From contig JAJFLH010000011.1 in assembly GCA_021772775.1 (NCBI GenBank), forward strand, positions 1 to 47,453: a stretch of 47,453 bases of DNA, read 5' to 3'. The notes beneath the pieces are model-generated. The model worked only from the letters and a program-made list of their open reading frames with translations. It was not told the origin of the DNA and ran no database searches. Numbering within the stretch: the first letter of the stretch is position 1; each line of letters begins with the position of its first letter. The stretch is from Mariprofundus sp. (GTDB lineage Bacteria; Pseudomonadota; Zetaproteobacteria; Mariprofundales; Mariprofundaceae). Made by a program: the position numbers and the translations under genes. Of the stretch, positions 1 through 47,453 are shown in pieces.

Positions 1-2
1 CT

Positions 3-131
3 GATGAGGAGGTTGACTTCATCATGCACAGGCTAAATCATCGACCAAGAAAGACGCTGGGCTACAGAACACCCCACGAAGTGTTCTTCAATACCAAAAC
101 TCAACTCACTGGAGTTGCACTTGGGAATTGA
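3..131 (+). CDS. IS30-family transposase, C-terminal end (runs off the left edge)
   Basis: The reading frame open from base 3 to the TGA at 129-131 encodes the last 42 residues of a transposase. It contains the LNHRPRKTLGYRTPHEVF stretch typical of the C-terminus of IS30-family DDE transposases, just after the catalytic glutamate region. The rest of the gene lies outside the window. The bases following the stop probably belong to the right terminal inverted repeat of the element, but the partner end is not visible. It lies 11 bp from the convergently transcribed outer-membrane protein gene, so the element inserted just behind that gene. Confidence 0.8.
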   Translation, partial: DEEVDFIMHRLNHRPRKTLGYRTPHEVFFNTKTQLTGVALGN

Positions 132-142
132 ATCCGCGAAAT

Positions 143-1420
143 CTAAAAAAGTGTAGTCACCACCATATAATAATCTCTCCAGGCATTCACATTACGGCCG
201 CGCACTGTATCCAGCATCTCAAACTTTACGATAACCGGCATCGGAATTACTTTCTGCCGCCAGGCATCGATCCCGCTCCATGATATACCCACTCGCCATT
301 GATCAGCACGTTTTTCTGTATTTTGGATAAGTGATGCAACATTCTGTCCTCGCGCTGAATGATAGTGATCCGCTTTTTTCAAATAGCGATACCAGGCACC
401 TGAAACACGCCAGTTATCAAAACTGACGCCCAACTCAACATCATACTCCCAAAAATCACCCACATTTCTATTTAAAATTTCTTTTGATGAGGCCTGAGCC
501 AATAGCTGACCAGGGGCTGAAACTCGCGAGGTAATCTTATCTGAGAATTGGAAAGTTCGCTTCACCATCAAACGCATATCAAATAGAGAAGCCAACCTGC
601 GATAATATTCGATCTGAGCAATCATATCGGTACTACCATCATCAGCCGAAACATCAGTCAGGTTATCTGGATCATCTTCAGCAACGAAGCTTTTCCGGAC
701 GCCAAAACTTGCGACTAAACTATCATCTTCACCCTCATAAAAACGCCACAAAGCTCCTGTCAGCACAGTGCCCATACTCTGTTCCTTAGAACTCTGAACC
801 GCTTTATACTCATAGCCAAATGCAGGGTTGGATAAAATATTGTTGATATCAGCAGTTGTCATTGCCTGAGCAGCACCTAAGCCAACCGGAGCAAACGGCA
901 CATTAGCAACACTTACTGGAGCCGCAGGATTATAGGCTGGATTCCATCCGACATTACCACCAGCAACGGAGAACCTTACACTATTTCGACTTTGTCCAAA
1001 GGTGCTGATCACGCCCACAGACAGGTCGTCAGTGACACCATAACCCATCGTGAGCCTGCCACTCTGAACCGACACCTCTGTTGAAAGCGATGTCATGCCC
1101 AGAGATGCTCCAGCAGGAAACAGCGCCAACAGTGGGAAAACAGCCGAATCAAGACTCACCGCATCGTAAGCAGCACCCAGAGCTGTTTTGTTCCCCTCGT
1201 TATCATACTTGCTATCAAAACTATCATTTCGGGCCTCCATCTGGATAACCCACCTGCCTTTCGGAACAATATTTACCAATGCGTGCGCTGATGCAGCAGC
1301 AATTTCGGCTCTGTCTTCAGCGCATGCATTTTGCGCATAGAGCGGCATACTCAGAAGAGCAATCGATAAAAGTAGCAGTGTATTGTTTTTCAAGCCCCAC
1401 TCCCCATGGATCATATTCAT
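143..1420 (-). CDS. Outer-membrane beta-barrel protein of unknown role
   Basis: The 425-residue product begins with an N-terminal signal peptide (hydrophobic LLLLSIALLSMPLYAQ, probable cleavage near residue 30). The mature part alternates short amphipathic strands with glycine/asparagine turns and ends in phenylalanine (VVTTLF), as expected of a BAM-assembled outer-membrane barrel. Strand-like segments such as RLTMGYGVTDDLSVGV and WRVGISWSGIDAW resemble proteins annotated as transporters of the phenol-degradation MetA type, but I cannot assign a substrate. A GGGGA sequence about 9 bases upstream supports the ATG at 1420. No obvious operon partner is present; the gene is bracketed by an IS30 end and a REP-associated transposase. 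Confidence 0.6.
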   Translation of the reverse strand: MNMIHGEWGLKNNTLLLLSIALLSMPLYAQNACAEDRAEIAAASAHALVNIVPKGRWVIQMEARNDSFDSKYDNEGNKTALGAAYDAVSLDSAVFPLLALFPAGASLGMTSLSTEVSVQSGRLTMGYGVTDDLSVGVISTFGQSRNSVRFSVAGGNVGWNPAYNPAAPVSVANVPFAPVGLGAAQAMTTADINNILSNPAFGYEYKAVQSSKEQSMGTVLTGALWRFYEGEDDSLVASFGVRKSFVAEDDPDNLTDVSADDGSTDMIAQIEYYRRLASLFDMRLMVKRTFQFSDKITSRVSAPGQLLAQASSKEILNRNVGDFWEYDVELGVSFDNWRVSGAWYRYLKKADHYHSARGQNVASLIQNTEKRADQWRVGISWSGIDAWRQKVIPMPVIVKFEMLDTVRGRNVNAWRDYYMVVTTLF

Positions 1421-1498
1421 GCTTGAATCCCCATCTCCACATGAAATCCCAATAATCGCCGCATGATAAACAGGTTTACCACCCCTTCAACCTTTGCG

Positions 1499-2409
1499 GG
1501 GTCAGGTCTATCATTGCAGCACTTTTCTTCCTGACCTGACAATCCGCCCTACCGTTGTGAAATGAATATTAAAGTGATTCGCAATCTGACTATAACTGTA
1601 AGCGCCCGTCTGATATGCAGCCACGATTGCATCCTTTCGGTTCGCATACTCGGCTGAAATATCTTTTAATGATTTGGCAGGCGCCTGCTGCTGCACCTTT
1701 GGAATATTACTATCCAAGCTTAAATTCTTTGCTTTCGCCTGGACCTTCGCTACAAAGTCATCATGACCAAGAAATATCTGATGCTGTAATTCAGACCAGA
1801 TATCCTGCTTGTTTATCCCTTCTGCTACAAAGTTTGCAAACAGCTGCTGAGCTTCACTCTTTTGCCCTGAAAAACAGGCCAGAACAGGATCGACTGATAG
1901 CATTCCAGGGATATCTTCCAAACCCGCCATCGCCCTATAACTACTCCAAACCCACTGAGACACATCCTTTACCATGCCTGCTCGTACCGGATTTAAAGCA
2001 ACATAACGGGTCAATTCCAGCAGGTATGCATCAGCATCAACAATAATTGATTTGTATCGCCCCTGAAACAGGTGACCTACCTGCCCATGTCTGCGATTAC
2101 TTGCCTGCGTGAACACCCCATTAAGCTGCCGCATTCCTTTGCACAAGTTGGCATTCGGTGTTTCAATCACCAGATGATAATGATTACTCATCAGGCAATA
2201 AGCATGACAAATCCAGCCTAGGTCAGAGACAATATCTGCTAATAATTCAAGAAACGCATGACGATCTTCATCATCCGTAAAAATAGCGCTTTTGTGATTA
2301 CCCCGTGAGGTCACATGATAAAGCGCCCCTTCATATTCAATGCGTAGAGGCCTAGCCATAAATTCAGACTACACCTCTTCTAGCTGTGCTACAATGATAG
2401 ACCTGACCC
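1499..2409. mobile_element. REP-type transposase unit bounded by 18-bp perfect inverted repeats
   Basis: The sequence GGGTCAGGTCTATCATTG at 1499-1516 is repeated in exact inverse at 2392-2409. The two copies enclose only the tyrosine transposase gene; the left copy overlaps the gene's stop codon and the right copy sits about 30 bp before its start. This is the layout of a self-contained RAYT/REP unit. Whether the whole 911-bp unit moves, or only the repeats do, cannot be told from one copy. Confidence 0.7.
1511..2359 (-). CDS. REP-associated tyrosine transposase (RAYT, Y1/IS200-like)
   Basis: The 282-residue protein starts with MARPLRIEYEGALYHVTSRG, the characteristic opening of the IS200-like Y1 transposase family. 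It contains the HUH motif within MSNHYHLVIET at about residues 57-67. The tyrosine nucleophile probably lies in the LELTRYVALNPVRAGM segment near residue 118. The C-terminal 60 residues form a predicted helix-turn-helix (AAYQTGAYSYSQIANHF...TTVGRIVR), a common addition in RAYTs. In known members the enzyme cleaves and joins single-stranded REP palindromes. The TGA stop lies inside the left inverted repeat. The frame appears intact and the key motifs are present. Confidence 0.9.
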   Translation of the reverse strand: MARPLRIEYEGALYHVTSRGNHKSAIFTDDEDRHAFLELLADIVSDLGWICHAYCLMSNHYHLVIETPNANLCKGMRQLNGVFTQASNRRHGQVGHLFQGRYKSIIVDADAYLLELTRYVALNPVRAGMVKDVSQWVWSSYRAMAGLEDIPGMLSVDPVLACFSGQKSEAQQLFANFVAEGINKQDIWSELQHQIFLGHDDFVAKVQAKAKNLSLDSNIPKVQQQAPAKSLKDISAEYANRKDAIVAAYQTGAYSYSQIANHFNIHFTTVGRIVRSGRKVLQ

Positions 2410-2439
2410 TGGCTGTACTGGCTGTATGCTGGCTGTAGT

Positions 2440-2544
2440 ATTTTCGAATATATTGAGATGTTTTATAATCGAGTTAGAAGACATTCTTACCTCAATTATC
2501 AATCGCCTTTAACTTTTGAAAGTGCTCACTATAATAAAATCTAG
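2440..2544 (+). pseudogene. IS3-family transposase remnant (last ~34 residues)
   Basis: Translation ending at the TAG at 2542-2544 gives IFEYIEMFYNRVRRHSYL and further residues, the C-terminal signature of IS3-family OrfB transposases. No preceding catalytic region is present, because the sequence 5' of base 2440 is a short repeated GGCTGTA tract next to the REP unit. The GTGTCCAGTCAGTTGGGGG sequence directly after the stop looks like the terminal inverted repeat of that element. This is a decayed insertion whose left part was lost. Confidence 0.7.
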
Positions 2545-2590
2545 TGTCCAGTCAGTTGGGGGAACTTCATAGCGTCCCGTTTGTCCCTAT

Positions 2591-2617
2591 AAAAAGGCGA
2601 CCCGAGGGCCGCCTTTT
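2591..2617. terminator. Intrinsic terminator-like hairpin
   Basis: A near-perfect stem with flanking A-run and T-run (AAAAAGGCG...CGCCTTTTT) can act in either direction. It sits downstream of the minus-strand IS110 transposase. Almost the same hairpin occurs again at 4852-4881. Confidence 0.6.
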
Positions 2618-2699
2618 TCAGTAGATCACAGTAAAGGAAAGCACCCCCTAGCCAGTTTAGCAGCTACAAACTAAAGAACTGAACATCCCGCTAGGATTT

Positions 2700-3902
2700 T
2701 CAAGTTGTTTTAGGTGGCATCTCCTTAGGTTTGTATAGCTTGTTGTTTTTCATAAGTGACCAGATCACCCGCGTAATATGTCTTCCGAGTGAGCGCACTG
2801 CCTGATTGTGTTTTTTCCCTTCAGCACGTTTTTTTTCATAGTACTCTTTTGATTGGGGCGTATGCCAATAGTGTCTTGCAACAGCGGTCATCATGGCAGC
2901 TTTGGCTCGGCGGTTGACCTGCTTTCCACCCTTAGCACCAGTGTAGACGCCAGAGCTATTATCCAGCGGAGCCATGCCGATGTAGCGAGCCAGTGCAGAT
3001 TCAGATGTAAACCGCTTCAAGGTACCAATTTCTCCAGCCAACTCGGTGGCGCATATAATTCCGTAGCCGGTAATGGATATTATTGCGGTTGCCAACTTTG
3101 ATTGAGGGGCAAGCTCTTCCAAATGAGATTCAATCTTCTTAATTTTTTCATCTAGGGAAAGAACACGCTGGGCATCTTCTATTGCCATATCGCCCATTAA
3201 ATTTATATCAGAGCATAGCAGGGCTGACCTCTGCCAATTGTGAATCAAATCGGCATATTTCACACCAACACCTTTGATTTGCATAAGGCTGGATTTGTGC
3301 ATGCGAGTGAGTTGATCGAATGAATCCCGGACAGTCAAAAAATGCAGAAACCACAAGTTATCTATGCTGCCAGTGATCTCTAGCAAACCCGGTGCAATAG
3401 CCTGTAAATCACTGTGCATACGGTTAATGACCATGCCTCGCTCATTCACCAGTTGACGACGCCTGCGGGTCAGTAGCTTCATATCATGATTCACCTGCGG
3501 CGCGGGGATTACTTCATTCAGGATTTCTTTGGCCTGCGGCAATAATGGACGCAGGCGCATCAGCTCCAGAATTTTACGAGCATCAATCGCATCAGTTTTA
3601 GCAGGTGATGGGAAGATTTCCTTAAATCGCGCCAGCTTCAGATTATTCACATTGAGCAACGTCCACCCTTTGCTAATAACCATTTCATCAAGAGGGCGCG
3701 CCCAGCCGCCATGACCTTCCATTCCAACGCTGACAGGCAAACTAAATTTCATAGCCTGCTTTTCAATACGCAAAAAGAATTCATCAAATGAAGCGGGCTT
3801 ATGATCCAGATCAAACTGATCAATCAGAGTTCCATCCGGCATGCCAACGGCCACACGATGACGGCGGCAACCGACATCGATTCCTACCAATAACTGTTCC
3901 AT
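2700..3902 (-). CDS. IS110-family transposase (DEDD)
   Basis: The 400-residue protein opens with LLVGIDVGCRRHRVAVG, the first aspartate block of the RuvC-like DEDD_Tnp_IS110 domain, followed by VGMEGHGGWARPL and PAKTDAIDARKILEL carrying the other acidic residues. The C-terminal half contains the Transposase_20 domain (ISITGYGIICATELAGEIG...SALARYIGMAPLDNSSG), whose conserved serine after the MAP motif is present. Length and domain order match intact IS110-family enzymes, which catalyse bridge-RNA-guided recombination and do not leave conventional terminal inverted repeats. The element appears complete. Its noncoding upstream flank is described separately. Confidence 0.92.
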   Translation of the reverse strand: MEQLLVGIDVGCRRHRVAVGMPDGTLIDQFDLDHKPASFDEFFLRIEKQAMKFSLPVSVGMEGHGGWARPLDEMVISKGWTLLNVNNLKLARFKEIFPSPAKTDAIDARKILELMRLRPLLPQAKEILNEVIPAPQVNHDMKLLTRRRRQLVNERGMVINRMHSDLQAIAPGLLEITGSIDNLWFLHFLTVRDSFDQLTRMHKSSLMQIKGVGVKYADLIHNWQRSALLCSDINLMGDMAIEDAQRVLSLDEKIKKIESHLEELAPQSKLATAIISITGYGIICATELAGEIGTLKRFTSESALARYIGMAPLDNSSGVYTGAKGGKQVNRRAKAAMMTAVARHYWHTPQSKEYYEKKRAEGKKHNQAVRSLGRHITRVIWSLMKNNKLYKPKEMPPKTT

Positions 3903-4195
3903 AAAAGACTCCTGATAAACAAGATCATCATCCGAAGTCTCGTCTACAACACAGAGCCACTATTCACTTATGAATTGGCATCATCCCGGAAGACTTTATC
4001 GGGTGACGCATGAATGGCGGGGGCGGCATTTCAGAAGCCGAGCAGAACCTGTGACAGCCTGCGGACCCTCAGAGCCACACCCCCGTCAAGACACTATCTT
4101 AACAAAGTTGATAAACCCTCGCTACCATGCAAAATCCGATGGTAGACCCTCAGCATACAAGACGGTATCTGACCCGCCCGTATGCGACTCTCGAC
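3903..4195 (-). ncRNA. Candidate IS110 left end / bridge-RNA region
   Basis: These 293 bases, 5' of the IS110 start codon and before the BrnA gene, have no convincing gene. In IS110-group elements the long noncoding end on the 5' side of the transposase gene encodes the structured bridge RNA. The stretch contains several short complementary segments (for example CCCG...CGGG at about 3984-4004 and GC-rich tracts at 4015-4085) compatible with a folded RNA. I could not define the guide loops or the element boundary, so the call rests mainly on family knowledge and position. Confidence 0.4.
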
Positions 4196-4486
4196 TTAAT
4201 GTGCCTTATTCGCAGTCACATCGTAGAGACCACCGGAAACATATTTGTGCAAAACGCTGGCCACTAGAGTTTGATAGGGAACACCTTCTTCCAGTGCCCT
4301 TCGTTGAATCGCAGACAAATCTCTTCCTGATAATCTGATATTGATTCTTTTATCCTTTTTGAACGTTGCCGCCGCTACTTCTTCAATAGAGGATTTTCGC
4401 TCTTTTGTCATTTTTGATGAAAACTCACCCGACTCATAAGCGTTTAAAATATCTTGCTCTTCCTGATCAAGTTTGACTCTTTTCAT
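4196..4486 (-). CDS. brnA: BrnA/CopG-like antitoxin
   Basis: The 96-residue protein has an acidic, flexible N-terminal half (KLDQEEQDILNAYESGEF) suited to toxin binding. A C-terminal ribbon-helix-helix follows (RINIRLSGRDLSAIQRRALEEG, then PYQTLVASVLHKYVSG). This matches CopG-type antitoxins of the BrnA class, which bind their own promoter as dimers. It shares one base with the upstream toxin gene (TAATG-type junction at 4486), giving toxin-first order as in brnTA. Family membership is clear; the symbol is assigned by analogy. Confidence 0.75.
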   Translation of the reverse strand: MKRVKLDQEEQDILNAYESGEFSSKMTKERKSSIEEVAAATFKKDKRINIRLSGRDLSAIQRRALEEGVPYQTLVASVLHKYVSGGLYDVTANKAH

Positions 4487-4773
4487 TACTTCTCTCCTAG
4501 GTATTGCTTGGTAGCCTTACGGCTAGGCACAATTGTCTTGAGAAATATCTCTTCATTGCTTTCAACATATGGAACTAAATATGCGTAATCATCAATTGCA
4601 ACAATAAATACACGTTGATGGGAGTATTTTTCTTTGTTCTGATGCATTATATCATCAAGCAAACAGCCCGATTGAAGGGAGAAAACAATATCTTCAAATG
4701 ATACGCCCCGCTCCTCAATAAGCTTTCGGTTTTTATCAGCACTCCAATTAATTGCTTTCATAGCGACAAGCAT
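4486..4773 (-). CDS. brnT: BrnT-family toxin
   Basis: The 95-residue protein carries the BrnT pattern: INWSADKNRKLIEERGVSFEDIV near the N-terminus (helix after W-x-x-x-K), a central beta-sheet with RVFIVAIDDYAYLVPYV, and a basic C-terminal FLKTIVPSRKATKQY. BrnT proteins adopt a RelE-like fold and are thought to act as ribonucleases. A second possible start is the internal ATG at 4761 (MKAINW); neither start has a strong ribosome-binding site. The module lies between an IS110 element and a giant surface protein gene, a typical accessory location. Confidence 0.75.
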   Translation of the reverse strand: MLVAMKAINWSADKNRKLIEERGVSFEDIVFSLQSGCLLDDIMHQNKEKYSHQRVFIVAIDDYAYLVPYVESNEEIFLKTIVPSRKATKQYLGEK

Positions 4774-4851
4774 AGCTTATTGTATGCCTATTGTCATCAA
4801 TAATACATTCAGCCAGATCCCTCAATAGATGCCATAATCGAAATGACAAAC

Positions 4852-4881
4852 GAAAAAAAGGCGACCCGATGGCCGCCTTTT
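4852..4881 (-). terminator. Intrinsic terminator of the giant surface protein gene
   Basis: A GC-rich stem (AAAAAAAGGCG...CGCCTTTTTTT) lies 21 bases after the stop codon of the minus-strand gene starting at 11762. On the minus strand the stem is followed by a run of seven T. Confidence 0.75.
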
Positions 4882-4901
4882 TTTATTCGAGGATGTCTGA
4901 C

Positions 4902-7900
4902 TTAAACGCGTTTACGGCGATACCAGAGTGATGCCATCGCTAGCAGTGCCAGTAGTGGCAACATGGGGTCAAACTTGTTGCTGTTTGTACTAATAGCACA
5001 ACCGCCACCTCCTCCACCGGTAGCAGGGGTTCCTACTGCCACCGGGTCAACAATCACGCCGTTGGCAAGTCCATCAAGATCGAAGGGGCCGCCATCGGTG
5101 AGGCTTAGCTTGACTGAGCCATCGGCGTTGATGCTCCATTTCGATTGCGGGATGGCGGTGTAGTTACCTGCTTTGTCCACCTTATAAACGACAGCATCTG
5201 CCGGCACCGGTTTGCTGAAAAAGAGCGTGGTGTTGGCTGTATCGCCTTTATTGGGCACATGAATCTCATAGCTCACCACACCATCAATCACATTCACATT
5301 GGCCGGTGCAGTGGTCGCTGCCGTAGTGGTTTGATTCTGGATGCTACCTGTGCTGACCACCACACCGACAGGCTTGGTAGTGGTATTGGCCGTAACCTTG
5401 ATGCCCAAAAGCACATTGACATGACCACTGGAATTCGCTGACGCCAAATCCGCTATACCATCACCATTAAAGTCAGCGGATACGAGCGACCTATTCCACC
5501 CCACACCAACATCATATGCACCCGCCGATGCAAAAGAGCCCGGATTAGCGGCATCTGCCAATAGTAGACTGATTTTGCTGGTTGAGGGGAAGTCAGCGAC
5601 AACCAAATCGAGCTTGCCATCGCCATTAAAATCAGCCGATGCAATATCGTTAGGGTAAAATGGAACAGAGGTATTAAAAATTGAATTGTTATCAACCGCC
5701 ACTGGTATAGCCTTTGCAAAGAGCCCCTGCCACACACCGGGAGTATTCAATAGCAGACTCACATTACTGGATTTGCGATTCGCTACAGCCAGATCCACTG
5801 CGCCATCACCGTTAAAATCGCCTGCTGTGATCGCAACAGGGGCATTACCTACAGGATATGTAATTATAGGATATGATGGTTTATCGTTAAAAGAACCCGG
5901 ATTGGCTACATCAGCATGGTATATACTGACACTGTTGGAACCTTCATTCACCACAGCCAGATCGGCCTTGCCATTGCCGGTAAAATCGGCAGATATGATT
6001 GCGCTGGGACTCGCACCAACAGGGTATGTTTTGCCTGACACTAGAAAAGAGCCCGGATTGGCGGCATCAGCTAAAGCAATGACAATGCCAGAATCCTCTA
6101 ATATCGCCAGATCTGCCCTGCCATCGCCATTAAAATCGGCAGATGTAACTATGCCAGTATTGACGCCATAAGCTGACTCTTTCACTATCTTACCCGGCAT
6201 AACAAATGAGCCCACATTAGCTGCATCATTCAAATAAACAGATGTATTAGATTGAACATTTGCATTTGTCAGCCCACCTACAGCGATATCCCGCTTACCA
6301 TCACCATTAAAATCAGCGGATACAACTGAATAACTTGCTTGAGAGGGCGAGATAAACGCCTTTCTTGCTAGAAAAGAGCCCGGATTGGTCGCATCAGCCA
6401 AGAGCACGCTGAAACCAATATCTCCACCTCTAAGATTAGAAGCATTCCCTACGATCAGATCAGCTATCTGATCGCCATTAACATCGGCGGATATGATTGA
6501 AATAGGACGTAAACCAACAACATAGCTCTTCGCGGCAGCAAAACCGGCAAAGCTTATCGGCTTAACAGCGTTGGGATTGATAATGATTGTCCGTGTCATT
6601 TGCGCTGCTGCGATGCCGCCTGCACTCGTAACATCATAGGTAATGGTAAAGGTTCCGGCTGTGGTGGTATCTTTAAACGTGCCGCCTTTAACAATCGAAG
6701 CATCGAGATCACCCAGGTTCAGATCTGTGCCTGTTGCACCCGGATCAGTAAAGACATCACCGATGGCCTTTGTGACCGTGCTTGCACCCTTTAATGTGAT
6801 AGTTGGCGGCGTGGTATCGGCCACCACAATGTTTTGTGTGGCAGTAGATGCATTGCCAGCAGCATCGGTGGCTGTCCAGGTCACCACAGTCGTGCCAATA
6901 GGAAATGCGGTTCCGGTTGTTGTCTGACCCGAAGCATCAGTGGATGTCACAACAGGGGCATTGTTGGTCAATGTTACAGCAGAAACATCGTTTGTTGCCG
7001 GAGGTTTTAAAAACACCGGTGTATTTGTGCCTGTGGCTTCAACCGTTGCCACCTGATTCAAGGGGGCAATCTGAGGAGGCGTGGTGTCGGCCACCACAAT
7101 GTTTTGTGTTGCAGTAGATGTGTTGCCAGAAGTATCGGTGGCTATCCAACTTACGATGGTTGTACCAATAGGAAATGAGGTTACGAGCCCAGGTACTATT
7201 CTGCCAAAAATAAACCACGTAGCCAGCCTATCAGGGGCATCATTGGTCAATCTATCGAGAAAGATTTCGGTCACAGCGGGCTCGATTAAAGATATATCCG
7301 TAAGGTTGCCAGTGGCTTCAACCGTTGCCACCTGATTCAAGGCACCAATCACAGGAGGCGTGGTATCGGCCACCACAATGTTTTCTGTTGTAGTAGATTG
7401 CTTGCCATTAGCATCGGTGGCAGTCCAGATCACCGCCGTGGTTCCAAGAGGAAAACCTGCTGCAGGTGCATTATTGCTCACGATGATCGGCGCTACGCCA
7501 CTGGTTGCAGGATTTGTTAATGTTGGCTGGCTGTTCACAGCCGTTGCTTCAACGGTGACTGCGGCAAGTGGTGCGCCGGTAAAGAGAGGAGCAGCAGGAA
7601 TTGGGATGTTCAAAGCTGCGGAGATCAAGACTTCGGCATTACCTAAACCATCGGTATAACTGATACTTACCGTGATGGCCTTGCCCTCATCGGCGGCAAG
7701 CAGGGTATAGGTTGCGGCAGTTGCATTGGCAATCACAGCAGTACCACGTTTCCATTGGTAGGCGAATGAACCCATGCCATTGGCATCGGCAATGGTATTG
7801 CTGTTTGCAGTCAGTATCTGGCCGCTAGCTGTTGTGCCGGTGATGGCAACATTACCTGTAGGTAGCGCATTAGCATTGCTGACGGCGATGGCGTTGAGGG

Positions 7901-10900
7901 TTAAATCTGCAACATTAAGAGCTGGATCGGCACCTGCCGCCCAATTATCGGCAGCGGCAAGATTATAGGTGGTTCCACCTGTTGAAGTCGTGCCATTATT
8001 ATCGAGCAACAGATTAACCTGGGCTTTATCGGTGGTACTTAACACCATGGTGAATGATGTGCCTGAGCTGATTTCGACATTAGCGGTGTTGGTGAGCAGA
8101 TAGCTGCCGCCAGCCTGACCTCTGAAGGTGAACTTGTTGGCTAGAACATCGCTGAGAATTTCATTGCTCAAAAAGCCAGCTCCTGTCACCACAAGGTTTC
8201 CGTTTGCAGCGTTGTAGCTGGCAGAGGTGATGGTTGGAACGGCTACGTTTTTAACTGTAGTAGTACCCTTCCCTGTAGCGTCAAACCCACTGATCGTACT
8301 ATTCCATCCAGCGCTAACTATAAATGTATAATCGTTACCTTCCGACGAGATTTTGCCGTTCTTATTCATAATTATATTTATTGTGTTTTTGTCAGCAGAA
8401 CTTAGTTGAATGGCAAACTCTGTTTCTGATGTAATATCGACATTAGCGCTATTTGAAAGCACCGTCATTGGATGAACAGATAATTCTGCTACTTTATTTG
8501 CGATAATATCATTATTCGCTCCAGCCAGTTGCACAAAGTGGCTACCAGTTACCGTCAATATGCCGGTCGCGGCATCATAGGTGCCCGATGTGATGGTTGG
8601 CAGTTGACTATTGCTTAGGGTGACAGCATTGGCGATGAGGTCGGCATTGCCTGCTTGCGCCACATTCCAATTGGCTGCGGCGGCGATATTATAGACAACG
8701 CCATCAACGGCTGCTGTACCATTTTTATTCAACAGACCTTCCACATTGATGCGGTCTGCTGCGTTTAAGACAATGGTAAACTGCGTGGCACTATCTATTT
8801 CCACTGCGGTTGAAGTGAGTGTGTAGCTGGCACCACCCTGCCCTGTAAAGCTTAGTTTGGTGGGGTCAATATCATTGGCTGCACCAGCTGTGGCAGCCAG
8901 ATTGGCGGCTGTGACAACCAAGGTATTGCTCAGACCATCATAGATTGCCGAGGTGATGGTAGGCGTGCCCGGCAACACTGCTGCTGTGGCAGCGGATGTG
9001 AGAGACTCAGCCTGATTCAAATCATCGGTATAGGAGATTGTTACAGTGATTGTGTTACCTACATCAGCCTGTACTGGTGTGTAGGTTGAAGCTGTTGCTG
9101 CATTGATCGCAGCAGCAGCGCTAAACCATTGGTAGGTGAATGTTGCATTGGCTGTACCATCGGCATCAACAATCGCGTTGACCGCTGTCAGCTGCTGACC
9201 ACGAATGGCATTGCCGGTGATGGTGACATTGCCTGTTGGAGCATCATTGATATTGGCGACTGCTGCCGTGGCTGTTGAGGCTTTGGATTCAGCAGTTTGC
9301 TGATCATCGGTATAGCTTGCGGTAACAGTGATCGCATTGCCGACATCAGCCTGCAAAAGGGTGTATGTTGAGCCTGTCGCACCATTGCTCCATGTGTAAA
9401 CAACGGTGGAGGTGGTCATGCCATCGACATCGGCAAGGGTATTGTTGGCTGTTAAAACCTGACCCTGCGTTGGCGTGCCGGTGATGGTGACTGTGCCTGT
9501 AGGGGCATCATTAACATTGGCCACAGCTACGGTGGCAGTAGAGACAACGGTTTCAGCCGTGTTACCACCATCGGTATATTTAACAGTGGCGGTAATGGTT
9601 TGACCTACATCGGCCTGAGTCAGGATGTATCGCGATGCGTTGGCACCGACGATATCAACACCAGCACGTTGCCATGAGAAAGAGAAAGCACCCATACCAT
9701 CAATATCGGCAATAGCGGCTCCACTGGCTGCAAGCTGCACATTTTCAGTGGCGGAACCTGTGATGGTGACTGCACCTGTCGGCGCATCATTGGCATTGAG
9801 GACAGTCACGCTGGCACTGGTCAACAGTTCAGCCGTGCCGCCGAGATCGGTATAAGCGACACGTACAAACAGCGCTGAATTCACCTGGCCCTGGGTCGGG
9901 GTATACGTTGCGCTGTTTGCGCCAGTTATGGGGGCGCCAGCTGAAACCCACTGGTAGGTGAATGTGCCGGGCAGACCATCTGCATCGCTAACAGCGCTCA
10001 TATCAGCGGTCTGAATACCGTTCTGGGTTTTATTACCGGTAATCACCACATTACCTGTCGGAGCCACATTTACAGAAGTGGCTGTCACCTGCGTGGTAGC
10101 ATCGGATGCGCCATTGCTGGTGCTGTCGTTGGGAGTGAGGGCGAAATTGGTTACTTTGGTAGCACCGATGGCCACCTGATTGGTAGTTGGGGTAAAAGTA
10201 ATGCCCTGAAGATTGGATTGGGCTGTTGCAATCACTGCTGAATCGACTGTGTAGTTGCCTGCAGTCCCGCTCAAGCCTGTACCGCTTAGGGTACCATTGG
10301 CAGCGGTGTATGTGATGTTCACACTCAGCATATCACCATCAGCATCGGTGAGCGTGACAGCGGCGAACGGAGCAATGGTAGCTGTATCATTGATCGCACC
10401 TGCAGTGACAAACGTGCCGCCCAGTGCAGGCGCACTGTTGGCACCATTGATGACAGCCTGGAAGAAGTTGTCATTGTTCGGGATACCAGTGCCCCTGTTG
10501 TATTGCATGCCAAGGGCATAGTTATCGGCATCATAAACAGGGAAATATCCTGTAGCAGTAATCTCAAAGGTATAGACCTGACCGGAAGTGACATTCACCA
10601 CCGCATCGAGTGGCAAAGCCTGATAAGCGTATGACTGCACAACAGCGGCTGTAACAGCCGTGTTATTCAATACAGCGATGGTTTGTGTGTGCAAGAGCGC
10701 TCCGGCAGTGCCTTCACCGCTATAGATTTTGAGGGCAGCGCCAGTAGATGCAACCGAGGAGGCGATATTGATGCTGGCTAGGGTACCTGTTCTTGGAGCG
10801 GTAAAGGATTGGCCCATTTGATGGCCTGTATCAGAGAACGTGGTGCCGGTTAAAGCTGGCGTATTTTCCACATTCGCACTTCTGGCAACAGAAGTGGCGG

Positions 10901-11762
10901 TGACTTGTGTGGTGGCATTGGCTGCGCCATTAATGGTGCCGTCATTGGGAGTAAGGGTAAATGTTGTGGCCACCGTTAACCCTGTAGTGACCTGACCAGT
11001 AGCTGGGGTAAATACGGCCGCTTGCAGGTTGGTCTGCGCAGTAGCTGGCGTGGCAGCTGTTACAGTGTAGTTACCTGCAGTGCCGGTAATGCCTGTACCT
11101 GCGAGTGTACCGTTAACTGCAGTGTAGGTGATTGCAACTGAGACCTGGTCGCCTGCATTGGCATCGGTGACGGTTACCTGAGCGAAAGGGGTGATCGTGG
11201 CATTATCATTAACTGCACCGTTGGTGGTGAAGGTGCCAGCCAACACTGGCGCTGCATTGGCTGCGCCGGTGGTAGTGAAAGCAGCGCTGGCCATGTTCTG
11301 TGTTGTTTGCAGATTGAATGCCAGATCATCGGCAACAAAATAGGCCGTGTAGGCGGTACCCGGCGTTAGTCCAGTGATGTTCATAACGGTATTGGCAAAT
11401 GGCTGCATGCCGACAACAGCCTTTGCAACGATAGCTACACCGGTATAGTCGAGCTGATCTTTCACCTGCTGCGCTGTAGGTGCAGTGGAGCCCGTGGTCA
11501 CAACAATATAATAGCCATTGCCCTGTTCATCGGTTTGCGCGGTGAAATCAGCCGTGGTATTGGCGATATTCGAGATGGCTGGAGTGCCCTGGTTCACAGG
11601 AGGCGTGACATCTGCACCGACTCCACCACCGCCGCCGCCTGCACCACAAGGCGCTCCGGTGGCTGGATCAACTGCATCAAAAGGGCCACAGACCGCTGAA
11701 GCGATGCTTGCGCCTGAAAAAAGAGTGATGATCAGAAATATAGCTTTATAAAGATGGTGCAT
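4902..11762 (-). CDS. Giant secreted repeat protein with choice-of-anchor U and C-terminal sorting signal
   Basis: This is a 2286-residue exported protein. A signal peptide (about residues 1-24) precedes a fibronectin-III-like segment (~54-157). Two cadherin-like repeats follow (~164-287, ~440-560), flanking a divergent domain, then NDAPTG-type Ig/cadherin repeats (~564-934) and three or more ~115-residue PTITS repeats (~934-1294). Next are HYR domains (~1400-1650), a DUF5011-like domain (~1654-1734) and seven FG-GAP/VCBS repeats with the ADFNGDGxxDL calcium loop (~1755-2100). The end is a choice-of-anchor U domain (~2130-2240), a Gly6-Cys tract, DPMLPLLALLAMASL and a basic tail. That ending resembles the JDVT-CTERM class of rhombosortase-like sorting signals, in which the cysteine would become the processed terminus. 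It is likely a surface adhesin or matrix protein. A divergent LuxR-type HTH gene lies 186 bp upstream. Confidence 0.85.
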   Translation of the reverse strand: MHHLYKAIFLIITLFSGASIASAVCGPFDAVDPATGAPCGAGGGGGGVGADVTPPVNQGTPAISNIANTTADFTAQTDEQGNGYYIVVTTGSTAPTAQQVKDQLDYTGVAIVAKAVVGMQPFANTVMNITGLTPGTAYTAYFVADDLAFNLQTTQNMASAAFTTTGAANAAPVLAGTFTTNGAVNDNATITPFAQVTVTDANAGDQVSVAITYTAVNGTLAGTGITGTAGNYTVTAATPATAQTNLQAAVFTPATGQVTTGLTVATTFTLTPNDGTINGAANATTQVTATSVARSANVENTPALTGTTFSDTGHQMGQSFTAPRTGTLASINIASSVASTGAALKIYSGEGTAGALLHTQTIAVLNNTAVTAAVVQSYAYQALPLDAVVNVTSGQVYTFEITATGYFPVYDADNYALGMQYNRGTGIPNNDNFFQAVINGANSAPALGGTFVTAGAINDTATIAPFAAVTLTDADGDMLSVNITYTAANGTLSGTGLSGTAGNYTVDSAVIATAQSNLQGITFTPTTNQVAIGATKVTNFALTPNDSTSNGASDATTQVTATSVNVAPTGNVVITGNKTQNGIQTADMSAVSDADGLPGTFTYQWVSAGAPITGANSATYTPTQGQVNSALFVRVAYTDLGGTAELLTSASVTVLNANDAPTGAVTITGSATENVQLAASGAAIADIDGMGAFSFSWQRAGVDIVGANASRYILTQADVGQTITATVKYTDGGNTAETVVSTATVAVANVNDAPTGTVTITGTPTQGQVLTANNTLADVDGMTTSTVVYTWSNGATGSTYTLLQADVGNAITVTASYTDDQQTAESKASTATAAVANINDAPTGNVTITGNAIRGQQLTAVNAIVDADGTANATFTYQWFSAAAAINAATASTYTPVQADVGNTITVTISYTDDLNQAESLTSAATAAVLPGTPTITSAIYDGLSNTLVVTAANLAATAGAANDIDPTKLSFTGQGGASYTLTSTAVEIDSATQFTIVLNAADRINVEGLLNKNGTAAVDGVVYNIAAAANWNVAQAGNADLIANAVTLSNSQLPTITSGTYDAATGILTVTGSHFVQLAGANNDIIANKVAELSVHPMTVLSNSANVDITSETEFAIQLSSADKNTINIIMNKNGKISSEGNDYTFIVSAGWNSTISGFDATGKGTTTVKNVAVPTITSASYNAANGNLVVTGAGFLSNEILSDVLANKFTFRGQAGGSYLLTNTANVEISSGTSFTMVLSTTDKAQVNLLLDNNGTTSTGGTTYNLAAADNWAAGADPALNVADLTLNAIAVSNANALPTGNVAITGTTASGQILTANSNTIADANGMGSFAYQWKRGTAVIANATAATYTLLAADEGKAITVSISYTDGLGNAEVLISAALNIPIPAAPLFTGAPLAAVTVEATAVNSQPTLTNPATSGVAPIIVSNNAPAAGFPLGTTAVIWTATDANGKQSTTTENIVVADTTPPVIGALNQVATVEATGNLTDISLIEPAVTEIFLDRLTNDAPDRLATWFIFGRIVPGLVTSFPIGTTIVSWIATDTSGNTSTATQNIVVADTTPPQIAPLNQVATVEATGTNTPVFLKPPATNDVSAVTLTNNAPVVTSTDASGQTTTGTAFPIGTTVVTWTATDAAGNASTATQNIVVADTTPPTITLKGASTVTKAIGDVFTDPGATGTDLNLGDLDASIVKGGTFKDTTTAGTFTITYDVTSAGGIAAAQMTRTIIINPNAVKPISFAGFAAAKSYVVGLRPISIISADVNGDQIADLIVGNASNLRGGDIGFSVLLADATNPGSFLARKAFISPSQASYSVVSADFNGDGKRDIAVGGLTNANVQSNTSVYLNDAANVGSFVMPGKIVKESAYGVNTGIVTSADFNGDGRADLAILEDSGIVIALADAANPGSFLVSGKTYPVGASPSAIISADFTGNGKADLAVVNEGSNSVSIYHADVANPGSFNDKPSYPIITYPVGNAPVAITAGDFNGDGAVDLAVANRKSSNVSLLLNTPGVWQGLFAKAIPVAVDNNSIFNTSVPFYPNDIASADFNGDGKLDLVVADFPSTSKISLLLADAANPGSFASAGAYDVGVGWNRSLVSADFNGDGIADLASANSSGHVNVLLGIKVTANTTTKPVGVVVSTGSIQNQTTTAATTAPANVNVIDGVVSYEIHVPNKGDTANTTLFFSKPVPADAVVYKVDKAGNYTAIPQSKWSINADGSVKLSLTDGGPFDLDGLANGVIVDPVAVGTPATGGGGGGCAISTNSNKFDPMLPLLALLAMASLWYRRKRV

Positions 11763-11948
11763 ACGTTCCCCGGCTGATAATGAGTTGCTTCATTATAGAC
11801 ACTTATTTGGTTTTTATTTTATTTTGCGGCAAAGCATAGCGGGTAAGCATTTTTTTCATCCCCCCCCATTTGGGGGTATTGCTGTCGGAGTAAACTCTTT
11901 GCATCTTGTGAGCCGTTAATTTTCCGGACTGCATTTACGAGGAAGAGA

Positions 11949-12221
11949 GTGACAGACGACATAGTGAAAAGAGATACAACTCTGAAGAAACATCTCGATG
12001 CGGTGATGGAGACCTTTCCTCTATCCAGACAGGAGGGGCGCCTTGTACTCGAGCTTGTTTCCGGGGTTTCGCTCAAGGAAGCAGCTCATAACATCGGCAT
12101 TCGCTATGAAACTGCCAGAGGCTATCTGAAATCGATTTTCGCAAAGACCGGCTGTAACAGTCAAGTGACACTGATACTCAAGATTCATCATGATCTTAAA
12201 TTGGACTCACCACACGAATAA
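11949..12221 (+). CDS. Stand-alone LuxR-type helix-turn-helix protein
   Basis: The 90-residue protein starts at a GTG preceded by GAGGAAGA. Residues 23-83 form a LuxR/GerE HTH: FPLSRQEGRLVLELVSGVSL then KEAAHNIGIRYETARGYLKSIFAKTGC. This is closely similar to both HTH domains of the 659-residue regulator at 15341. It has no receiver or ligand domain, so it is a DNA-binding module alone. It is divergent from the giant surface protein gene and may control it; the shared 186-bp intergenic region contains a C8...G5 inverted tract (about 11857-11875). Regulation of the neighbour is inference. Confidence 0.7.
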   Translation: MTDDIVKRDTTLKKHLDAVMETFPLSRQEGRLVLELVSGVSLKEAAHNIGIRYETARGYLKSIFAKTGCNSQVTLILKIHHDLKLDSPHE

Positions 12222-12229
12222 TTATTGAA

Positions 12230-12404
12230 GGGAACGTCATTGCGGACGTGATTCAGCTCCATCGTGGAGCTTCACCCTGGAGGGCGGCCTGAAGTCCGTC
12301 CAAATCTACTATCCTGTAGATTTGTGATCCGCAAACCATAAGGATACGACCGAAGGATGGTGGCTATCTGGATACTGAATTGAATTCAATATGACAAGAT
12401 TTCA
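12230..12404. repeat. Dispersed palindromic repeat fragments
   Basis: The noncoding stretch between the HTH gene and parE carries degenerate copies of units seen again at 13.0-13.5 kb: CGTCATTGCGGAC at the left and CTGGATACTGAATTGAATTC with AATATGACAAG at the right. A GGAGCTTCACCCTGGAG-like palindromic piece lies between them. No gene is visible. Confidence 0.55.
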
Positions 12405-12698
12405 TCACTTCTCTCCGAAACGATCCTCATAGTGATGCCAGACTTTTAGAATAGCGAGAGTCTGAGCATGGATAGCATAACGAACTGTATAATTTCCAAA
12501 TACCATATCACGAATAACTTCCGGCTCAGGAGCTGACGCTACAGGGCGACCCATCATGGGCATTTCCTGGAGAGCTTTGATGCGACGAATCAAATCCTGA
12601 GCGATGCGTTGCGCCGAAGCAGGATTTTTTTCAGCGATGAAGCCACGCAAACGTTGTAGATCTTCGACGGCTTCTCGTGTGTAAATAATCTGAACCAT
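12405..12698 (-). CDS. RelE/ParE-family toxin
   Basis: The 97-residue protein has the ParE layout: an N-terminal strand (VQIIYTREAVEDL), two helices (RLRGFIAEKNPASAQRIAQ and LIRRIKALQEMPMMGRP), and a C-terminal sheet (VIRDMVFGNYTVRYAIHAQT, AILKVWHHYEDR). The arginine and final HHYEDRF region match the family. ParE toxins poison gyrase and RelE toxins cleave mRNA on the ribosome; sequence alone does not decide which applies, though length and motifs lean to ParE. The cognate antitoxin gene precedes it by 8 bp. Confidence 0.85.
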   Translation of the reverse strand: MVQIIYTREAVEDLQRLRGFIAEKNPASAQRIAQDLIRRIKALQEMPMMGRPVASAPEPEVIRDMVFGNYTVRYAIHAQTLAILKVWHHYEDRFGEK

Positions 12699-12706
12699 TT
12701 GATGGC

Positions 12707-12979
12707 TTATGAGTCGGTCTTTGGGGCTGCCAATTCACTATCTGAACCCCAACTCTCCATCCAAGAGTGCACGTCATCTCCCGAAACAATTTGTCCGGAA
12801 CGAACGGATTGAAGAGCTTCAAGTGTCTCCTGCCAGCGTTGCTGTTCCTGCTGCTGCTGTTCTATGAACTCTTCAACTGCCTGATTGATAATAGAGCTTT
12901 TGGAACGATGTAAACTAGCTGCCATTTTTTCAAGCTGTAATGAAATTTTCGGCTGAATGCGAACACTGGTGATACTCAT
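12707..12979 (-). CDS. ParD/CopG-like ribbon-helix-helix antitoxin
   Basis: The preferred start is the ATG at 12979, six bases after a full GGAGGT site; a longer frame to 12994 lacks such a site. The 90-residue product begins with an RHH strand and helices (SITSVRIQPKISLQLEKMAA, LHRSKSSIINQAVEEFI). A glutamine-rich coil and an acidic tail (SGDDVHSWMESWGSDSE) that would bind the toxin follow. It forms an antitoxin-first operon with the ParE-like gene downstream and probably autoregulates it. Confidence 0.85.
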   Translation of the reverse strand: MSITSVRIQPKISLQLEKMAASLHRSKSSIINQAVEEFIEQQQQEQQRWQETLEALQSVRSGQIVSGDDVHSWMESWGSDSELAAPKTDS

Positions 12980-13019
12980 GAGGCCACCTCCCAATTACAA
13001 TTACATGCATTGTAATACA

Positions 13020-13522
13020 AAGTATGCGGCCGATCAACAAAAAAGGCTACACGAGGGTGAAGGGTTCACACCACAGGGACTTCCTTCGGTCGCAATCCAG
13101 GACAGAGATTGATATTGATGCTGAATTAAATTCAGCATGACAGGCTGTAGGGCCGTCATTGCGGCCCCCGATACAAGCATTCGAGGGTGACGGATCCATA
13201 CCACGGGCATTTCCTTCGGTCACAATCCAGAGAACAGACGCAGGAGAGCTGGATGCCGTATCCAGTACGGCATGACTGACTGAGGGGCGTCATTGCGGAC
13301 TCGATCCGTAATCCAGAAAGGAAGCGCTGACCTCTGGATGCTGAATCGAGTTCAGCATGACAGATTATAGGTCGTCATTGCGGACTCGATCCGTACCATG
13401 GGCATTTCCTTCGGTCACAATCCAGAAAGGAAGCGCTGACCTCTGGATGCTGAATCAAGTTCAGCATGGCAGATTATAGGTCGTCATTGCGGACTTGATC
13501 CGCAATCCAGCGGAGTTGATCT
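13020..13522. repeat. Cluster of palindromic dispersed repeats
   Basis: About 500 bp without a gene are built from recurring units. One is CTGGATGCTGAATC-AGTTCAGCATG, an imperfect palindrome (13111, 13335, 13444). The second is CGTCATTGCGGACTYGATCCG (13152, 13288, 13373, 13482). The third is GGCATTTCCTTCGGTCACAATCC or a close variant (13072, 13206, 13401). A block of about 83 bases at 13311-13393 recurs at 13420-13502 with a few substitutions, a 109-bp period. The arrangement is that of iterated dispersed palindromes, not a CRISPR array. Confidence 0.8.
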
Positions 13523-13649
13523 TATGGCTAAACAACCAGCAGTGTACATCTTAGCCAGCCAAAAAAATGGCACTTTATATATTGGTGTAAGCAGCAACTT
13601 GGTGAAACGCGTATGGGAACATAAAAACAGTGTAGTTGAAGGGTTTACG

Positions 13650-14533
13650 TGTTAGAAATCATCGCGTTGTTTACACTTTTGTTTCACCATAGAAATACTC
13701 GTAGAGCTTTTCGTATGGAGTCATGCCATCAATTCCCTTGTGAGGTTTGACAGTATTGTAGAAGTTGATGAATCGCAACAGGCTGATCTGTCTTTGCTTG
13801 CGATCTGCAAACACCTCTTTGGTGTGCCACATATCCATCAAGGTTCGTATAACCCGCTCGGCCTTGCCATTGGTCTGCGGTCGATTGACACGGGTGAACT
13901 TCTGCCCAATGCCTTCACCCTTACACAAGGCTACGTAAGCATGGTTCTCGGTTCCCTTGTACTCTTTGCCATTGTCTGAATAACTGTACTCAATCGTGTA
14001 AGGACACTCTTCCAGGACTTGCTGAAGAAATGCAGCAGAGCTGTACTGCGTTTTGTCTGGATAAATACCTGCATACAGTTCACGCGAAAAGTCATCTATA
14101 GCAACAAACAGGTACTCCCTTGGCCTTGAAGTCTCCTCGCCCTTGAGAAGCGGCAATCGTTTTGTATCAAAGTGAACAAGCTCTCCGGGATAAGCCTTGT
14201 TGTAACGTCTGGCTTCCTGCTTTCGCTTTTCCTCAAGCTTCTTTTCAATCTTAGCCAGTCGCTTCAGTCCAAACTTCAGAGCCTTAAAGCGATTGTTAAC
14301 ACTACGGCGCGGGACAAACTCCTGCTTCCTGGCACGAGCCAATGCTTTATAAATTGTGGGACGTGATACCCGGTAATGAGTGGCCAAAACAGAGACTTTC
14401 CAGTCACCCGTTTGCCATAGTCGCCATATCTCTTGCCGATCAAGCGGCGTTAACCTGATTCTCTTGTGAATTACCATGTCTACAAAATCTCCTCATTACT
14501 GAAATTCTGTAAACAACGCGTTCAATTCCTACA
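13650..14533 (-). mobile_element. IS481-type insertion sequence with 7-bp target duplication
   Basis: The 884-bp element starts TGTTAGAAATCATCGCG and its other end, read inversely, is TGTAGGAATTGAACGCG; both continue into GTTGTTTACA, giving ~26-bp imperfect inverted repeats that begin with TGT. GTTTACG is present on both flanks (13643-13649 and 14534-14540) as target-site duplication. It carries a single transposase gene. Confidence 0.9.
13671..14477 (-). CDS. IS481-family DDE transposase
   Basis: The 268-residue protein begins with a helix-turn-helix (LTPLDRQEIWRLWQTG, VSVLATHYRVSRPTIYKAL). A basic linker leads to an rve integrase core with the DDE triad: HFDTKRL, YSDNGKEYKG and the glutamate in NGKAERVIRTL. 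PHKGIDGMTPYEKLYEYF is the usual C-terminal motif. All catalytic residues are present and the frame is uninterrupted, so the element could still be active. It is transcribed opposite to the GIY-YIG gene it disrupts. Confidence 0.92.
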   Translation of the reverse strand: MVIHKRIRLTPLDRQEIWRLWQTGDWKVSVLATHYRVSRPTIYKALARARKQEFVPRRSVNNRFKALKFGLKRLAKIEKKLEEKRKQEARRYNKAYPGELVHFDTKRLPLLKGEETSRPREYLFVAIDDFSRELYAGIYPDKTQYSSAAFLQQVLEECPYTIEYSYSDNGKEYKGTENHAYVALCKGEGIGQKFTRVNRPQTNGKAERVIRTLMDMWHTKEVFADRKQRQISLLRFINFYNTVKPHKGIDGMTPYEKLYEYFYGETKV

Positions 14534-14708
14534 GTTTACGCAGAAATATGCTGTACATTATTTGGTTTGGTATGAGCTACATAATGATATGACTGCAGCG
14601 ATTGAAAAAGAGAAAAAACTTAAAAACTGGCACCGTAAGTGGAAGTTGGATTTGATTGAAGAGAGCAATCCTGAATGGAGAGATTTGTATGATGATATTG
14701 TGGGTTAA

Positions 14709-14775
14709 CTGGATGCTGAATCGAGTTCAGCATGACAAACTGTAAGATGACTTTTACAAAGCTAATCCAGGGCAA
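14709..14775. repeat. Palindromic repeat copy after the GIY-YIG gene
   Basis: CTGGATGCTGAATCGAGTTC followed by AGCATGAC starts directly after the GIY-YIG stop codon. It is the same unit as in the 13.0-13.5 kb cluster, so the nuclease gene is bracketed by this repeat family. Confidence 0.7.
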
Positions 14776-15069
14776 TCACGCAACCAGTGGGCGAATACCC
14801 TGTTCGATTTCAGAGCCATGTTCAGCTTTGGCATTCTTCAGATCATAGGCTGTTTGAAGGTTGACCCAGAATTCCGGTGTTGTGTCGAAAAAGCGCGCCA
14901 GCCGGAGTGCTGTGTCTGTGCTGATACCTCGTTTTTCGCGAACCACATCGTTGATGCGCGGAGCCGGAATACTCAGATGGATAGCCAGCTTATTGGCCGA
15001 CATACCCAAAGGCGAAACAGAGCCGCCATTGCTGATTGAGACGGATACTCCACTGCTCATTGCGATCAC
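14776..15069 (-). pseudogene. higA: HigA-type antitoxin, N-terminally truncated
   Basis: From PLGMSANKLAIHLSIPAPRI onward the protein matches HigA/VapI XRE-family antitoxins (helix-turn-helix, then REKRGISTDTALRLARFF and TPEFWVNLQTAYDL). The usual start (HPGEVLREEFLKPLG) is missing. The preceding ~22 codons are HigB DNA read in another frame, so a deletion fused the end of higB to the middle of higA. The DNA-binding helices remain, so a truncated product could still be made, but it is not a normal HigA. Confidence 0.7.
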
Positions 15070-15239
15070 CGCTTAGTTTTTCCAGCCTGTTTCCGGACGG
15101 GGAGCGCAGGTCAATCACATCAGTTGCCGCATCAAGCATTTGTACGTACGTTCAGCCTGTTTACGAAACGCCATGAACTGCGAGGGCATCGCCCTTCAAA
15201 TAGAGCGTGCGTATCCTTGCAGGAAAATGAGCGAATCAT
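14990..15239 (-). pseudogene. higB: HigB-type toxin, frameshifted and truncated
   Basis: Fragments of a RelE-like HigB toxin occur in successive frames. MIRSFSCKDTHALFEGRCPR starts at 15239. QFMAFRKQAERTY follows in a shifted frame around 15150-15190. MLDAATDVIDLRSPSGNRLE then EKLSGDRNEQWSIRLNQQWR lie in a third stretch from 15139 onward. At least two frameshifts separate them, and the C-terminal strand after WRLCF is lost at the junction with higA. The module is dead. Confidence 0.75.
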
Positions 15240-15340
15240 TGTGACATAATAACACGCTCTTGATTTACTCGACTTTTGCACTATACATATTTATTGTGCA
15301 TAAATAATAAAGAGTACTTAACCATCTTTGAGAGGAAATA

Positions 15341-17320
15341 ATGCCTCGAGCGCTTGATCAGATCGATGAGATGCAGGCATCACCTGAAAAATGGGGCGAT
15401 GTGATGGAAACGCTTATTGATTCGATCTTAACGGAGAGCGAATCAACCCGACATAGTATCTCTGAATTCAACAAGGAAATTCTTGAACACCTGAGCCGGA
15501 TGATCCTGCGCGATGAACAGAGTTCCAGCTCGGAAGCAAAGGTCCAGGCGCATAAGAAAACGGTGGAGGCAATGCAGACACCTGCACTGCTACTGGATGC
15601 TGCATCGGGCTCTATGATTGAAGGCAATAGACTTCTACACCACTTTCTCTTTGATGATGCGGCCATCAAACTGAGCAACGATCATTTACAATTTCATATC
15701 CCTGATCAACAGACAAAATTCGAAACACTGCTCCAATGCGCTCAGAAAAGCTCCAGCGTGCAGAAAGACAACTTCTACTTACGCCCAAATGAACAGATCA
15801 ACATCACTGTTTTTCATAGCAGATATCCTGATATAGAACTCTTTACTCTACTGTTTTCCAGAAACCTGCTGAACTCCTCCACAGCTCTCAACATGGTGAA
15901 AAGTGCCTTTGCCCTCTCCAAACAGGAAGCGCAGCTTTCACTGCAGTTAGCATCCGGCAAGGTAATGAAACAGGCAGCCCATGCCATCGGAGTCAGCTAT
16001 GAAACGGCAAGAGGATATCTGAAATCGATCTTTGCCAAGACCGGCTGTAATAACCAGCTGATGCTGGCATTCACCATTCACCATGCATGCCTCCCCCAAC
16101 TGCCTGGTACAGTGCCTACAGCATTGAACTCAGAAGATGCGTTCACACATACGCCTGAGATGATCATAGCCTCGTTCTCACTCTCCAGACAGGAGGCGCG
16201 CCTTACCGTGGAGCTGGTTTCCGGCGCAGCACTGAAACAGGCTGCCCACAGCGTTGGCATCAGCTACGAAACGGCACGGGGATATCTGAAATCAATTTAT
16301 GCCAAAACCAACTGTAACAACCAGACTGAACTGACGCTGAAAATCCAGCATGAGTGTTTGCCCTTAGCTTCAAACACGGAGCAACGACGTTTCATTGAAG
16401 CCAACGTGGATGCAACATACAGGCTAAAAAACGGGCGAGTACTCTCCTATTGTCTCTATGGGCCTGCTGATGGCTACCCTCTGCTTGCCCAGCATACGAT
16501 TTGTGGATCACGCAAACAGATTCATCACAAGCTACAAATGCTTTATGACCACCATATCAAAGTCATTGTGGTGGATCGGCCCGGTTATGGCTCTTCCACC
16601 TATGATGAGAACCGCAAACTTCACGACTGGCCTCGTGACCTTGAACCACTGCTTGAACACCTTGGCATCACTGACTTCGCTCTTCTGGGCTTACAATATG
16701 GCGCGGAATATGCATTGGCCTGCAGTCAATATTTTGGAGAGCGAATCAGTTCCACACAGCTGGTTTCTATAGAGTCGCCACCTGAACTGCTGCCTGCCAA
16801 AATGCCACCTGAATTTTCTCTCATACAAAAAGTCCTGCAATTTGATAAACGTAAGGGGTTTTCAACCATGCTTCTGAAAAACAGGGTTGCGGCCAGGATT
16901 TTTCAACAAACGATTAAGTATTTAGTAATCAAACATATCGATAACCAACAAATATTTTTTCGCCAGTGGGTGATGCTAAAAAGTGCAAAAGATTTTGAAT
17001 TTTGCGAAAGTGAGGCTCGCATGCAGGAGCAGATCAGTATGTGGTGGGTTGCTTATGAGCAGACAGAGGGGTTAATGATGGTAAAAGATTTGCAAATCAA
17101 ATCGAGCCCCTGGTTAATCGATTTTTCAGCCATCAAACAACCGGTGCATATCTGGCACAGCCGATTTGATCCCCAAGCACCGTTCTCACTGATGGAAAAT
17201 ATACTCCCATGTTTTGAGCCTGGGGTGGTGCAGCTGCATGTGATCGAAGATAATTCCGTGATGACCTACTATCATCACATGGAAGAGATCATTGCACAAG
17301 TCAGGCAACAGCTTTCTTAA
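15341..17320 (+). CDS. Double LuxR-HTH regulator fused to a nucleophile-less alpha/beta-hydrolase domain
   Basis: The 659-residue protein starts at an ATG six bases after AGAGGA. Residues ~70-180 look like a PAS-type sensor (TPALLLDAASGSMIEGNRLL). Two LuxR/GerE HTH domains follow in tandem (~188-248 and ~279-337), both with the SYETARGYLKSI recognition region and about 60% identical. Residues ~357-659 form an alpha/beta-hydrolase fold (VVDRPGYGSST, then the nucleophile elbow, then HSRFDPQAPF and a late HH). The elbow reads G450-L-Q452-Y-G, with glutamine where the catalytic serine should be, so classic hydrolysis is not expected. I infer a ligand-sensing role for this domain. The gene end overlaps the sphingomyelinase-like gene. 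Confidence 0.8.
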   Translation: MPRALDQIDEMQASPEKWGDVMETLIDSILTESESTRHSISEFNKEILEHLSRMILRDEQSSSSEAKVQAHKKTVEAMQTPALLLDAASGSMIEGNRLLHHFLFDDAAIKLSNDHLQFHIPDQQTKFETLLQCAQKSSSVQKDNFYLRPNEQINITVFHSRYPDIELFTLLFSRNLLNSSTALNMVKSAFALSKQEAQLSLQLASGKVMKQAAHAIGVSYETARGYLKSIFAKTGCNNQLMLAFTIHHACLPQLPGTVPTALNSEDAFTHTPEMIIASFSLSRQEARLTVELVSGAALKQAAHSVGISYETARGYLKSIYAKTNCNNQTELTLKIQHECLPLASNTEQRRFIEANVDATYRLKNGRVLSYCLYGPADGYPLLAQHTICGSRKQIHHKLQMLYDHHIKVIVVDRPGYGSSTYDENRKLHDWPRDLEPLLEHLGITDFALLGLQYGAEYALACSQYFGERISSTQLVSIESPPELLPAKMPPEFSLIQKVLQFDKRKGFSTMLLKNRVAARIFQQTIKYLVIKHIDNQQIFFRQWVMLKSAKDFEFCESEARMQEQISMWWVAYEQTEGLMMVKDLQIKSSPWLIDFSAIKQPVHIWHSRFDPQAPFSLMENILPCFEPGVVQLHVIEDNSVMTYYHHMEEIIAQVRQQLS

Positions 17321-18503
17321 GCCAGTGAACTATTTAAACATCATCACATCGGCTCTATTGGCATGCTCTCTTAACGCCCACGCATATGCTCAAGCAGGTG
17401 AATTGGAACCGATCAGCCCGCCTTCATTTTGTACAGCCAAGCCCAGTGAGTGCTCCCGGCTTGGAATGATTTCTCAAACAGTGACAAAAAGTAATGGTGA
17501 GAAGAGATGCAATGAAAGCAGCAGTGTATTATGCACAGCCCCTGAAATAACTGCTCGCCCTGACATTGCGGATGCAAACAGGCAGTTCAATGTCTTAAGC
17601 TATAACATCTTTGATCGACCATTTATTATTTCGCATGATGGGCAGCGAGAACGCGTCTGCCGCATTCCAGGGCAGATATTCAGACAAATCGCCTCGAAAA
17701 ACAGCATTGATGCCATTGTGATTCAAGAGGCCTTTACAGAAGGGTGCCGTTCAGGAGCGGAACTACGAACCCTCTTATCTTATTATGGCTTTGCCTATTC
17801 AACAGCGACTATCGACCAAGCTTCGTCGCTTTCCAACGGTGGTCTGTTTATTGCCTCGAAATGGCCAATACAGCTGAGCAAACAAGATGTGTTTGAAAGT
17901 TGCACCGGTAGTGATTGCCTCGCTGCAAAAGGTGCTATCTATGCCCGTATCGATAAAAAAGTGACAGGCAAGGGTTCGACAATGACTTACCATCTATTCG
18001 GCGCACACTTCAACGCCTGGGGTGGTAAAAAGCAGACTAAAGTACGTTTAAAGCAGGCAAAGCAACTGGGCTCATTTATAAACAGACAGCATATACCAAC
18101 TACAGAGGCTGTGATTATTGCAGGGGATTTGAATATTGATAAGCATGATAAAACCAGTGATCAATCAGAGGTAACAGGCGTGCTCAATACCATGCATGCG
18201 GCAATGCCTGTCATCACCGGAGATCAACACTATACAACAAACCCTGTTCACAACCCTTTAGCAATCGAATCTGAGTCAAGTCCGCAATGGTTAGACTATG
18301 TTTTATATTCCAAACAACATTTAAAACCTGTTGAATCTTCCATACAGGCCATAGCTTTACGTACAGCCAAAGAATTTAAAGCTTGCATGAAAGCAAGACT
18401 TCAGCCCTATGATGTTTATCCGGATTCCCAGTGGTGTAAAAAAACAGCCAGCCTCACCGATCTGTCTGATCATTATCCTGTGTTGGGGAGATTCAAATAT
18501 TGA
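17292..18503 (+). CDS. Secreted sphingomyelinase-like phosphodiesterase (EEP superfamily)
   Basis: The product (403 residues from TTG at 17292; 392 from GTG at 17325) has a signal peptide ending near AHAYAQA. The mature part carries the endonuclease/exonuclease/phosphatase fold with bacterial sphingomyelinase C landmarks: LSYNIFDRP (metal-site asparagine), IVIQEAF (metal-binding glutamate), FGAHFNAW (catalytic histidine), IAGDLNID (Asp/Asn pair) and the final LSDHYPVLGRF (general base histidine). Six or more cysteines suggest disulfides in the periplasm or outside. Substrate could be sphingomyelin or another phosphodiester. TTG has a GGAAGAG site four bases upstream; the GTG gives a more usual signal peptide but lacks a site. 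It is translationally coupled to the double-HTH regulator. Confidence 0.8.
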   Translation: MHKSGNSFLKPVNYLNIITSALLACSLNAHAYAQAGELEPISPPSFCTAKPSECSRLGMISQTVTKSNGEKRCNESSSVLCTAPEITARPDIADANRQFNVLSYNIFDRPFIISHDGQRERVCRIPGQIFRQIASKNSIDAIVIQEAFTEGCRSGAELRTLLSYYGFAYSTATIDQASSLSNGGLFIASKWPIQLSKQDVFESCTGSDCLAAKGAIYARIDKKVTGKGSTMTYHLFGAHFNAWGGKKQTKVRLKQAKQLGSFINRQHIPTTEAVIIAGDLNIDKHDKTSDQSEVTGVLNTMHAAMPVITGDQHYTTNPVHNPLAIESESSPQWLDYVLYSKQHLKPVESSIQAIALRTAKEFKACMKARLQPYDVYPDSQWCKKTASLTDLSDHYPVLGRFKY

Positions 18504-18566
18504 ACAAGGCTTAGAGACCATTAACCAGCAGGGAGGTAAAGGGGTATATTATGAGAGAATCTCTAA

Positions 18567-18746
18567 TTACTTTTTCAGTTGGGCCATGCAGTGATCAACG
18601 ATTTCGAGCATATTGTAACCCAGCTGCACCTGCTCACGGTTGGAAGAGATAATCATCAGGCTGGCGCACTCGTGGAATTTTTCCAGCGCTTCGGGATTAG
18701 CTTTGAGAATATCCATATCGATAATCACTTCATGATCACTATTCAT
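18567..18746 (-). CDS. Small acidic protein of unknown function (59 residues)
   Basis: An ATG at 18746 opens a 59-residue frame ending at TAA (18567-18569). The product begins MNSDHEVIIDMDILKANPEA and continues as an amphipathic helix-rich chain ending in DHCMAQLKK, with two cysteines. Codon use and composition look protein-like, unlike the overlapping plus-strand frame. There is no strong ribosome-binding site. It is convergent with the phosphodiesterase gene. I do not recognise a family. Confidence 0.5.
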   Translation of the reverse strand: MNSDHEVIIDMDILKANPEALEKFHECASLMIISSNREQVQLGYNMLEIVDHCMAQLKK

Positions 18747-19014
18747 AAGCTAAATCTAACAGATATAGCAGCGCTGTCTTGTTTCAGGTGCCATCAAACA
18801 AGCAGATCAAATTATTAACTATGTCTCTCGCCTCAAGAGGGAGTATGATGCGCCCGCTAGCTAGCACTCTTTGGGACTTATGAATTGCTACTCGGCAATA
18901 GCTCCTACCTCGCCTAAAGCGCCTACTGTTGGTGCTCTACCTTCTGCACCCATGCAGTCGTGTGCGACAGGAATAACGGGCAAAAACATCGATAAAGGAA
19001 AAGGGACTTCAGTA

Positions 19015-19950
19015 ATGAAATTAGCAATGATTGGTTTGGGTCGCATGGGCGGCAATATGGTGAAACGTTTGATGCAGGGCGAGCATGAAGTGGTCGCTTA
19101 TGATCTGGATGCGGCACCCGGCTTGGCTTTAGCTGAAGAGTTTAACCACGTAACTGCGGCAGAGAGTTTAGAAGATGTGATTGCACAGCTGCCTACCCCG
19201 CGTGTACTTTGGGTGATGGTTCCACATCAATTTGTCGATGGCAGCATTGAGAAGCTGTTGAATGCTGGGCTGGAAGCTGGTGATCTGATTATTGATGGTG
19301 GCAACTCCAACTACAAAGAGGGTCAGCGCCGTGGTGCTGAACTGGCTGAAAAAGGTGTGCTGTTTGCCGATTGCGGCACCTCCGGTGGTGTTTGGGGTCT
19401 GCAGAATGGTTATTCCTTAATGATTGGTGGTGAAAAACCGGCTATTAATCTGATTGCGCCTGCATTGACTACACTAGCTTCAGATGATGGTAAGGGTTGG
19501 GGCCATATGGGGCCTGTAGGTTCCGGTCATTTTGTGAAGATGGTTCATAACGGCATGGAGTACGGCATGATGCAAGCTTTTGCCGAAGGTTTCGAGCTGA
19601 TGAAAGCCAAGGAGGAGTTTGGTCTGGATATGCATCAGATCTCACGTGTCTGGCAGCATGGTTCGGTGGTGAGTTCATGGCTGCTCGATCTCACCGGCGA
19701 TGCGCTGGAACAGGATGGTGATCTCTCCTCTCTCTCCGATTGGATGGATGATTCCGGTGAAGGGCGCTGGACGGCCAATGAAGCCATAGATTTGGGTATT
19801 CCAACCCCAGTCATGACACTGGCTCTGCAAATGCGTTTCCGTAGCCGTCAGACTGATGCTTTTGCAGGCAAGATTGTAAATGCTCAACGAGCCGGATTTG
19901 GTGGCCATGCCATTAAACCAGCTGCAAACAAAGAGGCGACAGACTCATAA
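19015..19950 (+). CDS. gnd: 6-phosphogluconate dehydrogenase, decarboxylating (short type)
   Basis: The enzyme oxidises and decarboxylates 6-phosphogluconate to ribulose 5-phosphate. The start at 19015 (MKLAMIGLGRMGGNMVKRL) places the Rossmann GxGxxG at the extreme N-terminus and follows an AAGGGA site; the frame extends upstream but without family similarity. Conserved catalytic segments are GGNSNYKEG (~residues 98-106), GTSGGVWG and HFVKMVHNGMEYGMMQAFAE (lysine and asparagine of the active site). At 311 residues it is the short, GndA/YqeC-like type, often NAD-preferring, not the 470-residue E. coli type. It shares one base with zwf, so the two are translationally coupled. Confidence 0.92.
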   Translation: MKLAMIGLGRMGGNMVKRLMQGEHEVVAYDLDAAPGLALAEEFNHVTAAESLEDVIAQLPTPRVLWVMVPHQFVDGSIEKLLNAGLEAGDLIIDGGNSNYKEGQRRGAELAEKGVLFADCGTSGGVWGLQNGYSLMIGGEKPAINLIAPALTTLASDDGKGWGHMGPVGSGHFVKMVHNGMEYGMMQAFAEGFELMKAKEEFGLDMHQISRVWQHGSVVSSWLLDLTGDALEQDGDLSSLSDWMDDSGEGRWTANEAIDLGIPTPVMTLALQMRFRSRQTDAFAGKIVNAQRAGFGGHAIKPAANKEATDS

Positions 19951-21467
19951 TGGCTGGCGATGAAAAGTTCGCCTCCATCATTGGAAGTGAACAGGCTGAA
20001 CCTGCCAATATCGTTATATTTGGAGCCTCCGGTGATCTGAGCAAACGTAAACTGTTGCCTGCACTGGCGCATATGCATCGCTGGAACCTACTTGGTCCGC
20101 ATTCGCGTATTATTGGTGCGGTACGTGAAGATTGGACCAAGTCACACTGGATCAATTATGTGCATGACCAACTGTTACAATATTTCCCTGATGCGATCTT
20201 AAACCCTCATTCATGGCAACGCATTTCGCACAAGCTCGATCTGGTCAATGGTGATCTCAATGACCCTGAAATGTATAAACAGCTGGCTAAAACCCTACAT
20301 ACCGAAGACGGCAAGAAAAATGCCCTCTTCTATCTGGCGATTCCACCATCCTGGTATGAATGTGTGGCTAAAAACCTAAAAGCGGCAGGGTTAGCGGATG
20401 AAGCCGATGGTTTTCGTCGCATCGTGGTTGAAAAACCCTTCGGCATGGATTTAGACAGCGCTCAAAATTTAAATGAAGCGCTGCAACACTATTTTGATGA
20501 GTCACAGATTTATCGTATTGATCACTATCTTGGTAAAGAGTCCGTACAAAACCTGATGGTGTTCCGTTTTGCCAATTCAGTCCTAGAGCCTTTATGGAAC
20601 CGCAACTTCATTGACCATGTTCAGATCTCTGTGTCTGAATCGCTGGGAATCGGCTACCGCGCCGGTTATTATGATAGTTCAGGTGCCCTTAAAGACATGA
20701 TTCAGAGTCATCTGCTGCAGGTATTAACCTTAGTGGCGATGGAACCACCACTTACACTAAACGCCGATGATGTGCGTGATGAAAAGATGAAAGTCTTGCG
20801 CGCCATTCGCCGTATCAAGCCAGAAGAGATAGATCAGATCGCCGTCAAAGCTCAATATTCAGCCGGCAATGCCGATGGAGTAGATATTCCTGCCTACCGT
20901 GATGAGAAAGGTGTGGCTGATGATTCCAGTACCGAGACATTTGCCGCTGTGAAATTCCATGTTGATAACTGGCGCTGGCAAGGTGTACCTTTTTTACTGC
21001 GTACAGGTAAAGCCTTGCCTGATCGTGTGTCTGAAATATGTATTCGATTTACAACACCTCCACAAACACTGTTCGACCTGCATGATGGCAATGTCCGTAA
21101 CAACGAACTTATCTTCCGTTTACAGCCCGATGAAGGCATGTTGCTCAGCATGACCGCCAAACAACCCGGACTATCTACTGACCTGCGTGGTGTACATCTC
21201 GACGCCAGCTATGGCATGGCTGGATCTGGTATGCCAGAAGCCTATGAAACACTATTTCATGACGTACTACTGGGCGAAGCTGGACTATTCTCTCGTGCTG
21301 ATGAAGTAGAAGAGTCATGGCGTATTATTGCGCCCATCATGAAAGCCTGGGCTGAGCAGAAAGATATTGTCACTTACCCGGCTGGTAGCATGGAGATCCC
21401 TGGCATGGATGAACTCATGCATGATTGTGAAGGTTCGTGGCGTGACTTGAGCTCAAAACATGCTTGA
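19950..21467 (+). CDS. zwf: Glucose-6-phosphate dehydrogenase
   Basis: The 505-residue enzyme carries out the first step of the oxidative pentose phosphate pathway, converting glucose 6-phosphate to 6-phosphogluconolactone with reduction of NAD(P). The N-terminal nucleotide-binding motif IFGASGDLSKRKLLPAL (~residues 26-42) and the signature RIDHYLGKESVQNL with its catalytic histidine and lysine (~190-203) are intact. EKPFGMDL and RWQGVPFLLRTGK are also present. Length is normal for the family. ATG overlaps the gnd stop (TAATGG) and the 3' end overlaps pgl by 8 bases, so gnd-zwf-pgl form one tightly packed operon. Confidence 0.97.
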   Translation: MAGDEKFASIIGSEQAEPANIVIFGASGDLSKRKLLPALAHMHRWNLLGPHSRIIGAVREDWTKSHWINYVHDQLLQYFPDAILNPHSWQRISHKLDLVNGDLNDPEMYKQLAKTLHTEDGKKNALFYLAIPPSWYECVAKNLKAAGLADEADGFRRIVVEKPFGMDLDSAQNLNEALQHYFDESQIYRIDHYLGKESVQNLMVFRFANSVLEPLWNRNFIDHVQISVSESLGIGYRAGYYDSSGALKDMIQSHLLQVLTLVAMEPPLTLNADDVRDEKMKVLRAIRRIKPEEIDQIAVKAQYSAGNADGVDIPAYRDEKGVADDSSTETFAAVKFHVDNWRWQGVPFLLRTGKALPDRVSEICIRFTTPPQTLFDLHDGNVRNNELIFRLQPDEGMLLSMTAKQPGLSTDLRGVHLDASYGMAGSGMPEAYETLFHDVLLGEAGLFSRADEVEESWRIIAPIMKAWAEQKDIVTYPAGSMEIPGMDELMHDCEGSWRDLSSKHA

Positions 21468-22113
21468 TCACCTTCACCAACACGACAGTGATACCGCTGT
21501 AGCTCAAACCGTTGCTCAACGCATCATTGAATCAGCAGCTTTAGCGATTGCAAAACGTGGTGTTTTTCATCTGGCTTTAGCGGGTGGTACCACGCCACGG
21601 TGCTGCTATGAGCTGCTGCGTGATGCAGATATCGACTGGGACAAAGTACATATCTGGTTTGGTGATGAACGCTGTCTGCCTGTCGGTGATCCAGAACGAA
21701 ATGATGTGATGGTGGATCACGCCCTGCTATCACATGTGCCTATTCCAGCCGATCATATTCATCGCACACTAGCCGAGCAGGGCCCTGTTATTGCAGCATC
21801 TGCATATGCTAAAGCATTAGCAGAAGTCACTTGTCTGGATCTGGTGTTATGCGGCATGGGCGAAGATGGACATACCTGTAGCCTGTTCCCGGACAACCCT
21901 GCTCTCTCTGATTTGCATTTGGCCGTAGCTGTATTTGATTCCCCCAAACCACCATGCGAACGTATTTCACTCGGTTATAGTGCTATCAACGCCGCCCGCG
22001 AACGTATTATGATGGTGACAGGTGAAGGTAAACGCGCTGTTTTCAATCGAATTATGCAGGGAGAATCGTTTCCCATCTTGATTGCCAATAGTGAGTGGCA
22101 CAGTTCGTTATAG
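21460..22113 (+). CDS. pgl: 6-phosphogluconolactonase
   Basis: The 217-residue enzyme hydrolyses 6-phosphogluconolactone, linking zwf to gnd. It belongs to the NagB/RpiA/DevB type: LALAGGTTPRCCYELL near residue 40, VHIWFGDERCLPVGDPERND in the middle and LVLCGMGEDGHTCSLFPDN with the catalytic Asp/His pair near residue 130. Size is slightly short but complete. No Entner-Doudoroff genes (edd, eda) are next to it, so the operon appears dedicated to the pentose branch. Confidence 0.93.
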   Translation: MLDHLHQHDSDTAVAQTVAQRIIESAALAIAKRGVFHLALAGGTTPRCCYELLRDADIDWDKVHIWFGDERCLPVGDPERNDVMVDHALLSHVPIPADHIHRTLAEQGPVIAASAYAKALAEVTCLDLVLCGMGEDGHTCSLFPDNPALSDLHLAVAVFDSPKPPCERISLGYSAINAARERIMMVTGEGKRAVFNRIMQGESFPILIANSEWHSSL

Positions 22114-22303
22114 AGCAGTCTTGGAACGCTGATCCAAACGAACTACAACTTGATGTTGAACTGTTGAAAGTCGTTATCTCTGTATATGGGTCTCTTTTTC
22201 GTCCTCTTCGCATAGAGCCTGCCTCCGCGAAGCCGCAGGGCGATATCCAATCGCTCTTAAAAACAGCGTTTAACGTAGGGGGGGGGCAAACAAAAAGCAT
22301 GGA

Positions 22304-22327
22304 TTCCGGCTAAAAACATGCCGGAAT
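22304..22327. repeat. Short palindrome (ATTCCGG...CCGGAAT)
   Basis: Seven-base arms separated by an A-rich loop lie in the 258-bp gap between pgl and the vWA gene. The GGATTCCGG...CCGGAATGAC type is reminiscent of dispersed REP-like elements; it may add to termination. The remainder of the gap holds nothing else recognisable. Confidence 0.5.
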
Positions 22328-22330
22328 GAC

Positions 22331-22368
22331 GCTGAAGCGATGCTGTGCACTCACAGCATCGCTTCAGC
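22331..22368. terminator. Perfect 17-bp stem hairpin between convergent operons
   Basis: GCTGAAGCGATGCTGTG and its exact inverse flank a 4-base loop. It lies 3 bases beyond the stop of the minus-strand vWA gene and downstream of pgl, a position for a bidirectional transcription barrier, although no T-run follows. Confidence 0.6.
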
Positions 22369-22371
22369 TAG

Positions 22372-23151
22372 CTAGCGGAACTTCAACTCCAACATTCTAC
22401 CGCCGGAAACATCCGCAATTTTCTGGAAAGCCACCCTCGTACTTGTATCGCTACTACCCAATGGCAAGGTAAATACTGGTGAGGAGATGGCATGAAAATG
22501 CACTGTATCTGTCGGAGCTTCATCGCCAATCAACAGATAAGCCCCGGGAATAGGTGAATTTTTGGTGATCGTATCGAACGCATGTCCAATCGTCTCTTCA
22601 CCTCCTACAAAGGGAGCCTCTTGCATCAGCCGATCAAACATTTCTCCCATTGTGCCAGTAAAAGTATTGGTTTTCAGGTCGGCATACCAGCTTACAGCAC
22701 TCAAATGTTTACCTGAACGAATCGCAATGACTCGCAAAACAGGAATCAAAAAGGAAGTAACACCATGCATGGAACCGGTGGCATCAATAACCAAATGCAG
22801 GTCTTTACCCGGCAGAGCACGTAAACCTTGTACCATCAGTTCAAAATCCTTGCGCCCCTTTCCACTAAATCCAGCCGCTGCCAACACCTTATCCATCTGT
22901 GCTGAGCTATCAGCTCCGGCCAGCGTATTCATCTCCTCAATAAGCTCAATATTACGCGCATTCGATTTCGCCAGAGCCGATTCAAGTCTCGCAATTTCAG
23001 CCTTGCTCAGCTCAGATTCACCACCACCCTGCATTTTCGATACGAGAAGAATCATCGCCAATAGAAATATAAATGCAGCGAGCATCAACAGAGCCATATC
23101 GGAAAACACCTCGTAAATCGAAGAAGTTTCCTGATTGTTACGCGTGCGCAT
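22372..23151 (-). CDS. TolR/MotB-like membrane protein with von Willebrand A domain
   Basis: The 259-residue protein has one N-terminal membrane helix with a charged residue at its start (VFSDMALLMLAAFIFLLAMI; Asp18), as in TolR, ExbD and MotB, where this aspartate carries protons. A coiled-coil linker (~45-80) follows. Residues ~118-255 form a vWA domain with a MIDAS-like D123-A-T-G-S-M and later T/D residues (GGEETIGHAF, LLIGDEAPTD). There is no OmpA-type peptidoglycan-binding domain. It is co-transcribed 2 bp after the MotA/TolQ-like gene, so the two probably form a proton-driven complex in the inner membrane with a metal-binding sensor or adaptor in the periplasm. Confidence 0.75.
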   Translation of the reverse strand: MRTRNNQETSSIYEVFSDMALLMLAAFIFLLAMILLVSKMQGGGESELSKAEIARLESALAKSNARNIELIEEMNTLAGADSSAQMDKVLAAAGFSGKGRKDFELMVQGLRALPGKDLHLVIDATGSMHGVTSFLIPVLRVIAIRSGKHLSAVSWYADLKTNTFTGTMGEMFDRLMQEAPFVGGEETIGHAFDTITKNSPIPGAYLLIGDEAPTDTVHFHAISSPVFTLPLGSSDTSTRVAFQKIADVSGGRMLELKFR

Positions 23152-23153
23152 AA

Positions 23154-24245
23154 TCAGCCCTCAGCTTTATCATCTTTGCTTGATGACTTTTGCGTCCCCT
23201 GAAACCCCATAGCGGCAAGCAAGCGCTGCTTAAAACCGGCTAACTGTTTTTGCAAGCTCAGCTCATAACGCAACACCTTGGCATAATGGCGATGGACGGC
23301 AATCGCCTTAAACACATCATCATCGGCTTGATTCAGACGTGTCGCATCTTTTAATTCACGCATCTCCTCTGCGAATTCAGCCATCGCTTGTTTACTTGAC
23401 TTTAATGAGTGCCCCAATATGGCCAAGCGCTGATCCATACCTGCCAAAGCCTCGTCCAAAACAAGAAAATCACGCTGCACTGAAGCTGTTAGCTGAACTG
23501 AGGCATACACCATGCAGCTACGCACCAATAGATCTTGCAGGGCTTCAATGGAGTTATCAGTGATATAGGCAAAGACACGCAACAGTACGCCGCCCATAAT
23601 AGCGCCGAGCAGGGTGGTATAAAATGCCAGCCCCATGCCTGAGAGTGCTTCACTCAAACTTGATAACATGGTCTCAGTGTCAGCAACGACGTTATTTAAA
23701 GCACCATTAAGACCTGTTAAAGTAATTGTTAAGCCCATTACAGTACCGATCAGACCGACGGTAATCAGCAGACTTCCCAATAGCCCTACAAAACGGCTGG
23801 AACGGATATGAGAAGCAAATTCGACAGTACTCAGATCGGTTAAGACGACCTGACCACCACTTTTATCAATATGTTGTAAAGCTTCAAAGAAACGGCTTGA
23901 TGCACTTGATACGCGACGCGTAGGTGAGCGAGCAGCATGCAGCCCCCCCCGCTTGAGTTTGGCCTCCATCATATAGGCAAAGTACCATTCACGTGTCAAT
24001 AATAGCACATGTAAAAAACTGATTACTACACCAAGAGCAAAAGCATAGATGATCACCCACGTAACCCGTGAGCTATCATGGCGAATAAATTCCCACAGAT
24101 CTGCCTGCTGATAAAGTTGCATAAAGACAACTGCACTTATCGTTGCCCACACAACCCAAAACACGAACGTTTTCATTCCACGTTGATCCATTGCTGTTTG
24201 TTGGCCATGTGTCCTGTTTGAACGAGATGATTGTGGGGAACTCAT
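23154..24245 (-). CDS. MotA/TolQ/ExbB-type proton channel protein
   Basis: The preferred start at 24245 follows GAGGT by seven bases; a GTG at 24254 is less likely. The 363-residue protein has membrane helices near residues 30-50 and 65-85. The MotA_ExbB core follows at ~165-250: LLGSLLITVGLIGTVMGLTI, then ALSGMGLAFYTTLLGAIMGG. A C-terminal cytoplasmic coiled coil (~255-360) is longer than in ExbB. The core matches the 5-subunit ring proteins of ion-driven motors. With the downstream TolR-vWA partner it forms a two-gene operon, separate from the flagellar and Tol-Pal systems, none of which is visible here. Confidence 0.8.
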   Translation of the reverse strand: MSSPQSSRSNRTHGQQTAMDQRGMKTFVFWVVWATISAVVFMQLYQQADLWEFIRHDSSRVTWVIIYAFALGVVISFLHVLLLTREWYFAYMMEAKLKRGGLHAARSPTRRVSSASSRFFEALQHIDKSGGQVVLTDLSTVEFASHIRSSRFVGLLGSLLITVGLIGTVMGLTITLTGLNGALNNVVADTETMLSSLSEALSGMGLAFYTTLLGAIMGGVLLRVFAYITDNSIEALQDLLVRSCMVYASVQLTASVQRDFLVLDEALAGMDQRLAILGHSLKSSKQAMAEFAEEMRELKDATRLNQADDDVFKAIAVHRHYAKVLRYELSLQKQLAGFKQRLLAAMGFQGTQKSSSKDDKAEG

Positions 24246-24281
24246 TGTAAACACCTCTACGATGCGAAACTTATTTATAAC

Positions 24282-24318
24282 AGAAAAAAACCGCCTGCGG
24301 ACGAATCCGAGGCGGTTT
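24282..24318 (-). terminator. Intrinsic terminator closing the haemoglobin/oxidase cluster
   Basis: AAACCGCCT...AGGCGGTTT with an inner CGGA-CGAA-TCCG hairpin lies 49 bp after the 37-residue gene. On the minus strand it is followed by TTTTTT. It separates the cluster from the MotA/vWA operon. Confidence 0.85.
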
Positions 24319-24366
24319 ACAATCTAATCTTTTAATTATTAGTCGTCTAGCTGACCAATAGCGTTT

Positions 24367-24480
24367 TTATCCTTCTCTGCGAGCCTTATCAGCAGCGCTA
24401 GCAAGAATCATTGGTGCAACAACACCTAATACAACAAACAGGATAAACGGATAAATAAAAGCAGTTAATTGCTGTTCCAT
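24367..24480 (-). CDS. 37-residue single-span membrane protein, twin of the haemoglobin anchor
   Basis: ATG at 24480 follows a strong GGGAGG site and opens a 37-codon frame ending in TAA. The product starts MEQQLTAFIYPFILFVVLGV and ends DKARREG. Its first 36 residues match the N-terminus of the membrane-bound truncated haemoglobin at 29219 at all but about three positions. It is thus a free-standing copy of that anchor: one hydrophobic helix (~8-29) followed by a short basic tail. It closes the NsrR-linked cluster and is followed by a strong terminator. A role as a small subunit or docking peptide for the membrane complex is inference. Confidence 0.8.
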   Translation of the reverse strand: MEQQLTAFIYPFILFVVLGVVAPMILASAADKARREG

Positions 24481-24611
24481 AGTGAAAAACCTCCCAGTAA
24501 AATAAAACTTGTGCGCAAGCATAGTCACTCCAAGTGGCTCATGCAAGCATTCGCTACACCCTCATTATTTATGATCAAGTAGCTATTTGGTGGGCTTCTT
24601 TATTAGAAACA

Positions 24612-24637
24612 AGCCCCAGCAATTAACAGCCGGGGCT
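24612..24637 (-). terminator. Hairpin after the 257-residue membrane protein gene
   Basis: AGCCCC-GC stem (nine pairs, one mismatch) lies 5 bases after the stop at 24643 and is followed on the minus strand by a T-rich stretch. It may partly separate the small anchor gene from the rest of the cluster. Confidence 0.55.
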
Positions 24638-24642
24638 CAATA

Positions 24643-25416
24643 TCATTCGTCGTCTTTATGTTTATGTTCACGGTCATAATCGCCCGCACGACGTTTTTTC
24701 GCAAACTTCCTTGGATCATGCCAGCCAATATCGTCAGGATCTTTCCAACCGGCAACACCACCAACAAAGAAATAGCCCGCCGCAAAAGTTAATACTGACA
24801 AGAACATTACCGTATACAGGATAAAAATGGTCATACCTTGGTCGACAAGCAGAGTGATGTCCAAACCATTCGGAGATTTCTTCACGTCACCAATGGCATA
24901 AGAGCTAGCCTGAACTCTCAGCTCCCCCCCCGTTAAGGTATAGAGTACATTCTTGCTCAGATAATTATTAATCTGGATAGTCATATCTTCAACAAGCACT
25001 TTTATGTCCTTGTTCCAAAGATTAAAACTAGGGTCGGTTGAGTTTTTGTCTAATACGGTTATGACAGCCTGATCTACCACTTTCAATAAAACGACATTCA
25101 CCACATTGTCAAAACCGAGTGTTGATACAAATTCTACAGTACCCCATTCAATCTCGGGATTCGCAGTCAAGGTCAAATCCAGTTTTACAGCCACTTCGCC
25201 TGTCTCTAATATTGTTGCGCGAGGATCCAGTATTTCATATGTAACACCGGTTGTCTTTGAAGTATCCTTAATATAAAAAGTTGAATCCATATTTGCCTGG
25301 ATGCTTTTTTGTGGAATAATCACTGGCAGGCTTTCCACCTTATAAACAATTCCACCAATGTTTGAGACTATAAAAAACAGTAATCCCAAGGTAAATATCA
25401 GCTTTTTAGTTAGCAC
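24643..25416 (-). CDS. Two-helix membrane protein of unknown function in the NsrR-linked cluster
   Basis: The 257-residue product has an N-terminal membrane helix (KLIFTLGLLFFIVSNIGGIV, ~5-24). A periplasmic beta-rich domain follows (~30-190; alternating hydrophobic strands with few cysteines), then a second membrane helix (IFILYTVMFLSVLTFAAGYF, ~198-217). The cytoplasmic tail is basic and histidine-rich (KKRRAGDYDREHKHKDDE). I recognise no family. Location directly after the triheme cytochrome gene suggests an accessory or anchoring subunit for the cytochrome/multicopper oxidase pair. The start at 25416 follows AGGAGA. Confidence 0.6.
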   Translation of the reverse strand: MLTKKLIFTLGLLFFIVSNIGGIVYKVESLPVIIPQKSIQANMDSTFYIKDTSKTTGVTYEILDPRATILETGEVAVKLDLTLTANPEIEWGTVEFVSTLGFDNVVNVVLLKVVDQAVITVLDKNSTDPSFNLWNKDIKVLVEDMTIQINNYLSKNVLYTLTGGELRVQASSYAIGDVKKSPNGLDITLLVDQGMTIFILYTVMFLSVLTFAAGYFFVGGVAGWKDPDDIGWHDPRKFAKKRRAGDYDREHKHKDDE

Positions 25417-25474
25417 ATTTCTCTCCTAGTTCCATTGTTTCAAAAACATACAGGCCATAACCTTTTATAAACAA

Positions 25475-25496
25475 GGCAGGGGATTTCTCCCCCACC
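25475..25496 (-). terminator. Stem-loop between cytochrome and membrane protein genes
   Basis: GGCAGGGGA and TCCCCCACC pair around a TTTC loop, with weak pairs, in the 107-bp gap. On the minus strand it is followed by TTGTTTATAAAAGG. It may attenuate transcription or protect the upstream mRNA. Confidence 0.4.
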
Positions 25497-25523
25497 TTTT
25501 AGTCTATAGTCGTACGTACACCC

Positions 25524-26603
25524 CTACTTAGCCTTAAACTCACATTGACATAGCTTACGCACATGTTTCACGAGATCAGTTATTTCAGCATCAGTTAACA
25601 GCGATTTCCAACCAGGTATCAAAGCTGATTTATCAATAGCCACACCACCGTCTTTAATCACCTTGAACAGTTCAGCATCTGATCTGGCCTGCATGTATTT
25701 GCCGTTACTATGGTTTCGGGCAGGTACAGCCATATCACGAGAGTTTATGCCACTACCATGACCAGAAATTCCATGACACTGCATGCAGTAGAGACGGTAG
25801 TTTTTAGCTGCCGATTCAATACCTTCCTCTTCGCTAAATACTGGTATCTCGCCACCACCACTCTGATCAGTTTTTGATTCATCACTTTGGCTGGCTACTG
25901 CCTCAACTTCACCTGACAGAGAAATAACATAGTTCACCAGTTTTTGTAACTCTTCTTCAGAAAGATCACGTTTTGGCATATATGTTTTGTGATTCCATGC
26001 GTTCGGATCACGGGTAAAACTAAGCATATAGTCCGCTTTTAAACGTTTGCCAGCAGTGTGAAGTTCAGGACCTGACAGACCACCAAAATCAGGAGCAATA
26101 CGGTGACATGCCATACAGCCATTGCCTTTATCAAACAACAACTCACCAGCTGAACCAGCTGTAATCATTGGATCCAGCTTTTCAGCCCGAATCAAAGCAG
26201 TTTTTGTCCGCTTAGATGACAGCAGTGATGCCACATGCCCCGCTTCTGTAGCAGTTAAACGCACATGTTCTGGAAAAGATGTCTTACGTATCATGTCCCT
26301 TTTTTTACCTGACTCAACATGATCCAGATAAAACATTCCAGAAGGCCTAACCTGCTTCGGGCTTTGCAACCACTCTTTCAACCAGCTTTGATTATATTTA
26401 TTGCCAGCATAATAGAGAGCAGGACCTTTACGCCAGAGCCCTTCAGTTTCAGGCCCTGGTTTCCCAGTCAGGTCATGACACGACGCACATGCTTTCTTTT
26501 CCATCACTTTCAAGCCCGCTGCACTATCTGCAAAAGCCGATGTGCAGAACAGCAGTGCAAAGGCTGTGCAAGCAGCTGATAAAGTGCGAGTCAGATATTT
26601 CAT
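25524..26603 (-). CDS. Exported triheme c-type cytochrome
   Basis: The 359-residue protein begins with a signal peptide (cleavage near AFA-DSA, residue 25). It carries three haem-attachment motifs: CASCH at 39-43, CMACH at 163-167 and CMQCH at 273-277, each with a downstream methionine candidate for axial ligation (such as TYMPKRDLS). It is built from three cytochrome-c domains of the cbb3/FixP or NcgB/C kind, with an acidic serine-rich linker near 238-262. It probably shuttles electrons in the periplasm to or from the multicopper oxidase encoded 2 bp upstream. No membrane helix other than the signal is visible. Confidence 0.9.
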   Translation of the reverse strand: MKYLTRTLSAACTAFALLFCTSAFADSAAGLKVMEKKACASCHDLTGKPGPETEGLWRKGPALYYAGNKYNQSWLKEWLQSPKQVRPSGMFYLDHVESGKKRDMIRKTSFPEHVRLTATEAGHVASLLSSKRTKTALIRAEKLDPMITAGSAGELLFDKGNGCMACHRIAPDFGGLSGPELHTAGKRLKADYMLSFTRDPNAWNHKTYMPKRDLSEEELQKLVNYVISLSGEVEAVASQSDESKTDQSGGGEIPVFSEEEGIESAAKNYRLYCMQCHGISGHGSGINSRDMAVPARNHSNGKYMQARSDAELFKVIKDGGVAIDKSALIPGWKSLLTDAEITDLVKHVRKLCQCEFKAK

Positions 26604-26605
26604 TA

Positions 26606-27661
26606 TTAGTGACCTCTGCGCCTAGTTTTAATCTTAGTTCCCTTGAATCCTTCATGTTCGAACAGACCATAAGTACCTGTTTTCATAGATTCTTGATAGA
26701 AGAAGTTATTGTCATACTTGATATCTTTCCATACATACCAGTCGTCCATTGGTGTGCCTTCGTACTCCTGCACAGTAATTGGACCACCAGGAAACTTACC
26801 ACCAGCAGTTACATGTTTATCAACATGATCGTGGAAGATAAAACGACCCTCTTTATGATCAGCAGTATAGATCGCATCATAACGCTCACCTGGACCGAAC
26901 ATAATGGTTTCTGATTTATATGGAGCAGCCAGTGGCAGACCATCTTTATGGGTCACAGTCCAATCGTGCCCATGAATATGCATGGAGTGAATCGCACCAC
27001 CAGCACCGTACAAACGTAAACGCACGACATCACCAGTCTTCATACGAATCGGCTGGGTATAAGGAAATGAACGACCATTAACCGAGAAGTAATCTTCAGT
27101 GTCATAAGGCGTTGAGCCTGTGCCAAATTTATCAGCATTTTTAGATTCCCATGAAGAGTGCATCATGATTATATCTTTGGTTACTGTTTTTTCCAAAGCA
27201 GTTGGGTTCTTCGGATCGATAACCATAGGCCCCCACATACCACGAATACCTACATGTTCGTTGACGTTCACGTGACAGTGGTACCACAGAGAACCTGGGC
27301 GATCTGCTTTCATTTTATAGGTAAATGTCGTACCTGGTTTAATAGGCTGCTGGGTCACACCCGGCACACCATCCATGCGCCATGAGCCCTTTTGATGCAT
27401 ACCATGCCAATGAATCGTATGCGGTAACGTCGTATTATTAGTCACATGAATGACCAGATCATCGCCCTCTTTGGCACGAATGAGCGGACCAGGAACTTGG
27501 CTGTTAAATGCAAAAACTTTGTAATTCAAATCCGGAGCCACTGCCAGCGACACCTCATCAATCGACATATTCATCTCACGAGTAGCTGCCTGCGCTGTCA
27601 TGGCAGTGAACATACAGCCCATGGCCAACACCAACGCCATCATTAATCTTAACACCCTCAT
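26606..27661 (-). CDS. Two-domain multicopper oxidase (type-1 copper in domain 1)
   Basis: The 351-residue periplasmic enzyme has a signal peptide ending near TAQA. Domain 1 holds HTIHWHG (H81, H84, H86) and WYHCHVNVNEHVGIRGMWG with the type-1 ligands C129, H136 and M142. Domain 2 has HSMHIHGHDW (225-234) and HDHVDKHV (277-284) but no cysteine, so it lacks a type-1 site. This is the pattern of small, trimeric two-domain oxidases of the type found in Nitrosomonas europaea, not of a classical NirK nitrite reductase. Likely role: oxidation of a metal, quinol or reduced nitrogen species with electrons passed via the adjacent cytochrome; the true substrate is not evident. C-terminal tail is basic (KTRRRGH). 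Confidence 0.85.
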   Translation of the reverse strand: MRVLRLMMALVLAMGCMFTAMTAQAATREMNMSIDEVSLAVAPDLNYKVFAFNSQVPGPLIRAKEGDDLVIHVTNNTTLPHTIHWHGMHQKGSWRMDGVPGVTQQPIKPGTTFTYKMKADRPGSLWYHCHVNVNEHVGIRGMWGPMVIDPKNPTALEKTVTKDIIMMHSSWESKNADKFGTGSTPYDTEDYFSVNGRSFPYTQPIRMKTGDVVRLRLYGAGGAIHSMHIHGHDWTVTHKDGLPLAAPYKSETIMFGPGERYDAIYTADHKEGRFIFHDHVDKHVTAGGKFPGGPITVQEYEGTPMDDWYVWKDIKYDNNFFYQESMKTGTYGLFEHEGFKGTKIKTRRRGH

Positions 27662-27714
27662 ATACTTACCTCCTCATTATTAATCTCAGCGTGATTACAC
27701 GCCAATTTCTTCGT

Positions 27715-28677
27715 TTAAAACACAAATGGATCAGAATAGATATCTGCCATTGATGCTCCAGCCAAAAAGCATGTCTGCTTCAAGCCATTCACAATGGCCG
27801 GATCACCACAAACATAAACTCGCCAACCAGAAAGATCCGGTATAGCAGATTTAACAAGCTGCTGGATATCGCCCTGCTTGCCGCCATCTGGCGCATCGCC
27901 ATGCAACACGCAGGGGGTATAATGCACTTTTTCATACTGATCCGCCAGCGCATTCATCTCATCACTATAATACAAACCTGGTATTGCTAGGCTGGCATGA
28001 AACAGATGAATCTCACCACGGTGACCATGTTTAAGCGCATCACGAACAATGCCGTACAAAGGAGCAAGACCAGTGCCAACAGCAACCATTAACAAAGGCT
28101 GATCCAGATCTTTTATTGTATAGAAACATTCACCAGCAGGGCCATCTATACTTAATGCATCACCGACACTGGTTTCATCATGCAAATAACCACTCATGCG
28201 ACCATCAGGGACGCGCTTGATATGCAGCTCCAAAGCCTCATCACTCGGTAGGCTGGCCAATGAATAACTCCGCACCAAACCAGTCTCAGGGTGTTTTACA
28301 TTCACAAACTGACCCGCGACATAATCAAACTCATGCTCGCACTTCAACCGCAAACGTAACACCGACTCGTTAAGCAACTGCTTTTCAACAACCGTAGCCG
28401 CCATACTACCTTTCGATAGATCCGCGACAGCCAACTCCATATCTTCTTCCGGTTTACAGACGCAGGTCAAAAAATAGTTTTGGGCCACCTGAGTATCTTT
28501 CAGGCCTTTTTGAGAATCAGCAGTAGGTCTGCCTTTGACTGCTTTAGTGATGCATGTCTGACACACCCCACTTTGACAGCCGGAAGCAACAAGCAAGCCA
28601 TGCCGCGTCAAACACTCAAGGATAGTTTCGCCCTGATGACAATCATATTGGTGACCATCAAAGGTAATCAACGGCAT
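27715..28677 (-). CDS. 2Fe-2S/FAD/NAD(P)H oxidoreductase
   Basis: The 320-residue protein starts with a plant-type ferredoxin domain (C34-x4-C39-x2-C42 and C72; residues 1-85). A ferredoxin-NADP reductase-like FAD domain with RSYSLASLP (~142-150) and an NAD-binding domain with VAVGTGLAPLYGI and VYVCGDPAIV (~185-295) follow; it ends in an aromatic residue. The layout is that of oxygenase reductases (benzoate or methane monooxygenase type). No oxygenase is nearby, but two truncated haemoglobins are directly upstream. I infer it is their electron donor, splitting the functions of a flavohaemoglobin over two genes. Cytoplasmic. Confidence 0.85.
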   Translation of the reverse strand: MPLITFDGHQYDCHQGETILECLTRHGLLVASGCQSGVCQTCITKAVKGRPTADSQKGLKDTQVAQNYFLTCVCKPEEDMELAVADLSKGSMAATVVEKQLLNESVLRLRLKCEHEFDYVAGQFVNVKHPETGLVRSYSLASLPSDEALELHIKRVPDGRMSGYLHDETSVGDALSIDGPAGECFYTIKDLDQPLLMVAVGTGLAPLYGIVRDALKHGHRGEIHLFHASLAIPGLYYSDEMNALADQYEKVHYTPCVLHGDAPDGGKQGDIQQLVKSAIPDLSGWRVYVCGDPAIVNGLKQTCFLAGASMADIYSDPFVF

Positions 28678-28712
28678 AGCACACTCTTTTTATTCATTTA
28701 TTTTCTTTCTTC

Positions 28713-29219
28713 TTATCTATTTAGAACGTCATCACGAACGCTGTCAGCAATGGTAATAATCTCAGCTATCTTCGCTTCACCAACACCCAACTCAGCCAGT
28801 GTTGCACGCAGATGTACCAACACGTGTTCAAAATGAGAGTCATTCAGCCCCATTTTTTCAACCAGGTGTTTATGACCAGCACGCATATCCATTCCTGTGT
28901 AATTGTTCGGACCACCAAACACCATAGTCAGGAAAGCTTTCTGCTTCGCAGCCTGCCTCGTCATGTCGGTACCTTCAAAAAACACTTTGATATAAGCATC
29001 TGCAAGCACACGCCTATAAAAGATATTAACAGCGGCATCAATTGCCGCAGCACCACCCAATTGATCATACAAACTCTTCTCAACGGGCTTATTGGCTTCT
29101 TCAGCAGCAGCTTCTCGACGGGCTTTATCCGCAGCGCCTGCCAGTATCATCGGTACAATTACACCGAGCACAACAAACAGGATAAAAGGATAAATAAAAG
29201 CGGTTAATTGTTGTTCCAT
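28713..29219 (-). CDS. Membrane-anchored group I truncated haemoglobin
   Basis: The 168-residue protein consists of an anchor (residues 1-35, one hydrophobic helix at ~8-28, then basic DKARRE), an acidic linker (EEANKPVEK) and a complete truncated haemoglobin domain (49-168). The globin carries FYRRVLAD with the B10 tyrosine, KQKAFLTMVFGGPNNYTG, and AGHKHLVEK with the proximal histidine. It is about 85% identical to the soluble globin encoded 12 bp upstream, so it arose by duplication plus fusion. The upstream gene's stop codon lies in its AAGGGG ribosome-binding site, implying coupling. The haem would sit on the cytoplasmic face if the basic stretch is inside. Membrane-bound truncated globins are unusual. 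Confidence 0.88.
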   Translation of the reverse strand: MEQQLTAFIYPFILFVVLGVIVPMILAGAADKARREAAAEEANKPVEKSLYDQLGGAAAIDAAVNIFYRRVLADAYIKVFFEGTDMTRQAAKQKAFLTMVFGGPNNYTGMDMRAGHKHLVEKMGLNDSHFEHVLVHLRATLAELGVGEAKIAEIITIADSVRDDVLNR

Positions 29220-29231
29220 CTGAAGAACCCC

Positions 29232-29597
29232 TTAGCGATTCAGTACATCAGCACGAACACTGTCCGCGATATTGATGATCTCTTGAATTTTATCCGTTCC
29301 AACACCCAACTCAGCTAATGTTGAACGCAGATGTGCCAATACGTGTTCAAAATGAGAATCATTCAGACCCATTTTTTCAACCAAATGCTTGTGACCCTCA
29401 CGCATATCCATACCAGTGTAATTATTTGGGCCGCCAAAGACCATGGTTAAAAAGGCTTTCTGTTTAGCGGCCTGTCTGGTCATGTCCGTACCTTCAAAAA
29501 AACGATTGATATAAGAATCAGCCAACACTCTGCGATAAAAAATATCTACCGCTGCATCGATTGAAGCTTCGCCGCCCAACTCATCATATAAACTCAT
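29232..29597 (-). CDS. Soluble group I truncated haemoglobin
   Basis: The 121-residue protein matches cyanobacterial/proteobacterial group I truncated haemoglobins over its whole length: LYDELGG, FYRRVLAD (B10 tyrosine at 21), DMTRQAAKQKAFLTMVFGG, MREGHKHLVEKMGL with proximal H69, and HFEHVLAHL. Globins of this class bind oxygen and NO and can dioxygenate NO to nitrate when re-reduced. A GGAGGA site seven bases before ATG predicts strong translation. It is the first gene of the minus-strand cluster and starts downstream of a promoter overlapping an NsrR-like site. Confidence 0.93.
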   Translation of the reverse strand: MSLYDELGGEASIDAAVDIFYRRVLADSYINRFFEGTDMTRQAAKQKAFLTMVFGGPNNYTGMDMREGHKHLVEKMGLNDSHFEHVLAHLRSTLAELGVGTDKIQEIINIADSVRADVLNR

Positions 29598-29668
29598 AAA
29601 AATTCCTCCAATGTTGTTGTATTATTTTCAGACAACCAGCAAAGAGCCCACTCACCCTCTCTATCTAC

Positions 29669-29692
29669 TGAAATGCATCTGAGATTCGAAAA
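29669..29692. promoter_or_regulatory. Candidate NsrR operator
   Basis: AAATGCATCTGAGATTCGAA contains ATGCAT and TGAGAT spaced exactly as I recall for the E. coli hmp NsrR site (roughly 15 of 20 positions agree). It lies immediately downstream of the -10 box of the cluster promoter, a repressing position, and upstream of nsrR itself. Confidence 0.55.
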
Positions 29693-29719
29693 TATGATAA
29701 TGCCCGCAAAAGATGTCAA
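29691..29719 (-). promoter_or_regulatory. Sigma-70 promoter of the haemoglobin/oxidase cluster
   Basis: On the minus strand a perfect -35 TTGACA (29714-29719), a 17-base spacer and CATATT (29691-29696, 4 of 6) predict a start near 29684, giving an ~87-base leader before the first globin gene. Confidence 0.65.
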
Positions 29720-29737
29720 CAGAATATATTTTTAAAT

Positions 29738-29765
29738 TTGATTATCATTATTTCTCGTCTATACT
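29738..29765 (+). promoter_or_regulatory. Putative nsrR promoter giving a leaderless mRNA
   Basis: TTGATT (29738-29743), a 16-base spacer and TATACT (29760-29765) place the expected start at or next to the A of the nsrR ATG at 29772. No ribosome-binding site precedes that ATG, consistent with a leaderless transcript. Confidence 0.45.
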
Positions 29766-29771
29766 CCAGCC

Positions 29772-30245
29772 ATGCACTTGACTCGCTATACAGATTATTC
29801 ACTGCGCGTTTTACTCTACCTTGGTTCAAATCCCGGGGAACGGGTGACGATCAGCCAAATTACGGAGTACTTTGACATCTCCCGAAATCATCTGGTTAAA
29901 GTTGTTCATAATTTGGGACAGCTCGGACTCATCCACACCATCCGAGGAAAATCAGGCGGCATGACCTTGGCCATGCCCCCAAAAGAGATTAATCTCGCTC
30001 ATGTCATCCGGAAAATTGAACCACATATGAACTTGCTGGAATGCTTTGATGATCAAACCAACACCTGCCCAATCACCATGCAGTGTGGATTGAAAAGCAT
30101 TTTATTTCAAGCGCGAAGGGGGTTTATGGATGTCTTAAATGATTACACCCTTGAAGACCTACTGCCACGCGAGGATCAACCATACAAACTCTCTTCCGAA
30201 CAGATCATTCCCTTTTCAACTATTCAGCGCTCAGCAAAAGCATAA
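29772..30245 (+). CDS. nsrR: Rrf2-family NO-responsive repressor NsrR
   Basis: The 157-residue regulator opens with MHLTRYTDYSLRVLLYLGSN and a winged helix (TISQITEYFDISRNHLVKVV, then TIRGKSGGMTLA). The cluster-binding loop holds C91, C99 and C105 in LLECFDDQTNTCPITMQCGL, matching the three cysteine ligands of the NsrR iron-sulfur cluster, which is destroyed by NO with loss of DNA binding. The end (FMDVLNDYTLEDLL) is also NsrR-like, which distinguishes it from IscR. It is divergent from the globin/oxidase cluster and most likely represses it in the absence of NO. Confidence 0.9.
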   Translation: MHLTRYTDYSLRVLLYLGSNPGERVTISQITEYFDISRNHLVKVVHNLGQLGLIHTIRGKSGGMTLAMPPKEINLAHVIRKIEPHMNLLECFDDQTNTCPITMQCGLKSILFQARRGFMDVLNDYTLEDLLPREDQPYKLSSEQIIPFSTIQRSAKA

Positions 30246-30272
30246 ACTCTACCACTAAAAAGCCCCACACAT

Positions 30273-30304
30273 ACATTCAGCTTGCCCCACAAGGGTGAAT
30301 GTTT
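30273..30304 (+). terminator. Hairpin downstream of nsrR
   Basis: ACATTCA...TGAATGT with an inner CTTG...CAAG forms a long stem ending in TTT, 28 bases after the nsrR stop. Confidence 0.5.
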
Positions 30305-30348
30305 AGCGTGCCGTGCTTAAAACACCTATCCACACCAGAGAGAACACT

Positions 30349-31818
30349 ATGCTGTCCAAAATAACCCAACACCTCGAACCCCGCCACTTCGGCCTGCTTG
30401 CTCTATGCGTCCTGGCATTCATATACATGGCGTTATTTCGTTATGACGCCTATGGCATTGAGGAGGGAGCGGCACGCGCACTGCTCATCAACTGGTCGAT
30501 CATTGATCAGGTTGCCAATGCCACGCCATTGTTCGGCTTTCCCGATTTACGTGCCGTAATGTTTGTTTTTCTGGACCTTCACTGGGCTGGAAGCCTGCCT
30601 GCCGCCAAAGTATTTACCCTGTTTATGCTATTTGGCACAGCCCTCATGCTCTACCGCTGGTCAGAATCCTATGAAAGCCCTGAAGTAGCCACCATGGCAA
30701 CAGCACTACTACTTATTTCACCAATCAGCATCATACAAACTGACTCCATCTCAGCCGGCGTATTCTTACTATTTTGTTTTGCAACAGTGTTTTGGATGAA
30801 TCACTACTACCAGCTGGCTATTCGCACCATGTCAGCTTCATTCTTCCTACTCATGTTGATGAGTGCTTTTGCCGTCAGCCTGCATCCGATGGGCTTAGCC
30901 GCCCCCATTGCCCTGGCACTGCACTGGTACCCCAAGAAAAAAACTATCGAAAGCAATAATGAGGATGAAGCGGAGCCCCTTCAGCAGCAGATGCTTGAAA
31001 AACGCCGCAACCTATTCATAGGACTGGGTATTACCACAGCATTACTACTGTTTGTACGCTGGGGCTGGTCGGGGCTAGAAGAGAGCGCCAACCATCTCGC
31101 CAGTCTGGGAGCGATCTTAACCGGCTCTCCAATTCTACAAAGCTCACCACCAGTCGGTTACGGCTTAATTGTAGCCAGCCTATTGGGCTTTGTGATCGCC
31201 ATCTACTTTTACCGTCGTTATTTTGAGTTATTCAGCTTTACACTCGTGATTGCCTGCCTGATTGGACTTCTTCAACCTGACAGTTCATGGGCACTCATCG
31301 CTCTAACATGTGTCCTGTTTCTAGGGCTACCCATGCTCATCGCGGCTCATCGCAGGACTGGCATTCAAAACATCATCGGCCAGCGTGGCTTGGTCATCTT
31401 ATTAATCATCATTCTCACCAGCATGTTCACCTCGGCCGATAAACACTACCGCATGATCACGCAATTGAAGCTGAAATCAGACAGCGATAACCTACTTGCA
31501 TCAGCCGCCCACATCGCCAGCAATCATGATGCTGAGTTCATCATGGCCAGCCAATGGCCAGCTCGCACCATGCTTGTCACCAAACGCGATGTACTCCCCC
31601 TACCGCCCCAACGCATTTTGCAGGATGCAGAAACATTCATTGAAAAAACGGCCAGCGTAACGCACTTCATGTTTGATCCGAACAAACCAGAAAATGAAGC
31701 TCTATCGAAAATCGGAGCCCGCCTGACACAACGCATGCAAGCTGTTGAAATTCAGCCTGCTGGTGTCATCTTACAAGTCAATTCAAGACAGAATTCAAAT
31801 AATGAAGGTAACCATTAA
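30349..31818 (+). CDS. Polytopic membrane protein of the glycosyltransferase-39 (PMT) type
   Basis: Starting from ATG at 30349, the product has 489 residues; a GTG at 30313 is an alternative without a site. It begins with a membrane helix, followed by YDAYGIEEGAARALLINW, a loop with an acidic pair resembling the first periplasmic loop of GT-C glycosyltransferases. About ten further hydrophobic helices and a C-terminal soluble domain (~400-480, including HDAEFIMASQWPAR and LPLPPQRILQDAETF) follow. The fold suggests transfer of a sugar from a polyprenyl carrier, but the donor and acceptor cannot be named. No partner genes are adjacent. Confidence 0.5.
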   Translation: MLSKITQHLEPRHFGLLALCVLAFIYMALFRYDAYGIEEGAARALLINWSIIDQVANATPLFGFPDLRAVMFVFLDLHWAGSLPAAKVFTLFMLFGTALMLYRWSESYESPEVATMATALLLISPISIIQTDSISAGVFLLFCFATVFWMNHYYQLAIRTMSASFFLLMLMSAFAVSLHPMGLAAPIALALHWYPKKKTIESNNEDEAEPLQQQMLEKRRNLFIGLGITTALLLFVRWGWSGLEESANHLASLGAILTGSPILQSSPPVGYGLIVASLLGFVIAIYFYRRYFELFSFTLVIACLIGLLQPDSSWALIALTCVLFLGLPMLIAAHRRTGIQNIIGQRGLVILLIIILTSMFTSADKHYRMITQLKLKSDSDNLLASAAHIASNHDAEFIMASQWPARTMLVTKRDVLPLPPQRILQDAETFIEKTASVTHFMFDPNKPENEALSKIGARLTQRMQAVEIQPAGVILQVNSRQNSNNEGNH

Positions 31819-31918
31819 ACAAGACTCAACATCTAATCCAACACCTGCAGCGCTGAGAAAGACACCTCCCCTCAATCCATGGGACAAACATGGAAGCAGA
31901 ATTGTAGTTAGCTAAGCC

Positions 31919-32194
31919 TCATGTTTTAGGGCGATTGAGATAGTGAAAAAATAACGACACTACAACACCAAAGCCACCACAAAACAGCAGCAGCCCACCA
32001 ACAAACACAGCAGCTAACATCGGTGCTGATGCATCATTGTGCAGATTCGGCATCAAATACGCCAACATCGCCACACCAATAACCATCGCCAGCGCATAAT
32101 TGCGCATCATGCGCTTCCATACAGCTGCATCGACTTTCGGCGCATCACCTACTGAATCTTTGTCATCCAACTGTTTTTTTTCTAACTGTCCCAT
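31919..32194 (-). CDS. Small two-helix membrane protein of unknown function
   Basis: The start at 32194 (MGQLEKKQLDDKDSVGD) follows GGGGATC by eight bases and lies 19 bp after the upstream gene's stop; a frame extending to 32308 overlaps that gene and has no site. The 91-residue product has a charged N-terminus, then two membrane helices (YALAMVIGVAMLAYLM and APMLAAVFVGGLLLFCGGFG) and a short basic end. It probably forms an operon with the four-helix protein upstream. Family not recognised. Confidence 0.55.
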   Translation of the reverse strand: MGQLEKKQLDDKDSVGDAPKVDAAVWKRMMRNYALAMVIGVAMLAYLMPNLHNDASAPMLAAVFVGGLLLFCGGFGVVVSLFFHYLNRPKT

Positions 32195-32213
32195 GATGAG
32201 ATCCCCACACATT

Positions 32214-32621
32214 TTATTTCGCAGCTTCAGGCACGAACAACAGCCAACCTGAAAAAAACACCAACAAACGAACCACAACAACACCGATAAACTGCTTCTG
32301 ATGCTCACTGCGATGATGCTGATGCTCAGGCCCTACCGGATTCGCAAGCATCGAACGCCCAGCCATAATCTGCAACACATACAAGGCATACAGCACCATC
32401 ACCAACATCACATGACTCCAGATCAAAAACGAAAAGATCTCACCCTGATCAATCAGCCGCTCTTTCCAATCATGTGTCAAATACAGATAGACCGGAAATG
32501 CTAAATCAAACAGAATCAAAGAGACCATCGCTGAAATATGAAACTGACGCTGTTTGCGCCAATACCACGCCGCAGCCAACACCACAAAACTGATTAATAC
32601 GAGTAAAATACTAGTTGCCAT
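32214..32621 (-). CDS. Four-helix membrane protein, DUF420-like
   Basis: The 135-residue protein has four hydrophobic helices (~3-20, 30-48, 62-84, 112-130). Histidines lie near helix ends (RQFHISAM, YLTHDW, LIWSHVMLV), a spacing seen in DUF420/CtaM-like proteins linked to haem-copper oxidase assembly. A histidine-rich loop (EHQHHRSEHQKQ) precedes the last helix. Assignment is tentative. Its closeness to a short haem-copper-oxidase-like gene on the other strand (32729) is compatible with a respiratory role. Confidence 0.45.
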   Translation of the reverse strand: MATSILLVLISFVVLAAAWYWRKQRQFHISAMVSLILFDLAFPVYLYLTHDWKERLIDQGEIFSFLIWSHVMLVMVLYALYVLQIMAGRSMLANPVGPEHQHHRSEHQKQFIGVVVVRLLVFFSGWLLFVPEAAK

Positions 32622-32728
32622 CGCCAGATACTACGCAGACACAACAAGGTTCGTCACCTACAACAAAGCCACAGGAATAATAAATGTATTTTATTTGCGC
32701 TATAGCATTAAATCGCTACGATTCGCCC

Positions 32729-33292
32729 ATGTCCAAAGACCTGTCTAAAAACACACACGAACAATCCCCAGCCGAAGAAACCAAAAAACCATTGGAACTA
32801 CGCTATCTAGGCAAGTTCCTCATCTTCTCCGTCGCATCCTTTTTTGTAGGAACAGTACATGGAGTTTTACAGGTTATTCCAGCTGTTCGCGCCTGGTTAG
32901 ATTCCATTGGTAGTCCCTATGGCGGCCCCGGCCACATGATTGACCCGCTGGCTCATGCTCATATTAACCTCGTTGGTGGCGTCACCATACTTGGCATGGC
33001 TATGACCTATTATCTGCTTCCAAAAATCACCCACAAACCAGTTTATTCTCGCAGCATGGCTGAACACTCGTTCTGGTGGACAGCCTGTGGTGTCTCTGCC
33101 TTTTATATCGCATTAATGATTTTCGGTATTTGGGAGGGCAATCTGTGGCTCACCACCCCGGAAGAGATACCTGCCATTCACCGCTTTTATGGCCCAATCA
33201 TCTCCATTGCAGCTACCGCTCTCGCTATCGGCTTTTGGGCCTATCTAGCCAATGTGCTATTGTCCGTAAAAGGCTTGTACAAGAACTCTTAA
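32729..33292 (+). CDS. Short haem-copper oxidase subunit I-like membrane protein
   Basis: The 187-residue product (start at 32729; a longer frame from 32684 exists) has four predicted helices. The segment GGPGHMIDPLAHAHINLVGG followed by GMAMTYYLLPKI resembles the haem-ligand helix of CcoN/NorB-type subunits I, where the histidine-x-histidine pair binds low-spin haem. A full subunit has about twelve helices and a CuB site; neither is present, so this cannot be a complete oxidase. It could be a haem-binding membrane protein derived from one. It overlaps no other gene and is followed 1 bp later by the next gene, so the two form an operon. Confidence 0.5.
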   Translation: MSKDLSKNTHEQSPAEETKKPLELRYLGKFLIFSVASFFVGTVHGVLQVIPAVRAWLDSIGSPYGGPGHMIDPLAHAHINLVGGVTILGMAMTYYLLPKITHKPVYSRSMAEHSFWWTACGVSAFYIALMIFGIWEGNLWLTTPEEIPAIHRFYGPIISIAATALAIGFWAYLANVLLSVKGLYKNS

Positions 33293-33293
33293 T

Positions 33294-33815
33294 ATGAGCC
33301 CTCGTTTAGAATGCGGCTGCCCATCTGAATATCCGGATTGGTGCAATGGTGATATTGATCTGGGCGGACAACTTGTTCACGCGCTAAAAATACCCATGTT
33401 TATGCATATGCCGATTGGCTATGAAGCTTATCTGGTCAGACAAAAAGAAGATATCGAACGCTTAGAGCTAACTGAAAAATGGCCTGGTTTTAACCTGACC
33501 AGAACAGGTGCTTTTCGTGGCCAGATGCTTTGTCCATTAATTGAAGAGAACTCGCCGGCTCGTAATATATCCGTCTTAAAGAACCCGTTTAACCTTCGCC
33601 TGCACCTTCTGCGCGGCGATGTCTCCGAAATCAAAACTCAGGTACGCAAAATGCAGTCGGAGCTACTGGATGAAGGATTGATGCCGAAAGAGCTCTACAT
33701 GAGCTATCTCACCTGTCCGCTGTGTGAAGAGAAACAAGGCGGCAAACGTCTGTTCCTAGCACGCCGCTGGATCAAAAACCCAAAACTCAAAGAGCGATTA
33801 AACAAAAAACAATAA
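33294..33815 (+). CDS. Cysteine-containing cytoplasmic protein of unknown function
   Basis: The 173-residue protein begins at ATG just after the stop of the preceding gene. Cysteines at 7, 9 and 17 (ECGCPSEYPDWC) and a CPLCEE knuckle at 141-146 could form a metal site; C80 lies in MLCPLIEEN. The C-terminus is strongly basic (RRWIKNPKLKERLNKKQ). There are no membrane helices or signal. I do not recognise a family. Coupling to the haem-copper-like membrane protein suggests a maturation or sensing role, which is speculation. Confidence 0.55.
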   Translation: MSPRLECGCPSEYPDWCNGDIDLGGQLVHALKIPMFMHMPIGYEAYLVRQKEDIERLELTEKWPGFNLTRTGAFRGQMLCPLIEENSPARNISVLKNPFNLRLHLLRGDVSEIKTQVRKMQSELLDEGLMPKELYMSYLTCPLCEEKQGGKRLFLARRWIKNPKLKERLNKKQ

Positions 33816-33834
33816 TAATCAGCCTTACAGGATC

Positions 33835-35202
33835 CTAGGATTGGGGTTGATATGGCTTCATTAGCGATTCAAACGCTTCAGGTTCAAATACTTTTTTATC
33901 CACACGCAGGAACACTGCGTTCTCTTCAGGCACAACCTTAGCTTCACTGACTCCTGCCAATTCAAGCAATTTCGCCTGTAGTTCATCGGCATTGGTACTG
34001 CTTTCAATATGCGCCATCATGGACGAACGCATGACAGGCATCTGCATACCCAAAGCAACTAAAAGCCACACTGCAGCAATCCCCGCCGCACCAAAGAACA
34101 CACCCTGCACATCAAAGAGACCGTAACACCAGCCACCCACAACACCGCCCAAAAAGGCACCGAAGAACTGCGATGTAGAATAAACCCCCATCGCTGTGCC
34201 CTTGGCATCGATCGGAGCCATACGTGAAATTAACGAAGGTAATGTTGCTTCCAACACATTATAAGCCACAAAAAAGATAAATAGCGCCGAAACCACCGCA
34301 AACATCGAGTCATGCGAGAAACCCAGCAAAGCACATGCGATAGTGATCAGTGCAATACAGCTCAGAAACACCTGCTTCATTTTCTCTTTCTTCTCGGCTG
34401 CAATAATCATTGGCACCATGATAATCAGAGCAACCACCAAAACAGGAAGGTAAACCCAAGCATGACCTGAAGCTTCAATACCCAGATGATCACGCAGCAC
34501 AAACGGTAAACCAATAAACACAGCCATCATCACTGCATGCAAAATCATAATCCCGATATCCAAACGCAATAACTGCGGATTTTTGAGAATACGACCAAAC
34601 TCATCGGGTAACGATTGAACATCTCTATGCCTATGCGTATCTGCTGGCAATGGATTTGGAACCAACCAATACAACACAGCAATAGCCAGCACAGCCAGCA
34701 CAGCCGTCAGCCAGAAGATACCATCCACGCCAATCGAAGCACCAAGGAATGGCCCTAACACCAAGGCCAGCGTAAACGACATGCCAATGGTCATACCAAC
34801 TGTGGCCATCGCTTTACTACGCACCTCTTCTCTAGTCAGATCTGCCAGTAGCGCCATCATAGCCGCTGCAATAGCACCAGCTCCTTGCAGCGCACGCCCG
34901 ACAATCACACCCCAAATCGAATCCGCCATAGCCGCAACCACACTACCCACGGCAAAAATCAATAATCCTGCAGCAATCACTGGTTTACGCCCTATGCGAT
35001 CTGACATCCAACCAAAAGGAATTTGCAGCAATGCCATCGTCAAACCATAAGCACCAAGAGCCAAGCCCATCAACGTCGGCGTAACACCATCCAAACCGTT
35101 GGAATACAAGGCAAATACCGGTAAGATAAGAAATAAGCCCATCATGCGCAGCCCATAAATGCCTGCTAACGAAAATGTGCCGCGCTTTTCAAATTGGTTC
35201 AT
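33835..35202 (-). CDS. YajR-like major facilitator transporter
   Basis: The start at 35202 (MNQFEKRGTFSLAGIYGLRM) follows AAGGA by eight bases. The 455-residue protein has twelve membrane helices. The MFS motif A is in the loop after helix 2 (GWMSDRIGRKPVI) and a motif-C-like glycine-rich helix 5 (GMTIGMSFTLALVLGPFLGA) is present. After the last helix, residues ~385-455 form a small ferredoxin-like domain (LLELAGVSEAKVVPEENAVF LRVDKK), as in the YAM domain of E. coli YajR. The substrate is unknown; drug/H+ antiport is the usual annotation. It is monocistronic, convergent with the cysteine-rich protein gene. Confidence 0.85.
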   Translation of the reverse strand: MNQFEKRGTFSLAGIYGLRMMGLFLILPVFALYSNGLDGVTPTLMGLALGAYGLTMALLQIPFGWMSDRIGRKPVIAAGLLIFAVGSVVAAMADSIWGVIVGRALQGAGAIAAAMMALLADLTREEVRSKAMATVGMTIGMSFTLALVLGPFLGASIGVDGIFWLTAVLAVLAIAVLYWLVPNPLPADTHRHRDVQSLPDEFGRILKNPQLLRLDIGIMILHAVMMAVFIGLPFVLRDHLGIEASGHAWVYLPVLVVALIIMVPMIIAAEKKEKMKQVFLSCIALITIACALLGFSHDSMFAVVSALFIFFVAYNVLEATLPSLISRMAPIDAKGTAMGVYSTSQFFGAFLGGVVGGWCYGLFDVQGVFFGAAGIAAVWLLVALGMQMPVMRSSMMAHIESSTNADELQAKLLELAGVSEAKVVPEENAVFLRVDKKVFEPEAFESLMKPYQPQS

Positions 35203-35350
35203 TATGTTAATCCTTGCAAAATATTCATGCCGCCAAGTATGCCTACACAGCATCAGGAACCCTAGTTTTCAAACGGACAAACATAACCCCAAAGAATGTA
35301 GGATCATTCCTCTATAGTTTCGCAGATCATTATACCTATATGAAAAACAT

Positions 35351-35375
35351 AAAAAAAGCAGCTCAAAGCTGCCTT
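35351..35375 (-). terminator. Intrinsic terminator after the zinc-ribbon gene
   Basis: On the minus strand AAGGCAGCT-TTG-AGCTGC is followed by seven T. It lies 78 bp after the stop of the 47-residue gene and upstream of the MFS gene. Confidence 0.75.
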
Positions 35376-35453
35376 GTATCACTTTCTACTTTCTCTCTTG
35401 TATATCGCTTATGAATTGCATTCACTTCACCCAAAACAAATTCAGGGCAGTGT

Positions 35454-35597
35454 TTAATGCGGCCAACCCCACTTCATAAAGGAAGTCTGACAATCCCAGC
35501 ACTCATAACGCTTGGTAAATGCAAGCAAACGCATCCACCATGCACGATGGATTCTACATAAATGTAAACTACCACAAAAAGGACATTTAGTTGTCAT
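35454..35597 (-). CDS. 47-residue zinc-ribbon protein
   Basis: ATG at 35597 follows an AGGGGGGAT site by about eight bases. The product has two CxxC knuckles, C5-P-F-C8 and C33-W-D-C36, separated by 24 residues rich in arginine and tryptophan (RIHRAWWMRLLAFTKRYE). That is a treble-clef/zinc-ribbon fold, often found in tiny proteins that bind nucleic acid or partner proteins. A terminator follows. It lies between the MFS and DedA genes. The function is unknown. Confidence 0.75.
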   Translation of the reverse strand: MTTKCPFCGSLHLCRIHRAWWMRLLAFTKRYECWDCQTSFMKWGWPH

Positions 35598-35699
35598 AGA
35601 ATATCCCCCCTTTTTTCATCAACCTCCATGTGCTACACACATGTATTGATCATTATAGCAGAATAAACCTTTTTATGTTTTTATTTTACGGCACTCAAT

Positions 35700-36716
35700 T
35701 TATGATGTGAGCGGCACCACGCTACCAAACGCTTCATCCACCAGTTTGCCAGAAGACATGTCAGGATGCCATTGAGAATAACCAATCGACATCGGGGCAA
35801 GGTGCTCATGCTTGGGAAGATCCTGCTCCATCTGCAACATCAAGCGGTGCACGGATTTTTTAGCACTCTCTTCATCTGTACTCGGTGCAATGATCGCATA
35901 GCTATCATGAGAGAAACGCGCAGGGATATCACCTTCTCGCAGCAACAGACTTAGCTCTTTGGTTATAAACCGTAGCGTTTTTTTATTTCTCTTTTCATCT
36001 TTTAAGGGCAACTTTATCAACAAAAGTGTCAGAGGCTGCTCACTGCGTCTAGCCAAACCTATATGGTACTCCAATTGCTCCAGAACAAAGTGCCGTCCTT
36101 CTCCCTCATCAAGTTGTTCGGCCCCCACCTTGCGCCCACTCGATAAAAAAGCCATCACATGATGGTGACCAAAACTGTGATACAACTTTAACACAGTCAC
36201 TCCAAACACCAAAATCACGACAAGCAAACCGTACAACCCCACCATTTCAAACAACTTCATCGAGACCACACCAATCATATGCCCCGCAAAATAGACGATA
36301 AATGCCCATGTGATGCAATTAATGCTCTGCAAAAAGAAAAATCGACTGGTGGAGATAGTCGAACAACCAAACAACATTGCGGAGATAATCCTCATGCCAT
36401 AAAGATACTGAAAAATAAATACCGACCAGTTGGCATAGTCATCCATAATTTTATTGGCCACCGGATAGTGCCTACGTAAAAACGGCACCGCTTCGACGAT
36501 CTGCATACCTTTCCAGCGCCCCACCGCAAACAGCAGGATGTGCCCTACAAAAGCACCTGCAGCGGCCACTGCAATCACCCAATGGGCTTCAAGCAAACCC
36601 ATAGAGGCCAGAGCTGCTGCCGCCAAGACAACAACTTCCCCCTCTATCACCGTGGAGAGAAAAACAGCTAAATAGCCATATTGATCAATCAACTCTTTGG
36701 CGAACTCCATATCCAT
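35700..36716 (-). CDS. DedA-family membrane protein fused to a degenerate GGDEF domain
   Basis: ATG at 36716 lies eight bases after AAGGGG and is preferred over a TTG six bases upstream. The 338-residue protein has a DedA/SNARE-associated domain (~1-180; GYLAVFLSTVIEGEVVVLAA, then FGHILLFAVGRWKG-like and FIFQYLYGMRIISAMLFGCS). DedA proteins help flip undecaprenyl phosphate and other lipids. A cytoplasmic domain (~205-335) follows with the diguanylate-cyclase fold (RSEQPLTLLLIKL, LREGDIPARFSHDSYAIIAP, MSIGYSQW). The signature that should read GGDEF is SHDSY at ~269-273, so cyclase activity is not expected. It may bind a nucleotide and regulate the transporter; that is inference. Confidence 0.8.
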   Translation of the reverse strand: MDMEFAKELIDQYGYLAVFLSTVIEGEVVVLAAAALASMGLLEAHWVIAVAAAGAFVGHILLFAVGRWKGMQIVEAVPFLRRHYPVANKIMDDYANWSVFIFQYLYGMRIISAMLFGCSTISTSRFFFLQSINCITWAFIVYFAGHMIGVVSMKLFEMVGLYGLLVVILVFGVTVLKLYHSFGHHHVMAFLSSGRKVGAEQLDEGEGRHFVLEQLEYHIGLARRSEQPLTLLLIKLPLKDEKRNKKTLRFITKELSLLLREGDIPARFSHDSYAIIAPSTDEESAKKSVHRLMLQMEQDLPKHEHLAPMSIGYSQWHPDMSSGKLVDEAFGSVVPLTS

Positions 36717-36932
36717 CGGCAAATCCCCTTACCACCCAATTATCTAGCAGATGAACTGTATGCGATTTATTACAAATACAAAAGGAACAGGCCGATCCTT
36801 CTCATCAGCAATCATGATTAATTCGAACCAATGGAATTAACGACAAACAATTTCAACAAGCTTGAATCAATGCTGGTCACTCATGCTCAATTCACTATCA
36901 TGCCTGCTCAATCTGATTTATTTGGGGCGTCA

Positions 36933-38870
36933 ATGAAGTTTAAGCACATCCTTATAGCACTCTGTTTTTCTCTGTTTTACAGTGCTCCCGTGGCTATCGC
37001 TAAAGATATCACCTTAAACTTTAAGGATGCCGACATTCGTGCTTTCATTGAGTTTGTAGCCGGCTTCTCCGGCAAAAACTTTCTTGTAGATAATCGAGTC
37101 AAAGGTAAAGTAACCATTGTATCCCCTACTCCAATCTCCGAAGAGCATGCTTATGAGGTATTCCTCTCCGTATTAGAGGTCAATGGCTTCGCCACAGTCC
37201 CCGGCACATCAATTACAAAAATTGTACCGCGAGCGGAAAGTAAACAAAAAGCCCTGCCTGTACGGCTAAGCCAGGGCACAAGTGACGATAGCATGGTGAC
37301 CCAGGTCATGAAATTGCGCTTTGCCGATGCGCAACAGTTGGTTGCATTGATTCGCCCACTGATTTCACCCAACAGCCATTTGGTCGCTTATCCTCGTGGT
37401 AATATGTTACTACTCACCGATAGCGCCAGCAACATCAAACGCATTCAACGCATTATGGGACTACTCGACAGGAAAGACGCCGTTGGCGTGCAGCTATTCA
37501 CACTCAAACATGCATCGGCTGACAAATTGGCGACAACCCTCACCACACTGTATGCCGCCAGCACCCCCGGCGCTCAAAAAAGTACGGTCAAAGCCTTAGC
37601 CCACCAGCCTGGCAATATGCTCATTGTTGTTGCAGCACCACAGATCATCAACGAAGTCGCAGGTGTCATCGACCGTCTCGATGTTGCACCTGAATCTGAT
37701 AGTGGTCGCCTACAGGTACGCTATCTTAAACATGCCAATGCAGAAGATGTCGCCAAGGTGATCAATGAGCTGGTCGGCGGACAGACTGCCGCCACAGCGA
37801 AACCAGGACAGGCAAAACCGCTGTTTGCCGGAGACGTCAAAGTTGTCGCCGATACTGGCACCAATGCCCTGTTAATCACGGCAGACCCCAGCGACATTAA
37901 AGCTGTCTCTCGCATTATTGATCGACTGGATATCCGACGTCGTCAAGTACTGGTCGAAGCCTTAATTGTTGAAGTCAGTGGCAATGCGATTGAACGATTC
38001 GGGGTAGAGTGGATGGCCACAGGTGGCGTCGGTGCCGGCGTACAGAACTTTAAAAACATTCAACCTATCGGAACCGCCCTCACCACCAACGCGCAAGCTG
38101 CAGCGCCCGTCAACACCTCTTTAGCGCTTACAGCAGCAGCACCGACAGGCCTTACGCTTGGCATGATCAACAGTGCACTCTCTATTGGCGCTTTAGTACA
38201 AGCCATGCAATCAGACACCGATGCCAATGTACTCTCCACCCCCAACCTTCTAACCATGGACAATGAAGAAGCTGAGATTGTGGTTGGTAAAAACGTACCG
38301 TTCATTACCGGCCAGAGCTCCACACAGGGCGGTGTAGCCAACCCATTTCAGACTATTGAACGCAAGGATGTTGGTCTCACACTGCGTGTAAAACCGCAAA
38401 TTTCTGAAGGTGATTCGGTACGCTTGGAGATCTATCAGGAGATATCCTCTGTCGATGGAGCAACGGCTGGTGGCGGCGGCCTAACCACCAGTAAACGCTC
38501 GATTAAAACGGTAGTACTGGCCAATGATCAACAGATGATCGTACTCGGTGGTTTAATGCGCGACGACAAGAGCGCTGCCGTGCAAAAGGTTCCATGCCTG
38601 GGTGCTATCCCACTATTTGGAGAGCCCTTTAAATTCACTGAAAATCAGACCACAAAAACCAATTTAATGGTATTCCTCAAGCCTATTATTATCAAAAGTG
38701 CCAGTCAGATTGAAGAGATCTCCGGCCACAAATACTTCGATATCAAAAAACTGTACGAACAACCTCTCGACGGTGGTACTATTCTTTTCCCACAGGCAGA
38801 AAAAGCACTACCCAAAGATATAGCTCCAGCAACAAAAAACAGCCCCCCTCCTGCTCCAGCAGCACCATGA
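36933..38870 (+). CDS. gspD: Type II secretion outer-membrane secretin GspD
   Basis: The start at 36933 (MKFKHILIALCFSLFYSAPV) gives a normal signal peptide; a longer frame to 36831 lacks one. The 645-residue secretin has an N0 domain (ITLNFKDADIRAFIEFVAG), N1-N3 repeats with VMKLRFADAQQLVALIRPLI and VRYLKHANAEDVAKVIN, and the secretin core (~350-595). The core includes VEALIVEVSGNAIERFGVEW, VLSTPNLLTMDNEEAEIVVG and VGLTLRVKPQISEGDSVRLE. An S-domain-like proline-rich tail ends the protein. It forms the outer-membrane channel, as a multimer of about fifteen, for exporting folded proteins or pilus-like filaments. It is the first gene of gspD-E-F. Confidence 0.95.
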   Translation: MKFKHILIALCFSLFYSAPVAIAKDITLNFKDADIRAFIEFVAGFSGKNFLVDNRVKGKVTIVSPTPISEEHAYEVFLSVLEVNGFATVPGTSITKIVPRAESKQKALPVRLSQGTSDDSMVTQVMKLRFADAQQLVALIRPLISPNSHLVAYPRGNMLLLTDSASNIKRIQRIMGLLDRKDAVGVQLFTLKHASADKLATTLTTLYAASTPGAQKSTVKALAHQPGNMLIVVAAPQIINEVAGVIDRLDVAPESDSGRLQVRYLKHANAEDVAKVINELVGGQTAATAKPGQAKPLFAGDVKVVADTGTNALLITADPSDIKAVSRIIDRLDIRRRQVLVEALIVEVSGNAIERFGVEWMATGGVGAGVQNFKNIQPIGTALTTNAQAAAPVNTSLALTAAAPTGLTLGMINSALSIGALVQAMQSDTDANVLSTPNLLTMDNEEAEIVVGKNVPFITGQSSTQGGVANPFQTIERKDVGLTLRVKPQISEGDSVRLEIYQEISSVDGATAGGGGLTTSKRSIKTVVLANDQQMIVLGGLMRDDKSAAVQKVPCLGAIPLFGEPFKFTENQTTKTNLMVFLKPIIIKSASQIEEISGHKYFDIKKLYEQPLDGGTILFPQAEKALPKDIAPATKNSPPPAPAAP

Positions 38871-38898
38871 AGCTGGCCATCTTCTAACAGGTGATACA

Positions 38899-40437
38899 TT
38901 GAAACATCTTGCCCGTCTAAGTAATGATCTCGTTGATGCCAAACGGGTTTTACACTTTTCATTGCCTGTACTACGAGCTGGGCTGGTTTTGCCATTGAAA
39001 CCTACTCCAGAAGTAGCCAACCCGGTTGCCGTCTGTGATGACGGTGAATGGCCATGGGAACTACTTGATGATTGCCGCCGTATCTTTGCAGCCGAGGCAA
39101 CCCCCATATTAACCCCTAAAGAGGCCCTTCTGACTGCGTTAAATCAGGTGTTTGATATGGCTTCAGCTTCAGCTGAGCAGATGCTTGAAGACCTCGACGG
39201 CGATGACCTATCCCGTGAACTCGAAGAGGTCGGTGACCTGCTTGAATCAGAAGACGATGCTCCAGTCATCCGGCTGGTCAACACACTGATATCTCAGGCA
39301 CTGAAAGAGCGTGCCAGTGACATTCATATCGAACCCTTTGAAACACGCGTCATGGTACGTTTTCGTATTGATGGCGTACTTCATACAATCGTGCATCCGC
39401 CCAAGGGTGTTCAAGCCGCTATCACCAGCCGCATTAAAGTCATGGCTGGTCTGGACATTGCTGAAAAAAGGCACCCGCAAGATGGACGATACCGAGTCCG
39501 CATTGCCGGTCGCGAAGTCGATGTGCGTGTCTCACTACTTCCTACCGCACACGGCGAACGGGTCGTTATGCGACTACTTGATCGAGGATCAGCCATGTTA
39601 ACCCTGCCACAGCTGGGTATGAGTCCACCTCAACTGAAGAACATGCAGGAGGTGATCACAGCACCGCATGGCATTGTGCTGGTCACCGGCCCAACCGGTT
39701 CCGGTAAAAGTACAACACTCTATGCAGGGCTCATGGAAGTTGATCGCAAGAATCGCAATGTCATGACCATTGAGGATCCGATTGAGTATCAGGTGGAAGG
39801 TGTTGGGCAAATGCAGGTACAACCTAAAATCGGCGTAACTTTTGCTGCCGGATTACGCTCCATTCTACGTCAGGATCCAGACATCGTCATGATTGGTGAA
39901 ATTCGTGACCTGGAAACAGCAGAGATCGCCATTCAAGCCTCACTGACCGGTCATCTGGTATTTGCCACTTTACACACCAACGATGCTCTTTCTGCTATTT
40001 TACGACTACAGGACATGGGACTGGAGCCATATCTGGTCGCCTCTTCATTAATCATGGTACAGGCCCAACGACTGGTACGACGCCTCTGCCCACACTGCCG
40101 ACAACCACGCCCTGTCACGCCTGATGACTGGAAAATGCTCGAAGCAGATCAACAGGAGTATGCTCACATAGAACACATTTACGATGCCAACGGCTGCGAG
40201 ATATGCATGGATACAGGCTATATTGGCCGAATTGCAATCTATGAGATGGCACGTATTTCCGATGCCATGCGCAATGCCATCCATGAAGGCAAAGGCCTTC
40301 CTGCCATGCGCCGCATCGCCAAGAAAGAGCAGATGATCACCTTACGCCAGGATGTAGCCCGACATGTTGCAGCAGGTGTCACCAGTATTGAAGAAGTTCT
40401 GCGCGTCACCATGGAAGGCGTGGTAGCAACAGAATGA
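38899..40437 (+). CDS. gspE: Type II secretion ATPase GspE
   Basis: The 512-residue ATPase starts at TTG with an AGGTGA site five bases upstream. It has an N-terminal T2SSE_N domain (~1-110), then the ATPase domain with Walker A GPTGSGKSTTLYAGL (~265), an Asp box, Walker B DIVMIGEIRDLETAE and a His box (LHTNDALSA). The zinc-binding tetracysteine (CPHCRQP...CEICMDTGY; ~393-440) is characteristic of GspE. It powers pseudopilus assembly at the inner membrane. Confidence 0.95.
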   Translation: MKHLARLSNDLVDAKRVLHFSLPVLRAGLVLPLKPTPEVANPVAVCDDGEWPWELLDDCRRIFAAEATPILTPKEALLTALNQVFDMASASAEQMLEDLDGDDLSRELEEVGDLLESEDDAPVIRLVNTLISQALKERASDIHIEPFETRVMVRFRIDGVLHTIVHPPKGVQAAITSRIKVMAGLDIAEKRHPQDGRYRVRIAGREVDVRVSLLPTAHGERVVMRLLDRGSAMLTLPQLGMSPPQLKNMQEVITAPHGIVLVTGPTGSGKSTTLYAGLMEVDRKNRNVMTIEDPIEYQVEGVGQMQVQPKIGVTFAAGLRSILRQDPDIVMIGEIRDLETAEIAIQASLTGHLVFATLHTNDALSAILRLQDMGLEPYLVASSLIMVQAQRLVRRLCPHCRQPRPVTPDDWKMLEADQQEYAHIEHIYDANGCEICMDTGYIGRIAIYEMARISDAMRNAIHEGKGLPAMRRIAKKEQMITLRQDVARHVAAGVTSIEEVLRVTMEGVVATE

Positions 40438-40447
40438 GTCGGCAAAG

Positions 40448-41650
40448 ATGAGTGTATTTACCTATGAAGCACTAGATAGCGCAGGCCGCAAAAAGAGAGG
40501 TGAAATTGAAGCCGACTCTGAGCGCGGCGCACGCCAAAAACTAAAATCCAAACAACTCATTGTTCGGAAGTTAAATGCCATTGAAAAACATCAAAAGGGT
40601 AAAGATAGTGCCGGTCAGGCTCACCTGAACTCCTCAGAAACCGTACTCTTCTTGCAACAACTCGCCACACTGACTGAAGCAGGCATGCCGTTAATCGAAG
40701 CACTCTCCTCCATGGCAGAAGGAATGAGTCGACAACAGTCAAGACGAGCTGTCTTCACCATCCGTAAAAAAGTACTCGAAGGCGGCGCCCTGGCAGATGC
40801 ATTGCGCGACCAACACTTTGATGAAGTAATCTGCAATATGATTGCAGCCGGTGAAGAGACTGGTCAAATGGAAGCAGTTGCAGCCCGTTTAGCGCAACTT
40901 CTGGAGCACCGCCAAGCCTTAAGTCAGGAGCTGTTATCAGCCACACTCTACCCCGCCATCATCCTGAGTTTCGGCATTGTTGTAATGTTATTTTTGATGG
41001 CCGTTGTGGTGCCCAAAATGGTAGCGGTATTTGAACGCTCTGGCGGAGATCTACCAACGCTAACCAAGGTCGTCATTGCTCTATCTGACTTTTTACGCGA
41101 TCACGGTGGCTGGCTGGTTGTAGCTATTGCAGCCCTCATCTTAGGCTACAAATTAGTCATGCGCAATCTATCGGCACAGGAGTGGCGGGATGCATGGTTA
41201 ATGCGCTTACCGGGCATTTCTACACTGTTAATCACCATCGACACAGCCCGCTTTTCACGCACTTTAGGCATGTTGCTATCCGGTGGCGTTCCAGCCCTAG
41301 CAGCCATGCTTATTGCCAATCAATGCTGGTCACTCTTGCCATTAAAAGCACTGGGAGAAGATGCACGCGAATCGCTACGCGAAGGTGAATCTCTGGCAGT
41401 AGCCCTAAAAAAAGGCGGATATATCCCCACGATGGCCACCCAGCTGCTCGCTGTCGGAGAACAAAGCGGGCAACTGGATTCGATGTTAATACGTATTGCT
41501 GATCATTATGAAAAAGAGGTTTCCCGAAATCTCAAACGCATGTTGACCATAGCAGAGCCACTATTGGTCATGTTCATGGCAGTTGGCGTCGGATCATTGG
41601 CCATGGCTATTTTATTACCTATTGCTGAAATGAATCAATTGGTGAAGTGA
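40448..41650 (+). CDS. gspF: Type II secretion inner-membrane platform protein GspF
   Basis: The 400-residue protein has the GspF fold: N-terminal FTYEALDSAGRKKRGEIEAD, then two T2SSF domains (~65-190 and ~265-390). Each contains conserved residues (LFLQQLATLTEAGMPL, GGALADALRD, ISAGEETGQM-like) and three membrane helices in total, the last with GSLAMAILLPIAEMNQLV. It starts 10 bp after gspE. Pseudopilins and other gsp genes are not in the window. Confidence 0.95.
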   Translation: MSVFTYEALDSAGRKKRGEIEADSERGARQKLKSKQLIVRKLNAIEKHQKGKDSAGQAHLNSSETVLFLQQLATLTEAGMPLIEALSSMAEGMSRQQSRRAVFTIRKKVLEGGALADALRDQHFDEVICNMIAAGEETGQMEAVAARLAQLLEHRQALSQELLSATLYPAIILSFGIVVMLFLMAVVVPKMVAVFERSGGDLPTLTKVVIALSDFLRDHGGWLVVAIAALILGYKLVMRNLSAQEWRDAWLMRLPGISTLLITIDTARFSRTLGMLLSGGVPALAAMLIANQCWSLLPLKALGEDARESLREGESLAVALKKGGYIPTMATQLLAVGEQSGQLDSMLIRIADHYEKEVSRNLKRMLTIAEPLLVMFMAVGVGSLAMAILLPIAEMNQLVK

Positions 41651-41680
41651 AGCTGGCTAACAGATGAGGAAACGAATCAG

Positions 41681-42322
41681 ATGAAGTCGCCCCAATACAA
41701 ATATTGCATGCAATTCATCACTTTTTTATTGATTATATCTTGTTCTATACCTGCCACTCAGGCCGGGCCATCTGAGGCTTACCAGCAGACCATCGCCCTT
41801 GCGGCTCAAGGACATGATGACAAAGCCACTGTGGCTTTTGCCGCTCTCGCTGAAGCTCTACCACCTCAAAACAACTGGCATGAGCGCATGTTCGCCGCTC
41901 AACAGCTGATAAACATGAGAATTGCCCGCCAGAGCAGCTTCCCCCCTCAAGACAGATCGAATCCATACCTCTCACTGGCTTCTGCTTATGCCAGCAACCA
42001 CCCCCAACGGCAGGAAGCAACAACCTGGCCAATCGCCATACTTGCAACCATTTTCCCTGGCGCTGGTCACGCATGGCAAGACCGTTGGCATGATGCTCGT
42101 ACTGCAGCAATAATGGTTTGGCCTATACTACTACTTACACTATGGGCTCTTAAGAAACGCATGGGGCCAGTCACCGTTTTTTTTACCCTAATCACACTCT
42201 GGTTATGGTCAGGAACAGTCTTTTCAGCCATTTCACTGGCTGAGCGTGGTAACTTGGAAACCTACCTCATCTGGTGGCAAAGTACCTGGCAAGCCTCTGG
42301 ATTACCCGGTCGCCCATGGTGA
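41681..42322 (+). CDS. Membrane protein with TPR-like start and PGAGH motif
   Basis: The 213-residue protein has a signal peptide (ending near PATQA), then a helical region (~30-90; EAYQQTIALAAQGHDDKATV) similar to one TPR hairpin. Three hydrophobic segments follow, the first containing IFPGAGHAWQDRWHDA. This P-G-x-G-x motif plus a small membrane pair occurs in TM2/DUF5683-like proteins. It overlaps the YidD-like gene by seven bases and follows gspF, so it is part of that transcript. Function unknown; assistance of membrane insertion with its neighbour is a guess. Confidence 0.55.
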   Translation: MKSPQYKYCMQFITFLLIISCSIPATQAGPSEAYQQTIALAAQGHDDKATVAFAALAEALPPQNNWHERMFAAQQLINMRIARQSSFPPQDRSNPYLSLASAYASNHPQRQEATTWPIAILATIFPGAGHAWQDRWHDARTAAIMVWPILLLTLWALKKRMGPVTVFFTLITLWLWSGTVFSAISLAERGNLETYLIWWQSTWQASGLPGRPW

Positions 42323-42681
42323 GATATGCTCAACTGTTTCGGGCCTATTTATGTTTGGCTGCAACCAGCCTGATCCTTGCCATAGCTTGGCATCAGAGCT
42401 TTAACATACCTGCCGCTAACCCTCAAACATTCCCCAACCATTTTTATCAACACGTCATAGGCTCTCTTGATGGGCGTTCTTGTCCCAGTTATCCGGTCTG
42501 CTCACAATACGCCACCCAAGCCATGCAAGAATATGGCCTATTAGTCGGCTCATGGCTGACACTGGACCGTTTGATTCATGAAGCCGATGATCTAAAGCTC
42601 GGCCCTTGGCTCTTCCTAGAAGGAAATGTGCGATTAAACGACCCTATTGAACGCAATGCATTTTGGTTAGGATTGCGCTAG
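42316..42681 (+). CDS. yidD: Divergent YidD-like membrane insertion factor
   Basis: The ATG at 42316 overlaps the preceding stop (ATGGTGA). The 121-residue product has an N-terminal membrane helix (LFRAYLCLAATSLILAIAW) and the YidD core CPSYPVCSQYATQAMQEYGL followed by GSWLTLDRLIHE, resembling C-x-PSCS-x-YA...G...RL. The usual ending R-C-H-P is absent and the core has extra residues between the cysteines. YidD acts with YidC on inner-membrane proteins in most bacteria and is normally next to rnpA/yidC; location beside gsp genes is unusual. Confidence 0.65.
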   Translation: MVRYAQLFRAYLCLAATSLILAIAWHQSFNIPAANPQTFPNHFYQHVIGSLDGRSCPSYPVCSQYATQAMQEYGLLVGSWLTLDRLIHEADDLKLGPWLFLEGNVRLNDPIERNAFWLGLR

Positions 42682-42757
42682 GATTGTGCCAAACATTTTT
42701 TGAACGACACCGATAGACATCAAGATGTCATGGAAACTCTAAGCGTGAGGATTAATA

Positions 42758-43393
42758 ATGATGATGAAAAAAGCACTGTTTCATTTAACTGTGTTTATAG
42801 CATTTTTCACTTCTCATTCACTGCATGCTCAAGAGCTTGAAGTATATTATGGCGCTTTGGGTGTCGGTGCTTATACGGTTAATTACACTGAAACCCGTCC
42901 AACAGGAAAAATCGCCATCTCAAACTCAGCCCGCCCTGCTGGCTTTATAAAAGCAGGTGCAGATGCACAGTTTTGGGGTGTAGAACTTCGCCTTGGTCTG
43001 GCTGGAAATGGCAGTAAAAGCTTTCCAGCAGGCACCATAGGTAGCGCCAGCCCTTTCAGCATTGACGTACAAGCCAGCCCATTCTTCTCCTATTTAGGAA
43101 AAGTGCAGTACCCTTTCAACGATGAGTTGAAAGCTTATTTACTATTTGGTGGCACCATGGCTAACTTCTCAATCACGCCATCTGGCAACCCGGTTCTTTT
43201 CAGCACCAGCGCCATAAAAACAGGTTTCACATATGGTATTGGCGCTGCATACAAACCATCCCCAGACTTTTCAGTCGACATCGAATGGATTCAATATTGG
43301 ACAGGTGTCGGCATGGTCGTCTCAGCAGCCGGCTCGTCCAAAGCATCCTTTGGCGGCTTTGGCATGTCAGTGAGTAAATCATTTGACTTTTAA
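42758..43393 (+). CDS. Outer-membrane beta-barrel protein (OmpA-like/porin family)
   Basis: The 211-residue protein has a signal peptide (cleavage after HSLHA). An eight-stranded barrel-like mature part follows, alternating YYGALGVGAYTVNYTETRPT, FWGVELRLGLAGNG, FGGTMANFSITPSG and FTYGIGAAYKPSPDFSVDIEW, and ending in SVSKSFDF with terminal phenylalanine. That is a small OprF/OmpA beta-barrel type without a peptidoglycan-binding domain. It is 37 bp upstream of the giant repeat protein and may share its transcript. Confidence 0.75.
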   Translation: MMMKKALFHLTVFIAFFTSHSLHAQELEVYYGALGVGAYTVNYTETRPTGKIAISNSARPAGFIKAGADAQFWGVELRLGLAGNGSKSFPAGTIGSASPFSIDVQASPFFSYLGKVQYPFNDELKAYLLFGGTMANFSITPSGNPVLFSTSAIKTGFTYGIGAAYKPSPDFSVDIEWIQYWTGVGMVVSAAGSSKASFGGFGMSVSKSFDF

Positions 43394-43430
43394 TCACTTT
43401 CCCTACGAACTAATTAAGCAGGTAAAAACT

Positions 43431-46400
43431 ATGCGTTTTATTTTTACATCCATCCTCATTGCAACATGCATATTGCCCTTGCATGCGTTTGCGGCAACCA
43501 CTGTAGTGGCCGATACCGTAGCAGCCAATCTGGTAAATCGATTTGCTCAGAATGCGATCAATGTAACCCCTACAGGCGGCTCGGAAGTCATCATCACCAG
43601 CGCCAACCAAACCGGCTTGGTTCAAAACGTCAATTTTGGTTCATTGCCAGCTGTTGCGCCTGCAATCCCAACCCCTGTTGTGATGAACGCGACTGGTATC
43701 ATGCTAACAAGTGGTAACATTTTGGGCGCCAACACCAATCTAGGCCCATTAGCCGGTGATGCCGATGTATTCACGGCCCTATCCAACCATCTTGCCTTCA
43801 CCACTACGGGTACATTTGACGCATCATCCTTGCAATTTAGCTTTACGGTAACACCTGGCTATTCAGCCATCACATTTGAGCTGGTATTTGCCAGTAATGA
43901 AGCTATTGGCGCCATCAATCCGGATGCTGTTGTCATCATGGTTGACGGCGTAAATTATGGCACATTGACCAACGGTATGCTGTTGAGCAATCAGACCGCA
44001 GGCGTACTGGTTGCAACCCCTGCTCCGCAGCTGGTCACCGGCTATAACAACACCTCACAAATGATGAATGTGACGGCCCCAATCAACACAGGTCTGCCAA
44101 CTCACACCATCAAAATCGCCATTGCAGATAACGTCAACGCACAGAATGATTCTGCTGTGATTGTCGGCAACTTAACGGCCACATTTGCTGCAGTGGGCGG
44201 CATGGGTGTTGGTGATGTTATCCCACCAGTACTCACACCTCCGGCTAACATTGTCATTGAAGCCACTGGCCCAACAACCAATGTTAATATCGGCACTCCT
44301 GTGGTTGCCGACAATGTCGATCTGCCCGCACCTGCGGCCACCCCTGCCCCAGCAGGCCCATACCTTGTAGGTGCAACCGTCGTCACGTGGACTGCTACGG
44401 ATGCCGCGCTCAATGTCGGAACGGCCACACAAACCATCACAGTAACCGACACAACCGCACCCGCTATAGCAGCTCCTGCGGCACAAACATTTTCGACTGC
44501 CAGCCCAACCATGGCGGCGGATATCGCTGCGCATCTAGCTACCGTTACTGCAACCGACGCAGTTGGTGTTGTACTCCCCATCACAAATGATGCGCCCCTC
44601 GTTTTCCCCGTTGGTGCGACAACAGTCACCTTCACTGTCGCAGATGTAGCGGGCAACGTAGGCACCGCAACCACGGTTATTACTGTGGCCGCTGCATCTA
44701 TCATTAATGATATTAGTGCCGTTAACTTGGCGACACGACTCACCCAATTTGATGCCAATATCGCATTCACACTGCCTGTTGCAACCGCTGTCGCCAATCA
44801 AACAGGTCTGGTTCAAACCACCAATTTCGGCACGCTCGGTGCCGCTCCACTAACGCTGCCTCAAGCAGGCATCATGTTAACTACCGGCAACATATCTGGA
44901 ACTGGCAACAGCCTAGGCCCTCTGGCCGGAGATGCAGACGTATTCAGCGCCCTGAGCACACACCCTTCATTTGCCACAGCCGGAACTGCGGATGCGGCCT
45001 CTTTACAGTTCTCATTCACTGTGCCTGTCGGCACACCATCGGTCAGCTTTGACTTCATATATGCTACCAATGAACTCATTGGCGGTATTGCACTACCGGA
45101 TGCTGTTGTTGTTATGGTGGATGGCGTCAACCGTGGTACATTCAACAATGGATTGCTGATCTCAAATCTCAATGGTGCTTTCTTAACCGCCAGCAATGGC
45201 ACTTTAATCTCAGGTTATACCAATCTGTCTCCGGCTCAGACATTAACAACACTGCTCGATCCCTTGTTAACCACACACACCATCAAGATCAGCATTGCCG
45301 ACAACACCAATGCAACAGTTGATTCTGCTCTGATCATCTCGAATATGCGCACCTCAACCAGCCCTAACAATGGTATCGGCGCACAAGGGACCGACTTCCT
45401 ACCACCAGTCATCACACCTGCTGCCAATATAGTTATCGAAGCAACCGGGCCAGCCACAGTAGTCAATCTAGGGGTACCTAGCGTAGTCGATAACATCGAT
45501 CCAAATCCTACTCTGGCAGGTGCCCCTGTCGGCCCTTATCCTGTTGGCATAACTGCAGTCACTTGGACCTCAACAGATGCTGCCGGCAATATCGGTACTG
45601 CAATTCAAACAGTTACCGTTACTGACACCACTGCCCCTGTCGTCGTAGCTCCTGCTGCACAGACATTCTCAACTGCCACAGCAACTATGGCTGCCGACAT
45701 CACGGCTCATCTGGCGACTGTCACAGCAAGTGATGTTGTTGGCGTCGTGCTGCCCATCACCAATGATGCGCCGCTAGCCGGCTTCCCGGTTGGTAACACT
45801 ACTGTCACATTTACCGCCACCGATGTCGCAGGCAATATTGGTACCGGGACTACGGTCATCACCGTAACTGCGGCTTCTATCATCAACAGCAATGTTGCCA
45901 CCACACTGGCCACACGATTGACGCAGTTTGACCCGAACATCGTTTTCTCACTGCCCGTAGCTACCGCTGCTCTAACTCAGGCTGGACTAGTAGAAACTAC
46001 CAATTTTGGAACACTTGCTGCGGCTCCCCTCACACTGACGCAAACAGGTATTATACTAACAACAGGTAATACCACAGGAACTGGCAACAATCTGGGGCTG
46101 ATTGGTGATACTGATGTATTCAATGCACTTACTGCGCACCCGCTATTTAACTCAACAGGCACTTCAGATGCAGCCTCCTTGCAGTTTTCGTTCACTGCTC
46201 CAGCCGGCACACCATCAGTAGACTTTGATCTGATTTATGCCACTAATGAAGCGTTGGTAGGTACGGCCTTCCCTGATGCTGCGGTTATTATGGTTGATGG
46301 CGTCAATCGCGCTACATTCGTTAATGGCCAGCTTCTAGCCAACCTTAACGGCGCATCTCTCAACGCCAGCAACGGCACTCTTGTTTCCGGTTACACCAAC

Positions 46401-47453
46401 CTGACACAGGCTCAAACCTTAACAGCCCTGCTGGACCCGTTGTTAGCAACACACACCATCAAGATTACTATTGCAGACAATAGCAATGCTCTGATTGATT
46501 CAGCTCTGATTCTTTCAAACATGCGCGTCTCTGCCAGCAACACCAATGGCATGGGACCAATGGGTGTAGATGTACTACCACCATCCATTACTCCAGCAGC
46601 CAACATCACCATCGAAGCGACGGCCCCAACAATGGTCGTCAATCTGGGGGTACCTACGGTAACTGATAATGTCGACCTCAACCCAGTTGCCACAGCTGCG
46701 CCAGTTGGACCATACCCGGTTGGTGTCACTATCGTAACTTGGACTTCGACTGATGCAGCTGGTAACGTAGGAACAGCAACACAAACCGTTACCGTTACTG
46801 ACACCACGGCTCCTGCCATCGTTGCACCTGCAGCACAGACATTCTCAACTGCTACCCCAACTATGGCGGCAGATATTACGGCCCATCTGGCTACCGTAAC
46901 TGCGACCGACGCAGTCGGGGTGATCTTACCAATCACCAATGATGCCCCACTCGCTGGCTTCCCGGTTGGCAACACCACAGTAACATTCACAGTACTCGAT
47001 GCGGCTGGAAATACCGGCACCGGAACCACTGTCATTACCGTAACTGCCGCCTCAATCATCAACATCAACAATGCCACCACTCTGGCAACACGATTGACTC
47101 AATTTGATGCGAATATCGCATTCTCTTTGCCCGTAGCTACAGCTGCGCTGACCCAAACAGGCCTGGTAGAAACCACCAATTTTGGAACGCTCGGTGCGAC
47201 GCCACTGACACTGCCTCAAACAGGTATTATATTAACTACTGGTAACACCACCGGAACAGGTAATAATCTGGCCTTGGCTGGTGATGCAGACGTATTTAAT
47301 GCACTGACTGCACATCCGCTGTTCACCTCAACAGGAACATCTGATGCAGCCTCTCTGCAGTTCTCATTTACAGTACCTGTTGGCACACCATCGATCAGCT
47401 TCGATCTAATCTACGCAACTAATGAACTGCTTGGCGGCACCGCCCTACCTGAT
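43431..47453 (+). CDS. Giant secreted protein of tandem choice-of-anchor L and HYR units (partial)
   Basis: ATG at 43431 follows AGGT by eight bases and the frame stays open for 1341 codons to the window edge, so the protein is larger still. A signal peptide (MRFIFTSILIATCILPLHAF) is followed by repeating units of about 393 residues starting near 24, 420, 813 and 1205. Each unit has a choice-of-anchor L domain (GIMLTTGNISGTGNSLGPLA, GDADVFSALS, ASLQFSFTVPVG, DAVVVMVDGV) and two HYR-type Ig-like domains (IEATGP...GPYPVGVTIVTWTSTDAAGN; FPVGNTTVTFTATDVAGN). Units 2-4 are closely alike. It is probably a surface adhesin or filament exported to the cell exterior; the C-terminal anchor is not visible. 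Confidence 0.85.
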   Translation, partial: MRFIFTSILIATCILPLHAFAATTVVADTVAANLVNRFAQNAINVTPTGGSEVIITSANQTGLVQNVNFGSLPAVAPAIPTPVVMNATGIMLTSGNILGANTNLGPLAGDADVFTALSNHLAFTTTGTFDASSLQFSFTVTPGYSAITFELVFASNEAIGAINPDAVVIMVDGVNYGTLTNGMLLSNQTAGVLVATPAPQLVTGYNNTSQMMNVTAPINTGLPTHTIKIAIADNVNAQNDSAVIVGNLTATFAAVGGMGVGDVIPPVLTPPANIVIEATGPTTNVNIGTPVVADNVDLPAPAATPAPAGPYLVGATVVTWTATDAALNVGTATQTITVTDTTAPAIAAPAAQTFSTASPTMAADIAAHLATVTATDAVGVVLPITNDAPLVFPVGATTVTFTVADVAGNVGTATTVITVAAASIINDISAVNLATRLTQFDANIAFTLPVATAVANQTGLVQTTNFGTLGAAPLTLPQAGIMLTTGNISGTGNSLGPLAGDADVFSALSTHPSFATAGTADAASLQFSFTVPVGTPSVSFDFIYATNELIGGIALPDAVVVMVDGVNRGTFNNGLLISNLNGAFLTASNGTLISGYTNLSPAQTLTTLLDPLLTTHTIKISIADNTNATVDSALIISNMRTSTSPNNGIGAQGTDFLPPVITPAANIVIEATGPATVVNLGVPSVVDNIDPNPTLAGAPVGPYPVGITAVTWTSTDAAGNIGTAIQTVTVTDTTAPVVVAPAAQTFSTATATMAADITAHLATVTASDVVGVVLPITNDAPLAGFPVGNTTVTFTATDVAGNIGTGTTVITVTAASIINSNVATTLATRLTQFDPNIVFSLPVATAALTQAGLVETTNFGTLAAAPLTLTQTGIILTTGNTTGTGNNLGLIGDTDVFNALTAHPLFNSTGTSDAASLQFSFTAPAGTPSVDFDLIYATNEALVGTAFPDAAVIMVDGVNRATFVNGQLLANLNGASLNASNGTLVSGYTNLTQAQTLTALLDPLLATHTIKITIADNSNALIDSALILSNMRVSASNTNGMGPMGVDVLPPSITPAANITIEATAPTMVVNLGVPTVTDNVDLNPVATAAPVGPYPVGVTIVTWTSTDAAGNVGTATQTVTVTDTTAPAIVAPAAQTFSTATPTMAADITAHLATVTATDAVGVILPITNDAPLAGFPVGNTTVTFTVLDAAGNTGTGTTVITVTAASIININNATTLATRLTQFDANIAFSLPVATAALTQTGLVETTNFGTLGATPLTLPQTGIILTTGNTTGTGNNLALAGDADVFNALTAHPLFTSTGTSDAASLQFSFTVPVGTPSISFDLIYATNELLGGTALPD
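44691..47453 (+). repeat. Tandem 1.18-kb coding repeats
   Basis: Equivalent points fall at 44691, 45870 and 47046, so the periods are 1179 and 1176 bp, both multiples of three. DNA identity between units is high enough to recognise long shared stretches by eye; the last copy runs off the window. Confidence 0.85.

Follow-up and report, generated by a model that had tools for sequence, protein, structure and literature searches.

The established precedent for a protein of the alpha/beta-hydrolase (ABH) fold that gave up catalysis and was turned into a receptor is GID1, the gibberellin receptor, a non-catalytic ABH in which the catalytic His is lost while Ser and Asp are kept (PMC3531792). Other ABH proteins work in signalling with an intact Ser-His-Asp triad, such as RsbQ in Bacillus and KAI2/D14 in plants (PMC3548789). 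Among regulators that bind DNA, the quorum-sensing receptor VqmA (PDB 7dwm, 6ugl) has a PAS-like sensor followed by a LuxR-type HTH, and the LOV-HTH protein EL222 (PDB 3p7n) likewise places its sensor domain before a LuxR-type HTH. Finally, a secreted ceramidase of Pseudomonas aeruginosa is under the control of SphR, a regulator that responds to sphingosine (PMC5150637). Here we describe a regulator of Mariprofundus sp., a marine, iron-oxidising member of the Zetaproteobacteria (Mariprofundaceae), with a PAS-like domain and an HTH in the order seen in VqmA and EL222, a second HTH, and then an ABH domain that has lost its catalytic Ser and His. The window, i.e. the whole stretch of 47,453 nucleotides that we analysed, contains the following features.

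15341..17320, forward strand: regulator gene, 659 residues, with a PAS-like domain, two LuxR-type HTHs and an apparently dead ABH domain (open reading frame, ribosome-binding site, Pfam)
15584..15862, forward strand: PAS-like domain, residues 82-174 (AF2 model, Foldseek)
15899..16084, forward strand: HTH1, about residues 187-248 (Pfam GerE; profile match 190-244)
16160..16354, forward strand: HTH2, about residues 274-338 (Pfam GerE 280-333; profile match 279-337)
16409..17317, forward strand: ABH-like domain, residues 357-659, with Q452 / D610 / V640 at the triad positions (Pfam, PDB 9wlv, alignments)
16694..16696, forward strand: codon of Q452, the nucleophile position (alignments)
17258..17260, forward strand: codon of V640, the catalytic His position (alignments)
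17292..18503, forward strand: secreted sphingomyelinase-like protein, starting at TTG 17292 or GTG 17325 (TIGR03395, PDB 2ddr)
11949..12221, forward strand: stand-alone LuxR-type HTH protein of 90 residues, sister of HTH1 and HTH2 (61-66% identity, tree)
4902..11762, reverse strand: surface protein of 2286 residues with FG-GAP, HYR and Ig-like domains (Pfam)

The reading frame of the regulator starts with an ATG preceded by GAGAGGAA, a ribosome-binding site. The original prediction of two LuxR-type HTHs in one chain was right: GerE (PF00196) passes its curated Pfam cut-off (38.1 bits vs 23.5) in two stretches of the protein. The Pfam cut-off of Abhydrolase_1 is also passed (33.7 bits vs 25.8), though over residues 379-501 only, and the ABH domain matches PDB 9wlv at 3.1e-11. 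No Pfam PAS match was found in the protein. In the AF2 model the PAS-like region has a pLDDT mostly of 66-90 by block and follows predicted N-terminal helices (residues 2-78). The best Foldseek matches of the model are VqmA and EL222, with TM-scores that are low because the alignment covers part of the chain only. The full-length model has moderate to good confidence for the N-terminal helices, the PAS-like domain and both HTHs, and is poor for the ABH part (pLDDT below 50; 33 when this part is modelled by itself). The PAS and HTH part on its own resembles complete ligand- or light-sensing regulators. This speaks for a ligand-sensing regulator in general, and it also lends some weight to the idea that sensing is left to the PAS-like domain, the dead ABH serving as a module for dimerisation or protein docking.

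The nucleophile elbow of the regulator reads G450-L-Q452-Y-G454. As controls we took 22 stand-alone ABHs, 19 from related genomes and three plasmid-borne (Legionella, Methylomagnum and Haloarcula). All 22 align their nucleophile Ser at Q452, their acid at D610 and their His at V640, so that the elbow without serine in a hydrolase fold, as originally described, stands. The acid position is kept (D610), Ser and His are both replaced, and Q452 / D610 / V640 lacks the Ser-acid-His triad of an active serine hydrolase. A shifted alignment putting a serine back at the elbow was looked for across the 22 controls and is ruled out: their Ser, acid and His all fall at the same three positions, and therefore no shifted reading yields one. 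In the AF2 model, residues 446-451 form a strand, 452-454 a turn and 455-464 a helix, which is the pattern of a nucleophile elbow, with low local pLDDT. As judged from these alignments, the ABH domain of the regulator is catalytically dead. Its latter half aligns poorly with enzymes and has a remodelled His loop, a point that also favours a docking module.

Catalysis has been lost not just in this protein but across HTH-fused ABHs, and this breadth is what is new. The Ser-Asp-His triad is intact in only 7 of the 57 HTH-fused ABHs with a readable site, vs 22 of the 22 stand-alone ones (Fisher p about 8e-14; 5e-7 in Mariprofundaceae alone; the compared sequences are related and these values therefore overstate independence). 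Up to 20 of the 74 Mariprofundaceae genomes encode proteins that combine HTH and ABH, a few of the matches being of partial length, and such proteins are found elsewhere in the phylum too. Within Mariprofundaceae, 16 of 23 triads are broken, the window's included: in some proteins Ser is replaced by G, A or Q, and in others Ser is kept but N, F, S, A or Y takes the place of His. All seven intact triads are found in this family, one of them in a paralogue from the genome of the window (G000:C38). In the f14 family (L070-L099), from the same phylum, two HTHs go with an ABH and the triad is broken in 30/30 members, mostly with a hydrophobic residue for His and Asp at the nucleophile position, where Asn, a gap and once Ser also occur. 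We found no relatives in viral contigs and no named f14 members in plasmid sequences. Homologues with an intact GxSxG and shown hydrolase activity were to count against the original prediction, and the sequences go part of the way: seven zetaproteobacterial relatives, the paralogue among them, have Ser-Asp-His, but at 25-29% identity and with putative activity, and the closest relative has Gln. That the same catalytic loss recurs among relatives suggests that the broken enzyme is now a chemical sensor serving secreted and surface proteins encoded nearby.

This closest relative (L022, the same as L034) belongs to another Mariprofundaceae genus and is 47% identical over 212 residues. Contig scans with a single-protein query gave no match, and a two-protein query retrieved L034 together with PAS-HTH proteins. 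The elbow of the relative reads G-Q-Q-F-G and Gln is therefore conserved in this pair; the L034 contig stops short of the acid and His positions. Conservation of Q452, which the original prediction had proposed to survey, holds in this relative; other relatives carry G, A, C, D, N or a gap at this position, and many keep Ser. Such a variety bears on the idea that the protein remains enzymatic, as an unusual hydrolase or lyase acting through D610 or another residue and fused to a regulator. D610 is present, the oxyanion-side motif H385-T-I-x-G-S is retained, and seven relatives have intact triads. ABH enzymes without a Ser nucleophile also exist, e.g. dehalogenases with an Asp nucleophile. Yet the known ABH mechanism leaves no room for a Gln nucleophile, the third position has no His, and the replacements in the relatives are what relaxed catalysis would give and not what one expects of a single new chemistry. 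We regard a surviving enzyme as very improbable.

The two proteins are most alike where the active site used to be. Three stretches of the first half of the ABH domain have 24/44, 27/45 and 23/44 identical residues, vs only 20/104 in the PAS-like region, and the best conserved stretches (GSRKQI, DRPGYG, Q-x-GAEYAL) surround the old site. With Gln in the closest relative and the first half of the ABH more conserved than the PAS-like region, the dead site seems to be under constraint, which argues for a function retained there. This would be odd for a mere spacer, and a PAS-like region so poorly conserved is hardly what one expects of the only sensor, which makes the docking module doubtful, though worth weighing. 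The conservation also speaks against a decaying gene, a functionless fusion product of insertion-rich DNA. The genes for a transposase and for toxin-antitoxin systems between 12405 and 15069 are in line with such decay, as is the lack of any high-identity copy of the protein in all 22 remaining genomes of the genus. However, the frame of 659 residues is fully open behind a good ribosome-binding site, a relative from another genus keeps the active-site region including Gln, and the architecture recurs. Decay has hardly any credence left. A receptor made from the dead ABH remains the likely reading.

HTH1 and HTH2 are identical at 40 of 62 residues and share the recognition-helix segment YETARGYLKSI with the stand-alone HTH protein, whose GerE score in Pfam (20 bits) is under the cut-off. 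The common segment predicts the same DNA site for all three. The original prediction had mentioned neither this protein nor the PAS-like domain before the HTHs nor the loss of His. A recent duplication of the two HTHs is ruled out, with 130/186 nucleotides identical and the same codon used in 26 of the 40 shared residues. Among its Mariprofundaceae relatives the window protein is alone in having two HTHs; all f14 proteins have them (30/30), spaced about 78 residues apart. In a tree of HTHs, built on few columns and with some long branches, the HTHs of the window, the stand-alone HTHs and that of L022 form one group (98/95), and the first and second HTHs of f14 lie in groups apart. A common tandem origin with f14 is not supported by this tree; the tandem therefore probably arose separately. 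That the double-HTH form seems to have more than one origin is likewise new. Upstream of the regulator we found no inverted repeat, and neither convincing inverted repeats nor operator words were shared between the upstream regions of the regulator, the stand-alone HTH gene and the relatives. The main upstream stretch in common, TTGGGGGTATTGCTG, connects both loci that encode a stand-alone HTH.

The gene downstream of the regulator (17292-18503) is co-directional with it. The overlap of the two genes, also part of the original prediction, depends on the start codon: it amounts to 29 nucleotides if TTG at 17292 starts the gene, but becomes a gap of 4 nucleotides if GTG at 17325 does. The product matches TIGR03395 with 110.8 bits (E 8e-32), which misses the equivalog cut-off of 248.2, and PDB 2ddr with an E-value of 2.8e-21. 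It is homologous to sphingomyelin phosphodiesterase, and its substrate is putative. Homologues occur in 3 of the 74 Mariprofundaceae genomes and in two of these, the window genome and G034, they adjoin an HTH-ABH gene. In G034 a regulator, a sphingomyelinase, a neutral ceramidase and a second regulator follow each other on a single strand (L049:9517-16662); the ceramidase is the only one among the 74 genomes and both regulators have Gly at the nucleophile position. The first regulator of the cluster is spread over two frames that overlap (15536-16387 and 14586-15572), owing to a frameshift or to a genuine split. A simple gene-order model gives a chance of about 8e-6 that at least two of three sphingomyelinase homologues adjoin HTH-ABH genes. 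In the phylum sample, three of the five homologues (G027, L139, L140) have no HTH-ABH neighbour. The link between HTH-ABH regulators and sphingolipid-hydrolase genes is non-random. That a sphingolipid product might be the ligand is a guess from this gene order, conceivable but one we would sooner bet against.

Most neighbourhoods of the relatives point to surface or secreted proteins at least as much as to sphingomyelinase. The upstream neighbour is divergent from the regulator in 14 of 17 Mariprofundaceae loci, and a signal peptide, as called by a simple rule, is predicted for this neighbour in 9 of the 17 vs 41 of 238 background ORFs (p=0.0015). These neighbours include lipoproteins (L043, L044, L053) and a lipase with Lipase_bact_N (L042). 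Genes for HYR or Ig-like surface proteins adjoin the regulator or lie near it at L034, L040, L048 and L056, and downstream of it at L054. Maritalea myrionectae has a protein with a LuxR-type HTH and an ABH with Gly at the nucleophile position (L132:4485-6185; WP_117397120.1, labelled 'alpha/beta hydrolase' in RefSeq), and its gene is followed by two HYR-domain genes. Such a genomic context supports a local regulator. Two f14 regulators with dead ABH and double HTH (L070, L091) are divergent from genes for exported proteins with PEP-CTERM-like ends (VPEPATWALM, VPEPSTWALM).

In the window, the surface-protein gene (4902-11762) is divergent from the stand-alone HTH gene and not from the regulator itself, mobile and toxin-antitoxin genes separating the latter two. 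The arrangement recurs in G019, where a stand-alone HTH gene is divergent from a homologous surface-protein gene; the first 570 residues of the two surface proteins are 82% identical. The arrangement, with a stand-alone HTH protein of 90 residues encoded divergently from the large surface-protein gene, is seen in two genomes of the genus (11949-12221 in the window; L039:459-737, reverse strand), and in both TTGGGGGTATTGCTG sits between the two genes. By reading, the insertion-rich region 12405-15069 contains a pair of ParE/RelE-like and ribbon-helix-helix-like genes, an integrase-type transposase, a GIY-YIG-like fragment and a HigA-like antidote. Another HYR-domain surface protein, the second in this genome (43383-47453, forward strand), runs past the end of the window. 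The gene before it (42758-43390) encodes a protein of 211 residues, and relatives of that protein follow HTH-ABH genes immediately on the downstream side in L041 and L047.

We infer a cytoplasmic one-component regulator in which the dead ABH senses a small, perhaps lipid-derived ligand, a reading to which we give a probability of roughly 60%. The architecture, the replacement of Ser and His, the Gln shared with the closest relative, the decay of catalysis across the family and the genomic linkage are observed; the binding of a ligand, its type, the DNA sites and the targets are what we infer. In such a regulator the PAS-like domain and the dead ABH would flank the two HTHs. The old substrate pocket most likely binds a small acyl- or lipid-like ligand without cleaving it. 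Binding, possibly with a signal from the PAS-like domain, might alter how both HTHs sit on DNA. Because the HTHs share their recognition-helix segment, a single chain, acting as a built-in dimer, could fill two similar half-sites. The probable targets are nearby exported functions: the sphingomyelinase-like gene that follows the regulator and, on the upstream side, perhaps the surface-protein locus. More broadly, and only tentatively, HTH-fused ABHs might be a class of bacterial pseudo-hydrolase receptors, comparable to GID1 of plants and shaped by repeated losses of different triad residues, some of which receptors sense the lipid products of neighbouring secreted hydrolases (sphingomyelinase, ceramidase, lipase), with the tandem HTH having evolved at least twice.

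Should the dead ABH prove to be a receptor, many genes annotated simply as hydrolases, such as that of WP_117397120.1, would be regulators. Bacteria would then have a counterpart to the route from enzyme to sensor taken by plant hormone receptors, one in which numerous independent losses could be compared, and sphingolipid breakdown would gain a testable connection to gene control outside pathogens. The architecture is undescribed in the open literature that we searched, most subscription journals being outside that search. Closest in kind are the PAS-HTH-ABH regulators of Mariprofundaceae with a single HTH (L002, L005-L029), which have the domain order and type of neighbourhood of the window protein; unlike it they have one HTH, many retain Ser and lose His alone, and seven have full triads. 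The f14 regulators share with it two HTHs followed by an ABH without intact triad, but their tandem probably has a separate origin. VqmA and EL222 differ in having a single HTH, at the end of the chain, and no ABH. SphR belongs to the AraC family, has no ABH either, and is alike in role only, a role that for our regulator is inferred. RsbQ and KAI2/D14 also signal through an ABH, but with the triad that the window protein has lost. As to GID1, the original analogy with plant receptors is fair in kind, for both are non-catalytic ABHs (PMC3531792), but it does not extend to the residues: GID1 keeps Ser and Asp, whereas the window protein has lost both His and Ser, the latter replaced by Gln. GID1 acts through DELLA proteins; the regulator of Mariprofundus carries its HTHs in the same chain.

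Follow-up and report, generated by a model that had tools for sequence, protein, structure and literature searches.

Two kinds of gene cluster are the closest precedents for the locus described here. The first pairs a group I truncated haemoglobin (trHb) with a ferredoxin-type reductase. In Legionella pneumophila, such a pair, glbN-lpg2536, was predicted to be the sole target of the repressor NsrR, and an oxidation of NO like that carried out by the flavohaemoglobin Hmp was proposed for it (Rodionov, 2005, PMC1274295). The same proposal was repeated by Gardner (2012, PMC3820574), so that a split flavohaemoglobin is already a known idea. A group I trHb with an FAD enzyme as its partner is also found in Chlamydomonas, where nitrate reductase supplies electrons, by way of its FAD, to THB1, a NO dioxygenase with a distal Lys haem ligand (PMC4620153). 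The second kind of cluster, the ncgABC-nirK genes of Nitrosomonas europaea, combines an NcgA-type oxidase with NcgB and NcgC cytochromes in an NsrR context, and was reported earlier in Zetaproteobacteria (Singer, 2013, PMC3603346).

Genes of both kinds lie together in an iron-oxidising zetaproteobacterium of Mariprofundus type, whose draft genome comprises 3.1 Mb. Their cluster falls in the window, the stretch of 47,453 nucleotides of that genome analysed here, and is likely to be a two-unit operon for NO/nitrite defence under NsrR repression, by which these iron-oxidising marine bacteria would probably destroy NO with two small haemoglobins. The first-pass annotation had regarded the composition as that of no described system. 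This must be narrowed, since a trHb–reductase pair under NsrR had already been predicted in Legionella and the zetaproteobacterial ncgABC-nirK genes had been reported; the core and the Ncg cassette are thus of known kinds, and what is new is the merger of the two units, together with a membrane tether that is matched by a free helix.

The nsrR gene (29772..30245, plus strand) and the seven minus-strand genes diverging from it are all intact open reading frames with the boundaries first annotated for them. The seven encode, in order, a soluble group I trHb of 121 aa (trHb1, 29232..29597), a 168-aa group I trHb with an N-terminal transmembrane anchor (mTrHb, 28713..29219), a 320-aa 2Fe-2S/FAD/NAD reductase (27715..28677), a two-domain, NcgA-like multicopper oxidase (MCO, 26606..27661), a triheme cytochrome c (25524..26603), a 257-aa membrane protein, M257 (24643..25416), and a 37-aa peptide that is a near copy of the mTrHb anchor (24367..24480). 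The gaps between them are 12, 35, 53, 2, 107, and 162 bp. Pfam and NCBIfam back the families of the named proteins, with the exceptions of M257 and the anchor peptide, and an Rfam search found no RNA feature. The same gene order was found again in other species, so the locus reflects more than chance. Co-transcription of the operon is inferred; counted against control through a single transcript are the MCO gene, which has no operator of its own, and a possible terminator before the peptide, a hairpin at 24610..24639 (minus strand) between M257 and the peptide. This signal is weak, because the region holds 8 such hairpins against 4.8 expected from shuffles, but given the hairpin the peptide may form a partly separate unit. 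A second hairpin, followed by a T run, lies 3′ of the peptide (24291..24304, minus strand) and is a likely terminator.

Both globins match PF01152 (E 1.1e-20 for trHb1, 1.1e-18 for mTrHb), and their closest structures are cyanoglobin and group 1 trHbs, which together place them in group I. Tyr B10, Gln E7, Lys E10, Gln E11, and His F8 are in place in each. The E10 lysine aligns with the histidine found at the same place in cyanoglobin; B10 Tyr, E11 Gln, and E10 Lys, as in the NO dioxygenase THB1, count in favour of the defence reading, with Lys ligation putative here. The partner also differs from that of THB1, being a dedicated reductase, whose gene lies directly downstream of the trHb genes and which consists of Fer2, FAD, and NAD domains (PF00111, PF00970, PF00175) with the 2Fe-2S cysteine motif present. 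The overall reaction expected, and the control by NsrR, would be those of Hmp. Unlike Hmp, the globin lies in genes separate from those of the FAD and NAD domains, is of the truncated 2/2 type, is joined by an additional 2Fe-2S domain, and occurs in a membrane form as well. The N-terminal anchor of mTrHb is kept across the aligned relatives, which is consistent with the membrane tethering first suggested for it; literature searches restricted to open access found no membrane-anchored bacterial trHb. Relative to Legionella glbN-lpg2536, this locus differs in its two trHbs, one of them tethered, in its free anchor peptide and Ncg cassette, and in having nsrR next door.

The pairing of trHb and reductase is widespread. 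Of 40 stretches sampled from the family, 25 carry trHb1, mTrHb, and the reductase together and 23 have NsrR too, with several of the remaining stretches ending at a contig edge; the sister genomes of the genus and family are Mariprofundus or Zetaproteobacteria by name and include M. ferrooxydans PV-1. NsrR, the soluble and membrane-anchored trHbs, the reductase, and the anchor peptide thus make up the family-wide core. Beyond the Zetaproteobacteria, a scan of named genomes, which was biased toward globins resembling the query and is not a census, found the pair in Methylococcales, Chromatiales, Alphaproteobacteria, Myxococcota, and Ferrovum. The reductase lies immediately 3′ of the trHb in 50 of these 56 loci (median gap 20 bp), with an NsrR/Rrf2 gene nearby in 25. 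The scan pattern itself contained Lys, and the frequency of E10 Lys outside the Zetaproteobacteria is therefore not used as evidence. The split, flavohaemoglobin-like module proposed in the first-pass annotation gains from this adjacency, which suggests that split NO dioxygenases are a frequent substitute for Hmp that has received little study. Flavohaemoglobin itself scored over the cut-off in none of 74 family genomes. Five near-complete Mariprofundus genomes (G001, G008, G012, G015, and G020) lack the whole module, and the lifestyle is therefore possible without it.

A different role for the same proteins would be mainly to bind O2 when it is scarce and pass it on to membrane oxidases, the reductase merely keeping the trHbs ferrous and NO control being incidental. 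The hosts are indeed microaerophiles (Mariprofundus, PMC3603346), one of the globins is tethered to the membrane, where the oxidases reside, and some methanotroph trHbs, of groups II and III, are thought to be O2 carriers (PMC11102522). A dedicated reductase in nearly all lineages, and the recurrent NsrR linkage with its operators, fit NO turnover better than carriage. In trHbN, a distal pocket with Tyr B10 and Gln E11 favours tight O2 binding, and the presence of both residues here likewise speaks against delivery, which is distinctly unlikely as the main function.

The regulator assigned to the locus, an NO-sensing repressor of the Rrf2 family, matches Pfam Rrf2 (E 3.5e-36) and carries Cys 91/99/105; its best NCBIfam match is NF008240 (NsrR), at 133 bits under a curated cut-off of 182. 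In most relatives nsrR adjoins the trHb genes. An element of about AAAGATATATTnnnTTGACATCTTTTGTCCA over the −35 box is conserved in 29 zetaproteobacterial promoters, and its copy at 29702-29735 (minus strand), in the promoter of the trHb operon, is the sole match above threshold in the window. It overlaps the −35 box TTGACA (29719-29714), with promoter-like hexamers present. The copy agrees with the NsrR consensus at 19 of 24 positions (p 0.02 on its own), and this departure from the consensus counts against the defence reading. Perfect or nearly perfect canonical NsrR dyads occur in the trHb promoters of the methanotroph Methylobacter. An NsrR operator thus appears to sit at the trHb promoter, in a zetaproteobacterial form that diverges from the consensus, and the link to NsrR first suggested for the cluster is borne out by both the neighbouring gene and the operator-like element. 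NsrR-like sites were sought upstream of the window's MCO, M257, and COX1-like genes, and none was found.

Under the defence reading, NADH would reduce the 2Fe-2S/FAD reductase in the cytoplasm, and the reductase, as the presumed partner, would reduce the ferric haem of both the soluble and the tethered trHb, whose oxy-haem would convert NO to nitrate. Basic residues follow the mTrHb helix, which would place its globin on the cytoplasmic side; tethered at the inner membrane, it could catch NO on its way to the respiratory chain. Nitrite/NO chemistry in the periplasm would fall to NcgA and an NcgB-NcgC fusion, which M257 may keep close to the membrane, and one effect may be a low level of NO derived from NirK. 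Attack of NO on the Fe-S cluster of NsrR would release the promoter. NO is to be expected in or near these cells, given that the genome encodes a nitrite reductase homologue and that Zetaproteobacteria in vent mats express nirK highly and have been credited with removing nitrite (PMC8114936). Of the COX1-family proteins of this genome, the two of full length both fit CcoN, one over and one under the cut-off, and neither fits NorB. Fe(II) and nitrite form NO chemically, and iron-rich habitats can thereby produce it. In a genome that shows neither flavohaemoglobin nor NorB, the operon offers a testable answer to how such iron oxidisers survive NO.

The genes for the MCO, the triheme cytochrome, and M257 form the second unit. 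The closest solved structures to the MCO (PF07732, PF07731) are PDB 2zwn (540 bits) and 3g5w (386 bits); its copper-ligand motifs follow those of 2zwn, with a type 1 copper motif in domain 1. The cytochrome, with three CXXCH motifs, matches the separate ncgB (51%) and ncgC (60%) products of its own genome. By these sequence comparisons, the oxidase is NcgA and the cytochrome a fusion of diheme NcgB with monoheme NcgC, in keeping with the resemblance to ncgABC noted at first. Fused ncgB and ncgC, an unlinked nirK, an added membrane protein with a predicted YceB fold, and placement inside a trHb operon set the cassette apart from ncgABC-nirK clusters. The first-pass annotation had also stated that nirK is missing. 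It is absent from the cluster in the window, but a nirK-like gene lies with ncgB and ncgC at the edge of contig C20 of the same genome, and an NsrR-like dyad (20 of 24) precedes that cluster.

M257 follows the fused cytochrome in all relatives that carry the fusion. Its AlphaFold2 model (pLDDT 77.9), built from only 8 aligned sequences, has as its top match in the PDB the E. coli YceB structure 3l6i (DUF1439; E 2.1e-4, probability 1.00, TM 0.37/0.51), and with moderate confidence the protein is modelled as a YceB-like periplasmic domain between two transmembrane helices. Unlike YceB, it would be held by these helices instead of by lipid, and searches of Pfam and NCBIfam returned no sequence-family match.

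Distribution bears on how the cassette came to lie here. It occurs between the reductase and the anchor peptide in five species, namely that of the window and G006, G009 (where the contig ends inside M257), G011, and G014; in G025, G065, G067, and G071 it lies away from trHb genes. Unfused ncgB and ncgC occur beyond NsrR in G026, G033, G092, G093, and G095, and in other relatives adjoin nirK-like genes or a cbb3-like oxidase operon. NsrR-like dyads precede the stand-alone cassettes (20-22 of 24) and, in several other relatives, ncgA or ncgB. Most simply read, two members of a single NsrR regulon were merged into one gene cluster. Of the seven genes, whose conservation together was proposed at first as a check on the system, the core recurs in order in about 23-25 family loci; the seven appear to represent two NsrR-linked units that came together in a single subclade, and not one ancestral system. 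One might instead suppose that the cassette serves the oxidation of a metal (copper or iron) or of phenols, its proximity to trHb being accidental, inasmuch as laccase-like enzymes with two domains accept a broad range of substrates and some copies of the cassette lie apart from trHb genes. This is unlikely, as the stand-alone copies are the very ones preceded by NsrR-like dyads, homologues adjoin nirK or the NsrR/trHb locus in several species, and ncgABC confers nitrite tolerance in Nitrosomonas, as far as the summary in PMC5080386 goes.

The anchor peptide, passed over at first as a minor extra, is instead the most unusual component of the cluster and its new part. The mechanical reading frame starts at a TTG (24546), but the ATG at 24480, which GGGAGG precedes, is the more likely start, being the one used by homologues in about 39 genomes. 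These homologues are 34-38 aa long and in most loci encoded near the reductase. In each genome, a profile search with the peptide finds the peptide and the mTrHb anchor and otherwise nothing significant. It belongs to no Pfam or NCBIfam family, the anchor profile has no significant match in the PDB, and literature searches, limited to open access, found no such peptide. It is absent from the five near-complete relatives that lack the trHb module. In two genomes closely related to each other, G007 and G022 (94-95% complete), mTrHb carries an unrelated anchor, a swap that, given their relatedness, was probably one event, and the peptide was not found.

Within a genome the peptide and the mTrHb helix are 84% identical, while orthologues agree at 55% between genomes (n = 20 genomes); the within-genome match is greater in 189 of 190 genome pairs, with one tie. 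Among close relatives only, the helix still resembles its own partner more (0.840 vs. 0.735; Wilcoxon p 2.5e-4, a value that ignores shared ancestry). The attached globins do not mirror this contrast, their within-genome similarity being greater than that of orthologues in 116 comparisons and smaller in 92. Two helices that keep the same sequence within a species suggest that they work together. Direct pairing of the helices and a common third partner both fit the data; most likely the peptide packs with the tether helix of mTrHb or uses the same membrane partner.

The same resemblance could be that of a functionless, decaying copy of mTrHb kept similar by gene conversion, since the peptide is nearly identical to the anchor and lies in the same neighbourhood. 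Synonymous codons of the two helices agree equally within and between genomes (0.47 in each case), so that, with the protein match high and the silent sites at background, gene conversion is not the general source of the match; L044 (18/22) and L037 (17/22), where silent sites are partly common, are possible exceptions. A constant length across about 39 genomes and persistence at other loci, near gpmI, are likewise not what decay would leave, and this explanation is very unlikely. The proposal preferred here is a two-part membrane anchor for the NO dioxygenase, made up of the mTrHb helix and the peptide. That the peptide is a true subunit, a co-evolving free helix of a membrane NO dioxygenase, is given an even chance. 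G065 and G071 have an untethered trHb yet retain the peptide, near gpmI, which counts against the defence reading and implies that the peptide may also act without mTrHb. If the proposal is true, the anchored globin and the free helix would assemble together, or occupy one docking site on a respiratory complex, thereby setting the number and place of NO-destroying haems in the membrane. As free and fused copies of one helix evolving in step, the two would provide a clear natural example of an enzyme paired with a membrane microprotein.

In their tree, the soluble globins and the membrane ones are not resolved into two clean clades, which accounts for the mixed outcome of the globin comparison used as a control and indicates more than one duplication or conversion; a single ancient duplication is therefore not claimed.

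Several further observations concern the neighbourhood and the wider globin family. Downstream of the anchor peptide lies a MotA/MotB-like gene pair (window 22372-24254, minus strand), as in many relatives, where gpmI, missing there in the window, often stands in between. At 32684-33815 (plus strand), a fragment-like protein of 202 aa, similar to the C-terminal portion of subunit I of cbb3 oxidase, is followed by a 173-aa Bact_hydrolase (Pfam) protein; the pair is kept near nsrR in several relatives, and a similar short COX1-like protein is encoded on contig C18, where a divergent CcoN lies close by. Two relatives have a membrane trHb with a second globin fused to it, as anchor-globin-globin (L049 7668-8537; L050 9762-10628, the latter with no reductase alongside). 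Double-globin trHbs also occur in Gammaproteobacteria (L160 7941-8747; L172 4135-4947; L195 2285-3112; L202 7596-8411); at their N-termini stands a short helix that may be amphipathic (MFSAIAKFFSGG is one example), perhaps another route to the membrane. A contig labelled as gammaproteobacterial (L144) carries, with NsrR and a reductase, a trHb nested among the zetaproteobacterial ones, the result of either a mislabelled bin or gene transfer. Finally, the genome of the window encodes two further, distant trHbs whose genes adjoin each other (L109 7671-8582, contig C37; L001), and a fifth trHb on contig C25.
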